A stretch of 58,875 nt of DNA, taken from assembly GCA_016929695.1 (NCBI GenBank), contig JAFGII010000013.1, forward strand, positions 1 through 58,875, written 5' to 3'. This DNA comes from Ignavibacteria bacterium. GTDB lineage: Bacteria; Bacteroidota; Ignavibacteria; Tepidaquicellales; Tepidaquicellaceae. The notes below the pieces were generated by a model that worked only from the letters and a program-made list of their open reading frames with translations, was not told where the DNA came from and did no database searches. Both the position numbers and the translations under genes were made by a program. Numbering within the stretch: position 1 is the stretch's first letter; every line of letters starts with the position of its first letter. Positions 1-58,875 of the stretch are shown here, one piece after another.

Positions 1-4
1 CCAA

Positions 5-231
5 CCAGTTGACTCATATTAAAAAGTAACCGTAGTAGTAGTTTTTTTTCTTTTCTTTTTTTCTTCTTTTTTCTTTTCTTTTTTAAATTTTGTTAACATT
101 GTTAATAACTTAAAAATAATTTTAAGATATTAACAATGTTAACAAAATTTAAAAAAAGAAAAGAAAAAAGAAGCAAAAAAGAAAAGAAAAAAAACTACTA
201 CTACGGTTACATTTTAATATGAGTCAACTGG
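5..231. repeat. 227-bp near-perfect inverted repeat (palindrome)
   Basis: The left arm (5-114) is the reverse complement of the right arm (121-231) around a six-base centre at 115-120. By hand I find about three mismatches (25/211, 62/174, 108/127) and one extra A in the right arm near 151-157. Each arm holds three blocks: an outer unique part (5-41), a pyrimidine-only run of T and C (about 42-84, mirrored as a purine run at 151-194), and an inner AT-rich part. It could extrude a cruciform, or form a stem of about 110 bp if transcribed. No ORF lies inside. It starts four bases from the window edge, so a fold-back assembly artefact at a contig end is a real alternative. Confidence 0.9.
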
Positions 232-302
232 GAAATATTTTACATGTCGAGAATTATATATTCTTGAGTTCAACACTTATGAAAGTTGTTAAATTTAATA
301 CA

Positions 303-336
303 TAAAAAATCCCGGCAGTTTTTTCGTACCGGGAAT
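303..336 (-). terminator. Rho-independent terminator of the T9SS remnant
   Basis: On the minus strand a stem of about seven base pairs (ATTCCCGG with CCGGGAT) closes a loop of about 13 bases and is followed by a run of six T. It lies about 50 bases downstream of the original stop codon (384-386) of the minus-strand T9SS remnant. The signal has kept its form although the gene it serves is broken. Confidence 0.75.
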
Positions 337-383
337 TAATCTATTTTCCCAGCCCTGACAATAAAGATAATAAATTGCTGATT

Positions 384-851
384 TTATTTTAAAATTACCA
401 TTTTCTTAACTTCCCTGTAATTACCGGCATCCATCGAATAGAAGTAACCACCGCTCGGCAGATTTGAAGCATTGAAATCAAGAATATAAGATTCTGCTCT
501 GTACGGGTCTCTGACGAGAGTTGCTACTTCCCTTCCCGTTATTTCATACAATATAATCTCAACATAGTAATCTTTCGGTATATCGAACTGAATTTATGTC
601 GTAGGATTGAAAGGATTCGGAAAATTCTGCCCGAGCATAAATATCGTTGGAATTTTCGTTGTCAGATTCTTAACTTCTGTTGACATACAGTTGTTGGCAG
701 TATCGAAAGTCACATTACCTGTAATTATTCCGTTCCAGTCATTAATAGAATCAATTAAAGTATAAAAAACAACTATCTTTAAAAGCACATTATTCTTTAC
801 AGTATAATGTTTCAGAAAATAGCGTTCGAGAATTTTATTGTCTGTAAACAT
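384..851 (-). pseudogene. T9SS-cargo remnant interrupted by an in-frame stop
   Basis: Read from the ATG at 849-851, the frame encodes about 60 residues without a signal peptide, then the T9SS linker motif NFPNPFNPTT, then TAA at 594-596. The same frame continues after the stop with a complete sorting domain: IQFDIPK, then GREVATLV, then LPSGGYFY, then MVILK and a natural TAA at 384-386. At this position intact relatives have a sense codon. One base change therefore separates the copy from an open frame. The missing signal peptide and the very short N-terminal part show that it is also truncated at the 5' end, 18 bases after the ubiX stop. T9SS cargo normally needs both a signal peptide and this domain to cross the outer membrane, so the product should not be exported. 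A sequencing error could explain the stop but not the missing N-terminus. Confidence 0.75.
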
Positions 852-869
852 TATTTATAACCCTACATT

Positions 870-1508
870 TTATATAAAATATTCCTCCAGCAATTCCATA
901 ACTTTAAACGCTATATTATCAGCAAGGTCATTGAAATCTTTAGGGAGGTTCTCAAAGGAAGGTGATGCCGGTACAATCTTTCCTCCTGCATCAAGTATCT
1001 TAAGCATGTTTTTCAGATGTATTTTATTAGTAGGAGAATCACGCGGGACTAATATCATCGGTTTATTATGCGAGATATGATGGTCTGCAGATTTTTCTAT
1101 TAAATTTTTGCATTCGCCATGCGCAATGCCCGCAAGATAATTATGTGCACAAGGACACACTATCATCCCTGAAGTATTATAACCGATTGACAATATTTCC
1201 GATTTTAAATCCAGATTGTTGTGGAAACTGATGCTTTCTTCCTTTATTAACAACTCAGGAAAAATCATTTTAATTGTTGAGGATTTTAATTCCACTCCGC
1301 ACTCGCGGTAAAGTGAATATTGTGCATACTCTGTAAGTATAAGTCCTACATCAAATTTATTCAACAGCAGAAGTCTCAGAACTCTTAATGCATATATAGA
1401 ACCGCTGGCACCCGTGATTCCGAAAATTATATTTTTACCGTCCCCCTTAAATGATTTTTCAAGCGGTTTTGTTTCGGTCTGCTGTAATTCTTTTTCCTGT
1501 GCAGTCAT
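870..1508 (-). CDS. ubiX: UbiX-family flavin prenyltransferase
   Basis: 212 residues, the usual length for UbiX/Pad1-like flavin prenyltransferases. These attach a dimethylallyl group to reduced FMN to make the prenylated cofactor used by UbiD-type decarboxylases. Visible family features are the nucleotide-binding turn FGITGASGS (29-37), MIVCPCAHNYLAG (115-127, where many relatives have PCS), the phosphate-contact segment MILVPRDSP (151-159) and PASPSF near 171. The first 27 residues are a charged extension ahead of the first beta strand. The start overlaps the end of the upstream membrane-protein gene by 50 bases, so translation is probably coupled. No ubiD or menaquinone gene is nearby, so the decarboxylase partner must be elsewhere. 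Family assignment is firm; the pathway (ubiquinone-like, menaquinone or aromatic) is open. Confidence 0.9.
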   Translation of the reverse strand: MTAQEKELQQTETKPLEKSFKGDGKNIIFGITGASGSIYALRVLRLLLLNKFDVGLILTEYAQYSLYRECGVELKSSTIKMIFPELLIKEESISFHNNLDLKSEILSIGYNTSGMIVCPCAHNYLAGIAHGECKNLIEKSADHHISHNKPMILVPRDSPTNKIHLKNMLKILDAGGKIVPASPSFENLPKDFNDLADNIAFKVMELLEEYFI

Positions 1509-3033
1509 AATTTCTTATTTGTTTTATGATTAGGAAATTTATTATGAAAATAATTATAATAGAAATAAAAATATATGTATAATTTTCAAAAATAATAAAC
1601 TGCAGGATAAATATTACAACAGCAAATACAACGGATATAAGAATATCAAACAGCCTCAAAGCAGAATTCATTTTCGTACTTTCCATCGTGAAAGGATAAT
1701 TTTTAATAAACAAGAATGTAATCGTCATTACAAATGAAGAAAATATCAATACATAAATAATATTAATTAACACGACTTCAGCCGCAAATTTTATCAGAAG
1801 CATAGCAGTAATTAATAAAACCGGCAAAATTATAAATATATAATAAATAAATTTAAAACTGCCCTGAAATATTCTCGCGGGTGATTTAAGAGGCAGTGAT
1901 TCATATATCCACTGTATGTCATTCGAATTTTCATCAGCAATCTGAAGGTTAGAGATAAACAATCTTGACATCATAATAATTATCATTGTAATAGAAGGGC
2001 TTAATATCGGAATTCCGTTTCCAGATATACTGCTGCTGATAAAGGTAAGCGATTCGTTTCCTGTTATTATTCCGATTAAAGCGATAATTAAAGGCGCCGC
2101 TGCAAGAGGAAGATATCGTAGCAGCACTGACTTTGAACCGGTAATAATATTTTTCGACAATATATATCCTGCCTTTTCAACATTATCTTTAACCAGCTTA
2201 TCCGATATAAAATCCGAATATGCGTCAAATATTCTGAGTTTCCTGATTTTTCTCTCTTTCGGTTTGATGAAGTACAATGTTTCAAAAATTTCGAGAAAGT
2301 AAACAGATAAAGTCTTCAGGAATAAATACAGCGAAATTAAAACTATAAAAAATGCTGCCGTTAAATAAGAAAATTCATATATTCCCAAAGCGAAAAATTT
2401 TTGCGGAGAGTAGTTTACTAACTTTGAATTCATTAATGTATCAGTATGTAATTCAGCCGTTCTAGAACCAATACTCGTTGAATACATAATCAGTGCAAAA
2501 AACAGCAATTGTATAATAAATAAAATTACTGTCGCCTTTTCGGAAAAAAATTTCAGTGCAAAACTATAAATTATGAGCAGTACGGACACGAGAAAAAATG
2601 TAAAAGAAAGATTCATTAAAAGGAAAGCTATCACGCTGAGGAAATTCCCGTCAAAGAAAAAGAAAAAAACAGACTGCGGGAGCGATAAAATAAGCACAAA
2701 CGTTAATAAATATAACAGTGCCGAAATAAACTTAGATTTAATAAATGCATTTAATCCGAGCGGAAGTATATTTATAATTTCGAACTGTTCTTTTGCAAAA
2801 AATAATTGCGGGTATTCACCCATAGAAATGAATACAATTAAAAAAGAATTGAACGTAAAGCTTAAAACTGCAAAACTCATCGAATCGAAGTTCATATAAT
2901 AATATAAAGAAAGAAAAGTATTCGATATTAAATAAGATACGGATATACCGATAAATTTCCTGAAAGTATTTTTATCTTTATCCCTGTAATCTAATTTGAT
3001 AAAATATTTTAATAAAACAGGATTCAAGGACAT
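1459..3033 (-). CDS. Polytopic membrane protein, ABC-2-exporter-like
   Basis: About 524 residues with roughly ten to twelve hydrophobic segments and short basic loops. The N-terminal region has the pattern of ABC-2-like permeases in which a PxLLF/PxxFF segment precedes 'ILPL' (here YPQLFFAKEQFEIINILPL). I therefore suspect an ABC exporter permease, but no ATPase gene is adjacent and I do not recognise a named family. I chose the ATG at 3031-3033 because a GGGAG ribosome-binding site lies about ten bases upstream on the minus strand. An ATG 90 bases further upstream would add a charged stretch that only overlaps the mltG end. The gene begins four bases after the mltG stop and its 3' end overlaps ubiX, so the genes from 6272 down to 870 probably form one operon. 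Confidence 0.7.
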   Translation of the reverse strand: MSLNPVLLKYFIKLDYRDKDKNTFRKFIGISVSYLISNTFLSLYYYMNFDSMSFAVLSFTFNSFLIVFISMGEYPQLFFAKEQFEIINILPLGLNAFIKSKFISALLYLLTFVLILSLPQSVFFFFFDGNFLSVIAFLLMNLSFTFFLVSVLLIIYSFALKFFSEKATVILFIIQLLFFALIMYSTSIGSRTAELHTDTLMNSKLVNYSPQKFFALGIYEFSYLTAAFFIVLISLYLFLKTLSVYFLEIFETLYFIKPKERKIRKLRIFDAYSDFISDKLVKDNVEKAGYILSKNIITGSKSVLLRYLPLAAAPLIIALIGIITGNESLTFISSSISGNGIPILSPSITMIIIMMSRLFISNLQIADENSNDIQWIYESLPLKSPARIFQGSFKFIYYIFIILPVLLITAMLLIKFAAEVVLINIIYVLIFSSFVMTITFLFIKNYPFTMESTKMNSALRLFDILISVVFAVVIFILQFIIFENYTYIFISIIIIFIINFLIIKQIRNYDCTGKRITADRNKTA

Positions 3034-3037
3034 ACTT

Positions 3038-4303
3038 TTATTTCTCCCTAATTTTTTTAATTGCCTGCTGATGTTCCTCGTAACTTTTAGAAAATTTATG
3101 AGACCTATCCCTGTTTGCAACAAAGTAAAAATATTCGTGTTTTTCAGGATTCAGGCACGCCGTTATTGCATCCAGTCCCGGATTATTTATAGGTCCCGGC
3201 GGAAGTCCTTCGTGTATGTATGTGTTGTAATCCGATTCAATTTTGTAATCGCGGTTAAGTAAACGCCTGGGACCTTCCGGCAGAATGTATTGGATAGTAG
3301 GATCTGCCTGAAGTTTCATATTTCTTTCGAGACGGTTGTAATAAACTCCTGCAATTATGGGCATTTCGCTTATTATTCCGGTCTCTGCCTGTACTATAGA
3401 TGCAAGCGTAACGAGACTTAATAACTTAAAAGGGGATTTTTTGAAAGAGCCGTTCAATTCGGGATTTTTAAACACTCTCTTAAGAAATTCATCGAATAAA
3501 ATAAAAACGATATCCCTGGCACCGGCACTCACAGGAACAATATATGTTTCCGGAAATAAAAATCCTTCAAGATTTTTAATTTCCCCTTTTAAACCCAGAA
3601 TATTAATTAAAGAATCATTTTCCGAGGCTCTTATAAATTCATCTTCATCCATTTCAAAATCTTTTCTTAATAGTGAGGCAATCTGTTTAATCCTCATACC
3701 CTCATAAACAGTAATTTTTCCTCTTCCGCCAAGCCTTGCATAATCAACTGCGGTCAGTATATCTATAATTTCCATATTATTCAGACCTTTAGGCAGATAA
3801 TAAACTCCGGAATATATTTTTGAAGACTTTCCGGATAATTTTGCGGATACCTTAAATATTAAGGAACTGCTTACCACATTGCTGTCTCTGAGCATTCCCG
3901 AGATTTCATCAACATTCATACCTCGTATTATAGTAATCTTTTTTAGATTCTCCCCTTCCCAAACGTTTCTTTCAAAAAATATCCTGTAAATACCCGACCA
4001 CAAAATTAATACTGAAACAGATAAAACAAAATATATTTTAAACTTTTTTTTCTTTAATACATCATTGTAAAATTCAACGAATGTATAAAGAATATTTTCT
4101 TTTATATAATGATAAATTTTTCTGCATTTAATATTAAGTTCACATTTGATTATAAAAGATTTAAATTTATCTTTTATGTTTCTGATAAAATAAATTACCT
4201 TCGCAGTAATTCTATTGATAAAGGGAATAAAATTATATTTAAAAAATGAACCTGCTATATCCGTGAATCTTTTCAATATCCTCAGTAAATCATCTTTATT
4301 CAT
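3038..4303 (-). CDS. mltG: MltG-like endolytic murein transglycosylase
   Basis: 421 residues. A cytoplasmic N-terminal part of about 88 basic residues precedes one transmembrane helix (about 89-110), then a periplasmic YceG/MltG domain. Family marks are the catalytic-region SIVQAETG (Glu near residue 304), then AGVYYNRL, LQADPTIQYIL and the C-terminal EGLPPGPINNPGLDAI followed by a YFYFVA strand. MltG cuts nascent glycan strands in the inner-membrane periplasmic face and is thought to set strand length. The N-terminal cytoplasmic part is longer than in enterobacteria, where the helix is almost at the start. The gene lies four bases after a membrane glycosyltransferase gene, consistent with envelope co-expression. 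In many bacteria mltG is paired with tmk or yqgF, which is not the case here. Confidence 0.93.
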   Translation of the reverse strand: MNKDDLLRILKRFTDIAGSFFKYNFIPFINRITAKVIYFIRNIKDKFKSFIIKCELNIKCRKIYHYIKENILYTFVEFYNDVLKKKKFKIYFVLSVSVLILWSGIYRIFFERNVWEGENLKKITIIRGMNVDEISGMLRDSNVVSSSLIFKVSAKLSGKSSKIYSGVYYLPKGLNNMEIIDILTAVDYARLGGRGKITVYEGMRIKQIASLLRKDFEMDEDEFIRASENDSLINILGLKGEIKNLEGFLFPETYIVPVSAGARDIVFILFDEFLKRVFKNPELNGSFKKSPFKLLSLVTLASIVQAETGIISEMPIIAGVYYNRLERNMKLQADPTIQYILPEGPRRLLNRDYKIESDYNTYIHEGLPPGPINNPGLDAITACLNPEKHEYFYFVANRDRSHKFSKSYEEHQQAIKKIREK

Positions 4304-4307
4304 CGGG

Positions 4308-6272
4308 TTATTTTTTTTGAAGAGAATCGTTAACGGCTTTCAGATATTCCTGGACTTTTACATCACCGGGATTAACTTTAAGATATTTTTCAAAGAGTGC
4401 TTTTGCTTCTTGAAAATTTCCATTTTCCTTTTGCAGTAATCCAAGTTGCCCCAATGCATATTTGTATTCTGGAAATATCTCAAGCGATTTTCTTAAATTT
4501 ATCTCCGCATTTTGCAAATCGTTCTTATGAATATGACAAATTGAAATAATAAAGTAAATTAAAGCGGAATTAGGTTCATTAACAAGCCCTTGCTTCAAAA
4601 GATTTATTGCCTGGTCGAAATTCTGTCTTGCAATTAAATCCATACAGTACATAATTCTACTTTTAGTTTCAGTATTCAGGATTAATGTCTTTCCGGGTTC
4701 AAATCTGTATATCTCCATAGTTTCCGGCGGCAGTGTCTCTGCTGTAGAGAAGAGCGGATTTGAATTTGATACTCTGTACCACTCCTGAAGAAAAACCAGA
4801 TATGACACACCCTGATTCTTCAGATATTCCATCATATATTTATTGTAGTCCGGCAGGTGAATTTTGTCAATAAGTTCAGGTGTTACAAGTCCCGCCACAT
4901 CAATAAGTTTTCTGCCACTGTAATATCCAATCGCCCCTACATCGTGCGTGGCAATTATGTCTGATTCTTTTGTATTCTGATTAATCCAGAGTGCAGCTGC
5001 TACTTGACGGTCGTTTATATACTTGCATTCATCAGCGTAATTTTTACGTTTATCAAGATAATCTGTAAACGAATATACGGCAGTGATTGATAATATAACA
5101 GTAATTATAACTATAGCGGCATTTTTGCTTTTGAAATATCTTGCGAGTATTTTCGCTATGTCCCTTATTCCTAGACCCGAAGAAAGAATAAGAAAAGGTA
5201 TAACTGGCATAAGATATCTTCCGAATCTGTGTGCATAAGGTAATTTTATATAGTAAATCAAAATAAGTACAACAGTAAAGCCAATGTATAATAAATTCGG
5301 ATTATATATTTTCCTGAAGAAATCTTTTAAAGTAATTAATGCAGAAATTAAAAATCCTGTCATTATTATTAAATATGAACCGGAAGTGAAATATTTCCAT
5401 ACCTCATTTTTAAAGAACTCGCTTCTGCTTCTGTGTCCGGGATTATAATATGTAAGTTTGGCATTATAGGTATTCGGCAGAAGAGAACCGGAAAGCATTA
5501 GATTCATAACGAAATAAACCGTAACGAAAATCCCCGCAATAATTCCGATTCTGGCTAAATCCCGTTTTGAGAATAAAACTATTTTTTTATCTTTCTTCGA
5601 CAGATAAAGGACAATCATATAATCAAACACAAGTGCTGCGATAAATGCTACTCCGTCAGGTCTTGTCCAGATAATTAAACCAAGAAATACGGCAAATAAA
5701 ACCGCATTCCTCTTTTTGTAAAAATATGCCGTCATTATTAATATGAAAATAAACATAGTTGTTTCCATCCCGGAAACCGAAATAAAGTTAAGCCATTTAT
5801 CAATCGCAAATATCAAAACAATAAATATTACATAAATATATTCCTTACCGAAATCACATTCCGATAATTTATAAAAGGTATAGACCGCTCCTGCAAAAAA
5901 TAATATCCCGAAGATGTAACTCAATATGAATTCATTTTTCGTAACAAAAAAAGCAATAGATATAAGAAATGTGTATATAGGTGAAGTTGAACCCGCTGTA
6001 ACCATTTCATTTTTGTAAAAAGAAAATGAAAAATATTCGGAAAAATTCCTTGCAAATGTAAGATGTATCCATGGGTCATCAAGAGGAAAACCGAAGTATC
6101 CGTTTGCTTTTGCTGCATAAATAACGTAATATAATGCAAACACTGCAGATACAATCGCTAATGCAAAAGCAATTAACTGATTTTGAGATGATTTCAATTC
6201 AATATTTAAATCAACATCATACTTTTTTATTTGTGCCCTGGATTTTTTTGTATGTTTTTTCAGTTTAGCCAT
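4308..6272 (-). CDS. Membrane glycosyltransferase (GT-C type) with C-terminal TPR
   Basis: 654 residues. A basic N-terminus is followed by a first membrane helix at about 33-52, then PLDDPWIHLTFARN (about 62-75), which matches the Asp-rich first loop of ArnT/PMT-type GT-C glycosyltransferases that use lipid-linked sugars. About ten further hydrophobic helices follow, then a soluble region with AATHDVGAIGYYS-like sequence typical of this group, and then from about residue 550 to the end three to four tetratricopeptide-like helix pairs (for example LGLLQKENGNFQEAKALF). The enzyme probably transfers a sugar to a lipid or protein at the outer face of the inner membrane. The acceptor cannot be read from sequence. 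A TPR tail on this family suggests binding to a partner protein. It heads the minus-strand operon mltG, membrane protein, ubiX. Confidence 0.75.
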   Translation of the reverse strand: MAKLKKHTKKSRAQIKKYDVDLNIELKSSQNQLIAFALAIVSAVFALYYVIYAAKANGYFGFPLDDPWIHLTFARNFSEYFSFSFYKNEMVTAGSTSPIYTFLISIAFFVTKNEFILSYIFGILFFAGAVYTFYKLSECDFGKEYIYVIFIVLIFAIDKWLNFISVSGMETTMFIFILIMTAYFYKKRNAVLFAVFLGLIIWTRPDGVAFIAALVFDYMIVLYLSKKDKKIVLFSKRDLARIGIIAGIFVTVYFVMNLMLSGSLLPNTYNAKLTYYNPGHRSRSEFFKNEVWKYFTSGSYLIIMTGFLISALITLKDFFRKIYNPNLLYIGFTVVLILIYYIKLPYAHRFGRYLMPVIPFLILSSGLGIRDIAKILARYFKSKNAAIVIITVILSITAVYSFTDYLDKRKNYADECKYINDRQVAAALWINQNTKESDIIATHDVGAIGYYSGRKLIDVAGLVTPELIDKIHLPDYNKYMMEYLKNQGVSYLVFLQEWYRVSNSNPLFSTAETLPPETMEIYRFEPGKTLILNTETKSRIMYCMDLIARQNFDQAINLLKQGLVNEPNSALIYFIISICHIHKNDLQNAEINLRKSLEIFPEYKYALGQLGLLQKENGNFQEAKALFEKYLKVNPGDVKVQEYLKAVNDSLQKK

Positions 6273-6651
6273 TTAGTAAAATAATTATTTCGACCTGTTT
6301 TTTCAATTTACTACTTTATCCTTTAATTAATAAACCTTCCGTACAGAAACAAAAAGGATTTTTTCCGAACGGGAAGTTAACATAATTATTGATTCAGAGC
6401 ATTAAAATAACTGAAATATCGAATTTGCATTTTTCTCTTGAAACTTTTTAATATTTATCATAGTTTAAATGTAAAATTGATATATCACCCCGGTATAGAA
6501 AATTTCTGCATATTTGAAAAGATAAATTATTCAAAAATAATCTGTACATTATAGAAAATAGCGATTAATAATAAACCGCATATTCCCTCTAAGAAAATTA
6601 CAACATAACTAACGGGAAGAATTTTAAAAAAATATTAATTAAAAATTACTA
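6273..6651. other. Divergent intergenic region between glycosyltransferase and rho
   Basis: 379 AT-rich bases between divergent genes, so it must hold promoters for both. The only site I can propose is a TTG-N20-TAnnTT arrangement upstream of rho (listed separately). A long untranslated leader ahead of rho would fit the known attenuation of rho in other bacteria, but I see no strong hairpin or C-rich rut-like stretch. No small ORF or structured RNA is evident. Confidence 0.5.
6438..6468 (+). promoter_or_regulatory. Candidate rho promoter (TTG-N20-TAnnTT)
   Basis: TTG at 6438-6440 is followed after exactly 20 bases by TAGTTTAA at 6461-6468. This resembles the Bacteroidota vegetative promoter (TTG, 19-21 bases, TAnnTTTG) but misses the last T and G. 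It would give a leader of about 180 bases. In AT-rich DNA such matches arise by chance, so support comes mainly from the equal spacing at the deoC and HU sites. Confidence 0.35.
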
Positions 6652-7941
6652 ATGAACGAAAAAAAAGATTCAGGAAAAAACGACTTCTCAGACAAAAATG
6701 TGGAGACTTTAAAATCAAAAAAAGTATCCGAATTACGTACAATAGCAAAAGAACTTCAGATACACAATTATGAGGATTTCAAGAAGCAGGAACTGATTTT
6801 CAAAATTCTTGAAGCAGCAACCAAAAAGGACGGATATGCTTTTGCATCAGGAGTACTGGAAGTTCTCACTGACGGTTATGGATTCTTAAGGTCATCTGAC
6901 TATAATTATCTTCCCTCCCCCGATGACATATACGTATCACCTTCACAGATTAAAAAGTTTTTACTTAAAACCGGCGACACTATCAGCGGACAGGTCAGAC
7001 CACCTAAAGAAGGTGAAAGATTTTTCGCACTTTTAAAAGTAGGCGACGTCAACTTCGAACATCCTGATAAACTCAGGGAGCGGATTATGTTTGATAATCT
7101 TGTACCGCTTTATCCCCACGAAAAACTCACTCTTGAATCCACCCCTACGGAATATACAATGAGAATTATGGATTTGTTCACTCCTATAGGAAAAGGTCAG
7201 AGAGGACTTATCGTTTCGCCTCCAAAAAGCGGAAAAACAATAATACTTCAGACAATAGCAAACAGTATTACAAGAAATCATCCTGACGTTCATATGATTG
7301 TACTGCTTATTGATGAACGTCCCGAAGAGGTCACCGATATGCAACGAAATGTTAAAGCCGAAGTTATCAGTTCTACATTTGATGAACCGCCTGACCGCCA
7401 CGTTCAGGTCTCGGAGATTGTTCTACAGAAAGCCAAAAGGTTAGTTGAGTCCAAGAAGGATGTTGTAATACTTCTTGACAGTATAACAAGGCTGGCACGT
7501 GCACATAATACTGTCATACCGCACAGCGGTAAGATATTATCCGGCGGTGTGGATGCAAATGCACTTCATAAGCCAAAAAGATTTTTCGGAGCAGCCAGAA
7601 ATATAGACGAAGGAGGTTCTCTAACAATTATTGCAACTGCACTTATAGAGACAGGCAGCAGAATGGATGAAGTAATATTTGAAGAATTCAAAGGAACAGG
7701 AAATATGGAAATTGTCCTTGACAGAAGGATTTCCGATAGAAGAATATTCCCTGCGATGGATATCAACCGTTCAAGTACGAGGAAAGAAGAACTGCTTCTT
7801 GATATTGCCACTTTAAACAGAGTTTATCTCCTGCGCAAAATATTAGCCGATTACAATCCGGTCGAAGCCATGGAATGGTTATTGGAAAAAATGCGCGGGA
7901 CAAAATCAAACAATGAGTTTTTGGCTTCGATGAATTCGTAA
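6652..7941 (+). CDS. rho: Transcription termination factor Rho
   Basis: 429 residues, close to the usual 420. The N-terminal helical domain carries a lysine-rich start and [14 protein letters not shown], followed by the OB-fold RNA-binding domain (about 55-125; [20 protein letters not shown]). The ATPase domain has the Walker A SPPKSGKT (near 188), the Walker B region [16 protein letters not shown], the Q-loop region after SGGVDANAL and the R-loop around [11 protein letters not shown]. Rho is the ring helicase that ends transcription of untranslated RNA. All catalytic segments look intact. The start is the ATG at 6652. There is no Shine-Dalgarno site, as in many genes here. It lies 51 bases upstream of the RNase G gene, and the two may be co-transcribed. 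Confidence 0.97.
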
Positions 7942-7992
7942 TATCTGACTGTTAAGTTTTTTAACGGTTTTTGACGAAATATTTATGAAAGA

Positions 7993-9579
7993 ATGAAGAA
8001 GGAAATTATTATAAATTCCACCTCAAGTGAAACAAGAATTGCAATCACTGAAGATGGTAAACTTGTAGAATTGTTTTTTGAGAGTCCGGATTTAAAAAGA
8101 AATGTGGGGGATTTATATTTAGGAAGAATTGCGAGAGTTTTACCGGGAATAAGAGCCGCATTTATTAATCTTGGATTTCCGCAGGATGCATTTTTACATT
8201 TTTCCGATATAGAAACATCACCGGACGATTATAAATCACTTATCGGCGACGATGATGATGTTGATGATATAGAAGATGAAGAAAGCGACGAAGAAAACGG
8301 GACAAAACTTGTCCAAAGGACAAATCAGTTTAAAGACAAAAATCCTGCTGCATCAAGTCTTGAAAAAGGAAAAGACATAATAGTACAGATTTCCAAAGAA
8401 CCCGTTGGCAATAAGGGGGTACGCGTTACCGCAAAAGTATCTTTACCCGGAAGGTATCTCGTGTTAATCCCGTTCACCAATAAAATCGGAATCTCAAGAA
8501 AAATTTATAATTACAGAGAGAAAAGACGTCTCAGAACAATCGTCAGGAAACATCTGCCCGGAGGTCACGGAGCAATAATAAGAACCGTCGCCGCCGGACA
8601 GGACGAAAATCTTATACTTGATGATTTGAATAAATTAATTGCTACCTGGAACGATATCGAAAACAAAATAAAGAATACTAAACCTCCGGTACTTTTATAC
8701 AAAGATGTTTCAACTACAAACTCCGTTATTAGGGATTTATTCAGAGATGATATCAACAGAATTATTGTTGATTCAAAAAAGATTTATAAAGAAATAAAAA
8801 ATTACATTGACGATACTTCTCCGGAATCATCCGATAAGCTTGAACTTTATGAAGGCAGTGTCCCGATATTCGATGCCTATAACAATATTGATAAGCAAAT
8901 TGAGGAATCACTCGATAAAAAAATAATGATAAGAAATTATGGATACATCGTGATTGAGACAACCGAAGCAATGACCGTAGTTGACGTAAACAGCGGCAAG
9001 TACGCAAAGTCAAAAGACCAGGAAGCAAATTCCTTAAGAATAAATATCGAAGCCGCAAAAGAAATTGCACGACAGGCAAGATTAAGAGATATCGGAGGAA
9101 TAATTGTAATTGATTTTATTGACCTTTATGAAGAACCGAACAAAAGGAAATTGCACGAAGAAATCAAAAAGGAATTCAGAAAAGACAGGGCAAAAGCAAC
9201 GATACTCCCTATGAGTGAATTCGGTTTAGTTCAGGTTACACGTCAGAGAATAAGGCAGAACATAGTACACAGATTATCAGCCCAGTGTCCTATGTGCAGC
9301 GGCAGTGGTAGAGTACAAACACGGATGACTTATCTGACCGATATCGAGAGATGGCTGCAGAGATATAAAGGTGCGGATAACAGTCTGTTTCTGAGATTGC
9401 GCGTTAATCCCTTAATTAAAGATTATCTCACAAGCGGATTTATCAATAAAATTTTGAAAATGTGTATTAAATACAGAGTAATAATAAAGCTTGAAACAGA
9501 CAAAGAATTCGCACTTGATGAATACAGATTCTATCAGTTGAAATCCAAGATTGATATTACCGACGAATACGGCAGTTGA
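7993..9579 (+). CDS. rng: Ribonuclease G/E family endoribonuclease
   Basis: 528 residues, RNase G-like in size, with no long RNase E-type C-terminal scaffold. Order: an N-terminal strand typical of RNase E/G (about 1-35), an S1 RNA-binding domain (GDLYLGRIARVLPGIRAAFINLG), an RNase H-like part, then the catalytic DNase I-like core with Asp in AMTVVDVNSG (about 332) and Asp in GIIVIDFIDL (about 372). The zinc-link CPMC lies near 432. The S1 domain carries a strongly acidic insertion (GDDDDVDDIEDEESDEENG, about 85-103), which is unusual and probably an exposed loop. The enzyme cleaves single-stranded AU-rich RNA from 5'-monophosphate ends and matures rRNA in relatives. It lies downstream of rho, giving a small transcription-end/RNA-decay pair. 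Confidence 0.94.
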   Translation: MKKEIIINSTSSETRIAITEDGKLVELFFESPDLKRNVGDLYLGRIARVLPGIRAAFINLGFPQDAFLHFSDIETSPDDYKSLIGDDDDVDDIEDEESDEENGTKLVQRTNQFKDKNPAASSLEKGKDIIVQISKEPVGNKGVRVTAKVSLPGRYLVLIPFTNKIGISRKIYNYREKRRLRTIVRKHLPGGHGAIIRTVAAGQDENLILDDLNKLIATWNDIENKIKNTKPPVLLYKDVSTTNSVIRDLFRDDINRIIVDSKKIYKEIKNYIDDTSPESSDKLELYEGSVPIFDAYNNIDKQIEESLDKKIMIRNYGYIVIETTEAMTVVDVNSGKYAKSKDQEANSLRINIEAAKEIARQARLRDIGGIIVIDFIDLYEEPNKRKLHEEIKKEFRKDRAKATILPMSEFGLVQVTRQRIRQNIVHRLSAQCPMCSGSGRVQTRMTYLTDIERWLQRYKGADNSLFLRLRVNPLIKDYLTSGFINKILKMCIKYRVIIKLETDKEFALDEYRFYQLKSKIDITDEYGS

Positions 9580-9621
9580 ACTTTAACAATATTTTTCTAA
9601 TATTTGAAAAACGAAAAATAT

Positions 9622-11274
9622 ATGCTCATAACAATAGACGAAAAACAGGTAGAATTCAAAGAGGGACAAACAATTCTTCAGGCAGCTTTGGCAGCAGAAA
9701 TAGATATTCCGCATTTTTGCTGGCATCCCGGACTGAGTGTTTCCGGAAATTGCAGAATATGTCTGGTTGAAGTTGAAAAAACACCAAAACTCGTTATAGC
9801 CTGTTCGACTCTGGCACAGGAAGGAATGATAGTCCAAACAAAATCCGAAAAGGTAATAAATGCACAAAATGCCGTAATGGAATTCCTCTTAATTAATCAT
9901 CCGCTCGACTGTCCGATTTGTGATGAAGCAGGAGAATGTAAACTACAGGATTACGCTTATAAATACAGCAAGGGTTATTCAAGTTTTGACGAAGAGAAAA
10001 ATCACAAAGACAAGAGAATTGACCTCGGTCCAAACGTAAAATTCGACCAGGAAAGATGTATCAGTTGTTCAAGATGTATTAGATTTTGTGAAGAAATTGC
10101 AAAAGACCCGCAACTTACGTTCGTGCAAAGAGGTGAAAAAGTTACTATAAAAACTTTTCCGGGCAAGGAACTCAACAATCCTTATTCAATGAATGTTATC
10201 GAAATTTGTCCCGTAGGCGCACTTACATCCAGACATTTCAGATTCAGGTCGAGAGTATGGGATATGTCATTTACAAACAGCATTTGTCCCGGATGTGCAC
10301 GTGGCTGCAACACGATTATTGGTACAAGAAATAATGAAATACTCAGAATTGAACCCCGTGAAAATCTTTCCGTAAATGATTACTGGCTTTGCGACTGGGG
10401 CAGACTGAATACTATAAAAAGCATATCTGACGGTAAATTAAGAATTGACGGACCTGAACTTGAACATGATTTGAATTTCGAACCGAAAAGGATACATACA
10501 AAAGTTGACTGGGACGAAGCCGCTGCAAGTGCTGCGTCCAGAATTCCTGTGGACGGAGAAAAAGTTTTTATGCTAGCATCGGCAAATTCTACGATTGAAG
10601 ACAATTATACCTTTAAAAAATTTTCAGTGGAAATCATTAAAAAATTCGATATATATTTTATTCCAAACATTGATGAATCATTCGGCGATAATATATTAAG
10701 AAAATCGGACAAAACCGCAAATTCCACACTAATGAAATATCTCGATATACCTGAATTTAATGAAGATGTTATAGATAAATTAAGAAACGGATATTATTCT
10801 TATGCTGTAATACTTAATGAAGATATTACTCTTAACAAAAATCTGTACAAAGTACTGGATAATTTAAAAGGGATAACACAATTATTAAGTTATACAAATT
10901 CTTCTGTTGCAAATAGCGATGTAGTATTTGCACTTTCGACTTATGCGGAAATAAACGGAACTTTCATTAATTTTGCAAACAGGATTCAGAAAATCCGTCC
11001 GGCGATAACCTCTTTAGAACAGGAAAGATTAATTGGCGAATTCTCGATGTCAAGGCTGGATAAATTCGGTGCCCACAATGACAGATGGACTCACGGAAAA
11101 AAATTTAATTCACGTCCGGGATGGAAAATCCTCATGCAACTGGCAAAAATACTCAACCACGATTTCAAATTCGAAAATTCCGAAGAAGTGTTTATAGAAT
11201 TCTGCAATACCGTAAAAGGTCTTGAAGGTCTGGATTATGAAGCTGTCGGAGAGCAGGGATTTCAAATTAAATAA
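9622..11274 (+). CDS. nuoG: NuoG-like NADH dehydrogenase iron-sulfur subunit
   Basis: About 550 residues. The N-terminus is a ferredoxin-like [2Fe-2S] domain with Cys at about 33, 44, 47 and 61, then HPLDCPICDEAGEC (the His-ligated [4Fe-4S] N5 type), then CISCSRCIRFC with a later CPVG, then CPGCARGC leading into a molybdopterin-oxidoreductase-like domain. This is the order of complex I subunit NuoG, which carries electrons from the NADH dehydrogenase module towards the membrane arm. The molybdopterin-like part is short compared with proteobacterial NuoG (about 900 residues) but normal for the FCB group. I prefer the ATG at 9622; a TTG at 9604 is also in frame. No other nuo gene is present, so either this complex is encoded at scattered loci or the protein serves another NADH- or ferredoxin-linked complex. 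Confidence 0.85.
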   Translation: MLITIDEKQVEFKEGQTILQAALAAEIDIPHFCWHPGLSVSGNCRICLVEVEKTPKLVIACSTLAQEGMIVQTKSEKVINAQNAVMEFLLINHPLDCPICDEAGECKLQDYAYKYSKGYSSFDEEKNHKDKRIDLGPNVKFDQERCISCSRCIRFCEEIAKDPQLTFVQRGEKVTIKTFPGKELNNPYSMNVIEICPVGALTSRHFRFRSRVWDMSFTNSICPGCARGCNTIIGTRNNEILRIEPRENLSVNDYWLCDWGRLNTIKSISDGKLRIDGPELEHDLNFEPKRIHTKVDWDEAAASAASRIPVDGEKVFMLASANSTIEDNYTFKKFSVEIIKKFDIYFIPNIDESFGDNILRKSDKTANSTLMKYLDIPEFNEDVIDKLRNGYYSYAVILNEDITLNKNLYKVLDNLKGITQLLSYTNSSVANSDVVFALSTYAEINGTFINFANRIQKIRPAITSLEQERLIGEFSMSRLDKFGAHNDRWTHGKKFNSRPGWKILMQLAKILNHDFKFENSEEVFIEFCNTVKGLEGLDYEAVGEQGFQIK

Positions 11275-11346
11275 TACCAATATCTGAAAAAGCACGAAAC
11301 ACATCAGAGTGGATTATTAACCCGTTTAGGGCTGTTCACTTCTTTA

Positions 11347-12735
11347 ATGATAGTAATAAGTGCTATGGTTGGTTCAGGAGTATTTAAAAAAATTGCCCCG
11401 ATGTCCGCCGAACTCGGTTCAGGTGGACTGATACTTCTTGCCTGGTTTGTAGCAGGTTTAATCACACTTTTTGCTGCCGCAACGAATGCCGAAGTAGCAG
11501 GACTGATTGCAGAACCCGGGGGTCAGTATGTTTATTTCAAAAAAATGTACGGTAATGCCTTCGCATTCCTTTATGGCTGGGCTTGTTTCTCTGTTATTCA
11601 GTCAGCATCCATTGCATCCATAACTTATGTTTTTTCCGAATCCGTCAATTCCGTTATAACATTACCAAGGTTATCTCCCGAACTGGAAAATTTTTCAATA
11701 TTTGGAATTTTTTATCCGCTTCAGAGTTTCGGTGTCAAAGTACTGACAATCTTGACAATAATATTCCTTACAACCGTTAATTATTTCGGCGTTATTTTTG
11801 GAGGTTCGGTAAGCAACATTTTTACAGTCCTGAAACTTGCGGGAATTTTTCTTATTATAATTTTGATATTTGCCCTGAGCAACGGGAGTATAAATAACGT
11901 TGAACCGATACTTGAAAACAAGGATTTTCATTACGAAAGTCCGCTTGGAGTTATCGGTGCATTTTATGCTGCAATGCTTGCCGCCTTTTGGGCTTATGAC
12001 GGGTGGAATAACATCGGTTATCTCGGAGGCGAAGTTAAAAATCCAAAAAGAAATATTCCGATTGCATTATATTCCGGTGTTATTATTGTTATAATTATAT
12101 ATCTTCTGATAAATTTTGCATTTCTCTATGTGATGCCTGTCAATGATATGATTAATGTTTATAATCAGCGTGATACAATTGCCGCCATAGAAGTATTGAG
12201 ACCTTTTCTTCATTACGGAGGTGTAATATTTATTTCCATTCTGATAATGGTTTCCACTTTCGCAACTACTAACGGAACTGTACTCGCTTCATCCAGATTA
12301 TATTTCGCAATGGCAAGGGACAAACTTTTTTTCGAATCGGCAGGCAACTGCCATAAAAAATTTCAGACTCCGCATACATCTTTAATTATACAGGGATTCT
12401 GGGCATCATTGCTTGTTTTATCAGGTTCATTTGACCAATTAACCGATATGCTGATGTTTGCATCGTTTATATTCTATGGTATGGGTGCGTTTGGTGTGTT
12501 TGTATTGCGCAAAAAAATGAAAGATACAAACAGACCTTACAGAGTATTCGGTTATCCATATATTCCTGCTTTAGCAATACTATTCTTCATATCAATATTC
12601 ATCATTACTATAATTCAGAATCCGAGAGATTCGGGAATAGGATTAACTCTAATTTTAATCGGAATCCCCTTCTATCTGATATGGAAAATACGGGGAGAGA
12701 AAAAAAATATTGTTCAGCATACAGATAAACGCTAA
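11347..12735 (+). CDS. APC-family amino-acid permease
   Basis: At least 462 residues with about twelve hydrophobic helices. The conserved helix-1 turn is present (SAMVGSGVF), as are helix 6 features (AFWAYDGWNNIGYLGGEVKNPKRNIP), typical of the APC superfamily, LAT/serine-threonine exchanger-like branch. It probably moves amino acids across the inner membrane. The ATG at 11347 falls inside the conserved first helix: the codons just before it encode GLLTRLGLFTSL, which relatives carry ahead of MIVISAMVGSG. The open frame extends back to the nuoG TAA at 11272-11274, yet that stretch has no ATG, GTG or TTG; the only near-start is CTG at 11284. The true start is therefore probably CTG or was lost by mutation or error. 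Substrate unknown. Confidence 0.85.
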   Translation: MIVISAMVGSGVFKKIAPMSAELGSGGLILLAWFVAGLITLFAAATNAEVAGLIAEPGGQYVYFKKMYGNAFAFLYGWACFSVIQSASIASITYVFSESVNSVITLPRLSPELENFSIFGIFYPLQSFGVKVLTILTIIFLTTVNYFGVIFGGSVSNIFTVLKLAGIFLIIILIFALSNGSINNVEPILENKDFHYESPLGVIGAFYAAMLAAFWAYDGWNNIGYLGGEVKNPKRNIPIALYSGVIIVIIIYLLINFAFLYVMPVNDMINVYNQRDTIAAIEVLRPFLHYGGVIFISILIMVSTFATTNGTVLASSRLYFAMARDKLFFESAGNCHKKFQTPHTSLIIQGFWASLLVLSGSFDQLTDMLMFASFIFYGMGAFGVFVLRKKMKDTNRPYRVFGYPYIPALAILFFISIFIITIIQNPRDSGIGLTLILIGIPFYLIWKIRGEKKNIVQHTDKR

Positions 12736-12953
12736 TATGACTGATTGATATAGATTTTAAAATTTACAGTATCAAATTTCTAAAAAAATCTGCAATTGTC
12801 AGTTACATCATTGGAAAAAGTTCGCTGCTTTTTTGAATATAATTTTGAAATTAAATACAAGACACGGTTTAAGATGAAAAAATGAATTTATTATTTTGGA
12901 AAAATTGAATAAATTCAGAATAATAATTTAATTATTAAATAAACCCAAAAGAT

Positions 12954-13604
12954 ATGAGAATATTTATTGACACAGCCAATTTAAAGGAAATCAAGGATGC
13001 GGCTGATATGGGGTTACTGGATGGCGTAACCACAAATCCGTCTTTGGTAGCAAAAGAAGGTTATAAAGATTTTAAAGACCTGCTAATCAAGATATGTGAG
13101 ATTGTTGACGGCGACATAAGTGCTGAAGTCGTTTCAACAATATCAGACGGTATAGTTAAGGAGGCAAGAGACCTTGCAAAAATACATAAGAATATCGTTA
13201 TTAAAGTACCGATAATAAAAGAGGGATTAAAAGCAGTGAAAATACTAAGCAGTGAGGGAATTAAAACGAATGTAACTTTGTGTTTTTCACCGTCGCAGGC
13301 ATTGCTTGCCGCAAAAGCGGGAGCCTATTTAATCAGTCCGTTTGTAGGCAGACTCGATGATATTTCACATGACGGAATGAATTTAATTTCACAGATAATT
13401 CAAATTTATGATAATTACGGCTATGATACTCAGGTACTTGTTGCGTCTGTAAGGCATCCGATGCACGTCGTCGAAGCGGCTCTAATGGGTGCAGATGTAT
13501 GTACCATACCGTTTAAAGTAATTGACCAGCTGGTAAAACACCCTCTGACGGATATCGGACTTCAAAATTTCTTAAAAGACTGGGATAAATTAAATAAATC
13601 GTAA
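12954..13604 (+). CDS. tal: Transaldolase (FSA/TalC-type)
   Basis: 216 residues, the length of the small transaldolase/fructose-6-phosphate aldolase subfamily. Visible: [17 protein letters not shown] at the N-terminus, [14 protein letters not shown], the Schiff-base lysine at about residue 84 in [24 protein letters not shown], and SPFVGRLDD. It transfers a dihydroxyacetone unit between sugar phosphates in the non-oxidative pentose-phosphate pathway, or splits fructose 6-phosphate; the two activities are hard to separate by sequence. It heads a plus-strand run: gcvT starts two bases after its stop, then comB and ftsK. The 218 bases upstream (12736-12953) show no gene and no clear promoter beyond general AT richness. 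Confidence 0.93.
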
Positions 13605-13605
13605 A

Positions 13606-14688
13606 ATGAAAAAAACAGCATTTAATAAAATACATAAACAGTTAGGAGCAAAACTCGTTGAGTTTGCAGGATATGAAATGCCGGTTCAGTATGAAGGTAT
13701 TATCAGCGAACATAAAGCTGTTAGGGAATCCGTAGGAGTATTCGATGTTTCACATATGGGTGAAGTAGAAATTCGCGGTAAAGATGCTTATGCATTCGTT
13801 CAGAAATTGACTACGAATAATGTTTCGAAATTATCAAAAGGTAAAATTCAATATTCTGCTATGTGCTACGAAAACGGCGGGGTTGTTGATGACCTGCTGG
13901 TATATCATTGCGGCGATTACTTTATGCTCGTAATAAACGCTTCCAATATTGAAAAAGATATTGCCTGGATGAGAAAAAATGTATTCGGTGATGTTGAAAT
14001 CAAAGATATTACCGACGATACTTCCCTGCTGGCAATTCAGGGCAAAAACGCAATTAATACATTACAGAAATTAACCGATACAGATTTAAGTAAAATCGAA
14101 TATTATCATTTTGAATTCGGAAAGATGGCTGGACAGGATGTTATTATATCTCACACGGGATACACAGGAGAAAAAGTATGTTTCGAGATTTATATGAGTT
14201 CCGACATAAAAAAATCCGAAGATATGTGGAATGCAATTTTTGAAGCGGGAGAAGAATTCAATATTAAACCTGTCGGTCTGGGTGCAAGAGATACGCTTCG
14301 CCTTGAATACGCATTCAGGTTATACGGAAATGATATGGATGAAAACTCGAATCCAATCGAGGCAGGGCTCGGCTGGATTACTAAACTCGACAAAGGAGAT
14401 TTTATTGGGCGTGATGCAATATTAAAAGCAAAAGAGGCAGGACTAAAAAGGAAGCTTGTCGGATTTATAATTAATGACAGATTCGTAGCGAGGCACGGGC
14501 ACGAAGTATATTCCGGCGATAAGAAAGTCGGGTTCGTAGCGAGCGGGTCTCCTTCTCCGATGCTCGGAAAAAATATCGGACTGGCTTATGTCAGTGAAGG
14601 TTTTAATAAGATAGGCAATGAAATAGAGATTATGATAAGAGACAAAAGAGTAAAAGCAGAAATTGTCAAGACACCGTTTATTCAGTAA
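13606..14688 (+). CDS. gcvT: Aminomethyltransferase, glycine cleavage T protein
   Basis: 360 residues, full length. The family pattern is clear: LGAKLVEFAGYEMPVQYEG near the start, FDVSHMGEVEIRG, QYSAMCYENGGVVDDLLVY, a glycine-rich SHTGYTGEKVCFEIY, GLGARDTLRLEYAFRLYG and a C-terminal barrel ending in VKTPF. The T protein takes the aminomethyl group from the lipoyl H protein and gives methylene-tetrahydrofolate and ammonia. The start is the ATG two bases after the transaldolase stop. Neither gcvH nor gcvP is present, and there is no glycine riboswitch-like region, so its expression follows the upstream operon. One-carbon metabolism is also represented by folD and folC elsewhere in the window. 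Confidence 0.95.
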   Translation: MKKTAFNKIHKQLGAKLVEFAGYEMPVQYEGIISEHKAVRESVGVFDVSHMGEVEIRGKDAYAFVQKLTTNNVSKLSKGKIQYSAMCYENGGVVDDLLVYHCGDYFMLVINASNIEKDIAWMRKNVFGDVEIKDITDDTSLLAIQGKNAINTLQKLTDTDLSKIEYYHFEFGKMAGQDVIISHTGYTGEKVCFEIYMSSDIKKSEDMWNAIFEAGEEFNIKPVGLGARDTLRLEYAFRLYGNDMDENSNPIEAGLGWITKLDKGDFIGRDAILKAKEAGLKRKLVGFIINDRFVARHGHEVYSGDKKVGFVASGSPSPMLGKNIGLAYVSEGFNKIGNEIEIMIRDKRVKAEIVKTPFIQ

Positions 14689-14699
14689 TTAATTAGTTT

Positions 14700-15530
14700 A
14701 TGATAAAAATAAGTATATTCCTAAGTCATTCTTTGGTAGCGGAAGACCTGCTGCTGAAAGACAAGAATGCCGTTGTAATTGATGTGTTAAGAGCAGGTTC
14801 AACTATGACGGTTGCACTTTCAAACGGGGCAAAAGAAGTAATACCCGCAGAGAACGTAACCAAAGCAGCGAAAATCAACCGTGGTTCATCAAATTCTATG
14901 CTTTGCGGTGAAAGAAACGGTAAATTAGTAGTTGGTTTTGACTTTGGTAATTCACCTCTTGAATTTACACAGGAGAAAGTGAAAGGAAAAACACTGATTT
15001 TCAGTACAACAAACGGGACAGTTTCAATTGTCAAGTCAAGATTAACTAAAAACTGCGTTATAGGAAGTTTTTTAAATATTTCAAAAATTGTTGAGTATAT
15101 TCTTTCTGTTAATCAGGATTTTTATTTACTATGTGCTGGGAAATTAAACAACTTCTGCATTGAAGATTTTGTATTTGCAGGAGCAGTTATTAAGGAAATA
15201 CTTAAAGTAAAATCTGATAATATAAATATCGAATTAAATGACCCTGAATACACGGCATTAAAACTCGCTGAATTGCTTGTATATAAAAATGATGAACTGT
15301 CATCCGACTTGATATTAGATATGTTTAAAATATCAGAGCACGGAAAATTTCTTATATCACTGGGATTTGAGAAAGACCTTGAAATATGTTCACGTATTAA
15401 TACTTACCCGTTTTTACCGATTTTTTCCAAAGACATTATTAAACTTAAAGAACAGATTGAACTCGAGACTTCGCAGCGAATGGGTATGAAGAAAATAAAC
15501 CTTTCAGGAAAAAATTCAAACGATAAATAA
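14700..15530 (+). CDS. comB: ComB-like 2-phosphosulfolactate phosphatase
   Basis: 276 residues. Family segments seen are VVIDVLRAGSTMTVALSNGA, LCGERNGKLVVGFDFGNSP and GKTLIFSTTNGT, which are the hallmark of the ComB fold. In methanogens ComB removes phosphate from 2-phosphosulfolactate in coenzyme M synthesis. In bacteria the fold is common but its role is often unproved; sulfolactate metabolism is one option. No comA or comC gene is adjacent. The C-terminal part (about 160-276) is less conserved and contains a lysine-rich end. It lies 11 bases after gcvT and about 40 before ftsK, so it is probably in the same transcript. Family call is strong, substrate uncertain. Confidence 0.88.
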   Translation: MIKISIFLSHSLVAEDLLLKDKNAVVIDVLRAGSTMTVALSNGAKEVIPAENVTKAAKINRGSSNSMLCGERNGKLVVGFDFGNSPLEFTQEKVKGKTLIFSTTNGTVSIVKSRLTKNCVIGSFLNISKIVEYILSVNQDFYLLCAGKLNNFCIEDFVFAGAVIKEILKVKSDNINIELNDPEYTALKLAELLVYKNDELSSDLILDMFKISEHGKFLISLGFEKDLEICSRINTYPFLPIFSKDIIKLKEQIELETSQRMGMKKINLSGKNSNDK

Positions 15531-15569
15531 GGAGGTTAACCCGGCTTCTTTAAACGGCAGGAAAGAATT

Positions 15570-18077
15570 ATGAATAAGAAAATGAAGAAAAGAATGTCGG
15601 AGAAAAGTAATTCCTCAAGAAAAAGTAATTCCAAAAAGGAAATCAAGGATTTTGAAGTCCCCCTTGCGTTCAAGAAACAATTTCTTGGTTTTATTTTGAT
15701 AATCTTCGCTTTTTTAGTTACTGCAAGTATATTTTCCTACTCTTCCCAGGATAACAATCTTTTAAATACTCATAATATAGCAAATATCCTCGCAGGGAAA
15801 TCCGGAAAAATTTATAACTGGCTCGGCGGTGCAGGTGTTTTGCTCTCCAATCTTCTTGTGTTAAAATTATTCGGTTATTTTTCAGTAATTATTCCACTGT
15901 TGATTATATTAACAGGTGTATATTTAATTGCTAAAAAATCACTTGTAAAAGTAATACTCATATCATCTTACTCCATACTGATGATGATTATTTTAGCCTC
16001 TTCAGCAGGAGTACTGACGATGATATACGGTGGAAATCCTTCACAGAATCTTTTTTGCGGTTTTACCGGTGCTTCCATTTCGGAATTTTTCATAAGAATG
16101 TTAGGTATTCTCGGTGCATCGGTATTTTTTATTTTTGCTTTTATAATCGTTTTATTCCTACTGCTGGACAGTAATATCTATAAAACTTATGCCCGCCTGC
16201 AGTTGTTATGGGAAAAAATTAAAGATAAACTGAGCAAAGAAAAAACGGGTTTAATCGAGAAGAAGCAATTAAAAAAAGAGATTAAAGAAGAAAAGGAACT
16301 CAGTTCATTGGAAAGAGAGCGTCAAAAGATACTGAGTGCAAGACAAAAAAAGGGAGTGGTCAAAGAGGAGGATTTAATAAAAGAAACTGAAATTAACAGA
16401 CCTAAGGGAATACAGAACGTCCAGCCGGAAGAGGAATTAAAACCTGAAAGAAGGAAGAAAGAAATTAAGTTAACGGAAACAACACAGGCTGAAATTCTAC
16501 CTAAAACTCAGCCGTCAGAAACCATTATAAATCCGGAAAACGATAATGACATAGCAACTCTTGAAGCAAGAGCGGAAGATGATTTCGCCGAAGAGAAACT
16601 TGAAGGATATAAACATCCGACTCTTGACCTTCTCAAAGAACCTTCAAAAGAAGAAGCAGAAGTAATTACAGATGAAGAATTAACTAACAACGGCAGACTG
16701 CTTCAGGAGAAACTGCTAAAATTCGGAATTCAGATTGAAGAAAAAGTACTGGCAACACCGGGACCTGTTGTAACATTGTATGAACTGATTCCTGCGGCAG
16801 ATGTAAAAGTATCAAAAATCGAATCCCTTGAAGATGATATAGCACTTGCCCTGAAAGCAAAAGGTATCCGTATGATAATTCCTATTCCGGGCAAGGGAAC
16901 AATTGGTGTTGAAATACCAAACAGAAAATCACAACTCGTAAGAATAAAAAGTATATTAACATCGAAAAATTTTTTTGACAGCAAAAAACACCTCACAATC
17001 GCATTTGGTAAAATGATTGACGGCGATGTCTTTATTGATGACCTTTCTAAAATGCCGCACCTGCTGATAGCAGGAGCAACCGGTTCAGGCAAGAGCGTTG
17101 GTATTAACACGATTATCACTTCACTTCTGTATAAATTACATCCGTCGGATTTAAAATTTGTAATGATTGACCCTAAGAAAATCGAACTGCGGATGTATTC
17201 CAAGTTGAGAAAACATTTTCTTGCTACTTCAAAAGATGTTAATGAAAGTATTATTACAAGCCCGTCCAATGCCGTTTCGATATTGAAAAGCGTTGTTCTT
17301 GAGATGGACCAGCGTTATGACAAACTCGCTAACGCAGGTACGAGAGATATTGAGTCATATAATAAAAAATATCTTGAAGGTAAATTGAAAAGTACTGATA
17401 TCATTAAACATAGAAAACTCCCATATCTCGTAATTATTATTGATGAACTTGCCGATTTGATGTTAATGGCAAAAAAAGACATTGAAGATTCAATTACAAG
17501 AATAGCACAAATGGCAAGGGCTGTCGGCATTCATTTGATTGTAGCCACACAAAGACCCTCCGTTGACGTTATAACAGGATTAATAAAGGCAAATTTCCCT
17601 GTGAGAATTGCATATCAGGTTATATCAAAAATTGATTCTCGGACAATACTTGATTCAGGCGGAGCAGAGCAATTATTAAGAAACGGCGATATGCTGTTTT
17701 TATCATCCGAAACGCGCGGTGCGATTCGCATACAGAATGCATTTATTACATCGGAAGAGTGCGAGAAAATTGTCGACCACATCGCAAACCAGAAAGGTTT
17801 TTCAAAACCTTATCTGTTACCTTCCGTAACAGAAACACGAATCAGTAAAAGCGGAGATTCAGGCGACAGGGACGAAATGTTTGAAGAAGCAGTCAGACTT
17901 GTAGTAAAGCATAATAAGTGTACAGTATCCACACTGCAGAGAAGATTAAAGCTCGGATATGCAAGAGCCGCAAGAATTGTTGACCAGATGGAACTTGCCG
18001 GTATCGTCGGACCTCTGAACGGTGCAAATGGACGCGATGTACTTATCGGGGAAGACGAAGTTGAAGACTACCTTTGA
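15570..18077 (+). CDS. ftsK: DNA translocase FtsK/SpoIIIE
   Basis: 835 residues. Four or so transmembrane helices occupy about 30-215, followed by a charged lysine/glutamate-rich linker (about 215-370), then the alpha/beta motor with Walker A GATGSGKSV (near 505), Walker B LVIIIDELADLM and RIAQMARAVGIHLIVATQRPS. A C-terminal gamma winged-helix domain (about 765-835; NKCTVSTLQRRLKLGYARAA) reads chromosome polarity sequences (KOPS). FtsK pumps chromosome ends through the division septum and assists dimer resolution. The ATG at 15570 has an AGGAAAG site eight bases upstream; a second AAGGAGG at 15530-15536 overlaps the comB end. All motor motifs look intact. Confidence 0.97.
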   Translation: MNKKMKKRMSEKSNSSRKSNSKKEIKDFEVPLAFKKQFLGFILIIFAFLVTASIFSYSSQDNNLLNTHNIANILAGKSGKIYNWLGGAGVLLSNLLVLKLFGYFSVIIPLLIILTGVYLIAKKSLVKVILISSYSILMMIILASSAGVLTMIYGGNPSQNLFCGFTGASISEFFIRMLGILGASVFFIFAFIIVLFLLLDSNIYKTYARLQLLWEKIKDKLSKEKTGLIEKKQLKKEIKEEKELSSLERERQKILSARQKKGVVKEEDLIKETEINRPKGIQNVQPEEELKPERRKKEIKLTETTQAEILPKTQPSETIINPENDNDIATLEARAEDDFAEEKLEGYKHPTLDLLKEPSKEEAEVITDEELTNNGRLLQEKLLKFGIQIEEKVLATPGPVVTLYELIPAADVKVSKIESLEDDIALALKAKGIRMIIPIPGKGTIGVEIPNRKSQLVRIKSILTSKNFFDSKKHLTIAFGKMIDGDVFIDDLSKMPHLLIAGATGSGKSVGINTIITSLLYKLHPSDLKFVMIDPKKIELRMYSKLRKHFLATSKDVNESIITSPSNAVSILKSVVLEMDQRYDKLANAGTRDIESYNKKYLEGKLKSTDIIKHRKLPYLVIIIDELADLMLMAKKDIEDSITRIAQMARAVGIHLIVATQRPSVDVITGLIKANFPVRIAYQVISKIDSRTILDSGGAEQLLRNGDMLFLSSETRGAIRIQNAFITSEECEKIVDHIANQKGFSKPYLLPSVTETRISKSGDSGDRDEMFEEAVRLVVKHNKCTVSTLQRRLKLGYARAARIVDQMELAGIVGPLNGANGRDVLIGEDEVEDYL

Positions 18078-18135
18078 ACAACGATAAATGTTAAACTGAT
18101 TATTTCTTCTTTACACAGATCAGCCAAAGATATTT

Positions 18136-18996
18136 TTAGACAATCAATTTTACTAAGTTATCAAGAAGGGATGAAGCGCCAACTCTGAATAGTGAACTGT
18201 TAAGCCAACTCTCATCCAATACATTATATACAAGTGAATAATAACCGAATGCATCAACTGCATTTCTTATACCTCCGGCAGGTTTAATACCAATTTTTTT
18301 TCCTGTCAGTTCGTAAAATTCTTTAATTGCTTCGATCATTACAAATGTAACAGGCAATGTTGCCGCAGGACTTATTTTCCCTGTTGATGTTTTTATAAAA
18401 TCAGCACCTGCTTCCATCGCGATAAAACTTGCTTTTCTAATATTTTCATAAGTAGCAAGTTCTCCTGTCCCAAGAATTACCTTTAAATTAACATTTTTAC
18501 ATAAGTTCTTAACCATACAAATTTCATCGAATACATACTGAAAATTTCCTGACAGAAACTCCCCTCTCGAAATCACCATATCAATTTCATCGGCACCGTC
18601 TTTAAGACACATTTCTACATCAAGCAATTTTACTTCGCGATAAACCTGACCTGATGGAAATCCGGTAGATACGGATGCAGTTCTTACTCCGCTTCCTTTA
18701 AGATTTTCCTTAACCGTTTTAATAAACACGGGATAAATACAAACCGCCGCACAGGAAGGTACATCGTTTCTGCCAGGCGACGGAAATTTCGCCTTTTCAC
18801 ATAATCTAACAACAGTATCCCTTGTATCTTTCCCCTCAAGAGTGGTCAAATCCAGAAATGAAATCAGTTTTTTGGCAATATCTGCTGCACTTAACCCTTG
18901 GATTTCGCTTTTTGAATATTCCTCAGATTTTTCATTTATGTACTTCTTATCAACCGAGAAATTATACTTCTTTAAAATTGTTTCAACATTTTCCAT
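18136..18996 (-). CDS. deoC: Deoxyribose-phosphate aldolase
   Basis: About 286 residues from the ATG at 18994-18996. A class I aldolase barrel: ISFLDLTTLEGKDT, CAAVCIYPVFI, STGFPSGQ, ADEIDMVISRGEF, VILGTGEL, the Schiff-base lysine in ADFIKTSTGK, and GIKPAGGIRNAVDA. It splits 2-deoxyribose 5-phosphate into glyceraldehyde 3-phosphate and acetaldehyde in deoxynucleoside catabolism. An upstream ATG at 19042-19044 would add 16 odd residues rich in Cys and Phe, and that stretch overlaps a good promoter-like site (listed separately), so I chose the shorter form. The gene faces ftsK end to end, and the 58 bases between them contain no clear terminator. No other deo gene is nearby. Confidence 0.92.
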   Translation of the reverse strand: MENVETILKKYNFSVDKKYINEKSEEYSKSEIQGLSAADIAKKLISFLDLTTLEGKDTRDTVVRLCEKAKFPSPGRNDVPSCAAVCIYPVFIKTVKENLKGSGVRTASVSTGFPSGQVYREVKLLDVEMCLKDGADEIDMVISRGEFLSGNFQYVFDEICMVKNLCKNVNLKVILGTGELATYENIRKASFIAMEAGADFIKTSTGKISPAATLPVTFVMIEAIKEFYELTGKKIGIKPAGGIRNAVDAFGYYSLVYNVLDESWLNSSLFRVGASSLLDNLVKLIV

Positions 18997-19000
18997 ACAA

Positions 19001-19032
19001 CAAAAATAACACTTTCCTCTGACAAGTGCAAA
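19001..19032 (-). promoter_or_regulatory. Candidate deoC promoter, possibly giving leaderless mRNA
   Basis: On the minus strand TTTG (plus 19029-19032) is followed after 20 bases by TATTTTTG (plus 19001-19008). This is an exact match to the Bacteroidota vegetative consensus TTTG-N19-21-TAnnTTTG. Only four bases separate the element from the ATG at 18996, so transcription would start at or just inside the start codon and the mRNA would have no leader. A chance match is possible. Confidence 0.45.
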
Positions 19033-19106
19033 AAACAAGTTCATTAACCTTACTGAGAAGTATAACTTTTTAAAATCCTTTTAAATAATAAAATACGGGT
19101 AGTTCA

Positions 19107-19166
19107 AATTTTCAGTTTTTTTTAAAAAAATAAGATTCTCACATTTTTTTTAAAACTGAAATTTTT
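19107..19166. repeat. Imperfect inverted repeat in the deoC/SPOR divergent region
   Basis: The segment TTCAGTTTTTTTTAAAA (from 19111) and its partner TTTTTTTTAAAACTGAA (ending at 19160) can pair over about nine bases at the base (TTCAGTTTT with AAAACTGAA) with further A/T pairing inside. It sits between two divergent genes, so it is not a terminator for either. It may be an operator or just AT-rich symmetry. Confidence 0.4.
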
Positions 19167-19295
19167 TAAATACTCTTAATTTTATATAAATCCATATACC
19201 TTAAAATTTTGTTTAAGCAATATTTTAGCATTGAATAACATTATTAAATATATTTATATTGTGTTATAAAAAATTATTTTAGATGGGAGATTTAA

Positions 19296-19700
19296 ATGAA
19301 TAAGAAAATAATATTTTTACCTGCATCAGTGTTAGTATTATTTTCTACAATATATTTATCCTGTGGAGGGTCTGAACAATATACTGAGACGGTTTATGAC
19401 ACTGTCAGGTTTAAAAAGGTTGATACTCTTTTGGTTGCCAAACCCGATACAATCGTAAGAGAGGTTATACCTTTAAATTTTATATTTACTGTTCAAATTG
19501 GGGCATTTGACAGCAGGGATAATGCAGTTAACTGCGCCACATTAGCTAAAGATGCATTGCAAAATGATGTCGAGATTGACCATTATAATAATGTATATAC
19601 TGTTATTGTCGGGTTATTCAACGATAATAAGAAAGCAGAAAGTTTCCTTTCTTTCGTTAAATCAAAAGGATATACAGAAGCATTTATCAGAAGAAAATAG
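19296..19700 (+). CDS. SPOR-domain lipoprotein
   Basis: 134 residues. A lipoprotein signal (1-22) ends in the lipobox YLSC, so the mature protein should start at Cys23 and be lipid-anchored. A short linker rich in Asp, Thr and Val follows (about 25-65), then a SPOR domain of about 70 residues (FTVQIGAFDSRDNAVN ... YTVIVGLF ... SFLSFVKSKGYTEAFIRRK). SPOR domains bind glycan strands lacking stem peptides, which are enriched at division septa. A paralogue lies 25 bases downstream. The protein may act in cell division or septal wall processing (inference from the domain). Confidence 0.85.
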   Translation: MNKKIIFLPASVLVLFSTIYLSCGGSEQYTETVYDTVRFKKVDTLLVAKPDTIVREVIPLNFIFTVQIGAFDSRDNAVNCATLAKDALQNDVEIDHYNNVYTVIVGLFNDNKKAESFLSFVKSKGYTEAFIRRK

Positions 19701-19725
19701 TATTTAATCAGATTACAAAAAAACT

Positions 19726-20154
19726 ATGAAAAAATTCACACAATTTTTATTAACGATAACAATACTAATACTGACATTCGTTATTTATTCCTGTTCATCT
19801 ACAAAGGTGCTGGAGGATTGTGACTGTGATGATTATACTGATATAGATACAATGAAAGTTTCCATTGTTGACACTGTCAGAGGTACGGAAACTGTTTTTG
19901 TTGATAAAGATAATAAATTCTATGTACAGATAGGATGTTTTGCTAACAAGAATTATGCCGAGAGATTCGCAGATGAAGCAAAAAATAAACTTGAATCAAC
20001 AATACTGGTAATATTATCTAAAGATAACTTATATCGTGTGATGGCAGGAGAATATATAGAAATCACTGATGCAAAGAATATGCTTTCCAGTGTAAAAATA
20101 AAGGGTTACACAGATGCATTTATAAGGGATAAATACGGACCTGTAGAAAAATAA
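19726..20154 (+). CDS. SPOR-domain lipoprotein, second copy
   Basis: 142 residues, the same architecture as its upstream neighbour: lipoprotein signal with lipobox IYSC (Cys at about 23), an acidic spacer with DCDCDDYTDIDTM, a V-D-T-V-rich linker and a SPOR domain (FYVQIGCFANKNYAERFADEA ... YRVMAGEY ... KGYTDAFIRDKYG). The two copies match in layout and in the SPOR C-terminus (KGYTEAFIR versus KGYTDAFIR), so they look like a tandem duplication that has diverged strongly in the linker. It ends seven bases before folD. Confidence 0.85.
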   Translation: MKKFTQFLLTITILILTFVIYSCSSTKVLEDCDCDDYTDIDTMKVSIVDTVRGTETVFVDKDNKFYVQIGCFANKNYAERFADEAKNKLESTILVILSKDNLYRVMAGEYIEITDAKNMLSSVKIKGYTDAFIRDKYGPVEK

Positions 20155-20161
20155 AATCTCC

Positions 20162-21046
20162 ATGAGCAACAATAAAATAATAGACGGGAAATCAATATCG
20201 GCACAGATAAAGGATGAAATTAAACTTGAAACGCAAAAATTAACAGAAACACAGGGTATTATTCCCGGTCTTGCATTTATTTTGGTAGGTGAAAACCCTG
20301 CATCACAAATGTATGTCAGAAGCAAAGGGAAAGCATGTGAAGAACTGGGCTTTTATTCCATTACCGAAAGACTTGATGAAAATGCACCTGAAGAAGAAGT
20401 GCTTTTTTTCATAAAAAAATTTAATCAAAATAATAAAATACACGGGATTCTAGTTCAGTTACCTTTGCCTTCTCACATTAATGAATTTAAAATAATTGAA
20501 GCAATTGACTTCAGGAAAGATGTTGACGGTTTTCATCCTCAGAATGCAGGCAGATTACTTATAGGAAAAGATTGTTTCTATCCCTGCACTCCTTATGGTA
20601 TAGTTGAACTTTTAAAAAGAAGCGGTGTTGAGACCAAAGGTAAAAATGCCGTTGTTATTGGAAGAAGCAATATTGTAGGCAAACCTGTCGCAAATTTATT
20701 ATTGAAAAAAGATATTAACTGCACAGTATCCGTATGTCACAGTTTTACAAAGGATATAAAAGAACACACTTTGAACGCAGATATTCTAATCGTTGCAATC
20801 GGTAAACCGAATTTTCTAACCGCTGATATGATTAAAGAAGGTTGTACTATAATTGATGTAGGTATAAACAGAATTCCCGATAATACAAAGAAGACCGGTT
20901 ACAGAACGGTTGGTGACGTTGATTTTGAAGGGTGTTATGAAAAATGCGGAAAAATTTCTCCCGTACCCGGTGGTGTAGGTCCGATGACAATTGCAATGCT
21001 TATGAATAATACACTGAAATCTGCTAAAGGAGAAATTCAATTCTGA
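20162..21046 (+). CDS. folD: Bifunctional methylene-THF dehydrogenase/cyclohydrolase FolD
   Basis: 294 residues, full length. Family features: PGLAFILVGENPASQMYVRSK with the catalytic Tyr and Lys of the YxxxK segment (YVRSK), GILVQLPLP, KDVDGFHPQNAGRL, PCTPYGIVELL, the dinucleotide-binding VIGRSNIVGKPVANLL, and PGGVGPMTIAMLM. FolD interconverts 5,10-methylene-, methenyl- and 10-formyl-tetrahydrofolate in the cytoplasm, supplying one-carbon units for purines. It connects functionally with gcvT and folC in this window. prmA starts five bases after its stop, so they are probably co-transcribed. Confidence 0.96.
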   Translation: MSNNKIIDGKSISAQIKDEIKLETQKLTETQGIIPGLAFILVGENPASQMYVRSKGKACEELGFYSITERLDENAPEEEVLFFIKKFNQNNKIHGILVQLPLPSHINEFKIIEAIDFRKDVDGFHPQNAGRLLIGKDCFYPCTPYGIVELLKRSGVETKGKNAVVIGRSNIVGKPVANLLLKKDINCTVSVCHSFTKDIKEHTLNADILIVAIGKPNFLTADMIKEGCTIIDVGINRIPDNTKKTGYRTVGDVDFEGCYEKCGKISPVPGGVGPMTIAMLMNNTLKSAKGEIQF

Positions 21047-21050
21047 CTTA

Positions 21051-21890
21051 TTGTCAAGATACAATAAAATAAAATTAATTGTCAAACTTGAGAAGTATGA
21101 AGAATTAATAGCAAATCTAATGCTCCTTGGTATTGAATCATTCGAGGAAATCACAGACGGGCTGGTCTTCTACACAGATGACACTATTGAGTATAACGCC
21201 GAAGAAATTATTTCAGTTATTAAAAAAAAATTCCCGGATATTGTTATTAAATTAGAGGAATTTATCGAAAAGAAATGGAATGAACTCTGGGAAAAAAGTA
21301 TAGAACCTGTTTACATAAAAGATAAAATCGTTATTTATCCCTCGTGGAAGAAAAATACAATTAACCGTATTTTTCCGGTGAAAATCGAGATAGACCCGAA
21401 AATGTCTTTTGGTACCGGGCACAACGGAACAACACAAATTGTACTTGAGTTGATGTGCAATAATCTCGGGGAAGAAGATAAATTCATGCTCGATTTCGGC
21501 AGCGGAACAGGAATATTGTCTATAGCGGCAATAAAGTCTGGAGTGGAAAAAGTTATTGCTATTGATACAGATAAGGACGCAATTGAAAACTCCAAGGAAT
21601 ATTTTAAGACAAATGATGTTCAGAATTCAGTTGTATTAATTCAATGCAGTATCAGTGATGTCAAGGAATCGGATTTTGATATAATCACTGCAAATATTAT
21701 AAGCGAAGTAATTAAAAAAAACATAAGCATTATATATTCAAAATTAAAACCGGGCGGTAAACTGTTTTTATCCGGAATCCTGATTGACGAGAAAAAAGAT
21801 ATAACGGAGTTTTTACAAAGAAATAACTTTAAGGTAATTAATATTAGTGAAAAAGAAGAATGGCTCGGAATTTTCTGCCTAAAAAATTAA
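21051..21890 (+). CDS. prmA: Ribosomal protein L11 methyltransferase
   Basis: 279 residues. An N-terminal substrate-recognition domain (about 1-100) precedes a Rossmann methyltransferase domain with the AdoMet-binding MLDFGSGTGILSIAAIKSG and the family-typical ITANII (NxxI) segment. An upstream IDPKMSFGTGHNGTTQ is diagnostic for PrmA. The enzyme trimethylates amino groups of ribosomal protein L11. The start is a TTG at 21051; no ATG in frame would keep the first strand. An AAAGGAG sequence about 20 bases upstream is too far to be ideal. Ten bases separate it from the cupin gene. Confidence 0.93.
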   Translation: MSRYNKIKLIVKLEKYEELIANLMLLGIESFEEITDGLVFYTDDTIEYNAEEIISVIKKKFPDIVIKLEEFIEKKWNELWEKSIEPVYIKDKIVIYPSWKKNTINRIFPVKIEIDPKMSFGTGHNGTTQIVLELMCNNLGEEDKFMLDFGSGTGILSIAAIKSGVEKVIAIDTDKDAIENSKEYFKTNDVQNSVVLIQCSISDVKESDFDIITANIISEVIKKNISIIYSKLKPGGKLFLSGILIDEKKDITEFLQRNNFKVINISEKEEWLGIFCLKN

Positions 21891-21900
21891 TTATAAATAT

Positions 21901-22230
21901 ATGATAAAAAATATTTTTGATATTAAAAAGGTCCCTTCAAACAGCGAAGAAGAACTGTTTGAAAGTCTGTACAATAGCGGAAATGTTTTAATTGAAAGAA
22001 TTATTTCAACCGGACAGGTTACTCCGGACGGAATATGGCTTGAAGAAGATTATGACGAATGGGTCATTCTGCTGCAGGGAAATTCAAAGATTAAATTTGA
22101 TGACGGGAAAATAATAGAAGTAGAGAAAGGGGATTATTTTAGGATACCCGCTAATACGAAGCACAAAGTTATTTTAACAAGCACAATTCCCTGTTGCATC
22201 TGGCTCGCAATTCATATTAAAAAAAAATAA
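21901..22230 (+). CDS. Small cupin-domain protein
   Basis: 109 residues forming a single cupin barrel: DEWVILLQGNSKIKF (motif 1-like) and EVEKGDYFRIPANTKHKV (motif 2-like, with the His of the metal site). The Glu and His of motif 1 are partly replaced: the usual H-x-H is not seen before the Glu-rich segment, so the metal site may be incomplete. Such small cupins often act as sugar-phosphate isomerase-like or sensory proteins; no function can be named. It lies between prmA and a transporter gene (four bases before the latter). Confidence 0.75.
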   Translation: MIKNIFDIKKVPSNSEEELFESLYNSGNVLIERIISTGQVTPDGIWLEEDYDEWVILLQGNSKIKFDDGKIIEVEKGDYFRIPANTKHKVILTSTIPCCIWLAIHIKKK

Positions 22231-22234
22231 ATAA

Positions 22235-23716
22235 ATGGAATTTACATCAGACGGAAAACCTATTCACTCGAAGGAGTACAGGCGGAGGCGTATACTCAAC
22301 TGGCTACCACTCGGACTGACCTATGCATTTTTATATATGGCAAGGTATAATCTCACCGTATCAAAGAATGCCCTGGGAGATTTAATGACAAAAGAAGCGT
22401 TCGGAATAATTTTCGCTGCGGGAACTATCACTTACGCTTTTTCATTTTTAATAAACGGTCCACTTACAGACAAATTCGGTGGTAAGAAAGCAATTCTGGC
22501 AAGTGCCTCAGGTTCTGCTATCATGAATATATTGATGGGATTCATTCTTTACGGTATTCTTGCATTAGGATGGAATTTGAATCTTACTCTGGCATTTTCA
22601 GTTTTATATTCTGTAAATATGTATTTCCAGAGTTTCGGCGCTGTTGCAATTGTAAAGGTTAATTCATCTTGGTTTCACGTCAGGGAGAGGGGGGTATTCG
22701 GAGGAATTTTCGGCATTCTCATTTCTCTTGGTTTATATTTCGCATTTGACTGGAGTCAGGCGATAGTGAATTTCTTAGATAAGATTTTCAAAGATAAATT
22801 TAATGAATTACAAACTTTAGAAATATTTTCTAATGTTTTAAAATATATTCCATTTGACAAATTTCATTCACTTCAAAATTTAATTGAACAAGCTTATCAA
22901 AATGCAGCACTTGAAATGCCAAAAAATCCTCAGTATTGGTTTGTCTTTTTCATTCCGGCAATGATTTTGATTGTCTGGTTTATTATTGATTTCATATTCT
23001 TAAGAGATAATCCTTCTCAGGCAGGATTTAAGGATTTTAATACAGATGACGCATCTTCAGGTGAAGAAGAAACTAAATTCAAATTATCCGATATATTAAA
23101 AAGAATTTTTACCAATAAAGTTATTATTGTTGTCGGACTGATTGAGTTCTGTACAGGAGTGCTGAGAAATGGTGTAATGCATTGGTTCCCGATTTTTTCC
23201 AAAGAACAGATACAACTCACACCTGAATCTGCCGGTGTTTGGAATTTCTGGTTTAATAACTGGGGATTAATTCTTGCTATTGCAGGAGCATCAGGCGGTA
23301 TGCTTGCAGGATGGATGTCGGATAAATTCTTCGGCTCGAGAAGAGCCCCGGTTGCGGGAATACTCTATACTTCAATTTTAATAGCCGTTATATTTATGAT
23401 TTTTAATTTAAATTCACCGGTTGTACTTGGCATATTGGTTGCTGTTATTTCTATATCAGTTATAGGTACTCATGGTATGCTGAGCGGTACGGCAACTATG
23501 GATTTTGGAGGGAGGAAAGCAGCAGGTACTGCCGTTGGTTTAATTGACGGACTGGTTTATCTGGGAACAGGTGTTCAATCTCTCTCACTCGGTTATATCA
23601 CTTCGGCTAACTGGGCTTACTGGCCTGTATTCCTTGTCCCTTTCGCCATAATAGGAATATTACTTACAATCAAAATATGGAATGCATTCCCTAAAGGGAA
23701 AAAAGAATTACATTAA
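22235..23716 (+). CDS. MFS transporter, organophosphate:phosphate antiporter-like
   Basis: 493 residues, twelve hydrophobic helices with a soluble loop of about 60 residues around 180-250. The N-terminus (RRRILNWLPLGLTYAFLYMARYNLTVSKNALG) and GPLTDKFGGKKAIL match the OPA family (GlpT, UhpT, UhpC), which exchange glycerol 3-phosphate or hexose phosphate for phosphate. A second signature, GGMLAGWMSDKFFGSRRAP, marks the start of the C-terminal half. The substrate is not determined by what I can see. Compared with GlpT the central loop is longer. A palindromic repeat and a bidirectional terminator follow its stop. Confidence 0.85.
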   Translation: MEFTSDGKPIHSKEYRRRRILNWLPLGLTYAFLYMARYNLTVSKNALGDLMTKEAFGIIFAAGTITYAFSFLINGPLTDKFGGKKAILASASGSAIMNILMGFILYGILALGWNLNLTLAFSVLYSVNMYFQSFGAVAIVKVNSSWFHVRERGVFGGIFGILISLGLYFAFDWSQAIVNFLDKIFKDKFNELQTLEIFSNVLKYIPFDKFHSLQNLIEQAYQNAALEMPKNPQYWFVFFIPAMILIVWFIIDFIFLRDNPSQAGFKDFNTDDASSGEEETKFKLSDILKRIFTNKVIIVVGLIEFCTGVLRNGVMHWFPIFSKEQIQLTPESAGVWNFWFNNWGLILAIAGASGGMLAGWMSDKFFGSRRAPVAGILYTSILIAVIFMIFNLNSPVVLGILVAVISISVIGTHGMLSGTATMDFGGRKAAGTAVGLIDGLVYLGTGVQSLSLGYITSANWAYWPVFLVPFAIIGILLTIKIWNAFPKGKKELH

Positions 23717-23719
23717 CAT

Positions 23720-23763
23720 TGTTCCGAGAGTCCTTTCGCAAGTTCGGAAGACTCTACGGAACA
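23720..23763. repeat. Short palindromic repeat, TTCCGAGAGT family, copy A
   Basis: A 42-44 base element that begins TTCCGAGAGTCC and ends GACTCTACGGAACA. The ends pair as TGTTCCG/CGGAACA and GAGTC/GACTC. A related copy sits at 52880-52923. It starts four bases after the transporter stop codon. Confidence 0.75.
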
Positions 23764-23792
23764 TCAGTTTATAAACATCATTCTAAAAGAAA

Positions 23793-23822
23793 AAGCCCGG
23801 AGCAAATGAATTCCGGGCTTTC
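23793..23822. terminator. Bidirectional terminator between convergent genes
   Basis: A seven-base stem AGCCCGG/CCGGGCT with a 12-base loop, preceded by an A-rich run and followed by TTTC. It lies between the transporter (plus, ending 23716) and the M28 peptidase (minus, ending 23853) and could stop both transcripts. The A run on the plus side makes it stronger for the minus strand. Confidence 0.8.
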
Positions 23823-23852
23823 TCTATAACTAAATTCTATTACTTTATTATA

Positions 23853-25952
23853 TTATTTAATAATGACCATTCTCTTGATGTTCTCGTAATATCCTGCCTG
23901 TATTTTGTAAATATAAACTCCACTGGATAGTCTTGACGCATCAAAATCAATAGTATAATAACCTGCCGCTTTTTGTTCATTTACAAGAACTGAAACTTCC
24001 CTGCCAAGCATATCAAATACTTTAACGGTTACAAAAGATTGTTCAGGAATAGCATAATTTATTTTTGTAACCGGGTTGAAAGGATTCGGATAATTCTGAC
24101 TTAATTCAAATTTTTCAGGAAGATTTGTTCCGTTACCCGTTATTCCTGTTGGTCCTGTTCCAAGCCAAATACTTATATTTGGCCGTGCTGTGTAGGAAGA
24201 ACCGGGTGAGGTAATCTGGACACAGCCGTCTCCTGATGATAAATCAGAATGCTGATGAACATTTTTACCCGAAGCAGAAGTTGCATTTACAGTAGTATTT
24301 GATGTATAAGAAGAATTGTTGAAACATATTTCAACTAATAAATTACTCGTCCCGTCCCAGTAAAAAGGAGTTTGAAGATTTATATACTGCCAGCCGGTAC
24401 CCGGAACTGAATATGAGCCGTCGTAAACTACAGTCCAGTCACTTGATACGAATGATGTAACAGTTGCCGGTGTATAATTCTGCATTTTTACTTTAAAACC
24501 GTTCATTGTTTGCGAGGCTGCCGATACTACATCAAATCCTATCTTGCTGATGTTACCAGCACTTCCACCTGAAGCAATTATTTCACTTGCGTTATAAAGC
24601 ATATCGGTTCTTGAGTCCATATAGTAAGTGTAGAATGGCCAGCCGACTGCTGTTGTTCCTGTACCTATATTTACTATAGTCACATTCATAACCTGATATT
24701 CAAATTGTGTGGAAGGAGGAGTAGAACCGGGAGGATTATATCCGCTTCCGCCTGAAGGTAATGTTGCTACCAGCGAACCCGCTGAATCCTGGGCTGCGAT
24801 GTAATATTTGACTGATGTTCCCAGCGACTGCCCCGGAATTGTAAATTTAAACGTATCGAGATTTGAGTAAGAAGGACTCAACATATTATATGAACCGTTA
24901 TTAATTTTATAATATAATTTAGGTGAGGCAGTTCCGGTTCCCAATTTATAAGATGATTTAATAACTGCTGTTGCAACTCTTCCGGTTGTTATCGGTCCTG
25001 TATTAAGAGGAGTATGAATGATAGTTATTTTATAATCACCTGCCCAAGTAACCAAAGCTGCTATTGCAGCCTTAACCATTTTTACAAAATAGGGAAAATT
25101 CAAAGTGTTGAATTTATCATTTACGGTATGATAATACGGAGTAAAATCGCTGTTATCTTCGATTGACAATAATGCTTTATATCCCCTGTTCAGAAATGAC
25201 TGGTGGTCGCTTCCGCCGCTTAACGATGTTGTAACCTGTGGTATTAAAGTCGGCTGATAAAGAGAAACAACTTGCGAAAATTCAGTTGCAAAAGGAATAT
25301 TTGCAGAATTTGTGTGAACGTCCATTGCTCCGTCATTATTTCCGTCATAGGAAATCATATCGAGATTTATCACACCAAGAATTGAATCACCGTGTGCAAA
25401 TGCGGTATCAGCATAAGCCTTACTTCCGTAAAGGCCTCTTTCTTCCTCATCCCAAGCCGCAAATATGATTGTGTAAGGAAAATTTATATCTTTTAATATT
25501 CTGGCTGCCTCCATAACGCACACGGTTCCTGAAGCATTATCGTCCGCACCGGGGGCTATACTACCGCTCGGCATATCATCATAATGTCCGCAAATAATAA
25601 AATACTGATTTGGATATTTTGTACCTACTTTCTTCGCAAGAACATTTGTTATTGTGGAATTGATAACCTGATACCAGGTCGAAAGACCTAATCTCTGGAA
25701 CCTTTCATATATATATTCAGCGGCTTTTATGTTACTTGCAGTATTCCAGTAACGTGATACAATAGTATAAGGTGAATTACCGATTAAGCAAGAAGTATCA
25801 CCGCTAAGTTCTCTAATGTGTCTTCTTAATGTATCTGCATTGACTAAATTCATTATCTGTGCTACATAAGAATTATATGAAACCTGCGGAGTGGATTCTG
25901 AAACTACTATAAACAGTATCAGAACAATTAAAAGGGATTTTAAAAACTTCAT
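23853..25952 (-). CDS. Secreted M28 family metallopeptidase with T9SS sorting domain
   Basis: 699 residues. A signal peptide (1-21) is followed by an M28 aminopeptidase-like catalytic domain (about 100-300) with zinc ligands and base in order: CGHYDDMP (His, Asp region), GADDNASG (bridging Asp), WDEEERGLYGS (Glu base and Glu ligand), NLDMISYDG (Asp) and YHTVNDKFN (His). A beta-sandwich region with two glycine/serine-rich parts follows (about 320-610). The C-terminus (about 618-699) is a T9SS sorting domain: NYPNPFNP, MLGREVSVLV, SSGVYIY, MVIIK. The protein is probably exported through the outer membrane and digests peptides outside the cell or on its surface. All active-site segments are present. 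Confidence 0.92.
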   Translation of the reverse strand: MKFLKSLLIVLILFIVVSESTPQVSYNSYVAQIMNLVNADTLRRHIRELSGDTSCLIGNSPYTIVSRYWNTASNIKAAEYIYERFQRLGLSTWYQVINSTITNVLAKKVGTKYPNQYFIICGHYDDMPSGSIAPGADDNASGTVCVMEAARILKDINFPYTIIFAAWDEEERGLYGSKAYADTAFAHGDSILGVINLDMISYDGNNDGAMDVHTNSANIPFATEFSQVVSLYQPTLIPQVTTSLSGGSDHQSFLNRGYKALLSIEDNSDFTPYYHTVNDKFNTLNFPYFVKMVKAAIAALVTWAGDYKITIIHTPLNTGPITTGRVATAVIKSSYKLGTGTASPKLYYKINNGSYNMLSPSYSNLDTFKFTIPGQSLGTSVKYYIAAQDSAGSLVATLPSGGSGYNPPGSTPPSTQFEYQVMNVTIVNIGTGTTAVGWPFYTYYMDSRTDMLYNASEIIASGGSAGNISKIGFDVVSAASQTMNGFKVKMQNYTPATVTSFVSSDWTVVYDGSYSVPGTGWQYINLQTPFYWDGTSNLLVEICFNNSSYTSNTTVNATSASGKNVHQHSDLSSGDGCVQITSPGSSYTARPNISIWLGTGPTGITGNGTNLPEKFELSQNYPNPFNPVTKINYAIPEQSFVTVKVFDMLGREVSVLVNEQKAAGYYTIDFDASRLSSGVYIYKIQAGYYENIKRMVIIK

Positions 25953-26267
25953 ATTTATTAATTTTTAAATTTTACATCATATAATTTAGTAGTTAATCTC
26001 TTAAAATTATATACAAAAATTTTATGTCATTTTTCAAATTCTTTTAAAGATTAATAATTATAAAAATAACTAATAAGGTATATATTTAGTATTTAATAAA
26101 GATATTGCAAAATTATATGATTGCAAAGACTTTTGCAGTTTACTGTTTAATTTTTTATTAAATTATCTGAAAGCAAAACACATTTAACATAGGTGATAAT
26201 TTTTAAATACTTTATTAATTAAATATTTACGATATTTATGTTTTAATAAATTAAACTATATTATAAT
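25953..26267. other. AT-rich divergent intergenic region
   Basis: 315 bases between the M28 peptidase (minus) and a lipoprotein gene (plus). Both promoters must be here. I see only AT-rich DNA with no convincing promoter match, hairpin or small ORF. Confidence 0.4.
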
Positions 26268-26729
26268 ATGATTAAGAAATTATCTTTAGTGCTCTTATTA
26301 TTCGCGATTATTTTCACTGTGGCATCCTGCCAGAAAAGCGAAAAGGATAAATTGATATCTCTCTACACTTCAACAATTGAGTATTTCAAATCGCCTGAAT
26401 ATAAAGCATTATTCAAAGAGCCTGATATGGAAAAAAGAAACCTTGCTCTTGAGGAAAAACAAAAACAGTTATTTATAGATGCGGGATTTGAAAAACCGGA
26501 AGATGTTCAGGCAATTGATGAAAAATTCAAAGATGATCCCGATATTGCAAAATTAAGGGAAGAATTTGATAAAGTCACACAGGAAGTTACTGAAGAAATG
26601 ATGAAAGAGCAACAGATACCGGATATAAATCAGCAGCTGCCTGATTCAGTTCAGGAAAAAGTAAATGAGGATTTACTGAAGGACGATGCTCCGAAGAAAG
26701 AACAACCTGAAGACGAGTCTAATAAATAA
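26268..26729 (+). CDS. Acidic helical lipoprotein of unknown function
   Basis: 153 residues. A lipoprotein signal peptide ends in VASC (Cys at about 21). The mature part is strongly charged, rich in Lys, Glu, Asp and Gln, and looks mostly alpha-helical (for example EPDMEKRNLALEEKQKQLF), ending in an acidic, probably disordered tail (DDAPKKEQPEDESNK). No domain is recognised. It is a single-gene unit between two secreted peptidase genes on the opposite strand, with a terminator 20 bases downstream. The lipid anchor suggests a periplasmic or surface location. Confidence 0.75.
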   Translation: MIKKLSLVLLLFAIIFTVASCQKSEKDKLISLYTSTIEYFKSPEYKALFKEPDMEKRNLALEEKQKQLFIDAGFEKPEDVQAIDEKFKDDPDIAKLREEFDKVTQEVTEEMMKEQQIPDINQQLPDSVQEKVNEDLLKDDAPKKEQPEDESNK

Positions 26730-26750
26730 TCAGATTATTTCAACAATAAA

Positions 26751-26783
26751 AAAAGTCATCCTTAATTATCGGGATGACTTTTT
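26751..26783. terminator. Bidirectional rho-independent terminator
   Basis: An eleven-base stem (AAAGTCATCC with GGATGACTTT) and a ten-base loop, flanked by A-rich and T-rich runs so that it works on both strands. It lies between the lipoprotein gene (plus) and the M14 peptidase gene (minus), which converge here. Confidence 0.88.
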
Positions 26784-26804
26784 TATTCTATTATGTTAAT
26801 AATT

Positions 26805-29183
26805 TTATTTAATCAAAGTCAGTTTTTTCGATTCAACATAGTTTCCGCTTTCCATCCTGTATAAATAAACTCCGCTCGGCAATTCAGAAGCATTAAATTC
26901 CACCGAGTAATATCCAGCAGGCTTTACTTCATTGATAAGATTTTTAACTACTCTTCCCAAGACGTCATAAACAGTAATCCTGACTAATCCTGCATTTGCT
27001 AATGAATAATTGATTTGCGTTGAAGGATTGAAAGGATTAGGATAGTTTTGTTCAAGAGAGTAAGCATCGGGTGTAATACCGGTATTACCGACTATGCCTG
27101 TCAATGGTGAGCTTTGATATCCTGTTAATTTAATATTTTCAACATACCATCCGTCCCAGTTAAGGGCAACATCATTGACAATTCTGAATCGTACCTTCAT
27201 ATTTGTCGAACCGCCTACAATACCCGTAATATTAAAAGACTTAAATTTCCAAACTGCAGAATCAATACCATTGTATGTTGCCAACTGTGACCAGTTCACT
27301 CCGTTATTACTTGAAACTTCAACATAACCAAAATCATAGCCTGTTTCCAGAGCGTGTTTTTGATAGAAACTAAGATATACAGCAGGATAGGTTGAGATAT
27401 TAACGGGAACGGAAATCATTTGTGTAGTCTGATTGGAAACACAGGAACCTTTAAATGAATGTGTCGGAGATAAATATTTATTCGTCACTATTGTCCAGCT
27501 TGTCATTGTAGGCCAGTTTCCTGTTCCGTTTTCTGCACTGTCTGCCAGTATGGAATATCCTGTTCCGACAAATATATCTAATAATTCTTCGTGAACGATA
27601 ACAGAATCATTCTGTTTAATTCTCAATCTTGCATTTAATGCCGTATTGTTCGGACAGGCAGAACCAATTGTAAAGTTAAATGTATTACTGTCAGAAACGA
27701 ATACCGGCAAGAGTGCTTTAGTATAAGTTTGAACAGGTATAGTTAAATAATTTGATACAGGGGATAATTCTACTTTAACGTTCTGAGCATCAAATAATCC
27801 TTTGTTTTTAAATACAATTTTTACATTTCCTGTTTCTCCCTGTATATAAATATTTTTATTAAATGTTGCCGATTTTAAACCTGTATAAGGTCCCGCAATC
27901 AGTGCATAATATTTATTCATATGCAGACAACTTTGCACCAGAGACATTATCAGTGACTGACTTGGCCAAAATGATGAACCGACTTCAGGAGTCATAGTAA
28001 AAATATGATTTGCATGACCTGTAGAATCGGAACTGTACATCCAGTCAATATCACCGCCGCGTACATAATAATTAACCGTCTGATATGGAGTTCCGAATTT
28101 GAAACCGTTGACCGCCGTTATGTCCGCTCCGTATTCGTTGAAGATATAATCATGCGGGGTTGGAATCGGGTCACACCATGACCATGGTTTGATAAGTAAA
28201 TTGCCATAAGTGTGATAATCCAGTGACGCTTTGATATTCCTTGAATTTACAAAACTTTTAAAATTTTGTGTCTCCGGTTCAGAAAATGGAGCGGTTCCTC
28301 TGTAAGTATCCGAGGACGGCGAGGTTGACGAACCGTTATTTGTAGAATTCCAGAAATTATATGTTCCGAAATTTCTGTTTAAATCAACACCAATGGCACT
28401 TCCCTGTGGTGTTCTGTTTTTACGCCACATACCACCACCGTTTGGATTAGTTGTCTGATTATAAACATATCCGTCGGGATTGATCGCCGGTGTAAAATAT
28501 ATTTCCCTGTTATTCAAGATATACGTGGCAATCGGGTCAATATTATTATTTTCAAGAAGCCAGTAAACAAAATAAAAAATATTAGTCGTACCGACCGGCT
28601 CGCGTGCGTGAGTTAAACCGTTATACCAGACTTCAGGTCGCCCTGTCGGTGAATCGGGATTCTTTGTGATTCTGACTGTCCACATCGGTCTGTTCTCATA
28701 GGAATTTCCTATGGAAAATTTTTGTGATACGTAGAGAGGATATTCCAGCCTCATCGAATCAATTTTTTGAATCATTTCATCCCATTTCAAATGTCCGCCC
28801 ATAGTTCCGTATATCGAATGTGTAACATTAAAATCTCTGATTGATTGTTCCATAGCCTGTTGAATTTCGAACGGACTCATTTTCGGCAGATTATTATAAT
28901 ATTCCATCCAGTCAGGAATCGTAATCTGATATGATACACCTGATTTTTTCAGCAGTCCAATTTCACTTTCAGAAAGCCAGGTCTCGAAATACAGTCCCGG
29001 TTTATGGATTCCGCCGTCGAGATGTAAATCGGCATTTGCCAGTCTTTGAAAATCACTGTTCTTTGTTGCAAATATTCTAACCTGTGAATATTTCTCATTC
29101 CCCTCGTTTTTTTGTGCAAACAGAAAATTTGCGCATAAAGCTATTACTATTAAAGTAATAAAAAATAATTTGAAGATCTTCAT
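26805..29183 (-). CDS. Secreted M14 zinc carboxypeptidase with T9SS sorting domain
   Basis: 792 residues. Signal peptide (1-24), a propeptide-like segment, then an M14 domain (about 120-400): NGLTHAREPVGTTN (zinc His and Glu), MWRKNRTP and GVDLNRNF (substrate-carboxylate Asn-Arg), SLDYHTYG (zinc His), and MTPEVGSSFWP (catalytic Glu). A CARDB-like segment (about 430-530) and a jelly-roll region with SGYDFGYVEVSSNNG (about 550-680) follow. The end (about 710-792) is a T9SS domain: NYPNPFNPSTQIN, VLGRVVKNL, LPSGVYLY. It should be exported to the surface or medium and trim C-terminal residues from peptides. The M28 aminopeptidase-like gene and this one are probably complementary exopeptidases. 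Confidence 0.92.
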   Translation of the reverse strand: MKIFKLFFITLIVIALCANFLFAQKNEGNEKYSQVRIFATKNSDFQRLANADLHLDGGIHKPGLYFETWLSESEIGLLKKSGVSYQITIPDWMEYYNNLPKMSPFEIQQAMEQSIRDFNVTHSIYGTMGGHLKWDEMIQKIDSMRLEYPLYVSQKFSIGNSYENRPMWTVRITKNPDSPTGRPEVWYNGLTHAREPVGTTNIFYFVYWLLENNNIDPIATYILNNREIYFTPAINPDGYVYNQTTNPNGGGMWRKNRTPQGSAIGVDLNRNFGTYNFWNSTNNGSSTSPSSDTYRGTAPFSEPETQNFKSFVNSRNIKASLDYHTYGNLLIKPWSWCDPIPTPHDYIFNEYGADITAVNGFKFGTPYQTVNYYVRGGDIDWMYSSDSTGHANHIFTMTPEVGSSFWPSQSLIMSLVQSCLHMNKYYALIAGPYTGLKSATFNKNIYIQGETGNVKIVFKNKGLFDAQNVKVELSPVSNYLTIPVQTYTKALLPVFVSDSNTFNFTIGSACPNNTALNARLRIKQNDSVIVHEELLDIFVGTGYSILADSAENGTGNWPTMTSWTIVTNKYLSPTHSFKGSCVSNQTTQMISVPVNISTYPAVYLSFYQKHALETGYDFGYVEVSSNNGVNWSQLATYNGIDSAVWKFKSFNITGIVGGSTNMKVRFRIVNDVALNWDGWYVENIKLTGYQSSPLTGIVGNTGITPDAYSLEQNYPNPFNPSTQINYSLANAGLVRITVYDVLGRVVKNLINEVKPAGYYSVEFNASELPSGVYLYRMESGNYVESKKLTLIK

Positions 29184-29389
29184 ATTATTAATTTATAAAT
29201 TTATTACATAAGTTATATATATATAAAAACTTATTCAATTGAATATTTAATTCAGGAATTGAATGGTTTTTGCCCTTTTTCTGATAAGATTAGCCTACCG
29301 GAAAATTTCTGATAATTAATCCTATTTTCCTCTTTTAAATTGATTTTGTTGGTTGTTTATCGGTAAAAGCATTTTTATTATATTGAAAT

Positions 29390-30949
29390 ATGAAGACATT
29401 ATTAACAAAATCGAAAATATGGACCGGAGAAGGTTATTTTCCGGACACAATCGGATTTGATTCAATGACAGGAGAAGTAACTTTTATCGGAAATGAATCC
29501 GTTGTTAATATAAAAGAATATGATGAGGTTATTGACACAAACGGTAAACTAATTCTTCCGGCTTTTTATGAGGGACATTGCCATCTCGTTAAGGGTTCAA
29601 CTGTAAAGAAAGAACTTAATTTAAGAACGGCATCGACAAAAAATGATTTTGTTAATATTATCGGCAAATATAAATCAGAACTTAAACCGGGGAAATGGAT
29701 ACAGGGAGGATATTTCACGGAATCCGAATTTACCGAAAATTTTTATGTTGACCGTAATTTACTCGACGAAATATGTCCTGATATTCCAATTCTTATACAA
29801 AGAATTGACATTCATTCCGCGATTGTCAATTCAAAAGCAATTGAAATTGCAGGTCTGGAATTGATGGTCAGTAAATTCGGAACTGATGAAATTATTTTAG
29901 ACGAAAAAGGAAATCTCACAGGCGAAATAAAAGAACGGGCGATGTTTTTTGCAATTGACAAAATTCCTCCGTTGACTTTCAGTGAAATTTCGTCAATCGT
30001 AGATGAAGAAATAAGATATCTTCATTCACTCGGAATTACAAGTGTTACAGATATTACATATCCTGTTGACCTTGAAGTTTATAAAATACTGCTGAAAAGC
30101 AATAATTTAAATCTCCGAATCAATTCCTGCCTACCGTTTGAGAATTTCTATGAATTTGAAAATTTAACAAAAAATTTCTCCGGCTATGAAAATATAAAAT
30201 TTAATTCATTTAAAGCATATTACGACGGTTCGCTTTCGAGTGAATCCGCTTATTTTTTTGAAAACTACAAGAACAAAAATCACAACGGAACAAAATCCTT
30301 TTTTGTTAACAGTGGTGAATTCGATAAAACAGGTATAGATATTGACAAAGCAGAAAAACAGATTGTTGTTCACGCAATCGGCGACCGTGCAATCAGCGAA
30401 GTACTTGATTTTGCAGAAAATTTAAACGATAAGAACGGCAAACGCGACAGAAGACTAAGGATAGAACACCTACAGCATATTAATCCGAAAGATTATAAAC
30501 GTTTTAATGAACTTGATATAATAATGTCTGTTCAGCCCTCACATCTGTATGTTGACGGAAAAATTGCGGATGAAAAACTTAATAATCCGGAATTCACGCA
30601 TAATTATAAACCGGTTGTTAATTACGGTAGAGCAATTATTTTCGGGACTGATTTTCCAGTCGCAAATGAATCCCCGTTCGAAACGATTTATTATGCACTA
30701 ACCCGTAAGGCAAAAGATATCCCTGAAGGTTTTTACAGGAAATATGCACTCGATATCAATACCTGTATCAACGCTTATACATTTAATAATGCTTATGCGT
30801 GTTTCGAAGAAAATATTGCGGGGAAATTAAAAGAGGGATTTCTTGCTAACATAATAATTCTTGAAAATAACCTCTTTGAGATTCCACATGACGAAATAAA
30901 AGACGCAAAAGTAAATTCAACATATTTTTATGGGAAAAGAGTCTTTTAA
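29390..30949 (+). CDS. Amidohydrolase family 3 (YtcJ-like) metal-dependent hydrolase
   Basis: 519 residues. Metal-binding segments visible: EGHCHLVKG (the HxH of the barrel), a lysine in FKAYYDGSLSSESA at the usual carbamate position, VVHAIGDRA, RIEHLQHINP and FGTDFPVANESPFETIYYA. This layout is typical of YtcJ-like amidohydrolases, whose substrates are mostly unknown. No signal peptide, so it is cytoplasmic. The 206 bases upstream hold no gene. Its 3' end overlaps the large S8 protease gene by 20 bases, so the two may be translated from one transcript. Confidence 0.88.
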   Translation: MKTLLTKSKIWTGEGYFPDTIGFDSMTGEVTFIGNESVVNIKEYDEVIDTNGKLILPAFYEGHCHLVKGSTVKKELNLRTASTKNDFVNIIGKYKSELKPGKWIQGGYFTESEFTENFYVDRNLLDEICPDIPILIQRIDIHSAIVNSKAIEIAGLELMVSKFGTDEIILDEKGNLTGEIKERAMFFAIDKIPPLTFSEISSIVDEEIRYLHSLGITSVTDITYPVDLEVYKILLKSNNLNLRINSCLPFENFYEFENLTKNFSGYENIKFNSFKAYYDGSLSSESAYFFENYKNKNHNGTKSFFVNSGEFDKTGIDIDKAEKQIVVHAIGDRAISEVLDFAENLNDKNGKRDRRLRIEHLQHINPKDYKRFNELDIIMSVQPSHLYVDGKIADEKLNNPEFTHNYKPVVNYGRAIIFGTDFPVANESPFETIYYALTRKAKDIPEGFYRKYALDINTCINAYTFNNAYACFEENIAGKLKEGFLANIIILENNLFEIPHDEIKDAKVNSTYFYGKRVF

Positions 30950-33900
30950 AATATTATCTATATTCTATATTCTGTTAATTTCATTCTCCAACGGATTTCC
31001 GCAAACTGACAGAGTTGTAATCAAACTATCAGTCGATGCCCCTCCTAACACACTTAATAACTTCAGGACAGGAAATTATAAGGGTGATAAATCAGGTATC
31101 GGAGATGTACTGGATAATTCCGGTGCAAAGGATTTTAAACCATTTATCAACAATGAACTGTTAAGAAAATTCACAAAAAGCGAAATTGAAATAATAGGTC
31201 TGGAAAGAATTTTCATTTTTAAATCTGAGCAAAGAACTATAAACCTGCTGATTGGCCGGCTTAAATTTAATAAATATATTGAATATGTTCAGAAATTAGG
31301 AATACTAAATCTTGAAAATTCTGAAAAAGTATATATAATTCCGAATGATCCGTACTTTTCATCCCAGTATTATTTAAGCAATGCAGGATTTAACTCTGTT
31401 TGGGATTTTTCACTCGGAGATTCTTCTGTCGTAATTGGAGTAATTGATTCAGGTCTGGATTTCACGCATCCGGATTTACAAAACAGTTATAAAATTAATT
31501 ACGGCGAATTTGGAAACGGCAAAGAAAACAACGGCATAGATGATGACAATAACGGTTTCATTGATGATTGGCGGGGCTGGAATTTCATTTCGAACAGCAA
31601 CAACCCTTCCGATGACAATATTAATTCACACGGTACCGCAGTCACGGGAATTATAAATGCGGGATTTGACAACGGTATCGGAATCTCGTCCGCTGCTTCG
31701 AACACTAAAGTACTTGTTCTGAAAGCATTCGACAAAAATGGGACAGGAGCAGAAGATATCGTATCTTATGCAGTTCTTTACGGCATTTCCGCAGGAGTCA
31801 AAATTTTTAATTTCAGTTTTGGTGATAACATTTATAGTAACCTTTTCCGTGACGTGGCGAGATTTGCTTACAGCAAAAATATTACAATAGTTACATCCGC
31901 AGGGAATACTGCTTCCGACAACCTTCATTATCCTTCAGCATTTGATGAAGTAATATCGGTCGGTGCGATAGACGCGAATAATTTCAGAACAGGATTTTCA
32001 ACATTCGGCGAAACAGTTGATATTTTTGCGCCCGGTAATCAGATACTTACGACCTCAAGAACAGGCAAAGGACTGGAGCAGTTGAATTTAGATTATTTTT
32101 ACATAAACGGCACTTCATTTTCCGCCCCGATTGTCTCATCAGCGGCTGCTATTCTTTTATCAAAAAACAAGAATCTGACAAATGAAGAAATAAGGGGAAT
32201 ACTCGTTTCAAATACTGATTATATAAAAAACCAGACCGGGTGGGACCATTATTCCGCATCAGGCAAACTCAATATTCTAAGTGCCTACAATAACATTGAT
32301 AATCCCGCTATTGCAAGAATATATCTCCCCTATCAGAATTTTTCTTCTTATGATAATTCCGTTCCGCTGGTTATTTCATCTGCGTATCCTTTTACAAAAA
32401 GTACTATAATATCTTATTCCTACGGCGAAAATTTTCTATACCCCTTTAATATATTTTCGTCAGGAAGTAATCAATTTATTAAAGATACAGTTCTGAACTG
32501 GAATATTGAATCGCTTCCGGACACTACTTATACATTGAGATTAATCATTGATACTTATTCCGGAAGAACTATAGAGCATGGATTAATATTTTATAAAGAC
32601 AGCAAAACCCCTGAAATTTCTTCTGTGTCAGCATTATACAACGTTGCCGACAGCAATAACATTTCAAATATTATAACATTTATAACAAATAAACCCACAG
32701 TCGGAAAAATATTTTTCAAAAGAAAAAACATAACTGAACCATATCAGTATATTTTTGCTGATTTGGGTTATGAAAATATAGGTTATGTTTCAAATGTTCA
32801 TTTCGGATTATTAAAGGGGAAAAATCTTTACCCGAATACTGCATACGAATATTACATAGAAGCAGAAGCATTGAACAAAAAAAGAATTACACATTCCGAA
32901 CCGAATTTTATTTTTACTGCAGCAAATGAAATCAACTCATACGGATATACTTCCGGTCAATATGCTCTTCCTCTTTCTCAGATTCTGGATACACTTGTTG
33001 ATATTAATGGAAACGGCTTGAAAGAATTTTTTGTAACCGATGTTAACAACAATCTGAAATTAAATGTATATGAATTCAACGGACAGAACTTCATAAAAAT
33101 ATCCGATAATAACTGGGAAGATTTTGTAACTGCGAAAGATATTGGAGATGTAACCGGCAACGGGAAAATCAATCTTTTAACATCTAAAGGCAGGAACGGA
33201 ATTTTATTTGAATCTCCTGTATCAAATGCCTTACCTGTAAAGAAGGTCTGGAGCGACGAAGTCGGTGATAATTTCTGGTCTGCCTCAATTTCCGATATAG
33301 ACAATGACGGACTGAAAGAATTAACAGGTTATGGAAGAACAGGACTCAGAATACTCGAATATAATGGCAGTCAGTTTGTTGAAATAGCTGTTCTCCCTTA
33401 CAGCACTATAACTTCCGAGCCGAATTCGCAAAAAATATTAATTGATGATTTCGATAATGACGGTAAAAACGAAATTATCTTCACTGACCTGCATTTTACT
33501 GAAAATTACGCCGTATCCACCTTAAATGTTTTCAGATGCAACTCGGACAATAATTTCACGAAGGTCACTTCTGCGGATATAGAGGGGGTTACATTTAAAG
33601 CAGAATGTTTAACATACGGAGATTTTGATAATGATGGCAAAAAAGAAATTGCTTTCGGAACAGGTTCGGATAACGATTTACCCGATATTCTTTATGTATC
33701 TTTTTTCAAATTAAATCCCGGCGGAAACCTTATTTTGACAAACCGAATAGTTATCAGGAACTACTCTCCTCTCTCAAATACTTCTATCAAATCATATTCG
33801 ATATCAGGTCCAGTAAAAAATATGCTTGCCGTAAATACAGGCAATATATTCTATATTTATCAGTACAGCGGAACTGAATATGAGCCGGTCTATTATAAAA

Positions 33901-35177
33901 GCGGAATTAATTCTTATTCACAGGGGATATTTGATTTAAATAATAACGGAATTAATGAAATCGGATTGAATTTTTCCGGAGATTCATTAAGATTTTTAGA
34001 AAAAGAAACTATACTTTCGCAAACCCCGTCCCCAACAGGACTTAAAGGATACAGTCTGGATTCCAACATTGTATTAATTACTTTTAATACCGTAAGTAAT
34101 TCAAATTATTATAAAATCTACCGCTCTACCGATTCAACTAATTTCAATACATACGATATAATATTTTCAAATATTTATTACGATACTGATGTAAATAACG
34201 GACAATATTATTTCTATAAAATAACAGCAACAGATACTTCTTTACAGATAAAAGAGAGCATTCCTTGCGGTCCGCTGAAAATTTTTGTACATAATAAAAC
34301 AAAACCTGTTTCTGCAGAATCAGAAGGGTCGTACAGCGCATCAGTAAAATTTTCTAATATAATTTCCTACGGGTCACCGAGTCCTTCATCCGTAATTATC
34401 AACGATACTATAAATCCGGATTTTATTTCATATAAAAATAATACCGAATATTTACTGACTTTCGGTCAAAAATTAAAAAACGGGCTTTATAAGATTAAAA
34501 CGAGGAATTTAGTCGATGGATACGGCTCCCCGATAGATACGACTGAAATTTTATTATATATAAATATAAAAGACAGCATCATATTTTACATTACAAGTGC
34601 AAAACTAATTACTAAAGACAAAATAAGAGTTGACTTTAATTTAGGTGTTGATTCTTCAACATCTGTAAATTCCGACAATTATTCATTAGAGCCGTTTAAT
34701 TTAAAAATTGCAAAATCCGAATTCAATCCGCAAGACCTCAAGAGTGTGATACTGACAATATCAGGAGGAACACCTGGGGCATCTGGGAAAAATTATATAT
34801 TGAGAGTTGTAAATGTTAAATCGGAGAACGGAATTTTAATCACACCCGGAGCAGGTAGTTCATTCGGACTGGTTTTTTCAAGCGAGACTCTTGAAAACGT
34901 AGTTACTTATCCGAATCCTTATATAAAGAAAAACGGGCAGGGGTACATAACATTTGCAAATTTGACTCCTGTCGCCACTATCTACATATACGATATATCA
35001 GGCAAGTTTATAAGGGAAATAAAAGAAACAGACGGCAACGGCGGAGTTGAATGGGATTTGAGAGATTCTAACGGGAATGAAGCAGGAAGCGGAATTTATA
35101 TATTCAGAGCAACAGGAAAAAACTCAAACGGGGTTGACGTGGGAGACAAAATAGGAAAATTCGCAATTGTAAAATAA
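30930..35177 (+). CDS. Large secreted S8 subtilisin-like protease with FG-GAP propeller and atypical C-terminal domain
   Basis: 1415 residues. Signal peptide (1-25), a propeptide-like region with SEKVYIIPNDPYFSSQYYL, then the S8 domain with the Asp in VVIGVIDSGLDFTHP (near 170), His in NSHGTAVTG (near 234) and Ser in NGTSFSAPIVS (near 394). A beta-sandwich section follows, then about six FG-GAP/VCBS-like repeats (about 690-1010; DINGNGLKEFF, DIDNDGLKEL, DFDNDGKNEI, DFDNDGKKEI and similar), fibronectin-III-like regions (1040-1110) and a C-terminal Ig-like domain. That last domain reads YPNPYIKKNGQG and GSGIYIFRATG rather than NYPNPFNP/SSGVYFY, so it is a variant T9SS or FlgD-like type. The FG-GAP repeats should bind calcium. 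Confidence 0.9.
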   Translation: MGKESFKILSIFYILLISFSNGFPQTDRVVIKLSVDAPPNTLNNFRTGNYKGDKSGIGDVLDNSGAKDFKPFINNELLRKFTKSEIEIIGLERIFIFKSEQRTINLLIGRLKFNKYIEYVQKLGILNLENSEKVYIIPNDPYFSSQYYLSNAGFNSVWDFSLGDSSVVIGVIDSGLDFTHPDLQNSYKINYGEFGNGKENNGIDDDNNGFIDDWRGWNFISNSNNPSDDNINSHGTAVTGIINAGFDNGIGISSAASNTKVLVLKAFDKNGTGAEDIVSYAVLYGISAGVKIFNFSFGDNIYSNLFRDVARFAYSKNITIVTSAGNTASDNLHYPSAFDEVISVGAIDANNFRTGFSTFGETVDIFAPGNQILTTSRTGKGLEQLNLDYFYINGTSFSAPIVSSAAAILLSKNKNLTNEEIRGILVSNTDYIKNQTGWDHYSASGKLNILSAYNNIDNPAIARIYLPYQNFSSYDNSVPLVISSAYPFTKSTIISYSYGENFLYPFNIFSSGSNQFIKDTVLNWNIESLPDTTYTLRLIIDTYSGRTIEHGLIFYKDSKTPEISSVSALYNVADSNNISNIITFITNKPTVGKIFFKRKNITEPYQYIFADLGYENIGYVSNVHFGLLKGKNLYPNTAYEYYIEAEALNKKRITHSEPNFIFTAANEINSYGYTSGQYALPLSQILDTLVDINGNGLKEFFVTDVNNNLKLNVYEFNGQNFIKISDNNWEDFVTAKDIGDVTGNGKINLLTSKGRNGILFESPVSNALPVKKVWSDEVGDNFWSASISDIDNDGLKELTGYGRTGLRILEYNGSQFVEIAVLPYSTITSEPNSQKILIDDFDNDGKNEIIFTDLHFTENYAVSTLNVFRCNSDNNFTKVTSADIEGVTFKAECLTYGDFDNDGKKEIAFGTGSDNDLPDILYVSFFKLNPGGNLILTNRIVIRNYSPLSNTSIKSYSISGPVKNMLAVNTGNIFYIYQYSGTEYEPVYYKSGINSYSQGIFDLNNNGINEIGLNFSGDSLRFLEKETILSQTPSPTGLKGYSLDSNIVLITFNTVSNSNYYKIYRSTDSTNFNTYDIIFSNIYYDTDVNNGQYYFYKITATDTSLQIKESIPCGPLKIFVHNKTKPVSAESEGSYSASVKFSNIISYGSPSPSSVIINDTINPDFISYKNNTEYLLTFGQKLKNGLYKIKTRNLVDGYGSPIDTTEILLYINIKDSIIFYITSAKLITKDKIRVDFNLGVDSSTSVNSDNYSLEPFNLKIAKSEFNPQDLKSVILTISGGTPGASGKNYILRVVNVKSENGILITPGAGSSFGLVFSSETLENVVTYPNPYIKKNGQGYITFANLTPVATIYIYDISGKFIREIKETDGNGGVEWDLRDSNGNEAGSGIYIFRATGKNSNGVDVGDKIGKFAIVK

Positions 35178-35182
35178 AAAAA

Positions 35183-35216
35183 AAGGCATTATGCAGAATT
35201 CATCACATAATGCCTT
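35183..35216 (-). terminator. Rho-independent terminator of the HU gene
   Basis: An eleven-base stem (AAGGCATTATG with CATAATGCCTT) followed on the minus strand by a run of T. It lies about 20 bases after the HU stop codon and about five bases after the S8 protease stop; on the plus strand the T run is lacking, so it mainly serves HU. Confidence 0.85.
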
Positions 35217-35236
35217 CGAAAAACAAGAATCAGCAA

Positions 35237-35521
35237 TTATTTTTTCAAGCCATTGATAAAATTAGAAAATTCCTTACCTGCTTTGAATTTTACTGATTTC
35301 TTTGCAGCGATTTTAATTGTTTCCCCGGTTGCAGGGTTTCTGCCTATTCTGGCTTTTCTCTTTGAAACTGAGAAAGTCCCAAAACCGACTAAAGCAATTT
35401 TATCGCCTTTCTTTAAAGTCTTTTCGACGGCATCTACAAATGATTCTAATGCTGCCTTCGCCTGGGCTTTTGTTATTTTAACATCGCCGGCAATTTTTGT
35501 AACGAGTTGTTCTTTGTTCAT
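35237..35521 (-). CDS. hup: HU-family histone-like DNA-binding protein
   Basis: 94 residues, full length. The HU/IHF signature is present: an N-terminal helix pair MNKEQLVTKIAGDVKITKAQAKAAL, GFGTFSVSKRKARIGRNPATGE (the DNA-arm loop with the intercalating Pro) and KSVKFKAGKEFSNFINGLK. HU bends DNA and compacts the nucleoid. The start has a clear AGAGGAA site six bases upstream. A promoter-like TTG-N20-TATATTTA lies upstream (listed separately). Confidence 0.97.
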   Translation of the reverse strand: MNKEQLVTKIAGDVKITKAQAKAALESFVDAVEKTLKKGDKIALVGFGTFSVSKRKARIGRNPATGETIKIAAKKSVKFKAGKEFSNFINGLKK

Positions 35522-35554
35522 AATATTCCTCTTTATTTAATTAATGCCTATGAG

Positions 35555-35585
35555 TAAATATACTATTGTATTAACAAAAAAACAA
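35555..35585 (-). promoter_or_regulatory. Candidate HU promoter (TTG-N20-TAnnTTT)
   Basis: On the minus strand TTG (plus 35583-35585) is followed after exactly 20 bases by TATATTTA (plus 35555-35562). Only the final G of the Bacteroidota consensus TAnnTTTG is missing. The start site would be about 25 bases upstream of the HU start codon, enough for the AGAGGAA ribosome-binding site. Confidence 0.45.
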
Positions 35586-35698
35586 TAATTAATTTACTGT
35601 ACCTTTTTATTTGCACTGACTGCTTAAAAAGCAGTGGTCTTTAGTTTTTCATTAGTTTACCACAACTTCTGAAATTTCAAATTCTCCATAATTATTTT

Positions 35699-35780
35699 AA
35701 TTCCTTGCTGCCGGGGATAATCAGGAATTAAAAGTTCGTATCATAATACCCGTATGTTAACAAGTACACGGCAAGGAATT
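35699..35780. repeat. Long-range inverted repeat
   Basis: AATTCCTTGCTGCCG at 35699-35713 pairs with CGGCAAGGAATT at 35769-35780 over 12 bases apart from a two-base bulge, closing a loop of about 55 bases. It could be a regulatory RNA stem or a binding site pair upstream of the metallophosphoesterase gene. Confidence 0.5.
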
Positions 35781-35947
35781 GACAAAAACGGGAATTCTGC
35801 ATATACTATTATTTTGCAGTTCAGAAATTAAACACGGTATATTTAAATTTATTATTCATAAGTCTGTTCCCCGATAAATTATTATAATTTTACTCGTATA
35901 TAAAACTAAATTATATTTATATTTGTTATAAATGAAAAGTAAATATT

Positions 35948-37237
35948 ATGACATTTGAAAGGAGACTTATATTTTTTTTTATTGTCACGGCAGTACTGAT
36001 TTCATTGCAATTGCTTGTTCTGTCATCATTTAAGAAATTTCTTGCAAGAAAGGGTTTTAACAAAAAGAAACTTAATTATGCGGCAGTGTCATTGGTGTCG
36101 GTTTTAAATTTTCCTCACATATTCTTTTTTCTGCTCAGGTTCGATGTTTCAAAATTTCCCGACTTACTTTATTACACACTATTCGTTCCGTATTTTGTTT
36201 ATCAGTCTGCAATGTTTTTCATCGGTATAATTCTGCTCGCGATAAAAATAATTAAATCACCTTTTTCTCTGACTCTGTTCATTTTAAAGAAATTCAATTC
36301 TATTCAGCAATACCTATCCGGACTGAAATCAAAAAGAAAGATTGTCAAGTTCGATAAATCCCGACGGGCATTTATTGCATCTTCGGGAGTATTTTTAACC
36401 GGTTATGCATTTATCGGAGCAGGGGTAGGTGTTCTGAGAAAAGATAAGTATGAAATTATCAGACAAACGATTCATCTGAAAAATTTACCCGATAGTCTCA
36501 AAGGTGTAACCGTAACACTGATAAGCGATATTCACAGCGGACCTTATATGCCGGAGGATAAGATGAACGAATACGTAAAGATAATAAACGAACTGAAATC
36601 AGATTTAATAGTGATTCCGGGAGATTTAACAAATACATCAAAAGACGAAATTTATCCTTTTGTAAATTCATTTAAAAACCTCAAAGCAAAGCACGGCATT
36701 TATTCAACTTTAGGAAACCACGATTATTTTTCAGACCCGGAATTTATCGCAGAAGTAATAACTAATGAGACACCCTTTAAAATGCTAAGAAATAACTCTG
36801 AAATTATCAATATAAATGGAGATAATCTGATTATCATAGGTACGGAAGATACACGAGACAGCGGAGCAAAACAGAACGAAGTTATTTTAAAATATATTTC
36901 AACTGCTAAAGATACTGCGATAAATAAAGCAATTGAGAAAAACATAAATTACAATACTACTCCAAAAATTCTGCTATGTCATAAACCTTATATATTCGAC
37001 AACCTGAATAGCTTCGATATTGACCTTGTTTTCAGCGGGCATACTCACGGCGGGCAGGTAATATTCGCATCCTTAGGTGATTATAGTTTATCATTTGCAA
37101 GTCTTGTAAATAAATATGTCAGCGGGTTGTACCTCAATGGTAACAGGAAACTTTATGTCTCAAGGGGAATAGGAACCGTCGGACTTCCGATTCGCGTAAA
37201 CTGCCCGCCGGAAATAACTGTATTAACTCTTATGTAA
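35948..37237 (+). CDS. Membrane-anchored calcineurin-like metallophosphoesterase
   Basis: 429 residues. About four membrane helices occupy the first 160 residues. The catalytic domain carries all five family blocks: LISDIHSG (near 192), IPGDLTNTS (near 222), TLGNHDYF (near 257), LCHKP (near 343) and FSGHTHGGQV (near 365). This matches YkuE/YaeI-type phosphodiesterases, which in relatives act on UDP-diacylglucosamine or other phospholipid/nucleotide substrates. The specific substrate is unknown. Start at the ATG 35948; no strong ribosome-binding site. Confidence 0.9.
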   Translation: MTFERRLIFFFIVTAVLISLQLLVLSSFKKFLARKGFNKKKLNYAAVSLVSVLNFPHIFFFLLRFDVSKFPDLLYYTLFVPYFVYQSAMFFIGIILLAIKIIKSPFSLTLFILKKFNSIQQYLSGLKSKRKIVKFDKSRRAFIASSGVFLTGYAFIGAGVGVLRKDKYEIIRQTIHLKNLPDSLKGVTVTLISDIHSGPYMPEDKMNEYVKIINELKSDLIVIPGDLTNTSKDEIYPFVNSFKNLKAKHGIYSTLGNHDYFSDPEFIAEVITNETPFKMLRNNSEIININGDNLIIIGTEDTRDSGAKQNEVILKYISTAKDTAINKAIEKNINYNTTPKILLCHKPYIFDNLNSFDIDLVFSGHTHGGQVIFASLGDYSLSFASLVNKYVSGLYLNGNRKLYVSRGIGTVGLPIRVNCPPEITVLTLM

Positions 37238-37314
37238 TTGCTGAATAAACTTAAAAATGAGATTGACCCCCTCTTTTCAAACTTGATGAACCTTAAACTT
37301 TATAAACTAAACTG

Positions 37315-39390
37315 TTACTTGACCAGAACCATTTTTTTCGTATCCGAATAATCCCCGGAAATCATTCTGTAAAAATAAACTCCGCTTGACAATAATGAAT
37401 TATCAAATTCTATGAAGTAGTCCCCTTTCCTTTTATAGTTAGATACAAGTGTTATTAATTCTCTTCCTGTAATATCATAAACTTTCATTGTGATATAACT
37501 GTCTTTAAGCACTCTGTAAGAAATTATGGTTTTTGGATTAAACGGATTTGGATAATTTTGCATTAATTCAAAGGAGGATTTGCCTGCATAAAAATTGTCA
37601 CCTCCGAGTAAAAGGCTCATCGGGTAATAAAAAGTCATCCATTGAGAAGCCGTACTTGGTGAGAACGGTAATGTTGTTGAAGAAGAAGTAGCAAGCACGT
37701 TTCCTCCCTTGTTAAATATTTCTGTATATGTGGTTCCTCCGTCAGTGGAGACTTCAACTCTCAGACTGTCAATAAAATCACCGATATATCTGGCGTAAGC
37801 ATAATCAAACTGAAGTGTATCATTTTCCGTAATATCCGGGATTAATTTAGTAATAAGAGTATCATACTGTCCTATGTTACTGTAATCAAAAAATGGCATC
37901 TTCAGGCATTTAAAACCCCCGAAACTTCTACCGTTAGTTCCTGTTACCTGCTGAATGGAAATATCCCTGTCAGCATTATTTAAAATCCATCCCTGAGGCG
38001 GAAATTCATATTCAAATAATTCGTAAAATGTATTCCCCGAATAAAGTGAATCTTTAAAAGTATAAGTATTGAATGTTCTGCTTTTTATAAAAAAATAATT
38101 CCTGCCGTAAAAAGAATAGTTCAAATCTGCCTTAAATATCTCATTATTTTTGTGAACAAATTCAGGAATATTAATAATGATGTCTTTTCCCCTTCCGCAA
38201 TTCAAAATTTCTTTTGTCATATCATTCTGCAGAAAAGCAACCGTATAAATCATAGTATCTGCCCAGGGCTCTTCAATCGGATATGTAACCGTAAACTCAT
38301 AATTTCCTGCAGCAGGTGAAATTTCAAATCCGTTTGAATCAGGATACGCTCTTCTGAAAACATCGAAAAATTGAGTCTGACCGTTTGTGCCGGGCGGCTG
38401 GTCATAAATAATTAATCTCTCAACAGACATTATTCTTAATCTGTATTCACCGGACTTAAGATTATAAAGCAAATTAACATTAATATTCGATTTAATGGAA
38501 TCATTTCCAATCATAGAATCCCGTACAGTAACCAACACGGGACTCGCAAATTTCCTTGCATACTCAAAATTTGCATTAATAACCGAATCCCTTGTATAAG
38601 GCAGGGGAAGACGCAGATTACCGTTGAAATATGTATTGGGAACTGAATTAACAGAATAATAATTAGTTCTTGCATCAGAACCCTGAGAGTTAAACAAATA
38701 CATGGAATCATTAGCAGGCAGCGGGAATCCCGTATGATATTTAACGGCACAGACATCATTTAACCTGTTATTTACCAGAGCGTTGATAAAGGGGTCCTGT
38801 GAAGCACAGCCGGGTGAATTAGTATTTGTGAATCCTTCTATCAATATTTTTTTAGGAACACCTTCAAGAAATATACCTTTCTGAATTAACGTATCATTTG
38901 ACCTGTTTGAATCAACGGTCGAATCTGCAAAAGCAATATATACTTTTACTGTAAACGGGACATTCACGGAATAAGTAAGAGAATCAAACTCAATAAGCAT
39001 ACTAAAGCCTGAATTTAAGCCGGCTATGGTATCGGCTTCTTGATATCCGAATTCGTCTATTTGCATAACGAGAAGAAACGAGGAAGAAACAGGTAGATTA
39101 CCTGCATTAAAAACCATTGCCTGTGGTGATATTTTTGAAACTGACGTATCGGTAACATACGTTGTATCTCTGCCTATATTCAAAACAGCTACAACTGCAA
39201 TATCAAGTTCAGGTTTTTGTCCCACAAGCAGATTATCAATATATAAATTATTCCCGTATCCGTTATAAGTAATGAAAGAAACAATAATGTCCTTTGAATT
39301 CGACTGACCTGTAGAAACTGAATTAACAGTCAGTAAAATTACCGGGATGAGAATCAGAATTGCAGCAATATGAATAAATTTAAATTTCAA
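37315..39390 (-). CDS. Omp28-like thioredoxin-fold T9SS cargo protein
   Basis: 691 residues. Signal peptide (about 1-28), a CARDB-like beta domain (about 35-175), then an Omp28-related thioredoxin-like region (about 180-290) in which the usual 'FTGTWCxxC' appears as EGFTNTNSPGC: the first cysteine is replaced by Ser, leaving one Cys. The redox site is therefore probably inactive, and the fold may serve binding. An Omp28-family beta region (about 300-400) and a jelly-roll region follow. The C-terminus is a T9SS domain: NYPNPFNPKTIISY, ITGRELITLV, SSGVYFY, KMVLVK. It overlaps the upstream 130-residue membrane protein gene by four bases. Function unknown; cell-surface location is likely. Confidence 0.8.
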   Translation of the reverse strand: MKFKFIHIAAILILIPVILLTVNSVSTGQSNSKDIIVSFITYNGYGNNLYIDNLLVGQKPELDIAVVAVLNIGRDTTYVTDTSVSKISPQAMVFNAGNLPVSSSFLLVMQIDEFGYQEADTIAGLNSGFSMLIEFDSLTYSVNVPFTVKVYIAFADSTVDSNRSNDTLIQKGIFLEGVPKKILIEGFTNTNSPGCASQDPFINALVNNRLNDVCAVKYHTGFPLPANDSMYLFNSQGSDARTNYYSVNSVPNTYFNGNLRLPLPYTRDSVINANFEYARKFASPVLVTVRDSMIGNDSIKSNINVNLLYNLKSGEYRLRIMSVERLIIYDQPPGTNGQTQFFDVFRRAYPDSNGFEISPAAGNYEFTVTYPIEEPWADTMIYTVAFLQNDMTKEILNCGRGKDIIINIPEFVHKNNEIFKADLNYSFYGRNYFFIKSRTFNTYTFKDSLYSGNTFYELFEYEFPPQGWILNNADRDISIQQVTGTNGRSFGGFKCLKMPFFDYSNIGQYDTLITKLIPDITENDTLQFDYAYARYIGDFIDSLRVEVSTDGGTTYTEIFNKGGNVLATSSSTTLPFSPSTASQWMTFYYPMSLLLGGDNFYAGKSSFELMQNYPNPFNPKTIISYRVLKDSYITMKVYDITGRELITLVSNYKRKGDYFIEFDNSLLSSGVYFYRMISGDYSDTKKMVLVK

Positions 39391-39779
39391 TTAATCTGAC
39401 TTTGCGGTTGATTATTTCTTTTCTGTTTATTTATAGAGAAAAAGAATCTGTAGAAAAACACTTCAACAACAGTAATAACGATTAATGCTACAGAATCTTT
39501 AGGCGTCAATTTCACCATATTACCCCCGAGTGGTTCATAAAATCCCGTGAGTCTCAATAGACCATTTAAAAAACTGCCGGGTGCAACATTTACAAGATAA
39601 CCCTGGTCTGAGACAATCAGACCGACAAAAACGTCCGTAATCGTCCAACCTACCGTAAATATGATGACGATGAAAGCGATATTTAATATTGCCTGAAGTA
39701 AACCATCCTTTTGAAAAGTTCTTGCAAATATAAATATAGCAAACAATGTATGCAGATAATATATAATCACGGCTATCAA
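39387..39779 (-). CDS. Small membrane protein of unknown function
   Basis: 130 residues with three hydrophobic helices (about 3-20, 28-52 and 94-112) joined by short loops, and a polar C-terminal tail (NKQKRNNQPQSQIN). I do not recognise a family. It sits between the sugar-phosphate transferase gene (67 bases upstream) and the Omp28-like gene, which it overlaps by four bases (ATGA-type), so translation is likely coupled to that exported protein. A role in envelope assembly is a guess from context only. Confidence 0.7.
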   Translation of the reverse strand: MIAVIIYYLHTLFAIFIFARTFQKDGLLQAILNIAFIVIIFTVGWTITDVFVGLIVSDQGYLVNVAPGSFLNGLLRLTGFYEPLGGNMVKLTPKDSVALIVITVVEVFFYRFFFSINKQKRNNQPQSQIN

Positions 39780-39845
39780 ATTCTACCTCTTCATTAATTT
39801 AATCATTAAATATATATTCTGTAATAGAAAAAATAAAGTTATATG

Positions 39846-41264
39846 TTATATGGCAGTTCTTGAAAAGAAAGTTTCTTTTAAAGTTCTGAAAATTATTTTC
39901 ATATCAAAAGCCAGAGACCAATTTTCAATATAGTAAATATCATAATCTATTCTTGTTTGTATTGATGTTGTTGACCCTCTGTATCCGTTAACCTGTGCCC
40001 AGCCGGTGATACCGCTTTTTACCCTGTGCCTTTCAAGATAATTAACAACAGTTTCTTTTAACTGATTAATGAAATATTCCCTTTCAGGACGCGGACCTAC
40101 AATACTCATATCACCTTTGAGAACATTGAAAAATTGAGGGAGTTCGTCAAGACTGTACTTCCTTAAAATTTTCCCTATTTTAGTATATCTTTTTTCGTCT
40201 TTGGATGCAAAAACCGGACCTTCTGTTTCAGCATTCTGTATCATTGAACGAAATTTTATAATATTGAATTTTTTCTGGTCTAATCCAACTCTTTCCTGAG
40301 AATAAAAAACAGGACCTTTGGAAGTAATTTTTACAAGTAAGGCGATTAATAACAAAAACGGTGACAGGAACAGAATGAATAAAAATGAAAAAATTATGTC
40401 AAACAATCTTTTTAAAATCTTATTCCACGTATTCATCGGAATAGATTTCAGTTTCATAAACGGAATTCCGTCAATGTGCTCAATTTTTACTTTACTGGTT
40501 AAAACTTCCATATAATCCGGATACAGCATAAATTCCACATTTATTCCCTGACAGAGTTTCATCAGGATAAAAACATCATTCTGGTCTTCAAGACCTACAG
40601 ATATCAGAATTTTCTGAACTCCGTACTTTTTAATCATCTCAGGGATTTTTTTATAATCGCCCAGATATTTGATATTATTAGAAAATTCATTATTCTGTTG
40701 TTTTGCAAAATATCCTATAACATTAAAACCTACGTATACATTTTCACGGAATCTGTTTAATATTTTTGCAGCAATATCATTGCTTCCGACGACAGCAACA
40801 TTTTTAAGTCCGATTCGCTTATTGTAAAAAGTTTTTTCCAGTTTTAGAGTAAAATATCTGAAAAATAAAATAAGCAGGGTTGAATCGAGCCAAATCAGAA
40901 CAAACACGAGCCTTGAAAATGAGAAGGACCTGACGAAGAAGAATATAATTCCTATTGAAAAAATTATACTTATTGTGACGCATTTAAATATCTGAAAAAA
41001 CTCATCGAATATAAATACATTCCGGTTAAGTTTATATAATTTATTCTGTTGAAAAACCGCTATCCATAGGGGAATAGTAATGACCGCAAACAATAAATAA
41101 GAACCGAGTTCAGGAATTCCTTCAGTTATAGGAAAAATCTTGTTAAAAGTAGTAAAAAATCTTATCTGATATGATATATAATAAGCAATCAGTATAGCAA
41201 TCACATCAAAAAATATAGTAAGAACCGGAAGAATAATCTCAACTTTTGTGCTTTTCTGTTCCAA
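39846..41264 (-). CDS. Polyprenyl-phosphate sugar-1-phosphate transferase (exopolysaccharide initiation)
   Basis: 472 residues. Four to five N-terminal helices (about 8-140), a nucleotide/CoA-binding-3-like domain (about 150-260; NVAVVGSNDIAAKIL), then a membrane-spanning bacterial sugar transferase domain (about 275-472): KRLFDIIFSFLFIL, GPVFYSQERVG, KFRSMI, LRKYSLDELPQFFNVLKGDMS, VGPRPE and a C-terminal KSGITGWAQVNGYRG. The enzyme loads the first sugar-1-phosphate onto undecaprenyl phosphate to start exopolysaccharide, capsule or O-antigen synthesis. No other polysaccharide genes are adjacent, so it is a solitary initiator. Confidence 0.92.
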   Translation of the reverse strand: MEQKSTKVEIILPVLTIFFDVIAILIAYYISYQIRFFTTFNKIFPITEGIPELGSYLLFAVITIPLWIAVFQQNKLYKLNRNVFIFDEFFQIFKCVTISIIFSIGIIFFFVRSFSFSRLVFVLIWLDSTLLILFFRYFTLKLEKTFYNKRIGLKNVAVVGSNDIAAKILNRFRENVYVGFNVIGYFAKQQNNEFSNNIKYLGDYKKIPEMIKKYGVQKILISVGLEDQNDVFILMKLCQGINVEFMLYPDYMEVLTSKVKIEHIDGIPFMKLKSIPMNTWNKILKRLFDIIFSFLFILFLSPFLLLIALLVKITSKGPVFYSQERVGLDQKKFNIIKFRSMIQNAETEGPVFASKDEKRYTKIGKILRKYSLDELPQFFNVLKGDMSIVGPRPEREYFINQLKETVVNYLERHRVKSGITGWAQVNGYRGSTTSIQTRIDYDIYYIENWSLAFDMKIIFRTLKETFFSRTAI

Positions 41265-41326
41265 TTAAAATCTTTTATTTTTTATAAAAATATAATTTAA
41301 AATCCATTAAAAATATACCATTCTGT

Positions 41327-41430
41327 AGTGATTAGTTGTTAGTGATTAGTTGTTAGTGATTGGGTGGGTGGGTGATTAGATGATTGGGTGTTTGGATGAT
41401 TGGGTGATTGATTGACTGATTGATTGATTT
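41327..41430. repeat. Simple-repeat array between sugar transferase and recG
   Basis: The 14-base unit AGTGATTAGTTGTT occurs twice in tandem (41327-41354) and once partly, then merges into a run of TGATTGGG/TGATTGAT-like units to about 41430. The same units occur at 47942-48045, 52805-52880 and, in reverse complement, at 52978-53040. Confidence 0.85.
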
Positions 41431-41495
41431 TGTGTTGACTGAATTTTCCATTATTTATTTTTTATTCTTAATTCTTAATTTTTAATTCTTAATTG

Positions 41496-43607
41496 TTACG
41501 CTATTTTCATCAAATACAGCGAGTCCTTGTAATTCGCAATAAAATAATTTCTGATAATTTGATTTTCCGGTTTCCTCAACTGCGGGTCTTCATCCACGAG
41601 TTTGAATGCAATATCCCTTGCTTTCAGAAGCAATTCCCTGTCGCGATATAAATCCGCCGCCTGAAAATTCAGTTCTCCCGATTGTCTCAGCCCGTAAAAC
41701 TCACCCGGTCCTCTTATTTCCATATCCGCCTCCGCTATTTTGAAACCGTCTGTTGTCTCGCACATAATTTCGAGCCGCCTTTTTGAAATGTCGTCAAGAT
41801 TTTTACCGACAAGAATACAGTAAGACTGCTCGCTTCCCCTGCCCACTCTCCCCCGCAACTGATGTAACTGTGACAATCCGAATCTTTGCGCATCTTCTAT
41901 TACCATAATAGTTGCATTAGGAATATCAATACCAACTTCTATGACAGTCGTTGAAACAAGCACATTCATTTTCTTGTCTTTAAAGTCCCTCATTACTTCA
42001 TCTTTTTCATACCAGAACATTCTGCCGTGAATCATCCCGACCTGCAAATCCGGGAATACCCTTTTCTTTAAAATCTGATAATTTTCCTCGGCAGATTTCA
42101 AATCCATTTTTTCGGATTCCTCAATCAAAGGATATACAAAATAAACCTGCCTGCCTTTTTTTATTTCATCCTTAATAAACCCGTAAACATTTTTCTTCTC
42201 GGCTTCCTCTCTTAAAAATGTTTTTACCGGTTTACGGTGAAGCGGCATTTCATCAATGACAGATACATCAAGGTCGCCGTAAATAGTCAGTGACAAAGTT
42301 CTTGGTATCGGGGTTGCCGTCATAACAAGCACATCAGGATTAAGTCCCTTCTCTTTAAGTTTTGCTCTTTGTAAAACTCCGAACTTGTGCTGCTCATCTA
42401 TAATCGCAAATCCGAGATTTTTATATTCTACTGCTTCCTGAATCAGAGCGTGAGTTCCGACTATAAACTGTGCCTTGCCGAGTCTTATATCCTGATAAAT
42501 CTGCTCTCGAAGTCTTTTCTTCTGACCGCCGACAAGAAAAGCAACTTTATAATCCTTCCCCGACACCTGATTAAATTTTTCAATAAAATCCGATATTGTA
42601 TGAAAATGCTGTTCCGCAAGAAGTTCAGTCGGGCACATAAATGCACTCTGATATTCATTCTCGGCAGCAATCAGCATAGCATATATTGCCACGAGTGTCT
42701 TTCCGCTCCCCACATCACCCTGAAGAAGTCTGTTCATTACATTATCCGATTTCATATCCTGATAAATCTCATTTATCACCCGTTTCTGTGCACCGGTCAG
42801 TTCAAAATCAATGCACTTAACAAAATTTTCCGAAAGTTTCTTTATCTCGCTTTTGAATGATATACCTTTCGTTTCATTTTTAATCATTCTTTTCTTGAAA
42901 GCCATTATCATTTCGAGGTAGAAGAGTTCATCGAAAGCATTCCTCTTCCTTGCCGTTTCACGCTCGGATTCATTCATCGGAAAATTAATTTTTGCAATCG
43001 CCTCTCTCTTTGACATCAAATTCATTGAATCACGGATATTTTCATTGAGCGTTTCCTTAATTATATCACTTCTCTGATGATAAATAACGGAAAAAGCCGA
43101 ATGGACAATCCTTGCAAGCAGCAATGGTTTTATGAATAATTTCTTAAGTTCTCCCTGAATCTGGTAAACGGGAATAAAAGGCAATTTTAAAAATTTCCTT
43201 TCGAGTTCATCCTTACCTTCAAGTTTCAGATGGTCTTTGTAATCGAGTTTATATTTGGTGGATGACCACCCTTCCGCAACTTTTCCGTAAAACAGGTAAT
43301 TCTCATGTAATCTGAACTGTTTAGACCTGAATTCCGTTGCACCGAAAATCGGAATTTCAATCGTTCCCGTTCCGTCGTTTAGAAAAATTTTTATCGGTTG
43401 ATTCATTTTCGCCGCAGGCTCCACATCCATTACCTTTCCGTAAATTACAACTACATCAGCATAGTGATTTCTTTCTTCCCTGATATTTACTCTCTTAACA
43501 TATAATCTCGGAATTACCCGGATAAAATCTTCGAGACTCGTAATTCCGATTTTCTTGAATGCTTCCGCTCTTTTTTCGCCTACGCCTTTTAAATATTTTA
43601 TATCCAA
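41496..43607 (-). CDS. recG: ATP-dependent DNA helicase RecG
   Basis: 703 residues, full length. The N-terminal wedge/OB-fold region (about 1-160) begins MDIKYLKGVGEKRAEAF. The helicase core has Walker A LLQGDVGSGKTLVA, the DExH box AIIDEQHKFGVLQR, motif III VMTATPIPRTL, VSTTVIEVGIDIPNA and the QxxGRxGR motif LHQLRGRVGRGSEQSYC. The C-terminal TRG motif region is present (GEFYGLRQSGEL). RecG regresses stalled replication forks and processes recombination branches. The start at 43607 places the conserved KGVGE at the N-terminus, as expected. Confidence 0.97.
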   Translation of the reverse strand: MDIKYLKGVGEKRAEAFKKIGITSLEDFIRVIPRLYVKRVNIREERNHYADVVVIYGKVMDVEPAAKMNQPIKIFLNDGTGTIEIPIFGATEFRSKQFRLHENYLFYGKVAEGWSSTKYKLDYKDHLKLEGKDELERKFLKLPFIPVYQIQGELKKLFIKPLLLARIVHSAFSVIYHQRSDIIKETLNENIRDSMNLMSKREAIAKINFPMNESERETARKRNAFDELFYLEMIMAFKKRMIKNETKGISFKSEIKKLSENFVKCIDFELTGAQKRVINEIYQDMKSDNVMNRLLQGDVGSGKTLVAIYAMLIAAENEYQSAFMCPTELLAEQHFHTISDFIEKFNQVSGKDYKVAFLVGGQKKRLREQIYQDIRLGKAQFIVGTHALIQEAVEYKNLGFAIIDEQHKFGVLQRAKLKEKGLNPDVLVMTATPIPRTLSLTIYGDLDVSVIDEMPLHRKPVKTFLREEAEKKNVYGFIKDEIKKGRQVYFVYPLIEESEKMDLKSAEENYQILKKRVFPDLQVGMIHGRMFWYEKDEVMRDFKDKKMNVLVSTTVIEVGIDIPNATIMVIEDAQRFGLSQLHQLRGRVGRGSEQSYCILVGKNLDDISKRRLEIMCETTDGFKIAEADMEIRGPGEFYGLRQSGELNFQAADLYRDRELLLKARDIAFKLVDEDPQLRKPENQIIRNYFIANYKDSLYLMKIA

Positions 43608-43681
43608 ATTGACAGTCTTATATACAATTTTATATAAATTAATATTATAATGTAATTCGATAATTTGTCATATTCCGGTTA

Positions 43682-43717
43682 ACCCAATTCTTCCCCCTCT
43701 CTCGAGTGAATTGGGAT
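43682..43717. repeat. Inverted repeat between recG and a T9SS gene
   Basis: ACCCAATTC and GAATTGGGA flank a 17-base C/T-rich loop (stem of eight to nine bases). There is no T run after it, so it does not look like a terminator; both genes start nearby in divergent directions, making a control or repeat role more likely. Confidence 0.5.
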
Positions 43718-43795
43718 AAACTCCAGGGATATAATGAAGATATATATTTTTTTTTATGTTTATATTCAATAATTTAAGGGAAATAAATATAAAAA

Positions 43796-44899
43796 ATGAA
43801 AAAAATATTATTAATCATATTATCGGTTTTCTTTGTAATTTCAGTTGCACAGTCACAGAATGCATCAACATTTTTTCCATCAGCGACAGGATATAAGTGG
43901 TATTTTAAAAATACACCGCTTGATTCAAATAATAATCCAATTACATCACTGGTGACATACAGGATTGATTCATTTGCATTCACGGCAAATTACAAAGGTT
44001 TGCTTGCAAGCCACGTTTTATCCAAAAGCAATCTGATTAATTTCAATCAGACTGCCCCGTGGAACGATACTTTTTATTACAACTTCCAGACGACAAACGG
44101 ATGGGAATTCGTTAAGAACAGATTGTTTCCCGATACGATACCGCCGTCCCTTCTTGACCCTATTATTAACTTTGTCAGGTCTCTTGAAAACTGGTACAGC
44201 GTTTACAGATTTGCGCAAACTGTAAATTCACAATACACAATTTTTACAAAGGATACTACTTTCCAGATTGATACGATGACTTTGCCGCTCAGGTTTAGTT
44301 ATAAAGGAAAAAGACTGAATGATGAGACTATAAATACCGTTAACGGAAATTACCTTTCGAAAAAGTTTGTTTATATTTACGGCATTGCATATTTAATCGT
44401 ACTGCCGCCGCCTCTTCCCTCTATTGAAGTTCCCATTATTCAGATACCTGATACAATGTGGATAGCACAGAACATCTGGATGGTTAAGGATTACATTCCT
44501 TCTACCAATATTGATTTATCTCCAATCGGTGTAACTTTCAGTATAAACATTCCGGGACAGATTACTGAACTGGCAAATCCTGTCATCGGAATTAAAAATA
44601 TCAACACAACTGTTCCGGATAAAATCATTCTTTACCAGAATTATCCTAATCCGTTTAATCCGGTAACAAAAATCAGATTTGACGTAGCCTCCCCCTACCC
44701 CTTCCAAAGGGGGTCAAATGTTACCTTAAAAGTTTTTGATATAAGCGGAAGGGAAATATCCACGCTTGTATCGTCTGAACTCATTCCCGGCACTTATGAA
44801 ACCGAATTCGACGCATCAAATGTATCAAGCGGTGTATATTTTTACAAACTCACAACCGCAAACGAGACGCTGACCAAACAAATGATGGTAGTAAAATAA
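43796..44899 (+). CDS. T9SS-exported protein of unknown function with in-frame repeat insertion
   Basis: 367 residues. Signal peptide (1-20; ends AQSQNAS), a unique beta-rich region of about 250 residues with FFPSATGYKWYF and an internal proline-rich YLIVLPPPLPSIEVP segment, then a T9SS sorting domain (NYPNPFNPVTKIRFD, ISGREISTLV, VSSGVYFY, MMVVK). Between the RFDVA and VTLKVFD strands about nine residues (SPYPFQRGS) are encoded by a C-rich element that recurs in reverse complement at the end of nth; intact sorting domains elsewhere lack it. The N-terminal part matches no family I know. Start at ATG 43796. Confidence 0.8.
   Translation: MKKILLIILSVFFVISVAQSQNASTFFPSATGYKWYFKNTPLDSNNNPITSLVTYRIDSFAFTANYKGLLASHVLSKSNLINFNQTAPWNDTFYYNFQTTNGWEFVKNRLFPDTIPPSLLDPIINFVRSLENWYSVYRFAQTVNSQYTIFTKDTTFQIDTMTLPLRFSYKGKRLNDETINTVNGNYLSKKFVYIYGIAYLIVLPPPLPSIEVPIIQIPDTMWIAQNIWMVKDYIPSTNIDLSPIGVTFSINIPGQITELANPVIGIKNINTTVPDKIILYQNYPNPFNPVTKIRFDVASPYPFQRGSNVTLKVFDISGREISTLVSSELIPGTYETEFDASNVSSGVYFYKLTTANETLTKQMMVVK
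44688..44714. repeat. Short C/G-rich palindromic element inside a T9SS domain (copy 1)
   Basis: CCTCCCCCTACCCC followed by TTCCAAAGGGGGT; its inner part can pair CCCCTT with AAAGGGG. A reverse-complement relative lies at 56314-56340 in the 3' end of nth. It keeps the reading frame here. Confidence 0.8.
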
Positions 44900-44900
44900 T

Positions 44901-47741
44901 TTGAGTATCACCAAAAAATACATAGTCATACGCGGTGCAAGAGTCAACAACCTGAAAAATATTGACCTTAATATACCAAAATACAAATTCATAGTCGTTA
45001 CGGGTGTCAGCGGTTCGGGGAAGTCATCGCTTGTGTTTGATACCGTTTATGCCGAGGGACAAAGAAGATACGTTGAGAGTCTCTCATCTTACGCAAGGCA
45101 GTTCCTCGAAAAAATGAATAAACCGGACGTTGACAGCATTGAGGGGCTGGCACCATCAATGGCAATAGAGCAGAGGACGGGTTCAAGGAATTCACGCTCG
45201 ACAGTAGGCACATCAACGGAAATATACGATTATCTTCGCCTGCTGTTTGCCCGTATCGGAACTATATATTCCCCTGTCAGCAACGAGCCCGTAAAAAAAG
45301 ACTCACCCGAAACTATTATTGAATTCCTGAAAAATTACAACGGTAAAAGATTATTCATTTACTGCACGAAAAATCTCAAACGTGAAAAAGATATTCCGGA
45401 ATTCCTGAATTCACTTAGTTCAAAAGGATTTTACAAAATAATTGCGGGTGATGATTTACTGGATTTAAACGATACCGGTTCAATTGCAGCAGTAAAAGAA
45501 ATAAAGAAACATTATCCCGCAGGAGAGTATGAAGTCAATTATCTGATTGACAGATTCATATATTCCGAAAATAACGAAGAAATCAGGACAAGATTATTTG
45601 ACGCAGCCGAAATGGCATTCCGCGAAGGAGAAGGATATCTGAGTATAAGAATATTCGAGGATGAAAAGAATTATAAGGTTTATAAATTTTCGCAGTTTCT
45701 CGAAAAAGACGGAATAATGTTCGAAGAGCCCGAGCCGAGATTATTTTCATTTAACAATCCCTTCGGAGCCTGCAAGAAATGCCAGGGATTCAGCAAAACA
45801 ATGGATATTGATTACGACCTTGTAATCCCCGATAAAAGCAAATCCATTATTGGCGGAGCGATTTTACCGTTTACAACACCTAAGTTTTCAAAATTCCTCG
45901 ACGATATAATCAGGGATTCCGATAAATTCGATATTGATATAAACATTCCTTACAGGCAACTGGACAAAAGGCAGACAGATTTCATAATGAAAGGCGGAAA
46001 ACGCTTCATCGGTCTGAAAAGGTTTTTCCAGTTTATAGAAAGAGAAGCATCTTATAAAATCCATTACAGAGTTCTGCTCAACAGATACAGGGCATACACG
46101 ACCTGCAATACCTGCGGCGGGTCGAGATTGAGAAACGAAGCGCTGTATGTTAAAATCGGAGGGAAGAACATCCACGAAATTGTGATAATGAAAATCGGCG
46201 AGTGCTATGAATTTTTCAGAAATCTGAAAATAACGGATTACGAAAAAAAAGTAAGCGAACGGATTCTCGAGGAAATACTTTCAAGACTGAAATATCTGAA
46301 CGAAGTGGGGCTTTCTTATTTATCACTTGACAGAGTATCATTCACGTTATCGGGCGGTGAAGCCCAGAGAATAAATTTGTCAACTTCGCTCGGCTCTTCT
46401 CTTGTCGGTTCGATTTATGTACTTGATGAACCTACAATCGGTCTTCACCCTTCTGACAATCTAAAACTGATTAGGATAATGAAATCTTTACGTGATATCG
46501 GAAATACTGTTCTCGTTGTTGAGCACGACAGGGATATGATGAAAGAAGCGGACGAGATAATCGACATCGGACCAATGGCAGGCGAAAACGGCGGGAGTAT
46601 AATATTTCAGGGTACATATAAAGAGATTCTGAAACACGATGATTCACTTACCGGCAGATTTCTCAGCGGAAAAAATAAAATTAACATTCCTCTCAAGAGA
46701 AGAACACCCGATAAGAAAACGAAATTCATAACAATAAGAGGAGCAAGAGAAAATAATTTAAAAAATATTACTGTCAGAATTCCTCTTAACAGATTTGTTT
46801 GTATAACGGGAGTAAGCGGTTCCGGGAAATCTTCGCTTGTACATTCGGTATTATTTCCTGCAGCAAAAAAACATCTTGAAGGATATTTCCCGAATAAACC
46901 GGGAGAATATGATACAATATCAGGGCTTGAAAACATTGATTACATTGAAATGGTTGACCAGAATGCAATAGGCAGGACATCACGCAGTAATCCAGTGACT
47001 TACATAAAAGCATTCGATGAAATCCGGGATTTATTTTCGCGTACTTCAATCTCACAGCGGAAAAATTTTTCAAGCGGGAATTTTTCTTTCAATGTGCCCG
47101 GTGGCAGGTGCGAAACCTGCGAAGGAACGGGAACAATAAAAATAGAAATGCAGTTCATGGCTGATATTTTTCTCGAATGCGAAGCGTGCGGAGGAAAAAG
47201 GTATAAGGCAGATATACTTGAAATTAAACTTAAAGGCAGTGATAATACTTATAAGAACATTGATGATGTTCTAAATATGACCGTCAGCGAAGCAATGAGA
47301 TTTTTCAGGCACTATCCCAAAGTAATCAAGAAACTAAAATATCTTGAAGATGTAGGGCTCGGTTACCTGAAACTCGGGCAATCCGGAACAACATTATCGG
47401 GGGGCGAATCGCAGAGAGTCAAACTTGCATATCATCTCGCATTTCAGGAATCATATTCAAAGACACTTTTTGTTTTTGATGAACCGACGACCGGGCTGCA
47501 TTTTTATGACATTTCAAAATTATTAAGTTGTTTTGAGGAACTCATTAAGAAGGGAAATTCGTTATTAGTAATAGAGCATAATCCCGAAGTGATTAAATGC
47601 GCGGATTACATAATAGACCTCGGTCCCGGAAGCGGTGACGACGGCGGCGGCATCATTGCCGAAGGATCTCCCGAAGAAATCACAGCAAATAAAAAATCAC
47701 TCACGGGTAAATACATCGCGAAATTATTAAACGCAAAATGA
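44901..47741 (+). CDS. UvrA paralogue (UvrA2-like ABC excinuclease subunit)
   Basis: 946 residues in two ABC modules. The first has [16 protein letters not shown] (near 35), two zinc-finger Cys pairs (CKKC and CNTC), and the ABC signature [10 protein letters not shown]. The second has [24 protein letters not shown] with CEACGGKRY, and LSGGESQRVKLA. Both ATPases and zinc sites look intact. UvrA finds bulky DNA damage. The signature and zinc spacing differ from the canonical UvrA encoded at 48445-51228, so this is the second Bacteroidota-type UvrA paralogue, whose role (damage subset, or removal of modified DNA) is not known. Start at TTG 44901, one base after the previous gene's stop; no ATG gives the conserved start. 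Confidence 0.88.
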   Translation: MSITKKYIVIRGARVNNLKNIDLNIPKYKFIVVTGVSGSGKSSLVFDTVYAEGQRRYVESLSSYARQFLEKMNKPDVDSIEGLAPSMAIEQRTGSRNSRSTVGTSTEIYDYLRLLFARIGTIYSPVSNEPVKKDSPETIIEFLKNYNGKRLFIYCTKNLKREKDIPEFLNSLSSKGFYKIIAGDDLLDLNDTGSIAAVKEIKKHYPAGEYEVNYLIDRFIYSENNEEIRTRLFDAAEMAFREGEGYLSIRIFEDEKNYKVYKFSQFLEKDGIMFEEPEPRLFSFNNPFGACKKCQGFSKTMDIDYDLVIPDKSKSIIGGAILPFTTPKFSKFLDDIIRDSDKFDIDINIPYRQLDKRQTDFIMKGGKRFIGLKRFFQFIEREASYKIHYRVLLNRYRAYTTCNTCGGSRLRNEALYVKIGGKNIHEIVIMKIGECYEFFRNLKITDYEKKVSERILEEILSRLKYLNEVGLSYLSLDRVSFTLSGGEAQRINLSTSLGSSLVGSIYVLDEPTIGLHPSDNLKLIRIMKSLRDIGNTVLVVEHDRDMMKEADEIIDIGPMAGENGGSIIFQGTYKEILKHDDSLTGRFLSGKNKINIPLKRRTPDKKTKFITIRGARENNLKNITVRIPLNRFVCITGVSGSGKSSLVHSVLFPAAKKHLEGYFPNKPGEYDTISGLENIDYIEMVDQNAIGRTSRSNPVTYIKAFDEIRDLFSRTSISQRKNFSSGNFSFNVPGGRCETCEGTGTIKIEMQFMADIFLECEACGGKRYKADILEIKLKGSDNTYKNIDDVLNMTVSEAMRFFRHYPKVIKKLKYLEDVGLGYLKLGQSGTTLSGGESQRVKLAYHLAFQESYSKTLFVFDEPTTGLHFYDISKLLSCFEELIKKGNSLLVIEHNPEVIKCADYIIDLGPGSGDDGGGIIAEGSPEEITANKKSLTGKYIAKLLNAK

Positions 47742-47941
47742 TAAAGAAAAATATTAAATACGTAATATATTCAGTCGGAATTATAATCGGAGCACTGGGC
47801 GGATTCCTTTACTGGAAATATGTCGGATGTGCATCAGGCACCTGTCCCCTGCAGTCCAGTGCAACATTTATGATAATTTACGGAGCGATAGCGGGAGTGC
47901 TTCTCGCATCGTTCGTGAAAATCCCGAAAGAGAAATCTTGA
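47738..47941 (+). CDS. Small DUF6132-like membrane protein
   Basis: 67 residues with two hydrophobic helices (about 8-28 and 43-58) flanking a Cys-containing turn GCASGTCPLQSS. The GGFLYWKYVGC and SGTCP pattern matches small DUF6132 proteins of Bacteroidota, often near sulfur or rhodanese genes; function unknown. It overlaps the UvrA paralogue by four bases (ATGA), so translation is coupled. Its stop codon TGA is the start of a tandem octamer array (see findings). Confidence 0.72.
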   Translation: MIKKNIKYVIYSVGIIIGALGGFLYWKYVGCASGTCPLQSSATFMIIYGAIAGVLLASFVKIPKEKS

Positions 47942-48045
47942 ATGATTGAATGATTGGATGATTGGGGGATTGGATGATTGGGGGATTGGATGATTGGATG
48001 ATTGGGGGATTGGATGATTGAATGATTGGATGATTGGATGATTGG
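47942..48045. repeat. Octamer tandem array, 13 units
   Basis: Thirteen successive eight-base units, all ATGATTGG, GGGATTGG or ATGATTGA. The first partial unit overlaps the stop codon of the DUF6132-like gene. On the minus strand the array reads as a low-complexity ORF of Asn, His, Pro, Ile, Gln and Ser, which is not a gene. Confidence 0.95.
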
Positions 48046-48113
48046 GTGTTATATGTTTGTTTAAAATCAAAAAATTCACATATGCGTAATAAAACCATCC
48101 TATTATGCATAAC

Positions 48114-48206
48114 CCGGCATAGCCGGAACCAATTACCGTTACTACGCTGGAGCGTAGTAACGAGAGCAGGGCTCACTTCTGGTTCCAATGCTCCGGCGTT
48201 GGAACC
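48114..48206. repeat. Cluster of strong hairpins downstream of uvrA
   Basis: Hairpin A, CCGGCATAGCCGG (48114-48126). Hairpin B, a perfect 26-base palindrome CGTTACTACGCT-GG-AGCGTAGTAACG apart from its two-base centre (48137-48162). Hairpin C, GGTTCCAATGC (48181-48191) pairing with GCGTTGGAACC (48196-48206) with a four-base loop. A small GAGC/GCTC hairpin lies between B and C. The sequence GGAACCAATT occurs twice. The whole could be a dispersed repeat element or an RNA with several stems. Confidence 0.75.
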
Positions 48207-48444
48207 AATTCTTTGCCATTTTACACAGAATTTGAAAACTAATGGAATAAATGTGATTTTATGCGTAATATAAAGCAATATAATACGTACTATAATAATT
48301 TATGCAATTGCATTTTGAATCAGATGAAAACCGTCAGGAGTTTTTTTAAAAATTCAATATCCGTAATGAACTTCTGTCATAAATGTTTTGTTGTTCATCA
48401 TAACGAATTTAGTACACGGGCAACATAAAACATACTGATTAAAA

Positions 48445-51228
48445 TTACTGAGTTGCTTGTGTACTTTTTTTACGTCCACTAACTGTTTCTTTCAAATACT
48501 TCGCCGTATAAGAAACATTAGTGAATTTTTTGATGAGAGTTTCCGGAGTGCCTTCCGCAACGATTCTACCGCCATCGTCTCCACCTTCGGGACCGAGGTC
48601 AATAATCCAGTCGGCATTTTTTACTACGTCAAGATTATGTTCGATAATAATAACAGTATTTCCCTTATCCACAAGTTTATTCAGCACATCAAGGAGCATT
48701 TTAATATCCTCGAAATGCAATCCTGTTGTAGGTTCATCGAGCAGATATAAAGTTCGCCCCGTCTGAACCTTGGACAATTCCGTTGCGAGTTTTACGCGCT
48801 GTGCCTCTCCGCCCGAAAGGGTAGTAGCCTGCTGACCGAGTCTGATATATCCGAGTCCGACATCGAAAAGCGTTTTCAGTTTCCTGTGAAGTGACGGAAA
48901 CGGTTTGAAAAATTCAGAGGCTTCCTCTACGGTCATTTCGAGCACATCTGCAATTGATTTGCCTTTATACTTAATCTGAAGCGTTTCACTGTTATATCTT
49001 TTTCCTCTGCATACATCGCAGGTTACATAAACATCAGGCAGAAAATTCATTTCAATTCTTTTCAGCCCTCCGCCCTCACATCCGTCGCATCTGCCTCCTT
49101 TAACGTTAAATGAAAATCTGCCGATTTTATATCCCCTGATTTTTGAATCAGGCAGTTCCGCAAAAATATTTCTGATATGAGTGAAAAGTCCCGTATAAGT
49201 TGCCGGATTGCTTCGAGGCGTTCTGCCAATCGGCTGCTGGTCAATTTCGATTACTTTGTCAATTATTTTCTCAACCCTGTCGCCGTTGTTTTTAGTAAGT
49301 CCCGATATGCTGTCATAAGGAAGCGGTTGTTCATTTGAATTCAATAATCTGTTCAGCAGAATTTTATATAGCGTATCATTTATAAGCGTTGATTTCCCCG
49401 AGCCGCTTACCCCTGTAACGCAAATAAATTTACCGAGCGGAATTTTTACATCCAGATTCTGTAAATTATTTCCCCGTGCACCTTTCAGAGTTATGTTTTC
49501 ACCGTTGCCTTTCCGCCGCTCTTTGCGATATTCTATTTCCTTAATCCCTCTTATATAATCAACCGTAAAAGAATTACCGTTTACCTGATTGATATTTCCA
49601 TACGCAATTACTTCCCCTCCATGTTCGCCTGCCCGAGGTCCCAAATCTACTATGAAATCCGAGGATTCAATCATTTCCCTGTCGTGCTCAACTACAATAA
49701 TGCTGTTTCCTAAGTCTCTTAAATTTTTTAATGAATTAATTAACTTAATATTGTCCCTCTGGTGAAGTCCTATGGAAGGTTCGTCAAGGATATAAAGAAC
49801 ACCTGTAAGTTGCGAGCCGATTTGTGTCGCAAGTCTGATTCTCTGAGCCTCTCCTCCCGAGAGTGTCCTTGCCATCCTGTCAAGAGTCAGATATTCAAGT
49901 CCGACATTTAACAAAAAATCGAGCCGCGTATTTATTTCTTTAATAATTTTTTCCGCGATGATTTGTCTTCTGTCGCTGAATTTAAGTTTTCCGAAAAATT
50001 TCCTGCATTCCTTGATTGACAGCTTCGTCACATCATATATGTTTTTATCGGTAATTCTCACCCACAACGCATCCTCTTTTAATCTGCCCCCCTTACATAT
50101 ATCACAGGGCTTGAATGTAACAAACGATTCAGCCCATTCCTTTATTCTTACTGAATTCGATTCGTTTAAAACTTTTTCAATATATTTCAGCAAACCTTTA
50201 AAATTATGCTTATAGAGATAGACTCCGCTTGGTGCTTCAAATTTTACTTGAATCGGTCTGTCGTGAATTCCGTTGAGCAACGCATCAATGACTTCCATCG
50301 GATATTTTTTAATCGGAAGGTCATCGGGAACTTTAAAATCATCCAAAACTCCTTTAATAACAAGATTTATCCAGTTTTTTTTAGGCTTTCCGACGGGAGC
50401 GATCCCGCCCTCTTCAAACGACAACTCCCTGTTCGGAAAAATCATATCTGCATCAATTTCCTTTTTCACGCCGTGCCCGAAGCAGGCGGGACACCAGCCG
50501 TACTGGGAATTAAATGAAAATGTATTGGGATTCAGTTCGGAAAAACTTCTGCCTGTAATCGGGTCGGAAAGTTTTTCATTGAAGAGCCTGTCTTTTTTCC
50601 CGTCATTTACTATTACGACACCTTCACCATATTTCAATGCAACATCAAGCGAGCCGTAAATCCGAATTTTTGATTTTTCATTCACTGCGACTCTGTCAAT
50701 CACAACTTCTATATCGTGAATCTTGTAACGGCTTACTGACATTCCCTTTGCAATATCGATTATTTCACCGTCAACTCTTACTTTTGAAAATCCTTCCGAT
50801 GATATATCGGCAAATAATTCCCTGTAATGTCCCTTTCTCCCTTTTACAAGAGGTGCAAGAATAATAATTTTCGTATTATTCCTTAACTTCATTACTATCT
50901 CAAGCATTTGGTCGAGAGTTTGCCTTGTAACGGCTAAACCCGAGTCAGGAGAATACTGTGTTCCGCACCTTGCAAATAAAAGTCTCAGATAATCATAAAT
51001 TTCCGTAACAGTTCCCACAGTCGAGCGCGGATTCTGTGATATCGTTTTTTGCTCAATAGAAATTGCAGGTGAGAGTCCGTCAATTTTATCTACATCGGGT
51101 TTCTCCATATCACCGATGAACTGTCTCGCGTAGGCGGACAGTGTTTCCATAAATCTTCTCTGCCCTTCCGCATAAATAGTATCGAATGCGAGTGATGACT
51201 TTCCCGAGCCTGAAAGTCCCGTAAACAC
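48445..51228 (-). CDS. uvrA: Excinuclease ABC subunit A, canonical UvrA
   Basis: At least 927 residues. ABC module 1: Walker [15 protein letters not shown], zinc pair CPACFGHG with [21 protein letters not shown]. Module 2: [21 protein letters not shown] with [21 protein letters not shown], and EPTTGLH. It recognises damaged DNA and loads UvrB for nucleotide excision repair. The GTG at 51226-51228 lies inside the first conserved strand: further codons up to 51333 still encode family sequence ([12 protein letters not shown], then VEIPRDKLV), just after an in-frame TAA at 51334-51336. That stretch holds no ATG, GTG or TTG, so the real start is not ordinary; I mark the gene from the GTG only as a minimum. 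It has no uvrB or uvrC neighbour. Confidence 0.93.
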
Positions 51229-51549
51229 TACAAGTTTATCACGCGGAATCTCAACATCAATATTCTTGAGATTGTGAACCCTTGCACCTTTAACGGATAT
51301 TTTATCTAAATATGATATAGATGTCGATTTTAATTAGTAATATTGAAGATAACTTTATTTTCCCTGCAGTTCAATTCAATATTCTTTCCGAAAATCCCTC
51401 TTTTTTAGTTACAAGTTCAAAGTTACAAGTTCAAAGTTTGAAAAGTTATCAAGTTCACTGTCTCTTTTATTCTATGACTAACTTCTAAGACTATCTTCAA
51501 ATTTAACATTGCATTTCTTTAAATTACGCTTTTACATAATTTATATTTT
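51229..51549. other. Region between uvrA and folC: uvrA N-terminus plus a repeat
   Basis: 51229-51333 is most likely the true 5' end of uvrA in coding form (see the uvrA entry). The rest contains an exact tandem pair of the 14-base AGTTACAAGTTCAA (51407-51434) followed by related AAGTTATCAAGTTC. No other gene is seen; the promoter of folC is probably in 51440-51549 but has no clear match. Confidence 0.6.
51407..51434. repeat. 14-base tandem duplication
   Basis: AGTTACAAGTTCAA occurs twice without a mismatch, back to back. A weaker third copy follows. It lies in the divergent region between uvrA and folC. Confidence 0.9.
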
Positions 51550-52824
51550 ATGTTTAAAGATTACAACAAATGCATCAAATATTTATACTCGCTTGAAAGA
51601 GCGGGCATAAAATATGATTTGAAGAATATCAGGACGATTCTGAAATTCCTCGGGAATCCCGAAAAGAGACTTAATGCGATTCACATAGCGGGAACAAACG
51701 GTAAAGGGAGTGTTGCTTCTATAATCAATTCCGTTTTACTCGAATATGGATTCAAATGCGGACTATATACATCACCGCATATAAAAGATTTTAGGGAAAG
51801 AATTCTTCTCAACGGGAAAATGATTGACAAAAAGTTCGTAATTGAATTTACAAATAAATTAAACCCGTTAATAAAAAAAATATCTCCGAGTTTTTTTGAA
51901 GTAACAACTGCAATGGCGTTTGAATATTTTGCGGTTAATAAAGTTGATTATGCGATAATTGAAGCGGGACTCGGAGGAAGACTTGATTCGACAAATGTTT
52001 TGAAACCTTTAATCAGCATTATCACGGGCATTTCCATTGACCACAGAGAATATCTCGGAGATACGATTGAAGACATTGCAAGAGAGAAAGCGGGAATAAT
52101 AAAAAATAATATTCCTGTAATTACAGGGAAATTAAATCCGAAATTGAAAGAAATAATCTTTAATACTGCAGTAAAACGAAATTCGGGGTTTTATTATTCA
52201 CCTGATATAACAAAAATAAGAATTATGGAAAGACTGGAAACGGGATTTAATTTTAAATATGGGAATGATGTTTTTTATTCCCCGGTAATCGGAGATTATC
52301 AAAAAATTAATATATCAGCGGCAATTACATCGATGATAGCAATTTTAAAAAGAGAGAATCGGATATTCGATAAAATAATTTTATCAAATGGTTTTCATAA
52401 TCTGGCAAGAAATTCAAATTTTTACGGAAGGTTTCAGATTATTAAAGATTTCCCGAAAATTATTATTGACGTTTCTCATAATGCGGAGGGGATAAAAAAC
52501 ATTAAGAATAATTTGAAATATGTGAAATACAGAAAATTATATATTATTTTCGGTATGATGGAGGATAAGGAATACAGGAAATGTTTGCGTGAAATTGAGA
52601 ATCTCGGCGGATACGTTATTTTAACAAAACCCAAATATAAGCGAGCGCTGGAACCGGAGGAGATGTATAAGATTTTTCGGAATAAAACGAATTGTATTGT
52701 TTTAAAAGACGTCAAGAGAGCATATAAATATGCGATGAATAAGGCGGGTAAAGATGATGCGGTCTTGATTACAGGGTCGTTTTATCTGGTCGGGGAGGTA
52801 ATAAAAGTGATTAGTTGTAAGTGA
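51550..52824 (+). CDS. folC: Bifunctional folylpolyglutamate/dihydrofolate synthase
   Basis: 424 residues. Mur-ligase-like: P-loop AGTNGKGSVASII (near 47), LYTSPHIKDFRERI, the DFRERI strand, EAGLGGRLDSTNVL, SIDHREYLGDTIEDIAREKAGI, and a C-terminal domain with DVSHNAEG. It adds glutamates to folates so that they stay in the cell. The last five residues (VISCK) and the stop TGA are written by the start of a simple repeat array (GTGATTAGTTGTAAGTGA), so the native C-terminus has probably been replaced. Start at ATG 51550. Confidence 0.93.
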   Translation: MFKDYNKCIKYLYSLERAGIKYDLKNIRTILKFLGNPEKRLNAIHIAGTNGKGSVASIINSVLLEYGFKCGLYTSPHIKDFRERILLNGKMIDKKFVIEFTNKLNPLIKKISPSFFEVTTAMAFEYFAVNKVDYAIIEAGLGGRLDSTNVLKPLISIITGISIDHREYLGDTIEDIAREKAGIIKNNIPVITGKLNPKLKEIIFNTAVKRNSGFYYSPDITKIRIMERLETGFNFKYGNDVFYSPVIGDYQKINISAAITSMIAILKRENRIFDKIILSNGFHNLARNSNFYGRFQIIKDFPKIIIDVSHNAEGIKNIKNNLKYVKYRKLYIIFGMMEDKEYRKCLREIENLGGYVILTKPKYKRALEPEEMYKIFRNKTNCIVLKDVKRAYKYAMNKAGKDDAVLITGSFYLVGEVIKVISCK

Positions 52825-52880
52825 TTAGTTGTTAGTGATTAGTTGTTAGTGATTGTATGATTGGGTGATTGGTGATTCAA
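52805..52880. repeat. 14-base simple-repeat array at the folC end
   Basis: AGTGATTAGTTGT(T/A) units repeat about three times from 52805, then merge into ATGATTGGGTGATTGGTGATT. The array begins inside the folC frame and supplies its stop codon. Confidence 0.85.
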
Positions 52881-52923
52881 TTCCGAGAGTCCCTTCGATG
52901 AGTTCAGAAAACTCTTCGGAACA
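52880..52923. repeat. Short palindromic repeat, TTCCGAGAGT family, copy B
   Basis: TTCCGAGAGTCCC at the left end pairs with ACTCTTCGGAA at the right apart from one bulged base. It agrees with copy A (23720-23763) at most positions by hand alignment. It lies between the folC array and the next array. Confidence 0.75.
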
Positions 52924-52977
52924 AAGAAATCTTCTTTTTCAATCTTTGCGATAAATATTTGAATCCTTCGGATTCGT

Positions 52978-53040
52978 CAACCAATCATCCAATCAATCAA
53001 TCATCCAATCATTCAATCATTCAATCATTCAATCATCCAT
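52978..53040. repeat. Octamer array in inverted orientation
   Basis: CCAATCATCCAATCAA-type units (reverse complement of TTGATTGGATGATTGG) repeat about seven times, ending 66 bases before the HAD gene start. With the folC array this makes a gapped inverted pair around copy B of the palindromic repeat. Confidence 0.85.
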
Positions 53041-53105
53041 TTGAGTATATATTAATAAATATTTTTAATGAAATATTATTTTTAAATTACAGTTTAATTA
53101 AGAAA

Positions 53106-53792
53106 ATGATTAAGGCAATAATTTTTGATCTGGACAATACGCTTGTTGATTTCATGCTTTTTAAAAAAAGAGCGATTGATGCCGCTATATATGCAATGAT
53201 AGATACAGGCCTGGATATAACTTTCGATGAAGCAAATAAAAGAATCTCTGATATTTATCAAAGAGAAGGTATCGAGTATCAACAAGTATTTGATAAAATG
53301 CTGATTGACCTTTACGGAAAAGTTGATTATAAGATTATTTCATCGGGAATCATTGCATACAGGACGGCACGTGAAGCGGCTCTGACTTTGTATCCTAATG
53401 TGACTCCGACTTTAATTGAACTTATTAAGATGGGATTAAAACTTGCGGTTGTATCGGACGCACCGACAATGGAAGCGTGGTTGAGATTATCTTATTTAAG
53501 GCTTCAGCATCTTTTTGATGTAGTAATTACATTTGATGAATCGAAGGAAAGAAAGCCGTCTCCGGTTCCGTTTAATCTTGCATTGAACAAACTACAATTG
53601 AAAGCAAATGAGTGTTTAATGCTCGGCGACTGGGCGGAACGCGATGTTGTAGGTGCAAAAGCTGTAGGAATGAAAACGGTTTTTGCACGATACGGAGATA
53701 CATTCAATACGGTTAATCCGGGTTCTGATTATGATATTAACTGCATTTCGGAATTAATTAATATTATAAAAAAAGAAAACAATATAAAATAA
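53106..53792 (+). CDS. HAD-superfamily hydrolase, subfamily IA
   Basis: 228 residues. Motif I IFDLDNTLVDF (nucleophile Asp and its partner), motif II VVSDAP, motif III lysine in KERKPSPVPF and motif IV MLGDWAERDVVGAK. The cap is the small helical type. The overall pattern is that of the archaeal/bacterial TIGR02253-like group; phosphatase substrate unknown. An upstream TTG at 52959 would add a tail written by repeats, so I start at the ATG at 53106. The sua5/tsaC gene begins one base after its stop. Confidence 0.87.
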   Translation: MIKAIIFDLDNTLVDFMLFKKRAIDAAIYAMIDTGLDITFDEANKRISDIYQREGIEYQQVFDKMLIDLYGKVDYKIISSGIIAYRTAREAALTLYPNVTPTLIELIKMGLKLAVVSDAPTMEAWLRLSYLRLQHLFDVVITFDESKERKPSPVPFNLALNKLQLKANECLMLGDWAERDVVGAKAVGMKTVFARYGDTFNTVNPGSDYDINCISELINIIKKENNIK

Positions 53793-53793
53793 A

Positions 53794-54786
53794 TTGGCTG
53801 GCAGAAAAAGAAATCCTACAAAAATTACAAAAGGAATCGGCATTGCGGTAAATGAAATCCTGAAGGGGAATCTGATTGTTTTACCGACTGAAACAGTTTA
53901 CGGACTCGGAGCCAATGCGACAAACGAGAAAGCAGTTTTGAAAATATATCAGACGAAAGAGAGACCCTTATTTGACCCCCTGATTGTTCATATAAAAAGC
54001 ATTAAGGATATTAAAAAATACGCAAAGGATATTCCTAAAGAAGTATTCAGACTTGCCGAAGCATTTTCTCCCGGTCCGATAACATTCATAGTTCAGAAGA
54101 AACAGAACATTCCGGATATAGTTACATCAGGACTTGACAGCGTGGCAATCAGAATCCCCTCTCATCCGATGATTCAGAAAGTCCTGAAAAAATCAGGTAA
54201 GCCGATTGCCGCTCCGTCAGCAAATATGTTCGGAAGAATTTCACCCACTACTGCAAAAGACGTTCTGAAAGAACTGAAAGGCAAAGTAAATTACATTCTC
54301 GATGGCGGTATATGTGAAATCGGGATAGAATCAACTGTCGTAAGTTTTCTCGATGACAACATAAAAATATTAAGACCGGGATTTATTACTAAAAGAGATA
54401 TTGAAAAAGTATTGAGAAAAAAAGTAATTCTCACAAGGGACAGAACAAGAAAAGGAAAACACAAATCGGATATTTACTCGCCGGGAATGCTGAAAAATCA
54501 CTATGCACCTTCGACTCCTATGTATCTTACGGACAATCTTAAAGATTTCATTGAGGAAAAACGCGTAGGGATTCTGGATTTCTCACAATACGAAAATCTG
54601 AATGAAATCGCTCTGAATCTTTTTTCTGATTTAAGGAAACTGGATGAAGAAAATTATGCATATTTAGTTGCAAAAAAAGTTAAAGACAGCGGAATTGGTT
54701 CTGCTATCAATGACAGGCTCGAGAAAGCATCAAGAGGCAGAGTAAAAATGGGAAAATGGGAAATTAAATTTATCGAGAAAAGATGA
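53794..54786 (+). CDS. tsaC: Threonylcarbamoyl-AMP synthase (Sua5/YrdC)
   Basis: 330 residues. YrdC domain (about 1-200): LPTETVYGLGANATNEKAV, KERPLFDPLIVH, RIPSHPMIQKVL, and PSANMFGRISPT. A Sua5 C-terminal domain (about 215-330) begins with SPGMLKNHYAPSTPMYL. The enzyme makes threonylcarbamoyl-AMP for the t6A37 modification of ANN-decoding tRNAs. Its two-domain form is the Sua5 type rather than the short TsaC. Start is TTG at 53794, one base after the HAD stop; the next gene overlaps its end by four bases (ATGA). Confidence 0.94.
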   Translation: MAGRKRNPTKITKGIGIAVNEILKGNLIVLPTETVYGLGANATNEKAVLKIYQTKERPLFDPLIVHIKSIKDIKKYAKDIPKEVFRLAEAFSPGPITFIVQKKQNIPDIVTSGLDSVAIRIPSHPMIQKVLKKSGKPIAAPSANMFGRISPTTAKDVLKELKGKVNYILDGGICEIGIESTVVSFLDDNIKILRPGFITKRDIEKVLRKKVILTRDRTRKGKHKSDIYSPGMLKNHYAPSTPMYLTDNLKDFIEEKRVGILDFSQYENLNEIALNLFSDLRKLDEENYAYLVAKKVKDSGIGSAINDRLEKASRGRVKMGKWEIKFIEKR

Positions 54787-55676
54787 AGTTTGAAACTTAC
54801 GGAATAAAAAAGAATTTCCTCGCAATTGAAGATAAATATTCAAATTATAAAAATTCTTTAATTGCCATTCTTTCCGCGCCGTATGAAGAAACAACGACAT
54901 ACGGCAAGGGAACGGCTAAGGGACCTGAAGCGATATTAAATGCATCCCATTATGTTGAATTTTTTGATGAGGAACTGAACCGTGAATTATGCTTCGAGAA
55001 AGGAATCGCTTCAATAAAAAAACTTGACTTTGGAGGCAAAAAAGGAAAAGCCGCTCTGGACTTAATTTACAGAAATGTTGATGCTCTGATTAAAGATAAA
55101 AAATTCGTAGTCACTCTCGGAGGAGAGCATTCGATATCAACTGCACCGATTAAGGCACATTTCGATAATTTCAAAAATCTTTCCGTCCTGCATTTTGACG
55201 CCCACTCTGATTTAAGGGACAGTTATGAAGGCACCAAATATTCCCACGCTTCATTTGCGGCAAGGGTTGCTGAATTTACCGCGGACATTACACAGGTTGG
55301 AATCAGAGCCCAGTGCAAAGAGGAATATGAATTTATAAAAGGAAAAGGAATACGCACATTTTACGCTTATCAAATCAGAAACGGAGAATACGGAAATAAC
55401 TGGCAGAAAGAAGTAGTGAAAACATTAAAGAAAAATGTATATATCACTTTCGATGTTGACTATTTCGACCCGTCAATAATGCCGAAAACGGGCACACCGG
55501 AACCGGACGGATTTTTCTGGAACGAAACGATTCAACTTCTCATACTGCTTTCAGAAAGTCATAATGTTGTCGGTTTCGATGTAGTCGAACTTGCACCGGA
55601 TAAAAGTAATCCGTTCCCCGATTTCCTCACGGCAAAACTTATTTATAAAATGCTGAATTATTTTATACCGGAATGA
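54783..55676 (+). CDS. speB: Agmatinase/ureohydrolase family
   Basis: 297 residues. All binuclear manganese sites are present: GGEHSIS (His), HFDAHSDLR (Asp, His, Asp) and TFDVDYFDP (Asp, Asp); SKLDPxxxP-like TGTPEPDGF follows. Probably agmatinase (agmatine to putrescine plus urea), though arginase-like or guanidino-acid hydrolase activity cannot be excluded by sequence. It overlaps the tsaC gene by four bases at the start and nth by four bases at the end. Confidence 0.9.
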   Translation: MKFETYGIKKNFLAIEDKYSNYKNSLIAILSAPYEETTTYGKGTAKGPEAILNASHYVEFFDEELNRELCFEKGIASIKKLDFGGKKGKAALDLIYRNVDALIKDKKFVVTLGGEHSISTAPIKAHFDNFKNLSVLHFDAHSDLRDSYEGTKYSHASFAARVAEFTADITQVGIRAQCKEEYEFIKGKGIRTFYAYQIRNGEYGNNWQKEVVKTLKKNVYITFDVDYFDPSIMPKTGTPEPDGFFWNETIQLLILLSESHNVVGFDVVELAPDKSNPFPDFLTAKLIYKMLNYFIPE

Positions 55677-56353
55677 CAAAACCCGAATTAAAAAAGAGAG
55701 TTCTTTACATAATAAAAAAACTTTCCGGACTTTATCCCGATGCAAAGGTTCATCTTGAATTTAAAACTCCGTTTGAATTATTAATTTCAACTATACTCGC
55801 CGCACAATGCACTGACGAAAGAGTCAATATGGTAATGGTTCCGCTTTACAAATCAAAATACAAATCTTCCGGTGATATATTAAAAGACGGTCTTAACAAT
55901 TTCAGAGAAAATATTAAATCAATTACATTCCCGAATAATAAAGCAAAATCAATACTCGAACTTTGTAAGGTGCTGAAGGAGAAATACAACGGAAAGATTC
56001 CTCAAACAATGGAAGAATTGACGGGACTTCCGGGAGTCGGCAGGAAATCCGCAAGCGTGATGCTCGGAAATGTATTCGGAAGAAAGGATGTAATTATAGT
56101 TGACACGCATTTAAAGAGAGTTGCCGCAAGACTGGGATTGACGGAAAATGATAATCCCGATAAAATAGAATTTGAACTGAAAGAAATTGTACCGGATGAA
56201 GAGCAGCACAAATTTTCGATGCTAATAGGCGAGCACGGGAGACAAATATGCAAGGCGAAGAAACCGATGTGCAGTGATTGTGCGTTTAATGATATTTGTC
56301 CTTCGGTTTTTTATCCCCCTTTGGAGGGGGTAGGGGGAGGAAAATTAAAATAA
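55673..56353 (+). CDS. nth: Endonuclease III with a repeat-derived C-terminus
   Basis: 226 residues. Helix-hairpin-helix with catalytic lysine LPGVGRKSASV, the catalytic Asp in VIIVDTHLKR, and the [4Fe-4S] loop C-x6-C-x2-C-x5-C (ICKAKKPMCSDC then CAFNDIC). It removes oxidised pyrimidines in base excision repair. After the cluster the native protein should end within a few residues; here the last about 11 residues (YPPLEGVGGGKLK) are written by a C/G-rich repeat element at 56314-56340 that recurs in reverse complement inside another gene. Start overlaps the speB stop by four bases. Confidence 0.93.
   Translation: MTKPELKKRVLYIIKKLSGLYPDAKVHLEFKTPFELLISTILAAQCTDERVNMVMVPLYKSKYKSSGDILKDGLNNFRENIKSITFPNNKAKSILELCKVLKEKYNGKIPQTMEELTGLPGVGRKSASVMLGNVFGRKDVIIVDTHLKRVAARLGLTENDNPDKIEFELKEIVPDEEQHKFSMLIGEHGRQICKAKKPMCSDCAFNDICPSVFYPPLEGVGGGKLK
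56314..56340. repeat. Short C/G-rich palindromic element at the end of nth (copy 2)
   Basis: CCCCCTTTGGAGGGGG forms a six-base stem with a TTGG loop, followed by TAGGGGGAGG. It is the reverse complement relative of 44688-44714. It supplies the tail of nth; the stop comes just after it. Confidence 0.8.
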
Positions 56354-56357
56354 GACT

Positions 56358-56852
56358 ATGAACCAACAACCTGACTTAACAAAAATCGAAATCGTTCTTA
56401 TGGACCTTGACGGATGCCTCACTACAGGTCACATAATATTCGTTTCGGACGGTGAAGACATAAAAATGTTTCACACACACGACGGTTTCGGCATCGTTCG
56501 CGGCAGGGAACTCGGACTGAAATTTGCGGTAATAACCGGAAAAACATCACCTGTAAATAAGAGGAGAGCGGAGACACTTCAGATTGACCATATTTACGAA
56601 GGTGTGGATGATAAACTCATTCCGTTTGAAGAACTGAAGAAAATGTATAATTTAAAAAACGAAAATTTCGCATATATTGGTGACGATGAATTTGATATTC
56701 CCCTGCTGAAACAAGTCGGTTTTTCCTGCTGTCCTAACAGCGGAATTGACGCCGTAAAAGAGCAGGTACATTACGTCTGCAAGAAAAACGGCGGCGAAGG
56801 TGCAGTCAGGGAAATCATAGATATGATTCTGAAAGCAAAAAAATTGATATAA
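56358..56852 (+). CDS. kdsC: KdsC-like HAD phosphatase
   Basis: 164 residues, the size of the cap-less HAD phosphatases. Motif I LMDLDGCLT (nucleophile Asp), motif II VITGKTS, the lysine in KKMYN-containing helix and motif IV YIGDDEFDIPLLK. It matches 3-deoxy-D-manno-octulosonate 8-phosphate phosphatase (KDO8P) or a related sugar-phosphate phosphatase of lipopolysaccharide synthesis. The metabolite was inferred from the family, and the KdsA/KdsB genes are not nearby. The gene starts four bases after nth. Confidence 0.8.
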   Translation: MNQQPDLTKIEIVLMDLDGCLTTGHIIFVSDGEDIKMFHTHDGFGIVRGRELGLKFAVITGKTSPVNKRRAETLQIDHIYEGVDDKLIPFEELKKMYNLKNENFAYIGDDEFDIPLLKQVGFSCCPNSGIDAVKEQVHYVCKKNGGEGAVREIIDMILKAKKLI

Positions 56853-57235
56853 TACAGGAATTCATCAGAACACAGAGAACGCTGAATAACGGATAATCGC
56901 GGAAAATTATTTATCACTTAGTTCATTGAGAACACAAAGAAAAAAAATATCCTTTAACTCCGGAGGAGTGGAATATTTTTAGAAAATTGCGATTAATACA
57001 TTGAACCCTGAAAGGATGACATAAAATATTAACGTATGTTTCACCCTTTTGGGGTTTTTACCTCTTATATTTACATTCTACAAATATGTCATCCCTCCGG
57101 GATTTCCAAAATATATTGATAACGTTTTATTACGTAATTCCATCGCATCAATTTGATTAAATTCTTTTTTAATTATGGAAATATTAATTACTTGACATTA
57201 AAATAAATATTTTAAACTTTACTATAAAGTATCCG
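56853..57235. other. Intergenic region with several short inverted elements
   Basis: About 383 bases. It contains ACTCCGGAGGAGT (56957-56969), an inverted pair AACCCTGAAAGGATGACATA (57004-57023) and TATGTCATCCCTCCGGGATT (57085-57104), and between them a hairpin ACCCTTTTGGGGT followed by T5 (57043-57060) that could end the upstream operon. A TTGACA at 57192-57197 precedes the mini-ORF but has no well-spaced -10 box. No gene otherwise. Confidence 0.6.
57004..57104. repeat. Gapped inverted repeat (ATGACATA family)
   Basis: The arms match at 16 of 20 positions by hand (AACCCTGAAAGGATGACATA against the reverse complement of TATGTCATCCCTCCGGGATT). The 61-base middle contains a small terminator-like hairpin. 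It could be a mobile-element relic. Confidence 0.5.
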
Positions 57236-57400
57236 GTGAAAGTTTTAGTAAAAATAACAATATTTTTAATTTCTTTTTCTTCTCTTCAAGCCCAGTGGTT
57301 CAGCCAGAGTCCATTGCCAACTGTGAAAGATTTGAATGGTATTTATTTTGTAGATGACGACATATTCATATCGAATAAAAAGTTCGTTTTAATAAAATAA
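57236..57400 (+). pseudogene. 54-codon chimeric mini-ORF: secreted-protein start joined to a T9SS domain end
   Basis: Read from GTG at 57236-57238. It has an N-terminal signal peptide (about 1-18, ending LQAQ), then WFSQSPLPTVKDLN, which looks like the start of a YCF48-type beta-propeller protein (in relatives, QWxWQNPLPQGNxLxxVYFVD). At the FVD it switches to DDIFISNKKFVLIK and stop, the last residues of a T9SS sorting domain. The join keeps the frame. The end (57355-57410) repeats the end of the next gene (58820-58875) at about 54 of 56 positions. It most likely arose by deletion between two T9SS cargo genes, using short sequence identity. It has a signal peptide and the very end of a sorting domain, but no folded body, so function is doubtful. 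Confidence 0.7.
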
Positions 57401-57410
57401 AATTATTAAG
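57355..57410. repeat. 56-bp direct repeat, copy 1 (of 58820-58875)
   Basis: TGACGACATATTCATATCG and the following bases to ATTATTAAG occur again at 58820-58875 with two differences (57373-ish A for C; 57409 A for G). The repeat includes the codons for the last residues of a T9SS sorting domain and the leader of the next gene. The two copies bracket one complete T9SS-cargo gene. Confidence 0.9.
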
Positions 57411-58865
57411 ATGAAAAAAATTACAATCCTTTTATTATTAGTGATTAACACTGTATGTTTCAGTCAGTCTATTACCTGGCAGAAGGCGTATAAAGGGATA
57501 TATACGACAGACTATGGCGGAAACGATATATGCAAGGCAGATAACGGTAATCTTTATATAATTGGAGGAAGTAATTATCCGGTAGGTGTATATATTATTA
57601 AAATAAATCCTTATGGAGATACAATCTGGACAAGATTCATTCAGCAAGGTGAAAGTAATGCCGGTATATCAACATCGGACGGCGGATGTGTAGTAACAGG
57701 TTGTTGGCATACAAGCCCGATATCATCATTTGCATTAAGAATAAATTCATCCGGCGAAACCGTATGGCATAAAAACTATATAAACAGTCCGGTCGCGATT
57801 TGCTATCGAATTATAAGAACTTCCGATAATAAATATGTTGCCTGCGGGAGAATATCTTATGGCACGGCATATTATGGATACTTAATGAAATTAGATTCAA
57901 ACGGAAATATGATATGGCAGAAACATATTCCTGCAAACAGAATACGAATTTACAGATCATTAATTGAAACGAATGAAGGAAATTATATTGCAGGAGGTTG
58001 GGCTTCAGATATAGCATATAAAAGTGACGGCGTTATTACAAAAGTAGATACATCCGGAAATATTATTTGGGATAAAAGATACAGTTCATACAGTCAATCA
58101 ATGACAGACGGATTATTTATAGACAAAATTAATCAATATTATTTAATTGGCGGCAACACTTACGATTCTACTTTGGGGAAATGGGGAATAGGATTTAAGA
58201 GATTAAATTCAGACGGTAATGTTGTATTTTCAAAACATTTCCCGGAATTGCTGAACGACAAATTCGATTTTACTGATATAAAAGCAATAAATTCGAATAA
58301 ATATTTATTATTATATTACAGGTTTAGTTTTTTTCACGATACATTGCTTGCAAATTCAATTATTACGGATTCAATGGGTAATATATTAAAATCAATGGAA
58401 TTTATAAATACAACTTTTATTATACTCTACCGTTCTTTTATATTAAATAACGGAGATATAATGTTCATAGGAAATTCGGATAATTTCCATCCTGATTACA
58501 CCAACATATATGCCATTAGAGCAGACAGTAATTTATATGTACAACCTGTAGGAATAAATAATTCAAATAAAATAATGCCTGAAAATTTTAAATTATACCA
58601 GAATTACCCCAACCCGTTCAACTCAATGACAAATGTTAAATTTGAAATGTCAAATGCAGGAGTAGTGGAAATAATTGTGTTTGATTTACAGGGGAAAGAG
58701 GTGAGAACACTTGTAAATGAATATAAGCAGGCGGGAACGTATCAGGTAAAATTTAATGCCCGCCAAGGCGGATCTTTGACGGATTTACCGAGCGGGGTAT
58801 ATTTTTATTCATTGATAGTTGACGACATATTCATATCGACTAAAAAGTTCGTTTTAATAAAATAA
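57411..58865 (+). CDS. T9SS-exported beta-propeller-like protein
   Basis: 484 residues. Signal peptide (1-18; CFSQS). Six to seven blade-like repeats of about 50 residues (for example DICKADNGNLYIIGGSN, then KINPYGDTIWTRF; then GGCVVTGCWHTSP and RINSSGETVWHKNY; then KYVACGRISYG and KLDSNGNMIWQKH) fill residues 20-370. They resemble SBBP or delta-60 propeller repeats found in outer-membrane and surface proteins. The T9SS domain at the end has NYPNPFNSMTNVKF and LQGKEVRTLV and LPSGVYFYSL. Between NA and LPSG it carries an extra RQGGSLTD, written by a CCGCC-AA-GGCGG palindrome. The window ends ten bases after the stop, within the 56-bp direct repeat, so another gene probably follows. Confidence 0.82.
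   Translation: MKKITILLLLVINTVCFSQSITWQKAYKGIYTTDYGGNDICKADNGNLYIIGGSNYPVGVYIIKINPYGDTIWTRFIQQGESNAGISTSDGGCVVTGCWHTSPISSFALRINSSGETVWHKNYINSPVAICYRIIRTSDNKYVACGRISYGTAYYGYLMKLDSNGNMIWQKHIPANRIRIYRSLIETNEGNYIAGGWASDIAYKSDGVITKVDTSGNIIWDKRYSSYSQSMTDGLFIDKINQYYLIGGNTYDSTLGKWGIGFKRLNSDGNVVFSKHFPELLNDKFDFTDIKAINSNKYLLLYYRFSFFHDTLLANSIITDSMGNILKSMEFINTTFIILYRSFILNNGDIMFIGNSDNFHPDYTNIYAIRADSNLYVQPVGINNSNKIMPENFKLYQNYPNPFNSMTNVKFEMSNAGVVEIIVFDLQGKEVRTLVNEYKQAGTYQVKFNARQGGSLTDLPSGVYFYSLIVDDIFISTKKFVLIK
58760..58771. repeat. CCGCC-AA-GGCGG palindrome inserted in a T9SS domain
   Basis: A 12-base hairpin sequence inside the last gene. It encodes part of RQGGSLTD in the sorting domain, where sister domains have ASNL or ASRL. 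It keeps the frame. Confidence 0.7.
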
Positions 58866-58875
58866 AATTATTAGG
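58820..58875. repeat. 56-bp direct repeat, copy 2
   Basis: The counterpart of 57355-57410, at the end of the T9SS gene and at the very end of the window. Copy 1 is directly followed by a gene start; the same may hold here just outside the window. Confidence 0.9.

Follow-up and report, generated by a model that had tools for sequence, protein, structure and literature searches.

The T9SS signal has been described as a folded domain (PMC11285876), and in fusions of GFP to the tail of HBP35 the last 22 residues of the CTD were required (PMC3120885). The described systems closest to the locus reported here are the YCF48-type T9SS cargo proteins (PF14870, PSII_BNR), the Por_Secre_tail sorting domain (PF18962) and the deletion-derived pseudogenes of bacterial tandem gene families. 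The short frame that we describe shares with members of the first group, which are about 700 aa long, a predicted signal peptide and the first ~20 mature residues, but it has no complete propeller blade and has lost most of the sorting domain. Its last ~15 residues close with the KKFVLIK typical of Por_Secre_tail, although these represent only about 15 of the ~75 positions of that domain and give no match to the profile. Finally, as in deletion-derived pseudogenes, it keeps the 5' and 3' ends, has lost the centre and adjoins an intact member of the family, the difference being that its frame happens to stay open.

The window is the whole stretch of DNA that was analysed (58,875 nucleotides) and corresponds to the complete contig C120 of a 2.78-Mb assembly in 124 contigs. 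Close to its right end lies an open frame of 54 codons with a GTG start and a TAA stop (57236-57400, + strand), referred to below as the mini-ORF. The features of this locus are the following.

57236..57400, + strand: in-frame junction of a YCF48-type cargo N-terminus with the tail of a T9SS sorting domain (translation, comparison with relatives)
57236..57292, + strand: predicted signal peptide MKVLVKITIFLISFSSLQA, with a putative cut before Q20 at a Q-rule type site (sequence read by eye)
57293..57355, + strand: beginning of the first YCF48/BNR-like unit, QWFSQSPLPTVKDLNGIYFVD (aligns to the N-termini of YCF48-type proteins of relatives)
57341..57358, + strand: putative deletion-junction interval, the likeliest point being TAG(A/T)TGA at 57351-57357 (alignments to the neighbour's tail and to the C81 tail)
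57351..57408, + strand: repeat copy 1, with the final tail codons, the stop and 8 bases downstream (56/58 identical to 58816-58873)
57411..58865, + strand: intact 484-aa T9SS cargo gene with a weak DUF5122/PQQ-like propeller passenger and Por_Secre_tail (frame translation, Pfam)
58605..58853, + strand: PF18962 sorting domain of the intact 484-aa gene, residues 399-481 (Pfam, E=3.3e-9)
58816..58873, + strand: repeat copy 2, the intact gene's own end (repeat alignment; the contig ends 2 bases further)

As judged from the DNA itself, the mini-ORF is probably what is left of a single YCF48-type T9SS cargo gene, the middle of which has been deleted and the tail of which was already like that of its neighbour, and it is most likely non-functional and decaying. 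The front half carries a start that is typical of a Sec signal peptide upon inspection, K-rich and then with a hydrophobic run and LQA-Q, the putative cleavage position being based on the Q that follows the cut site (Q-rule; PMC5837995). Residues 1-42 align, with 33-48% identity, with the N-termini of mostly ~700-aa YCF48-type proteins in 44 genomes of the order, where the best match to the 54-aa query has an E-value of 1.2e-5 and 40% identity, and this bears out the preliminary description of a frame that opens as a YCF48-type secreted protein. Homology is confined to the N-terminal part, as far as the first blade motif, and no propeller blade matches the PF14870 profile. The best-matching protein of a relative (G022, 700 aa) contains both PF14870 and PF18962, and at the point where the mini-ORF switches to VDDDIFISNKKFVLIK most of the relatives' proteins instead run on as NTGW.VG...KTTNGG. 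No full-length relative of the front was found in the mini-ORF's own genome, in which the best other front match is of 28% and has one stop. The translation of the frame includes the stretch QWFSQSPLPTVKDLNGIYFVDDDIFISNKKFVLIK, and promoter-like sites around the frame are no more numerous than in shuffled sequence.

The other half repeats the end of the next gene, as originally noticed, with 56 matches over 58 bases between 57351-57408 and 58816-58873, a stretch that takes in the final ~15 codons, the stop codon and the 8 bases that follow it. In the host genome, the same repeat is recovered as a longer gapped match (93%, E=1.5e-21) and is therefore not due to chance. The sole base change within the tail codons of the mini-ORF replaces the conserved T in TKK by N. 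The claim that the frame ends, in phase, with sorting-domain residues is thus supported by the repeat, but it applies to ~15 residues only: PF18962 spans ~75 aa, and the 54-aa frame, searched by itself, matches no Pfam family at E-values up to 1, neither PF14870 nor PF18962. An 846-aa gene on contig C81, which is of the YCF48 type (PF14870, E=1.7e-16), has a Por_Secre_tail (PF18962) and ends in VDDIFISTKKFVLVK, is 98% identical over its last 63 bases to the gene at 57411-58865. An intact YCF48-type front with this very tail therefore exists in the genome, and a single deletion inside one gene suffices to account for the mini-ORF, in which both parent-type ends are present and the centre is missing.

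It had been proposed that a deletion joined the two neighbouring genes. What stands of this proposal is the deletion, by which a YCF48-type front was probably joined in frame to a sorting-domain end, but not the joining of neighbours, since the gene downstream is complete and retains its own end, and a deletion running from one gene into the other cannot leave both ends. The segment from the first propeller blade (after residue ~40) to the last ~15 codons would have been lost in one deletion, so that the signal peptide and the end of the tail came to be joined in frame. Recombination between short similar words would be the probable route: the two sides of the junction share TAG(A/T)TGA and, slightly upstream, also ATTTATTTT (on the tail side as read from C81), because NGIYF of the propeller start and SGIYF of the sorting domain have similar coding sequences. 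The lost gene would have borne the neighbour's tail DNA beforehand, like many cargo genes of this genome, which would explain the 'duplicated' look of the end of the mini-ORF.

Relatives offer no direct view of the parent. The preliminary description had suggested looking for it at this place, and it was not found in the 14 relatives inspected (G001 and G002 from the same genus and twelve others, none a close strain). In these 14 genomes, the region after the HAD-family gene contains other genes, often lyase-like (named by eye), and in some of them cargo genes are present a few kb farther on; none has a YCF48-type gene at the site itself. Among the genomes compared, the pair of cargo genes is therefore lineage-specific, and the parent cannot be read from relatives. 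A conserved copy of the mini-ORF in relatives, which would have spoken against the original description, was also sought and no orthologue was found in 44 genomes of the order. Several candidates were discarded: short frames resembling mini-ORFs in G023, G001, G011, G018, G043 and G003, which lie at contig ends; G022:C153, where there is no cargo frame; short tail frames in G002 and G008, which are frameshifted, decayed or contig-end tails (that of G002 sits within a 1.57-kb duplicate, 95.7% identical); and, in a contig scan across genomes, the one match obtained, which covers 18 residues in a proteobacterial MAG and was attributed to chance similarity in a signal peptide.

Other origins can be envisaged for the two-part structure. 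The front of one cargo gene might have been fused with the 3' end of its downstream neighbour, or of a gene that once lay between the two, that end being duplicated. Although this is in line with the finding that the mini-ORF tail is nearest to that of the adjacent gene (56/58 bases, including 8 past the stop), while the C81 copy departs from it shortly beyond the stop, it is unlikely: the adjacent gene is intact, two copies call for one more duplication or for a third gene since lost, and neighbours commonly share tails without any fusion. Erroneous joining of two genes at the repeat by a short-read assembler would be compatible with the fragmentation of the assembly, the end of the contig 2 bases beyond the second repeat copy and the contigs of several relatives that end within YCF48-type genes. 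Yet the overlap of the two sources at the junction amounts to a few bases, far under assembly word lengths, the front half is found nowhere else in the assembly and a typical read exceeds the 58-base repeat in length, which makes such an artefact quite improbable.

The preliminary description also saw in the mini-ORF the creation of a new secreted peptide. An intact frame, a credible signal peptide with Q after the putative cut site, a retained KKFVLIK end motif and another, similarly built 54-codon frame on contig C76 speak for a functional small peptide using the T9SS. Nevertheless, the ~15 tail residues are fewer than the 22 needed in the HBP35 fusions, a sorting domain cannot be recognised, translation would start at GTG instead of ATG and no relative among the 44 genomes has kept the frame, so that this interpretation is not supported and such a function appears, from these sequence features, very improbable. 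As for the remnant of an internally deleted gene, which we favour, decay would not need the frame to be still open and in phase, GTG is a legal start and one substitution in the tail is not enough to demonstrate that constraint is relaxed. Of the 92 cargo genes scored with a heuristic, 90 start with ATG, while GTG is used in the mini-ORF and TTG in the C76 remnant. The ~15-residue tail, the GTG start and the T to N change, each weak singly, jointly favour a remnant, and the mini-ORF would then be an ordinary one.

The broader sharing of tail DNA is more interesting than the mini-ORF itself and stands as an observation. In this genome it is normal for different cargo genes to carry tails that are nearly identical. 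In a survey of 119 tails, from 521 kb of own-genome stretches picked for cargo richness, the mean tail identity (ungapped over 63 bases) is 0.68 for adjacent same-strand cargo genes (n=58) versus 0.58 for other pairs (n=6963). Adjacent pairs without a BLASTP hit between passengers (E 1e-3, a threshold at which remote homology between propeller passengers is still possible) have a tail identity of 0.67 (n=35), which was reached in 0/2000 permutations. In G008 (near-closed, 8 contigs), such neighbours show 0.71 (n=17) versus 0.615 (0/2000 permutations), while in G002 (same genus, single contig), with only 5 such pairs, the trend is not significant (212/2000 permutations). Tandem cargo genes in this T9SS-rich bacterial family thus share near-identical tail DNA even without detectable passenger similarity, which bears on how genomes build up cargo-gene sets of 100 to 150 or more members and is a caution that shared tails may mimic gene fusions. 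Tentatively, short-patch copying (gene conversion or cassette-like insertion) might spread sorting-domain 3' ends, with the stop and a few downstream bases, between neighbouring cargo genes with unrelated passengers, and mini-ORFs might be by-products of recombination at such tails; we hold this to be possible rather than likely. No report of T9SS cargo genes that are unrelated yet exchange their tails was found in the literature, in which the domain rearrangements of P. gingivalis are the closest parallel (PMC5266723).

The frame on C76 (C76:5145-5309(-), equivalent to L010:1498-1662(-)) is the one other of the same design in the 729 kb of own genome surveyed, about a quarter of the genome picked for cargo density and containing 118 full-length tail-ended frames. 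Its 54 codons, the first of which is TTG, encode a signal peptide and the last 27 tail residues, and its stop overlaps the start of the gene that comes next, a YCF48-type cargo gene whose tail is similar. A third regex hit (L147) was judged by eye to be chance, and C55:14032 was set aside since it is a tail severed by a TAG stop within a full-length gene rather than a mini-ORF. The latter gene (C55:12730-14130(+), equivalent to L099) is a YCF48-type cargo gene with a sorting domain broken by that stop 32 codons before the end. On C25 (L130:19144-19748(-)), a truncated cargo tail adjoins a transposase-like frame (named by eye) and may stem from a gene that was cut by an insertion element. Within the window, 384-851 on the - strand is a decayed cargo gene with a sorting-domain tail disrupted by a stop or frameshift, and the left end of the contig displays an 87-base inverted repeat (5-91 and 145-231) that is 95% complementary, pyrimidine/purine-rich and possibly an assembly fold-back.
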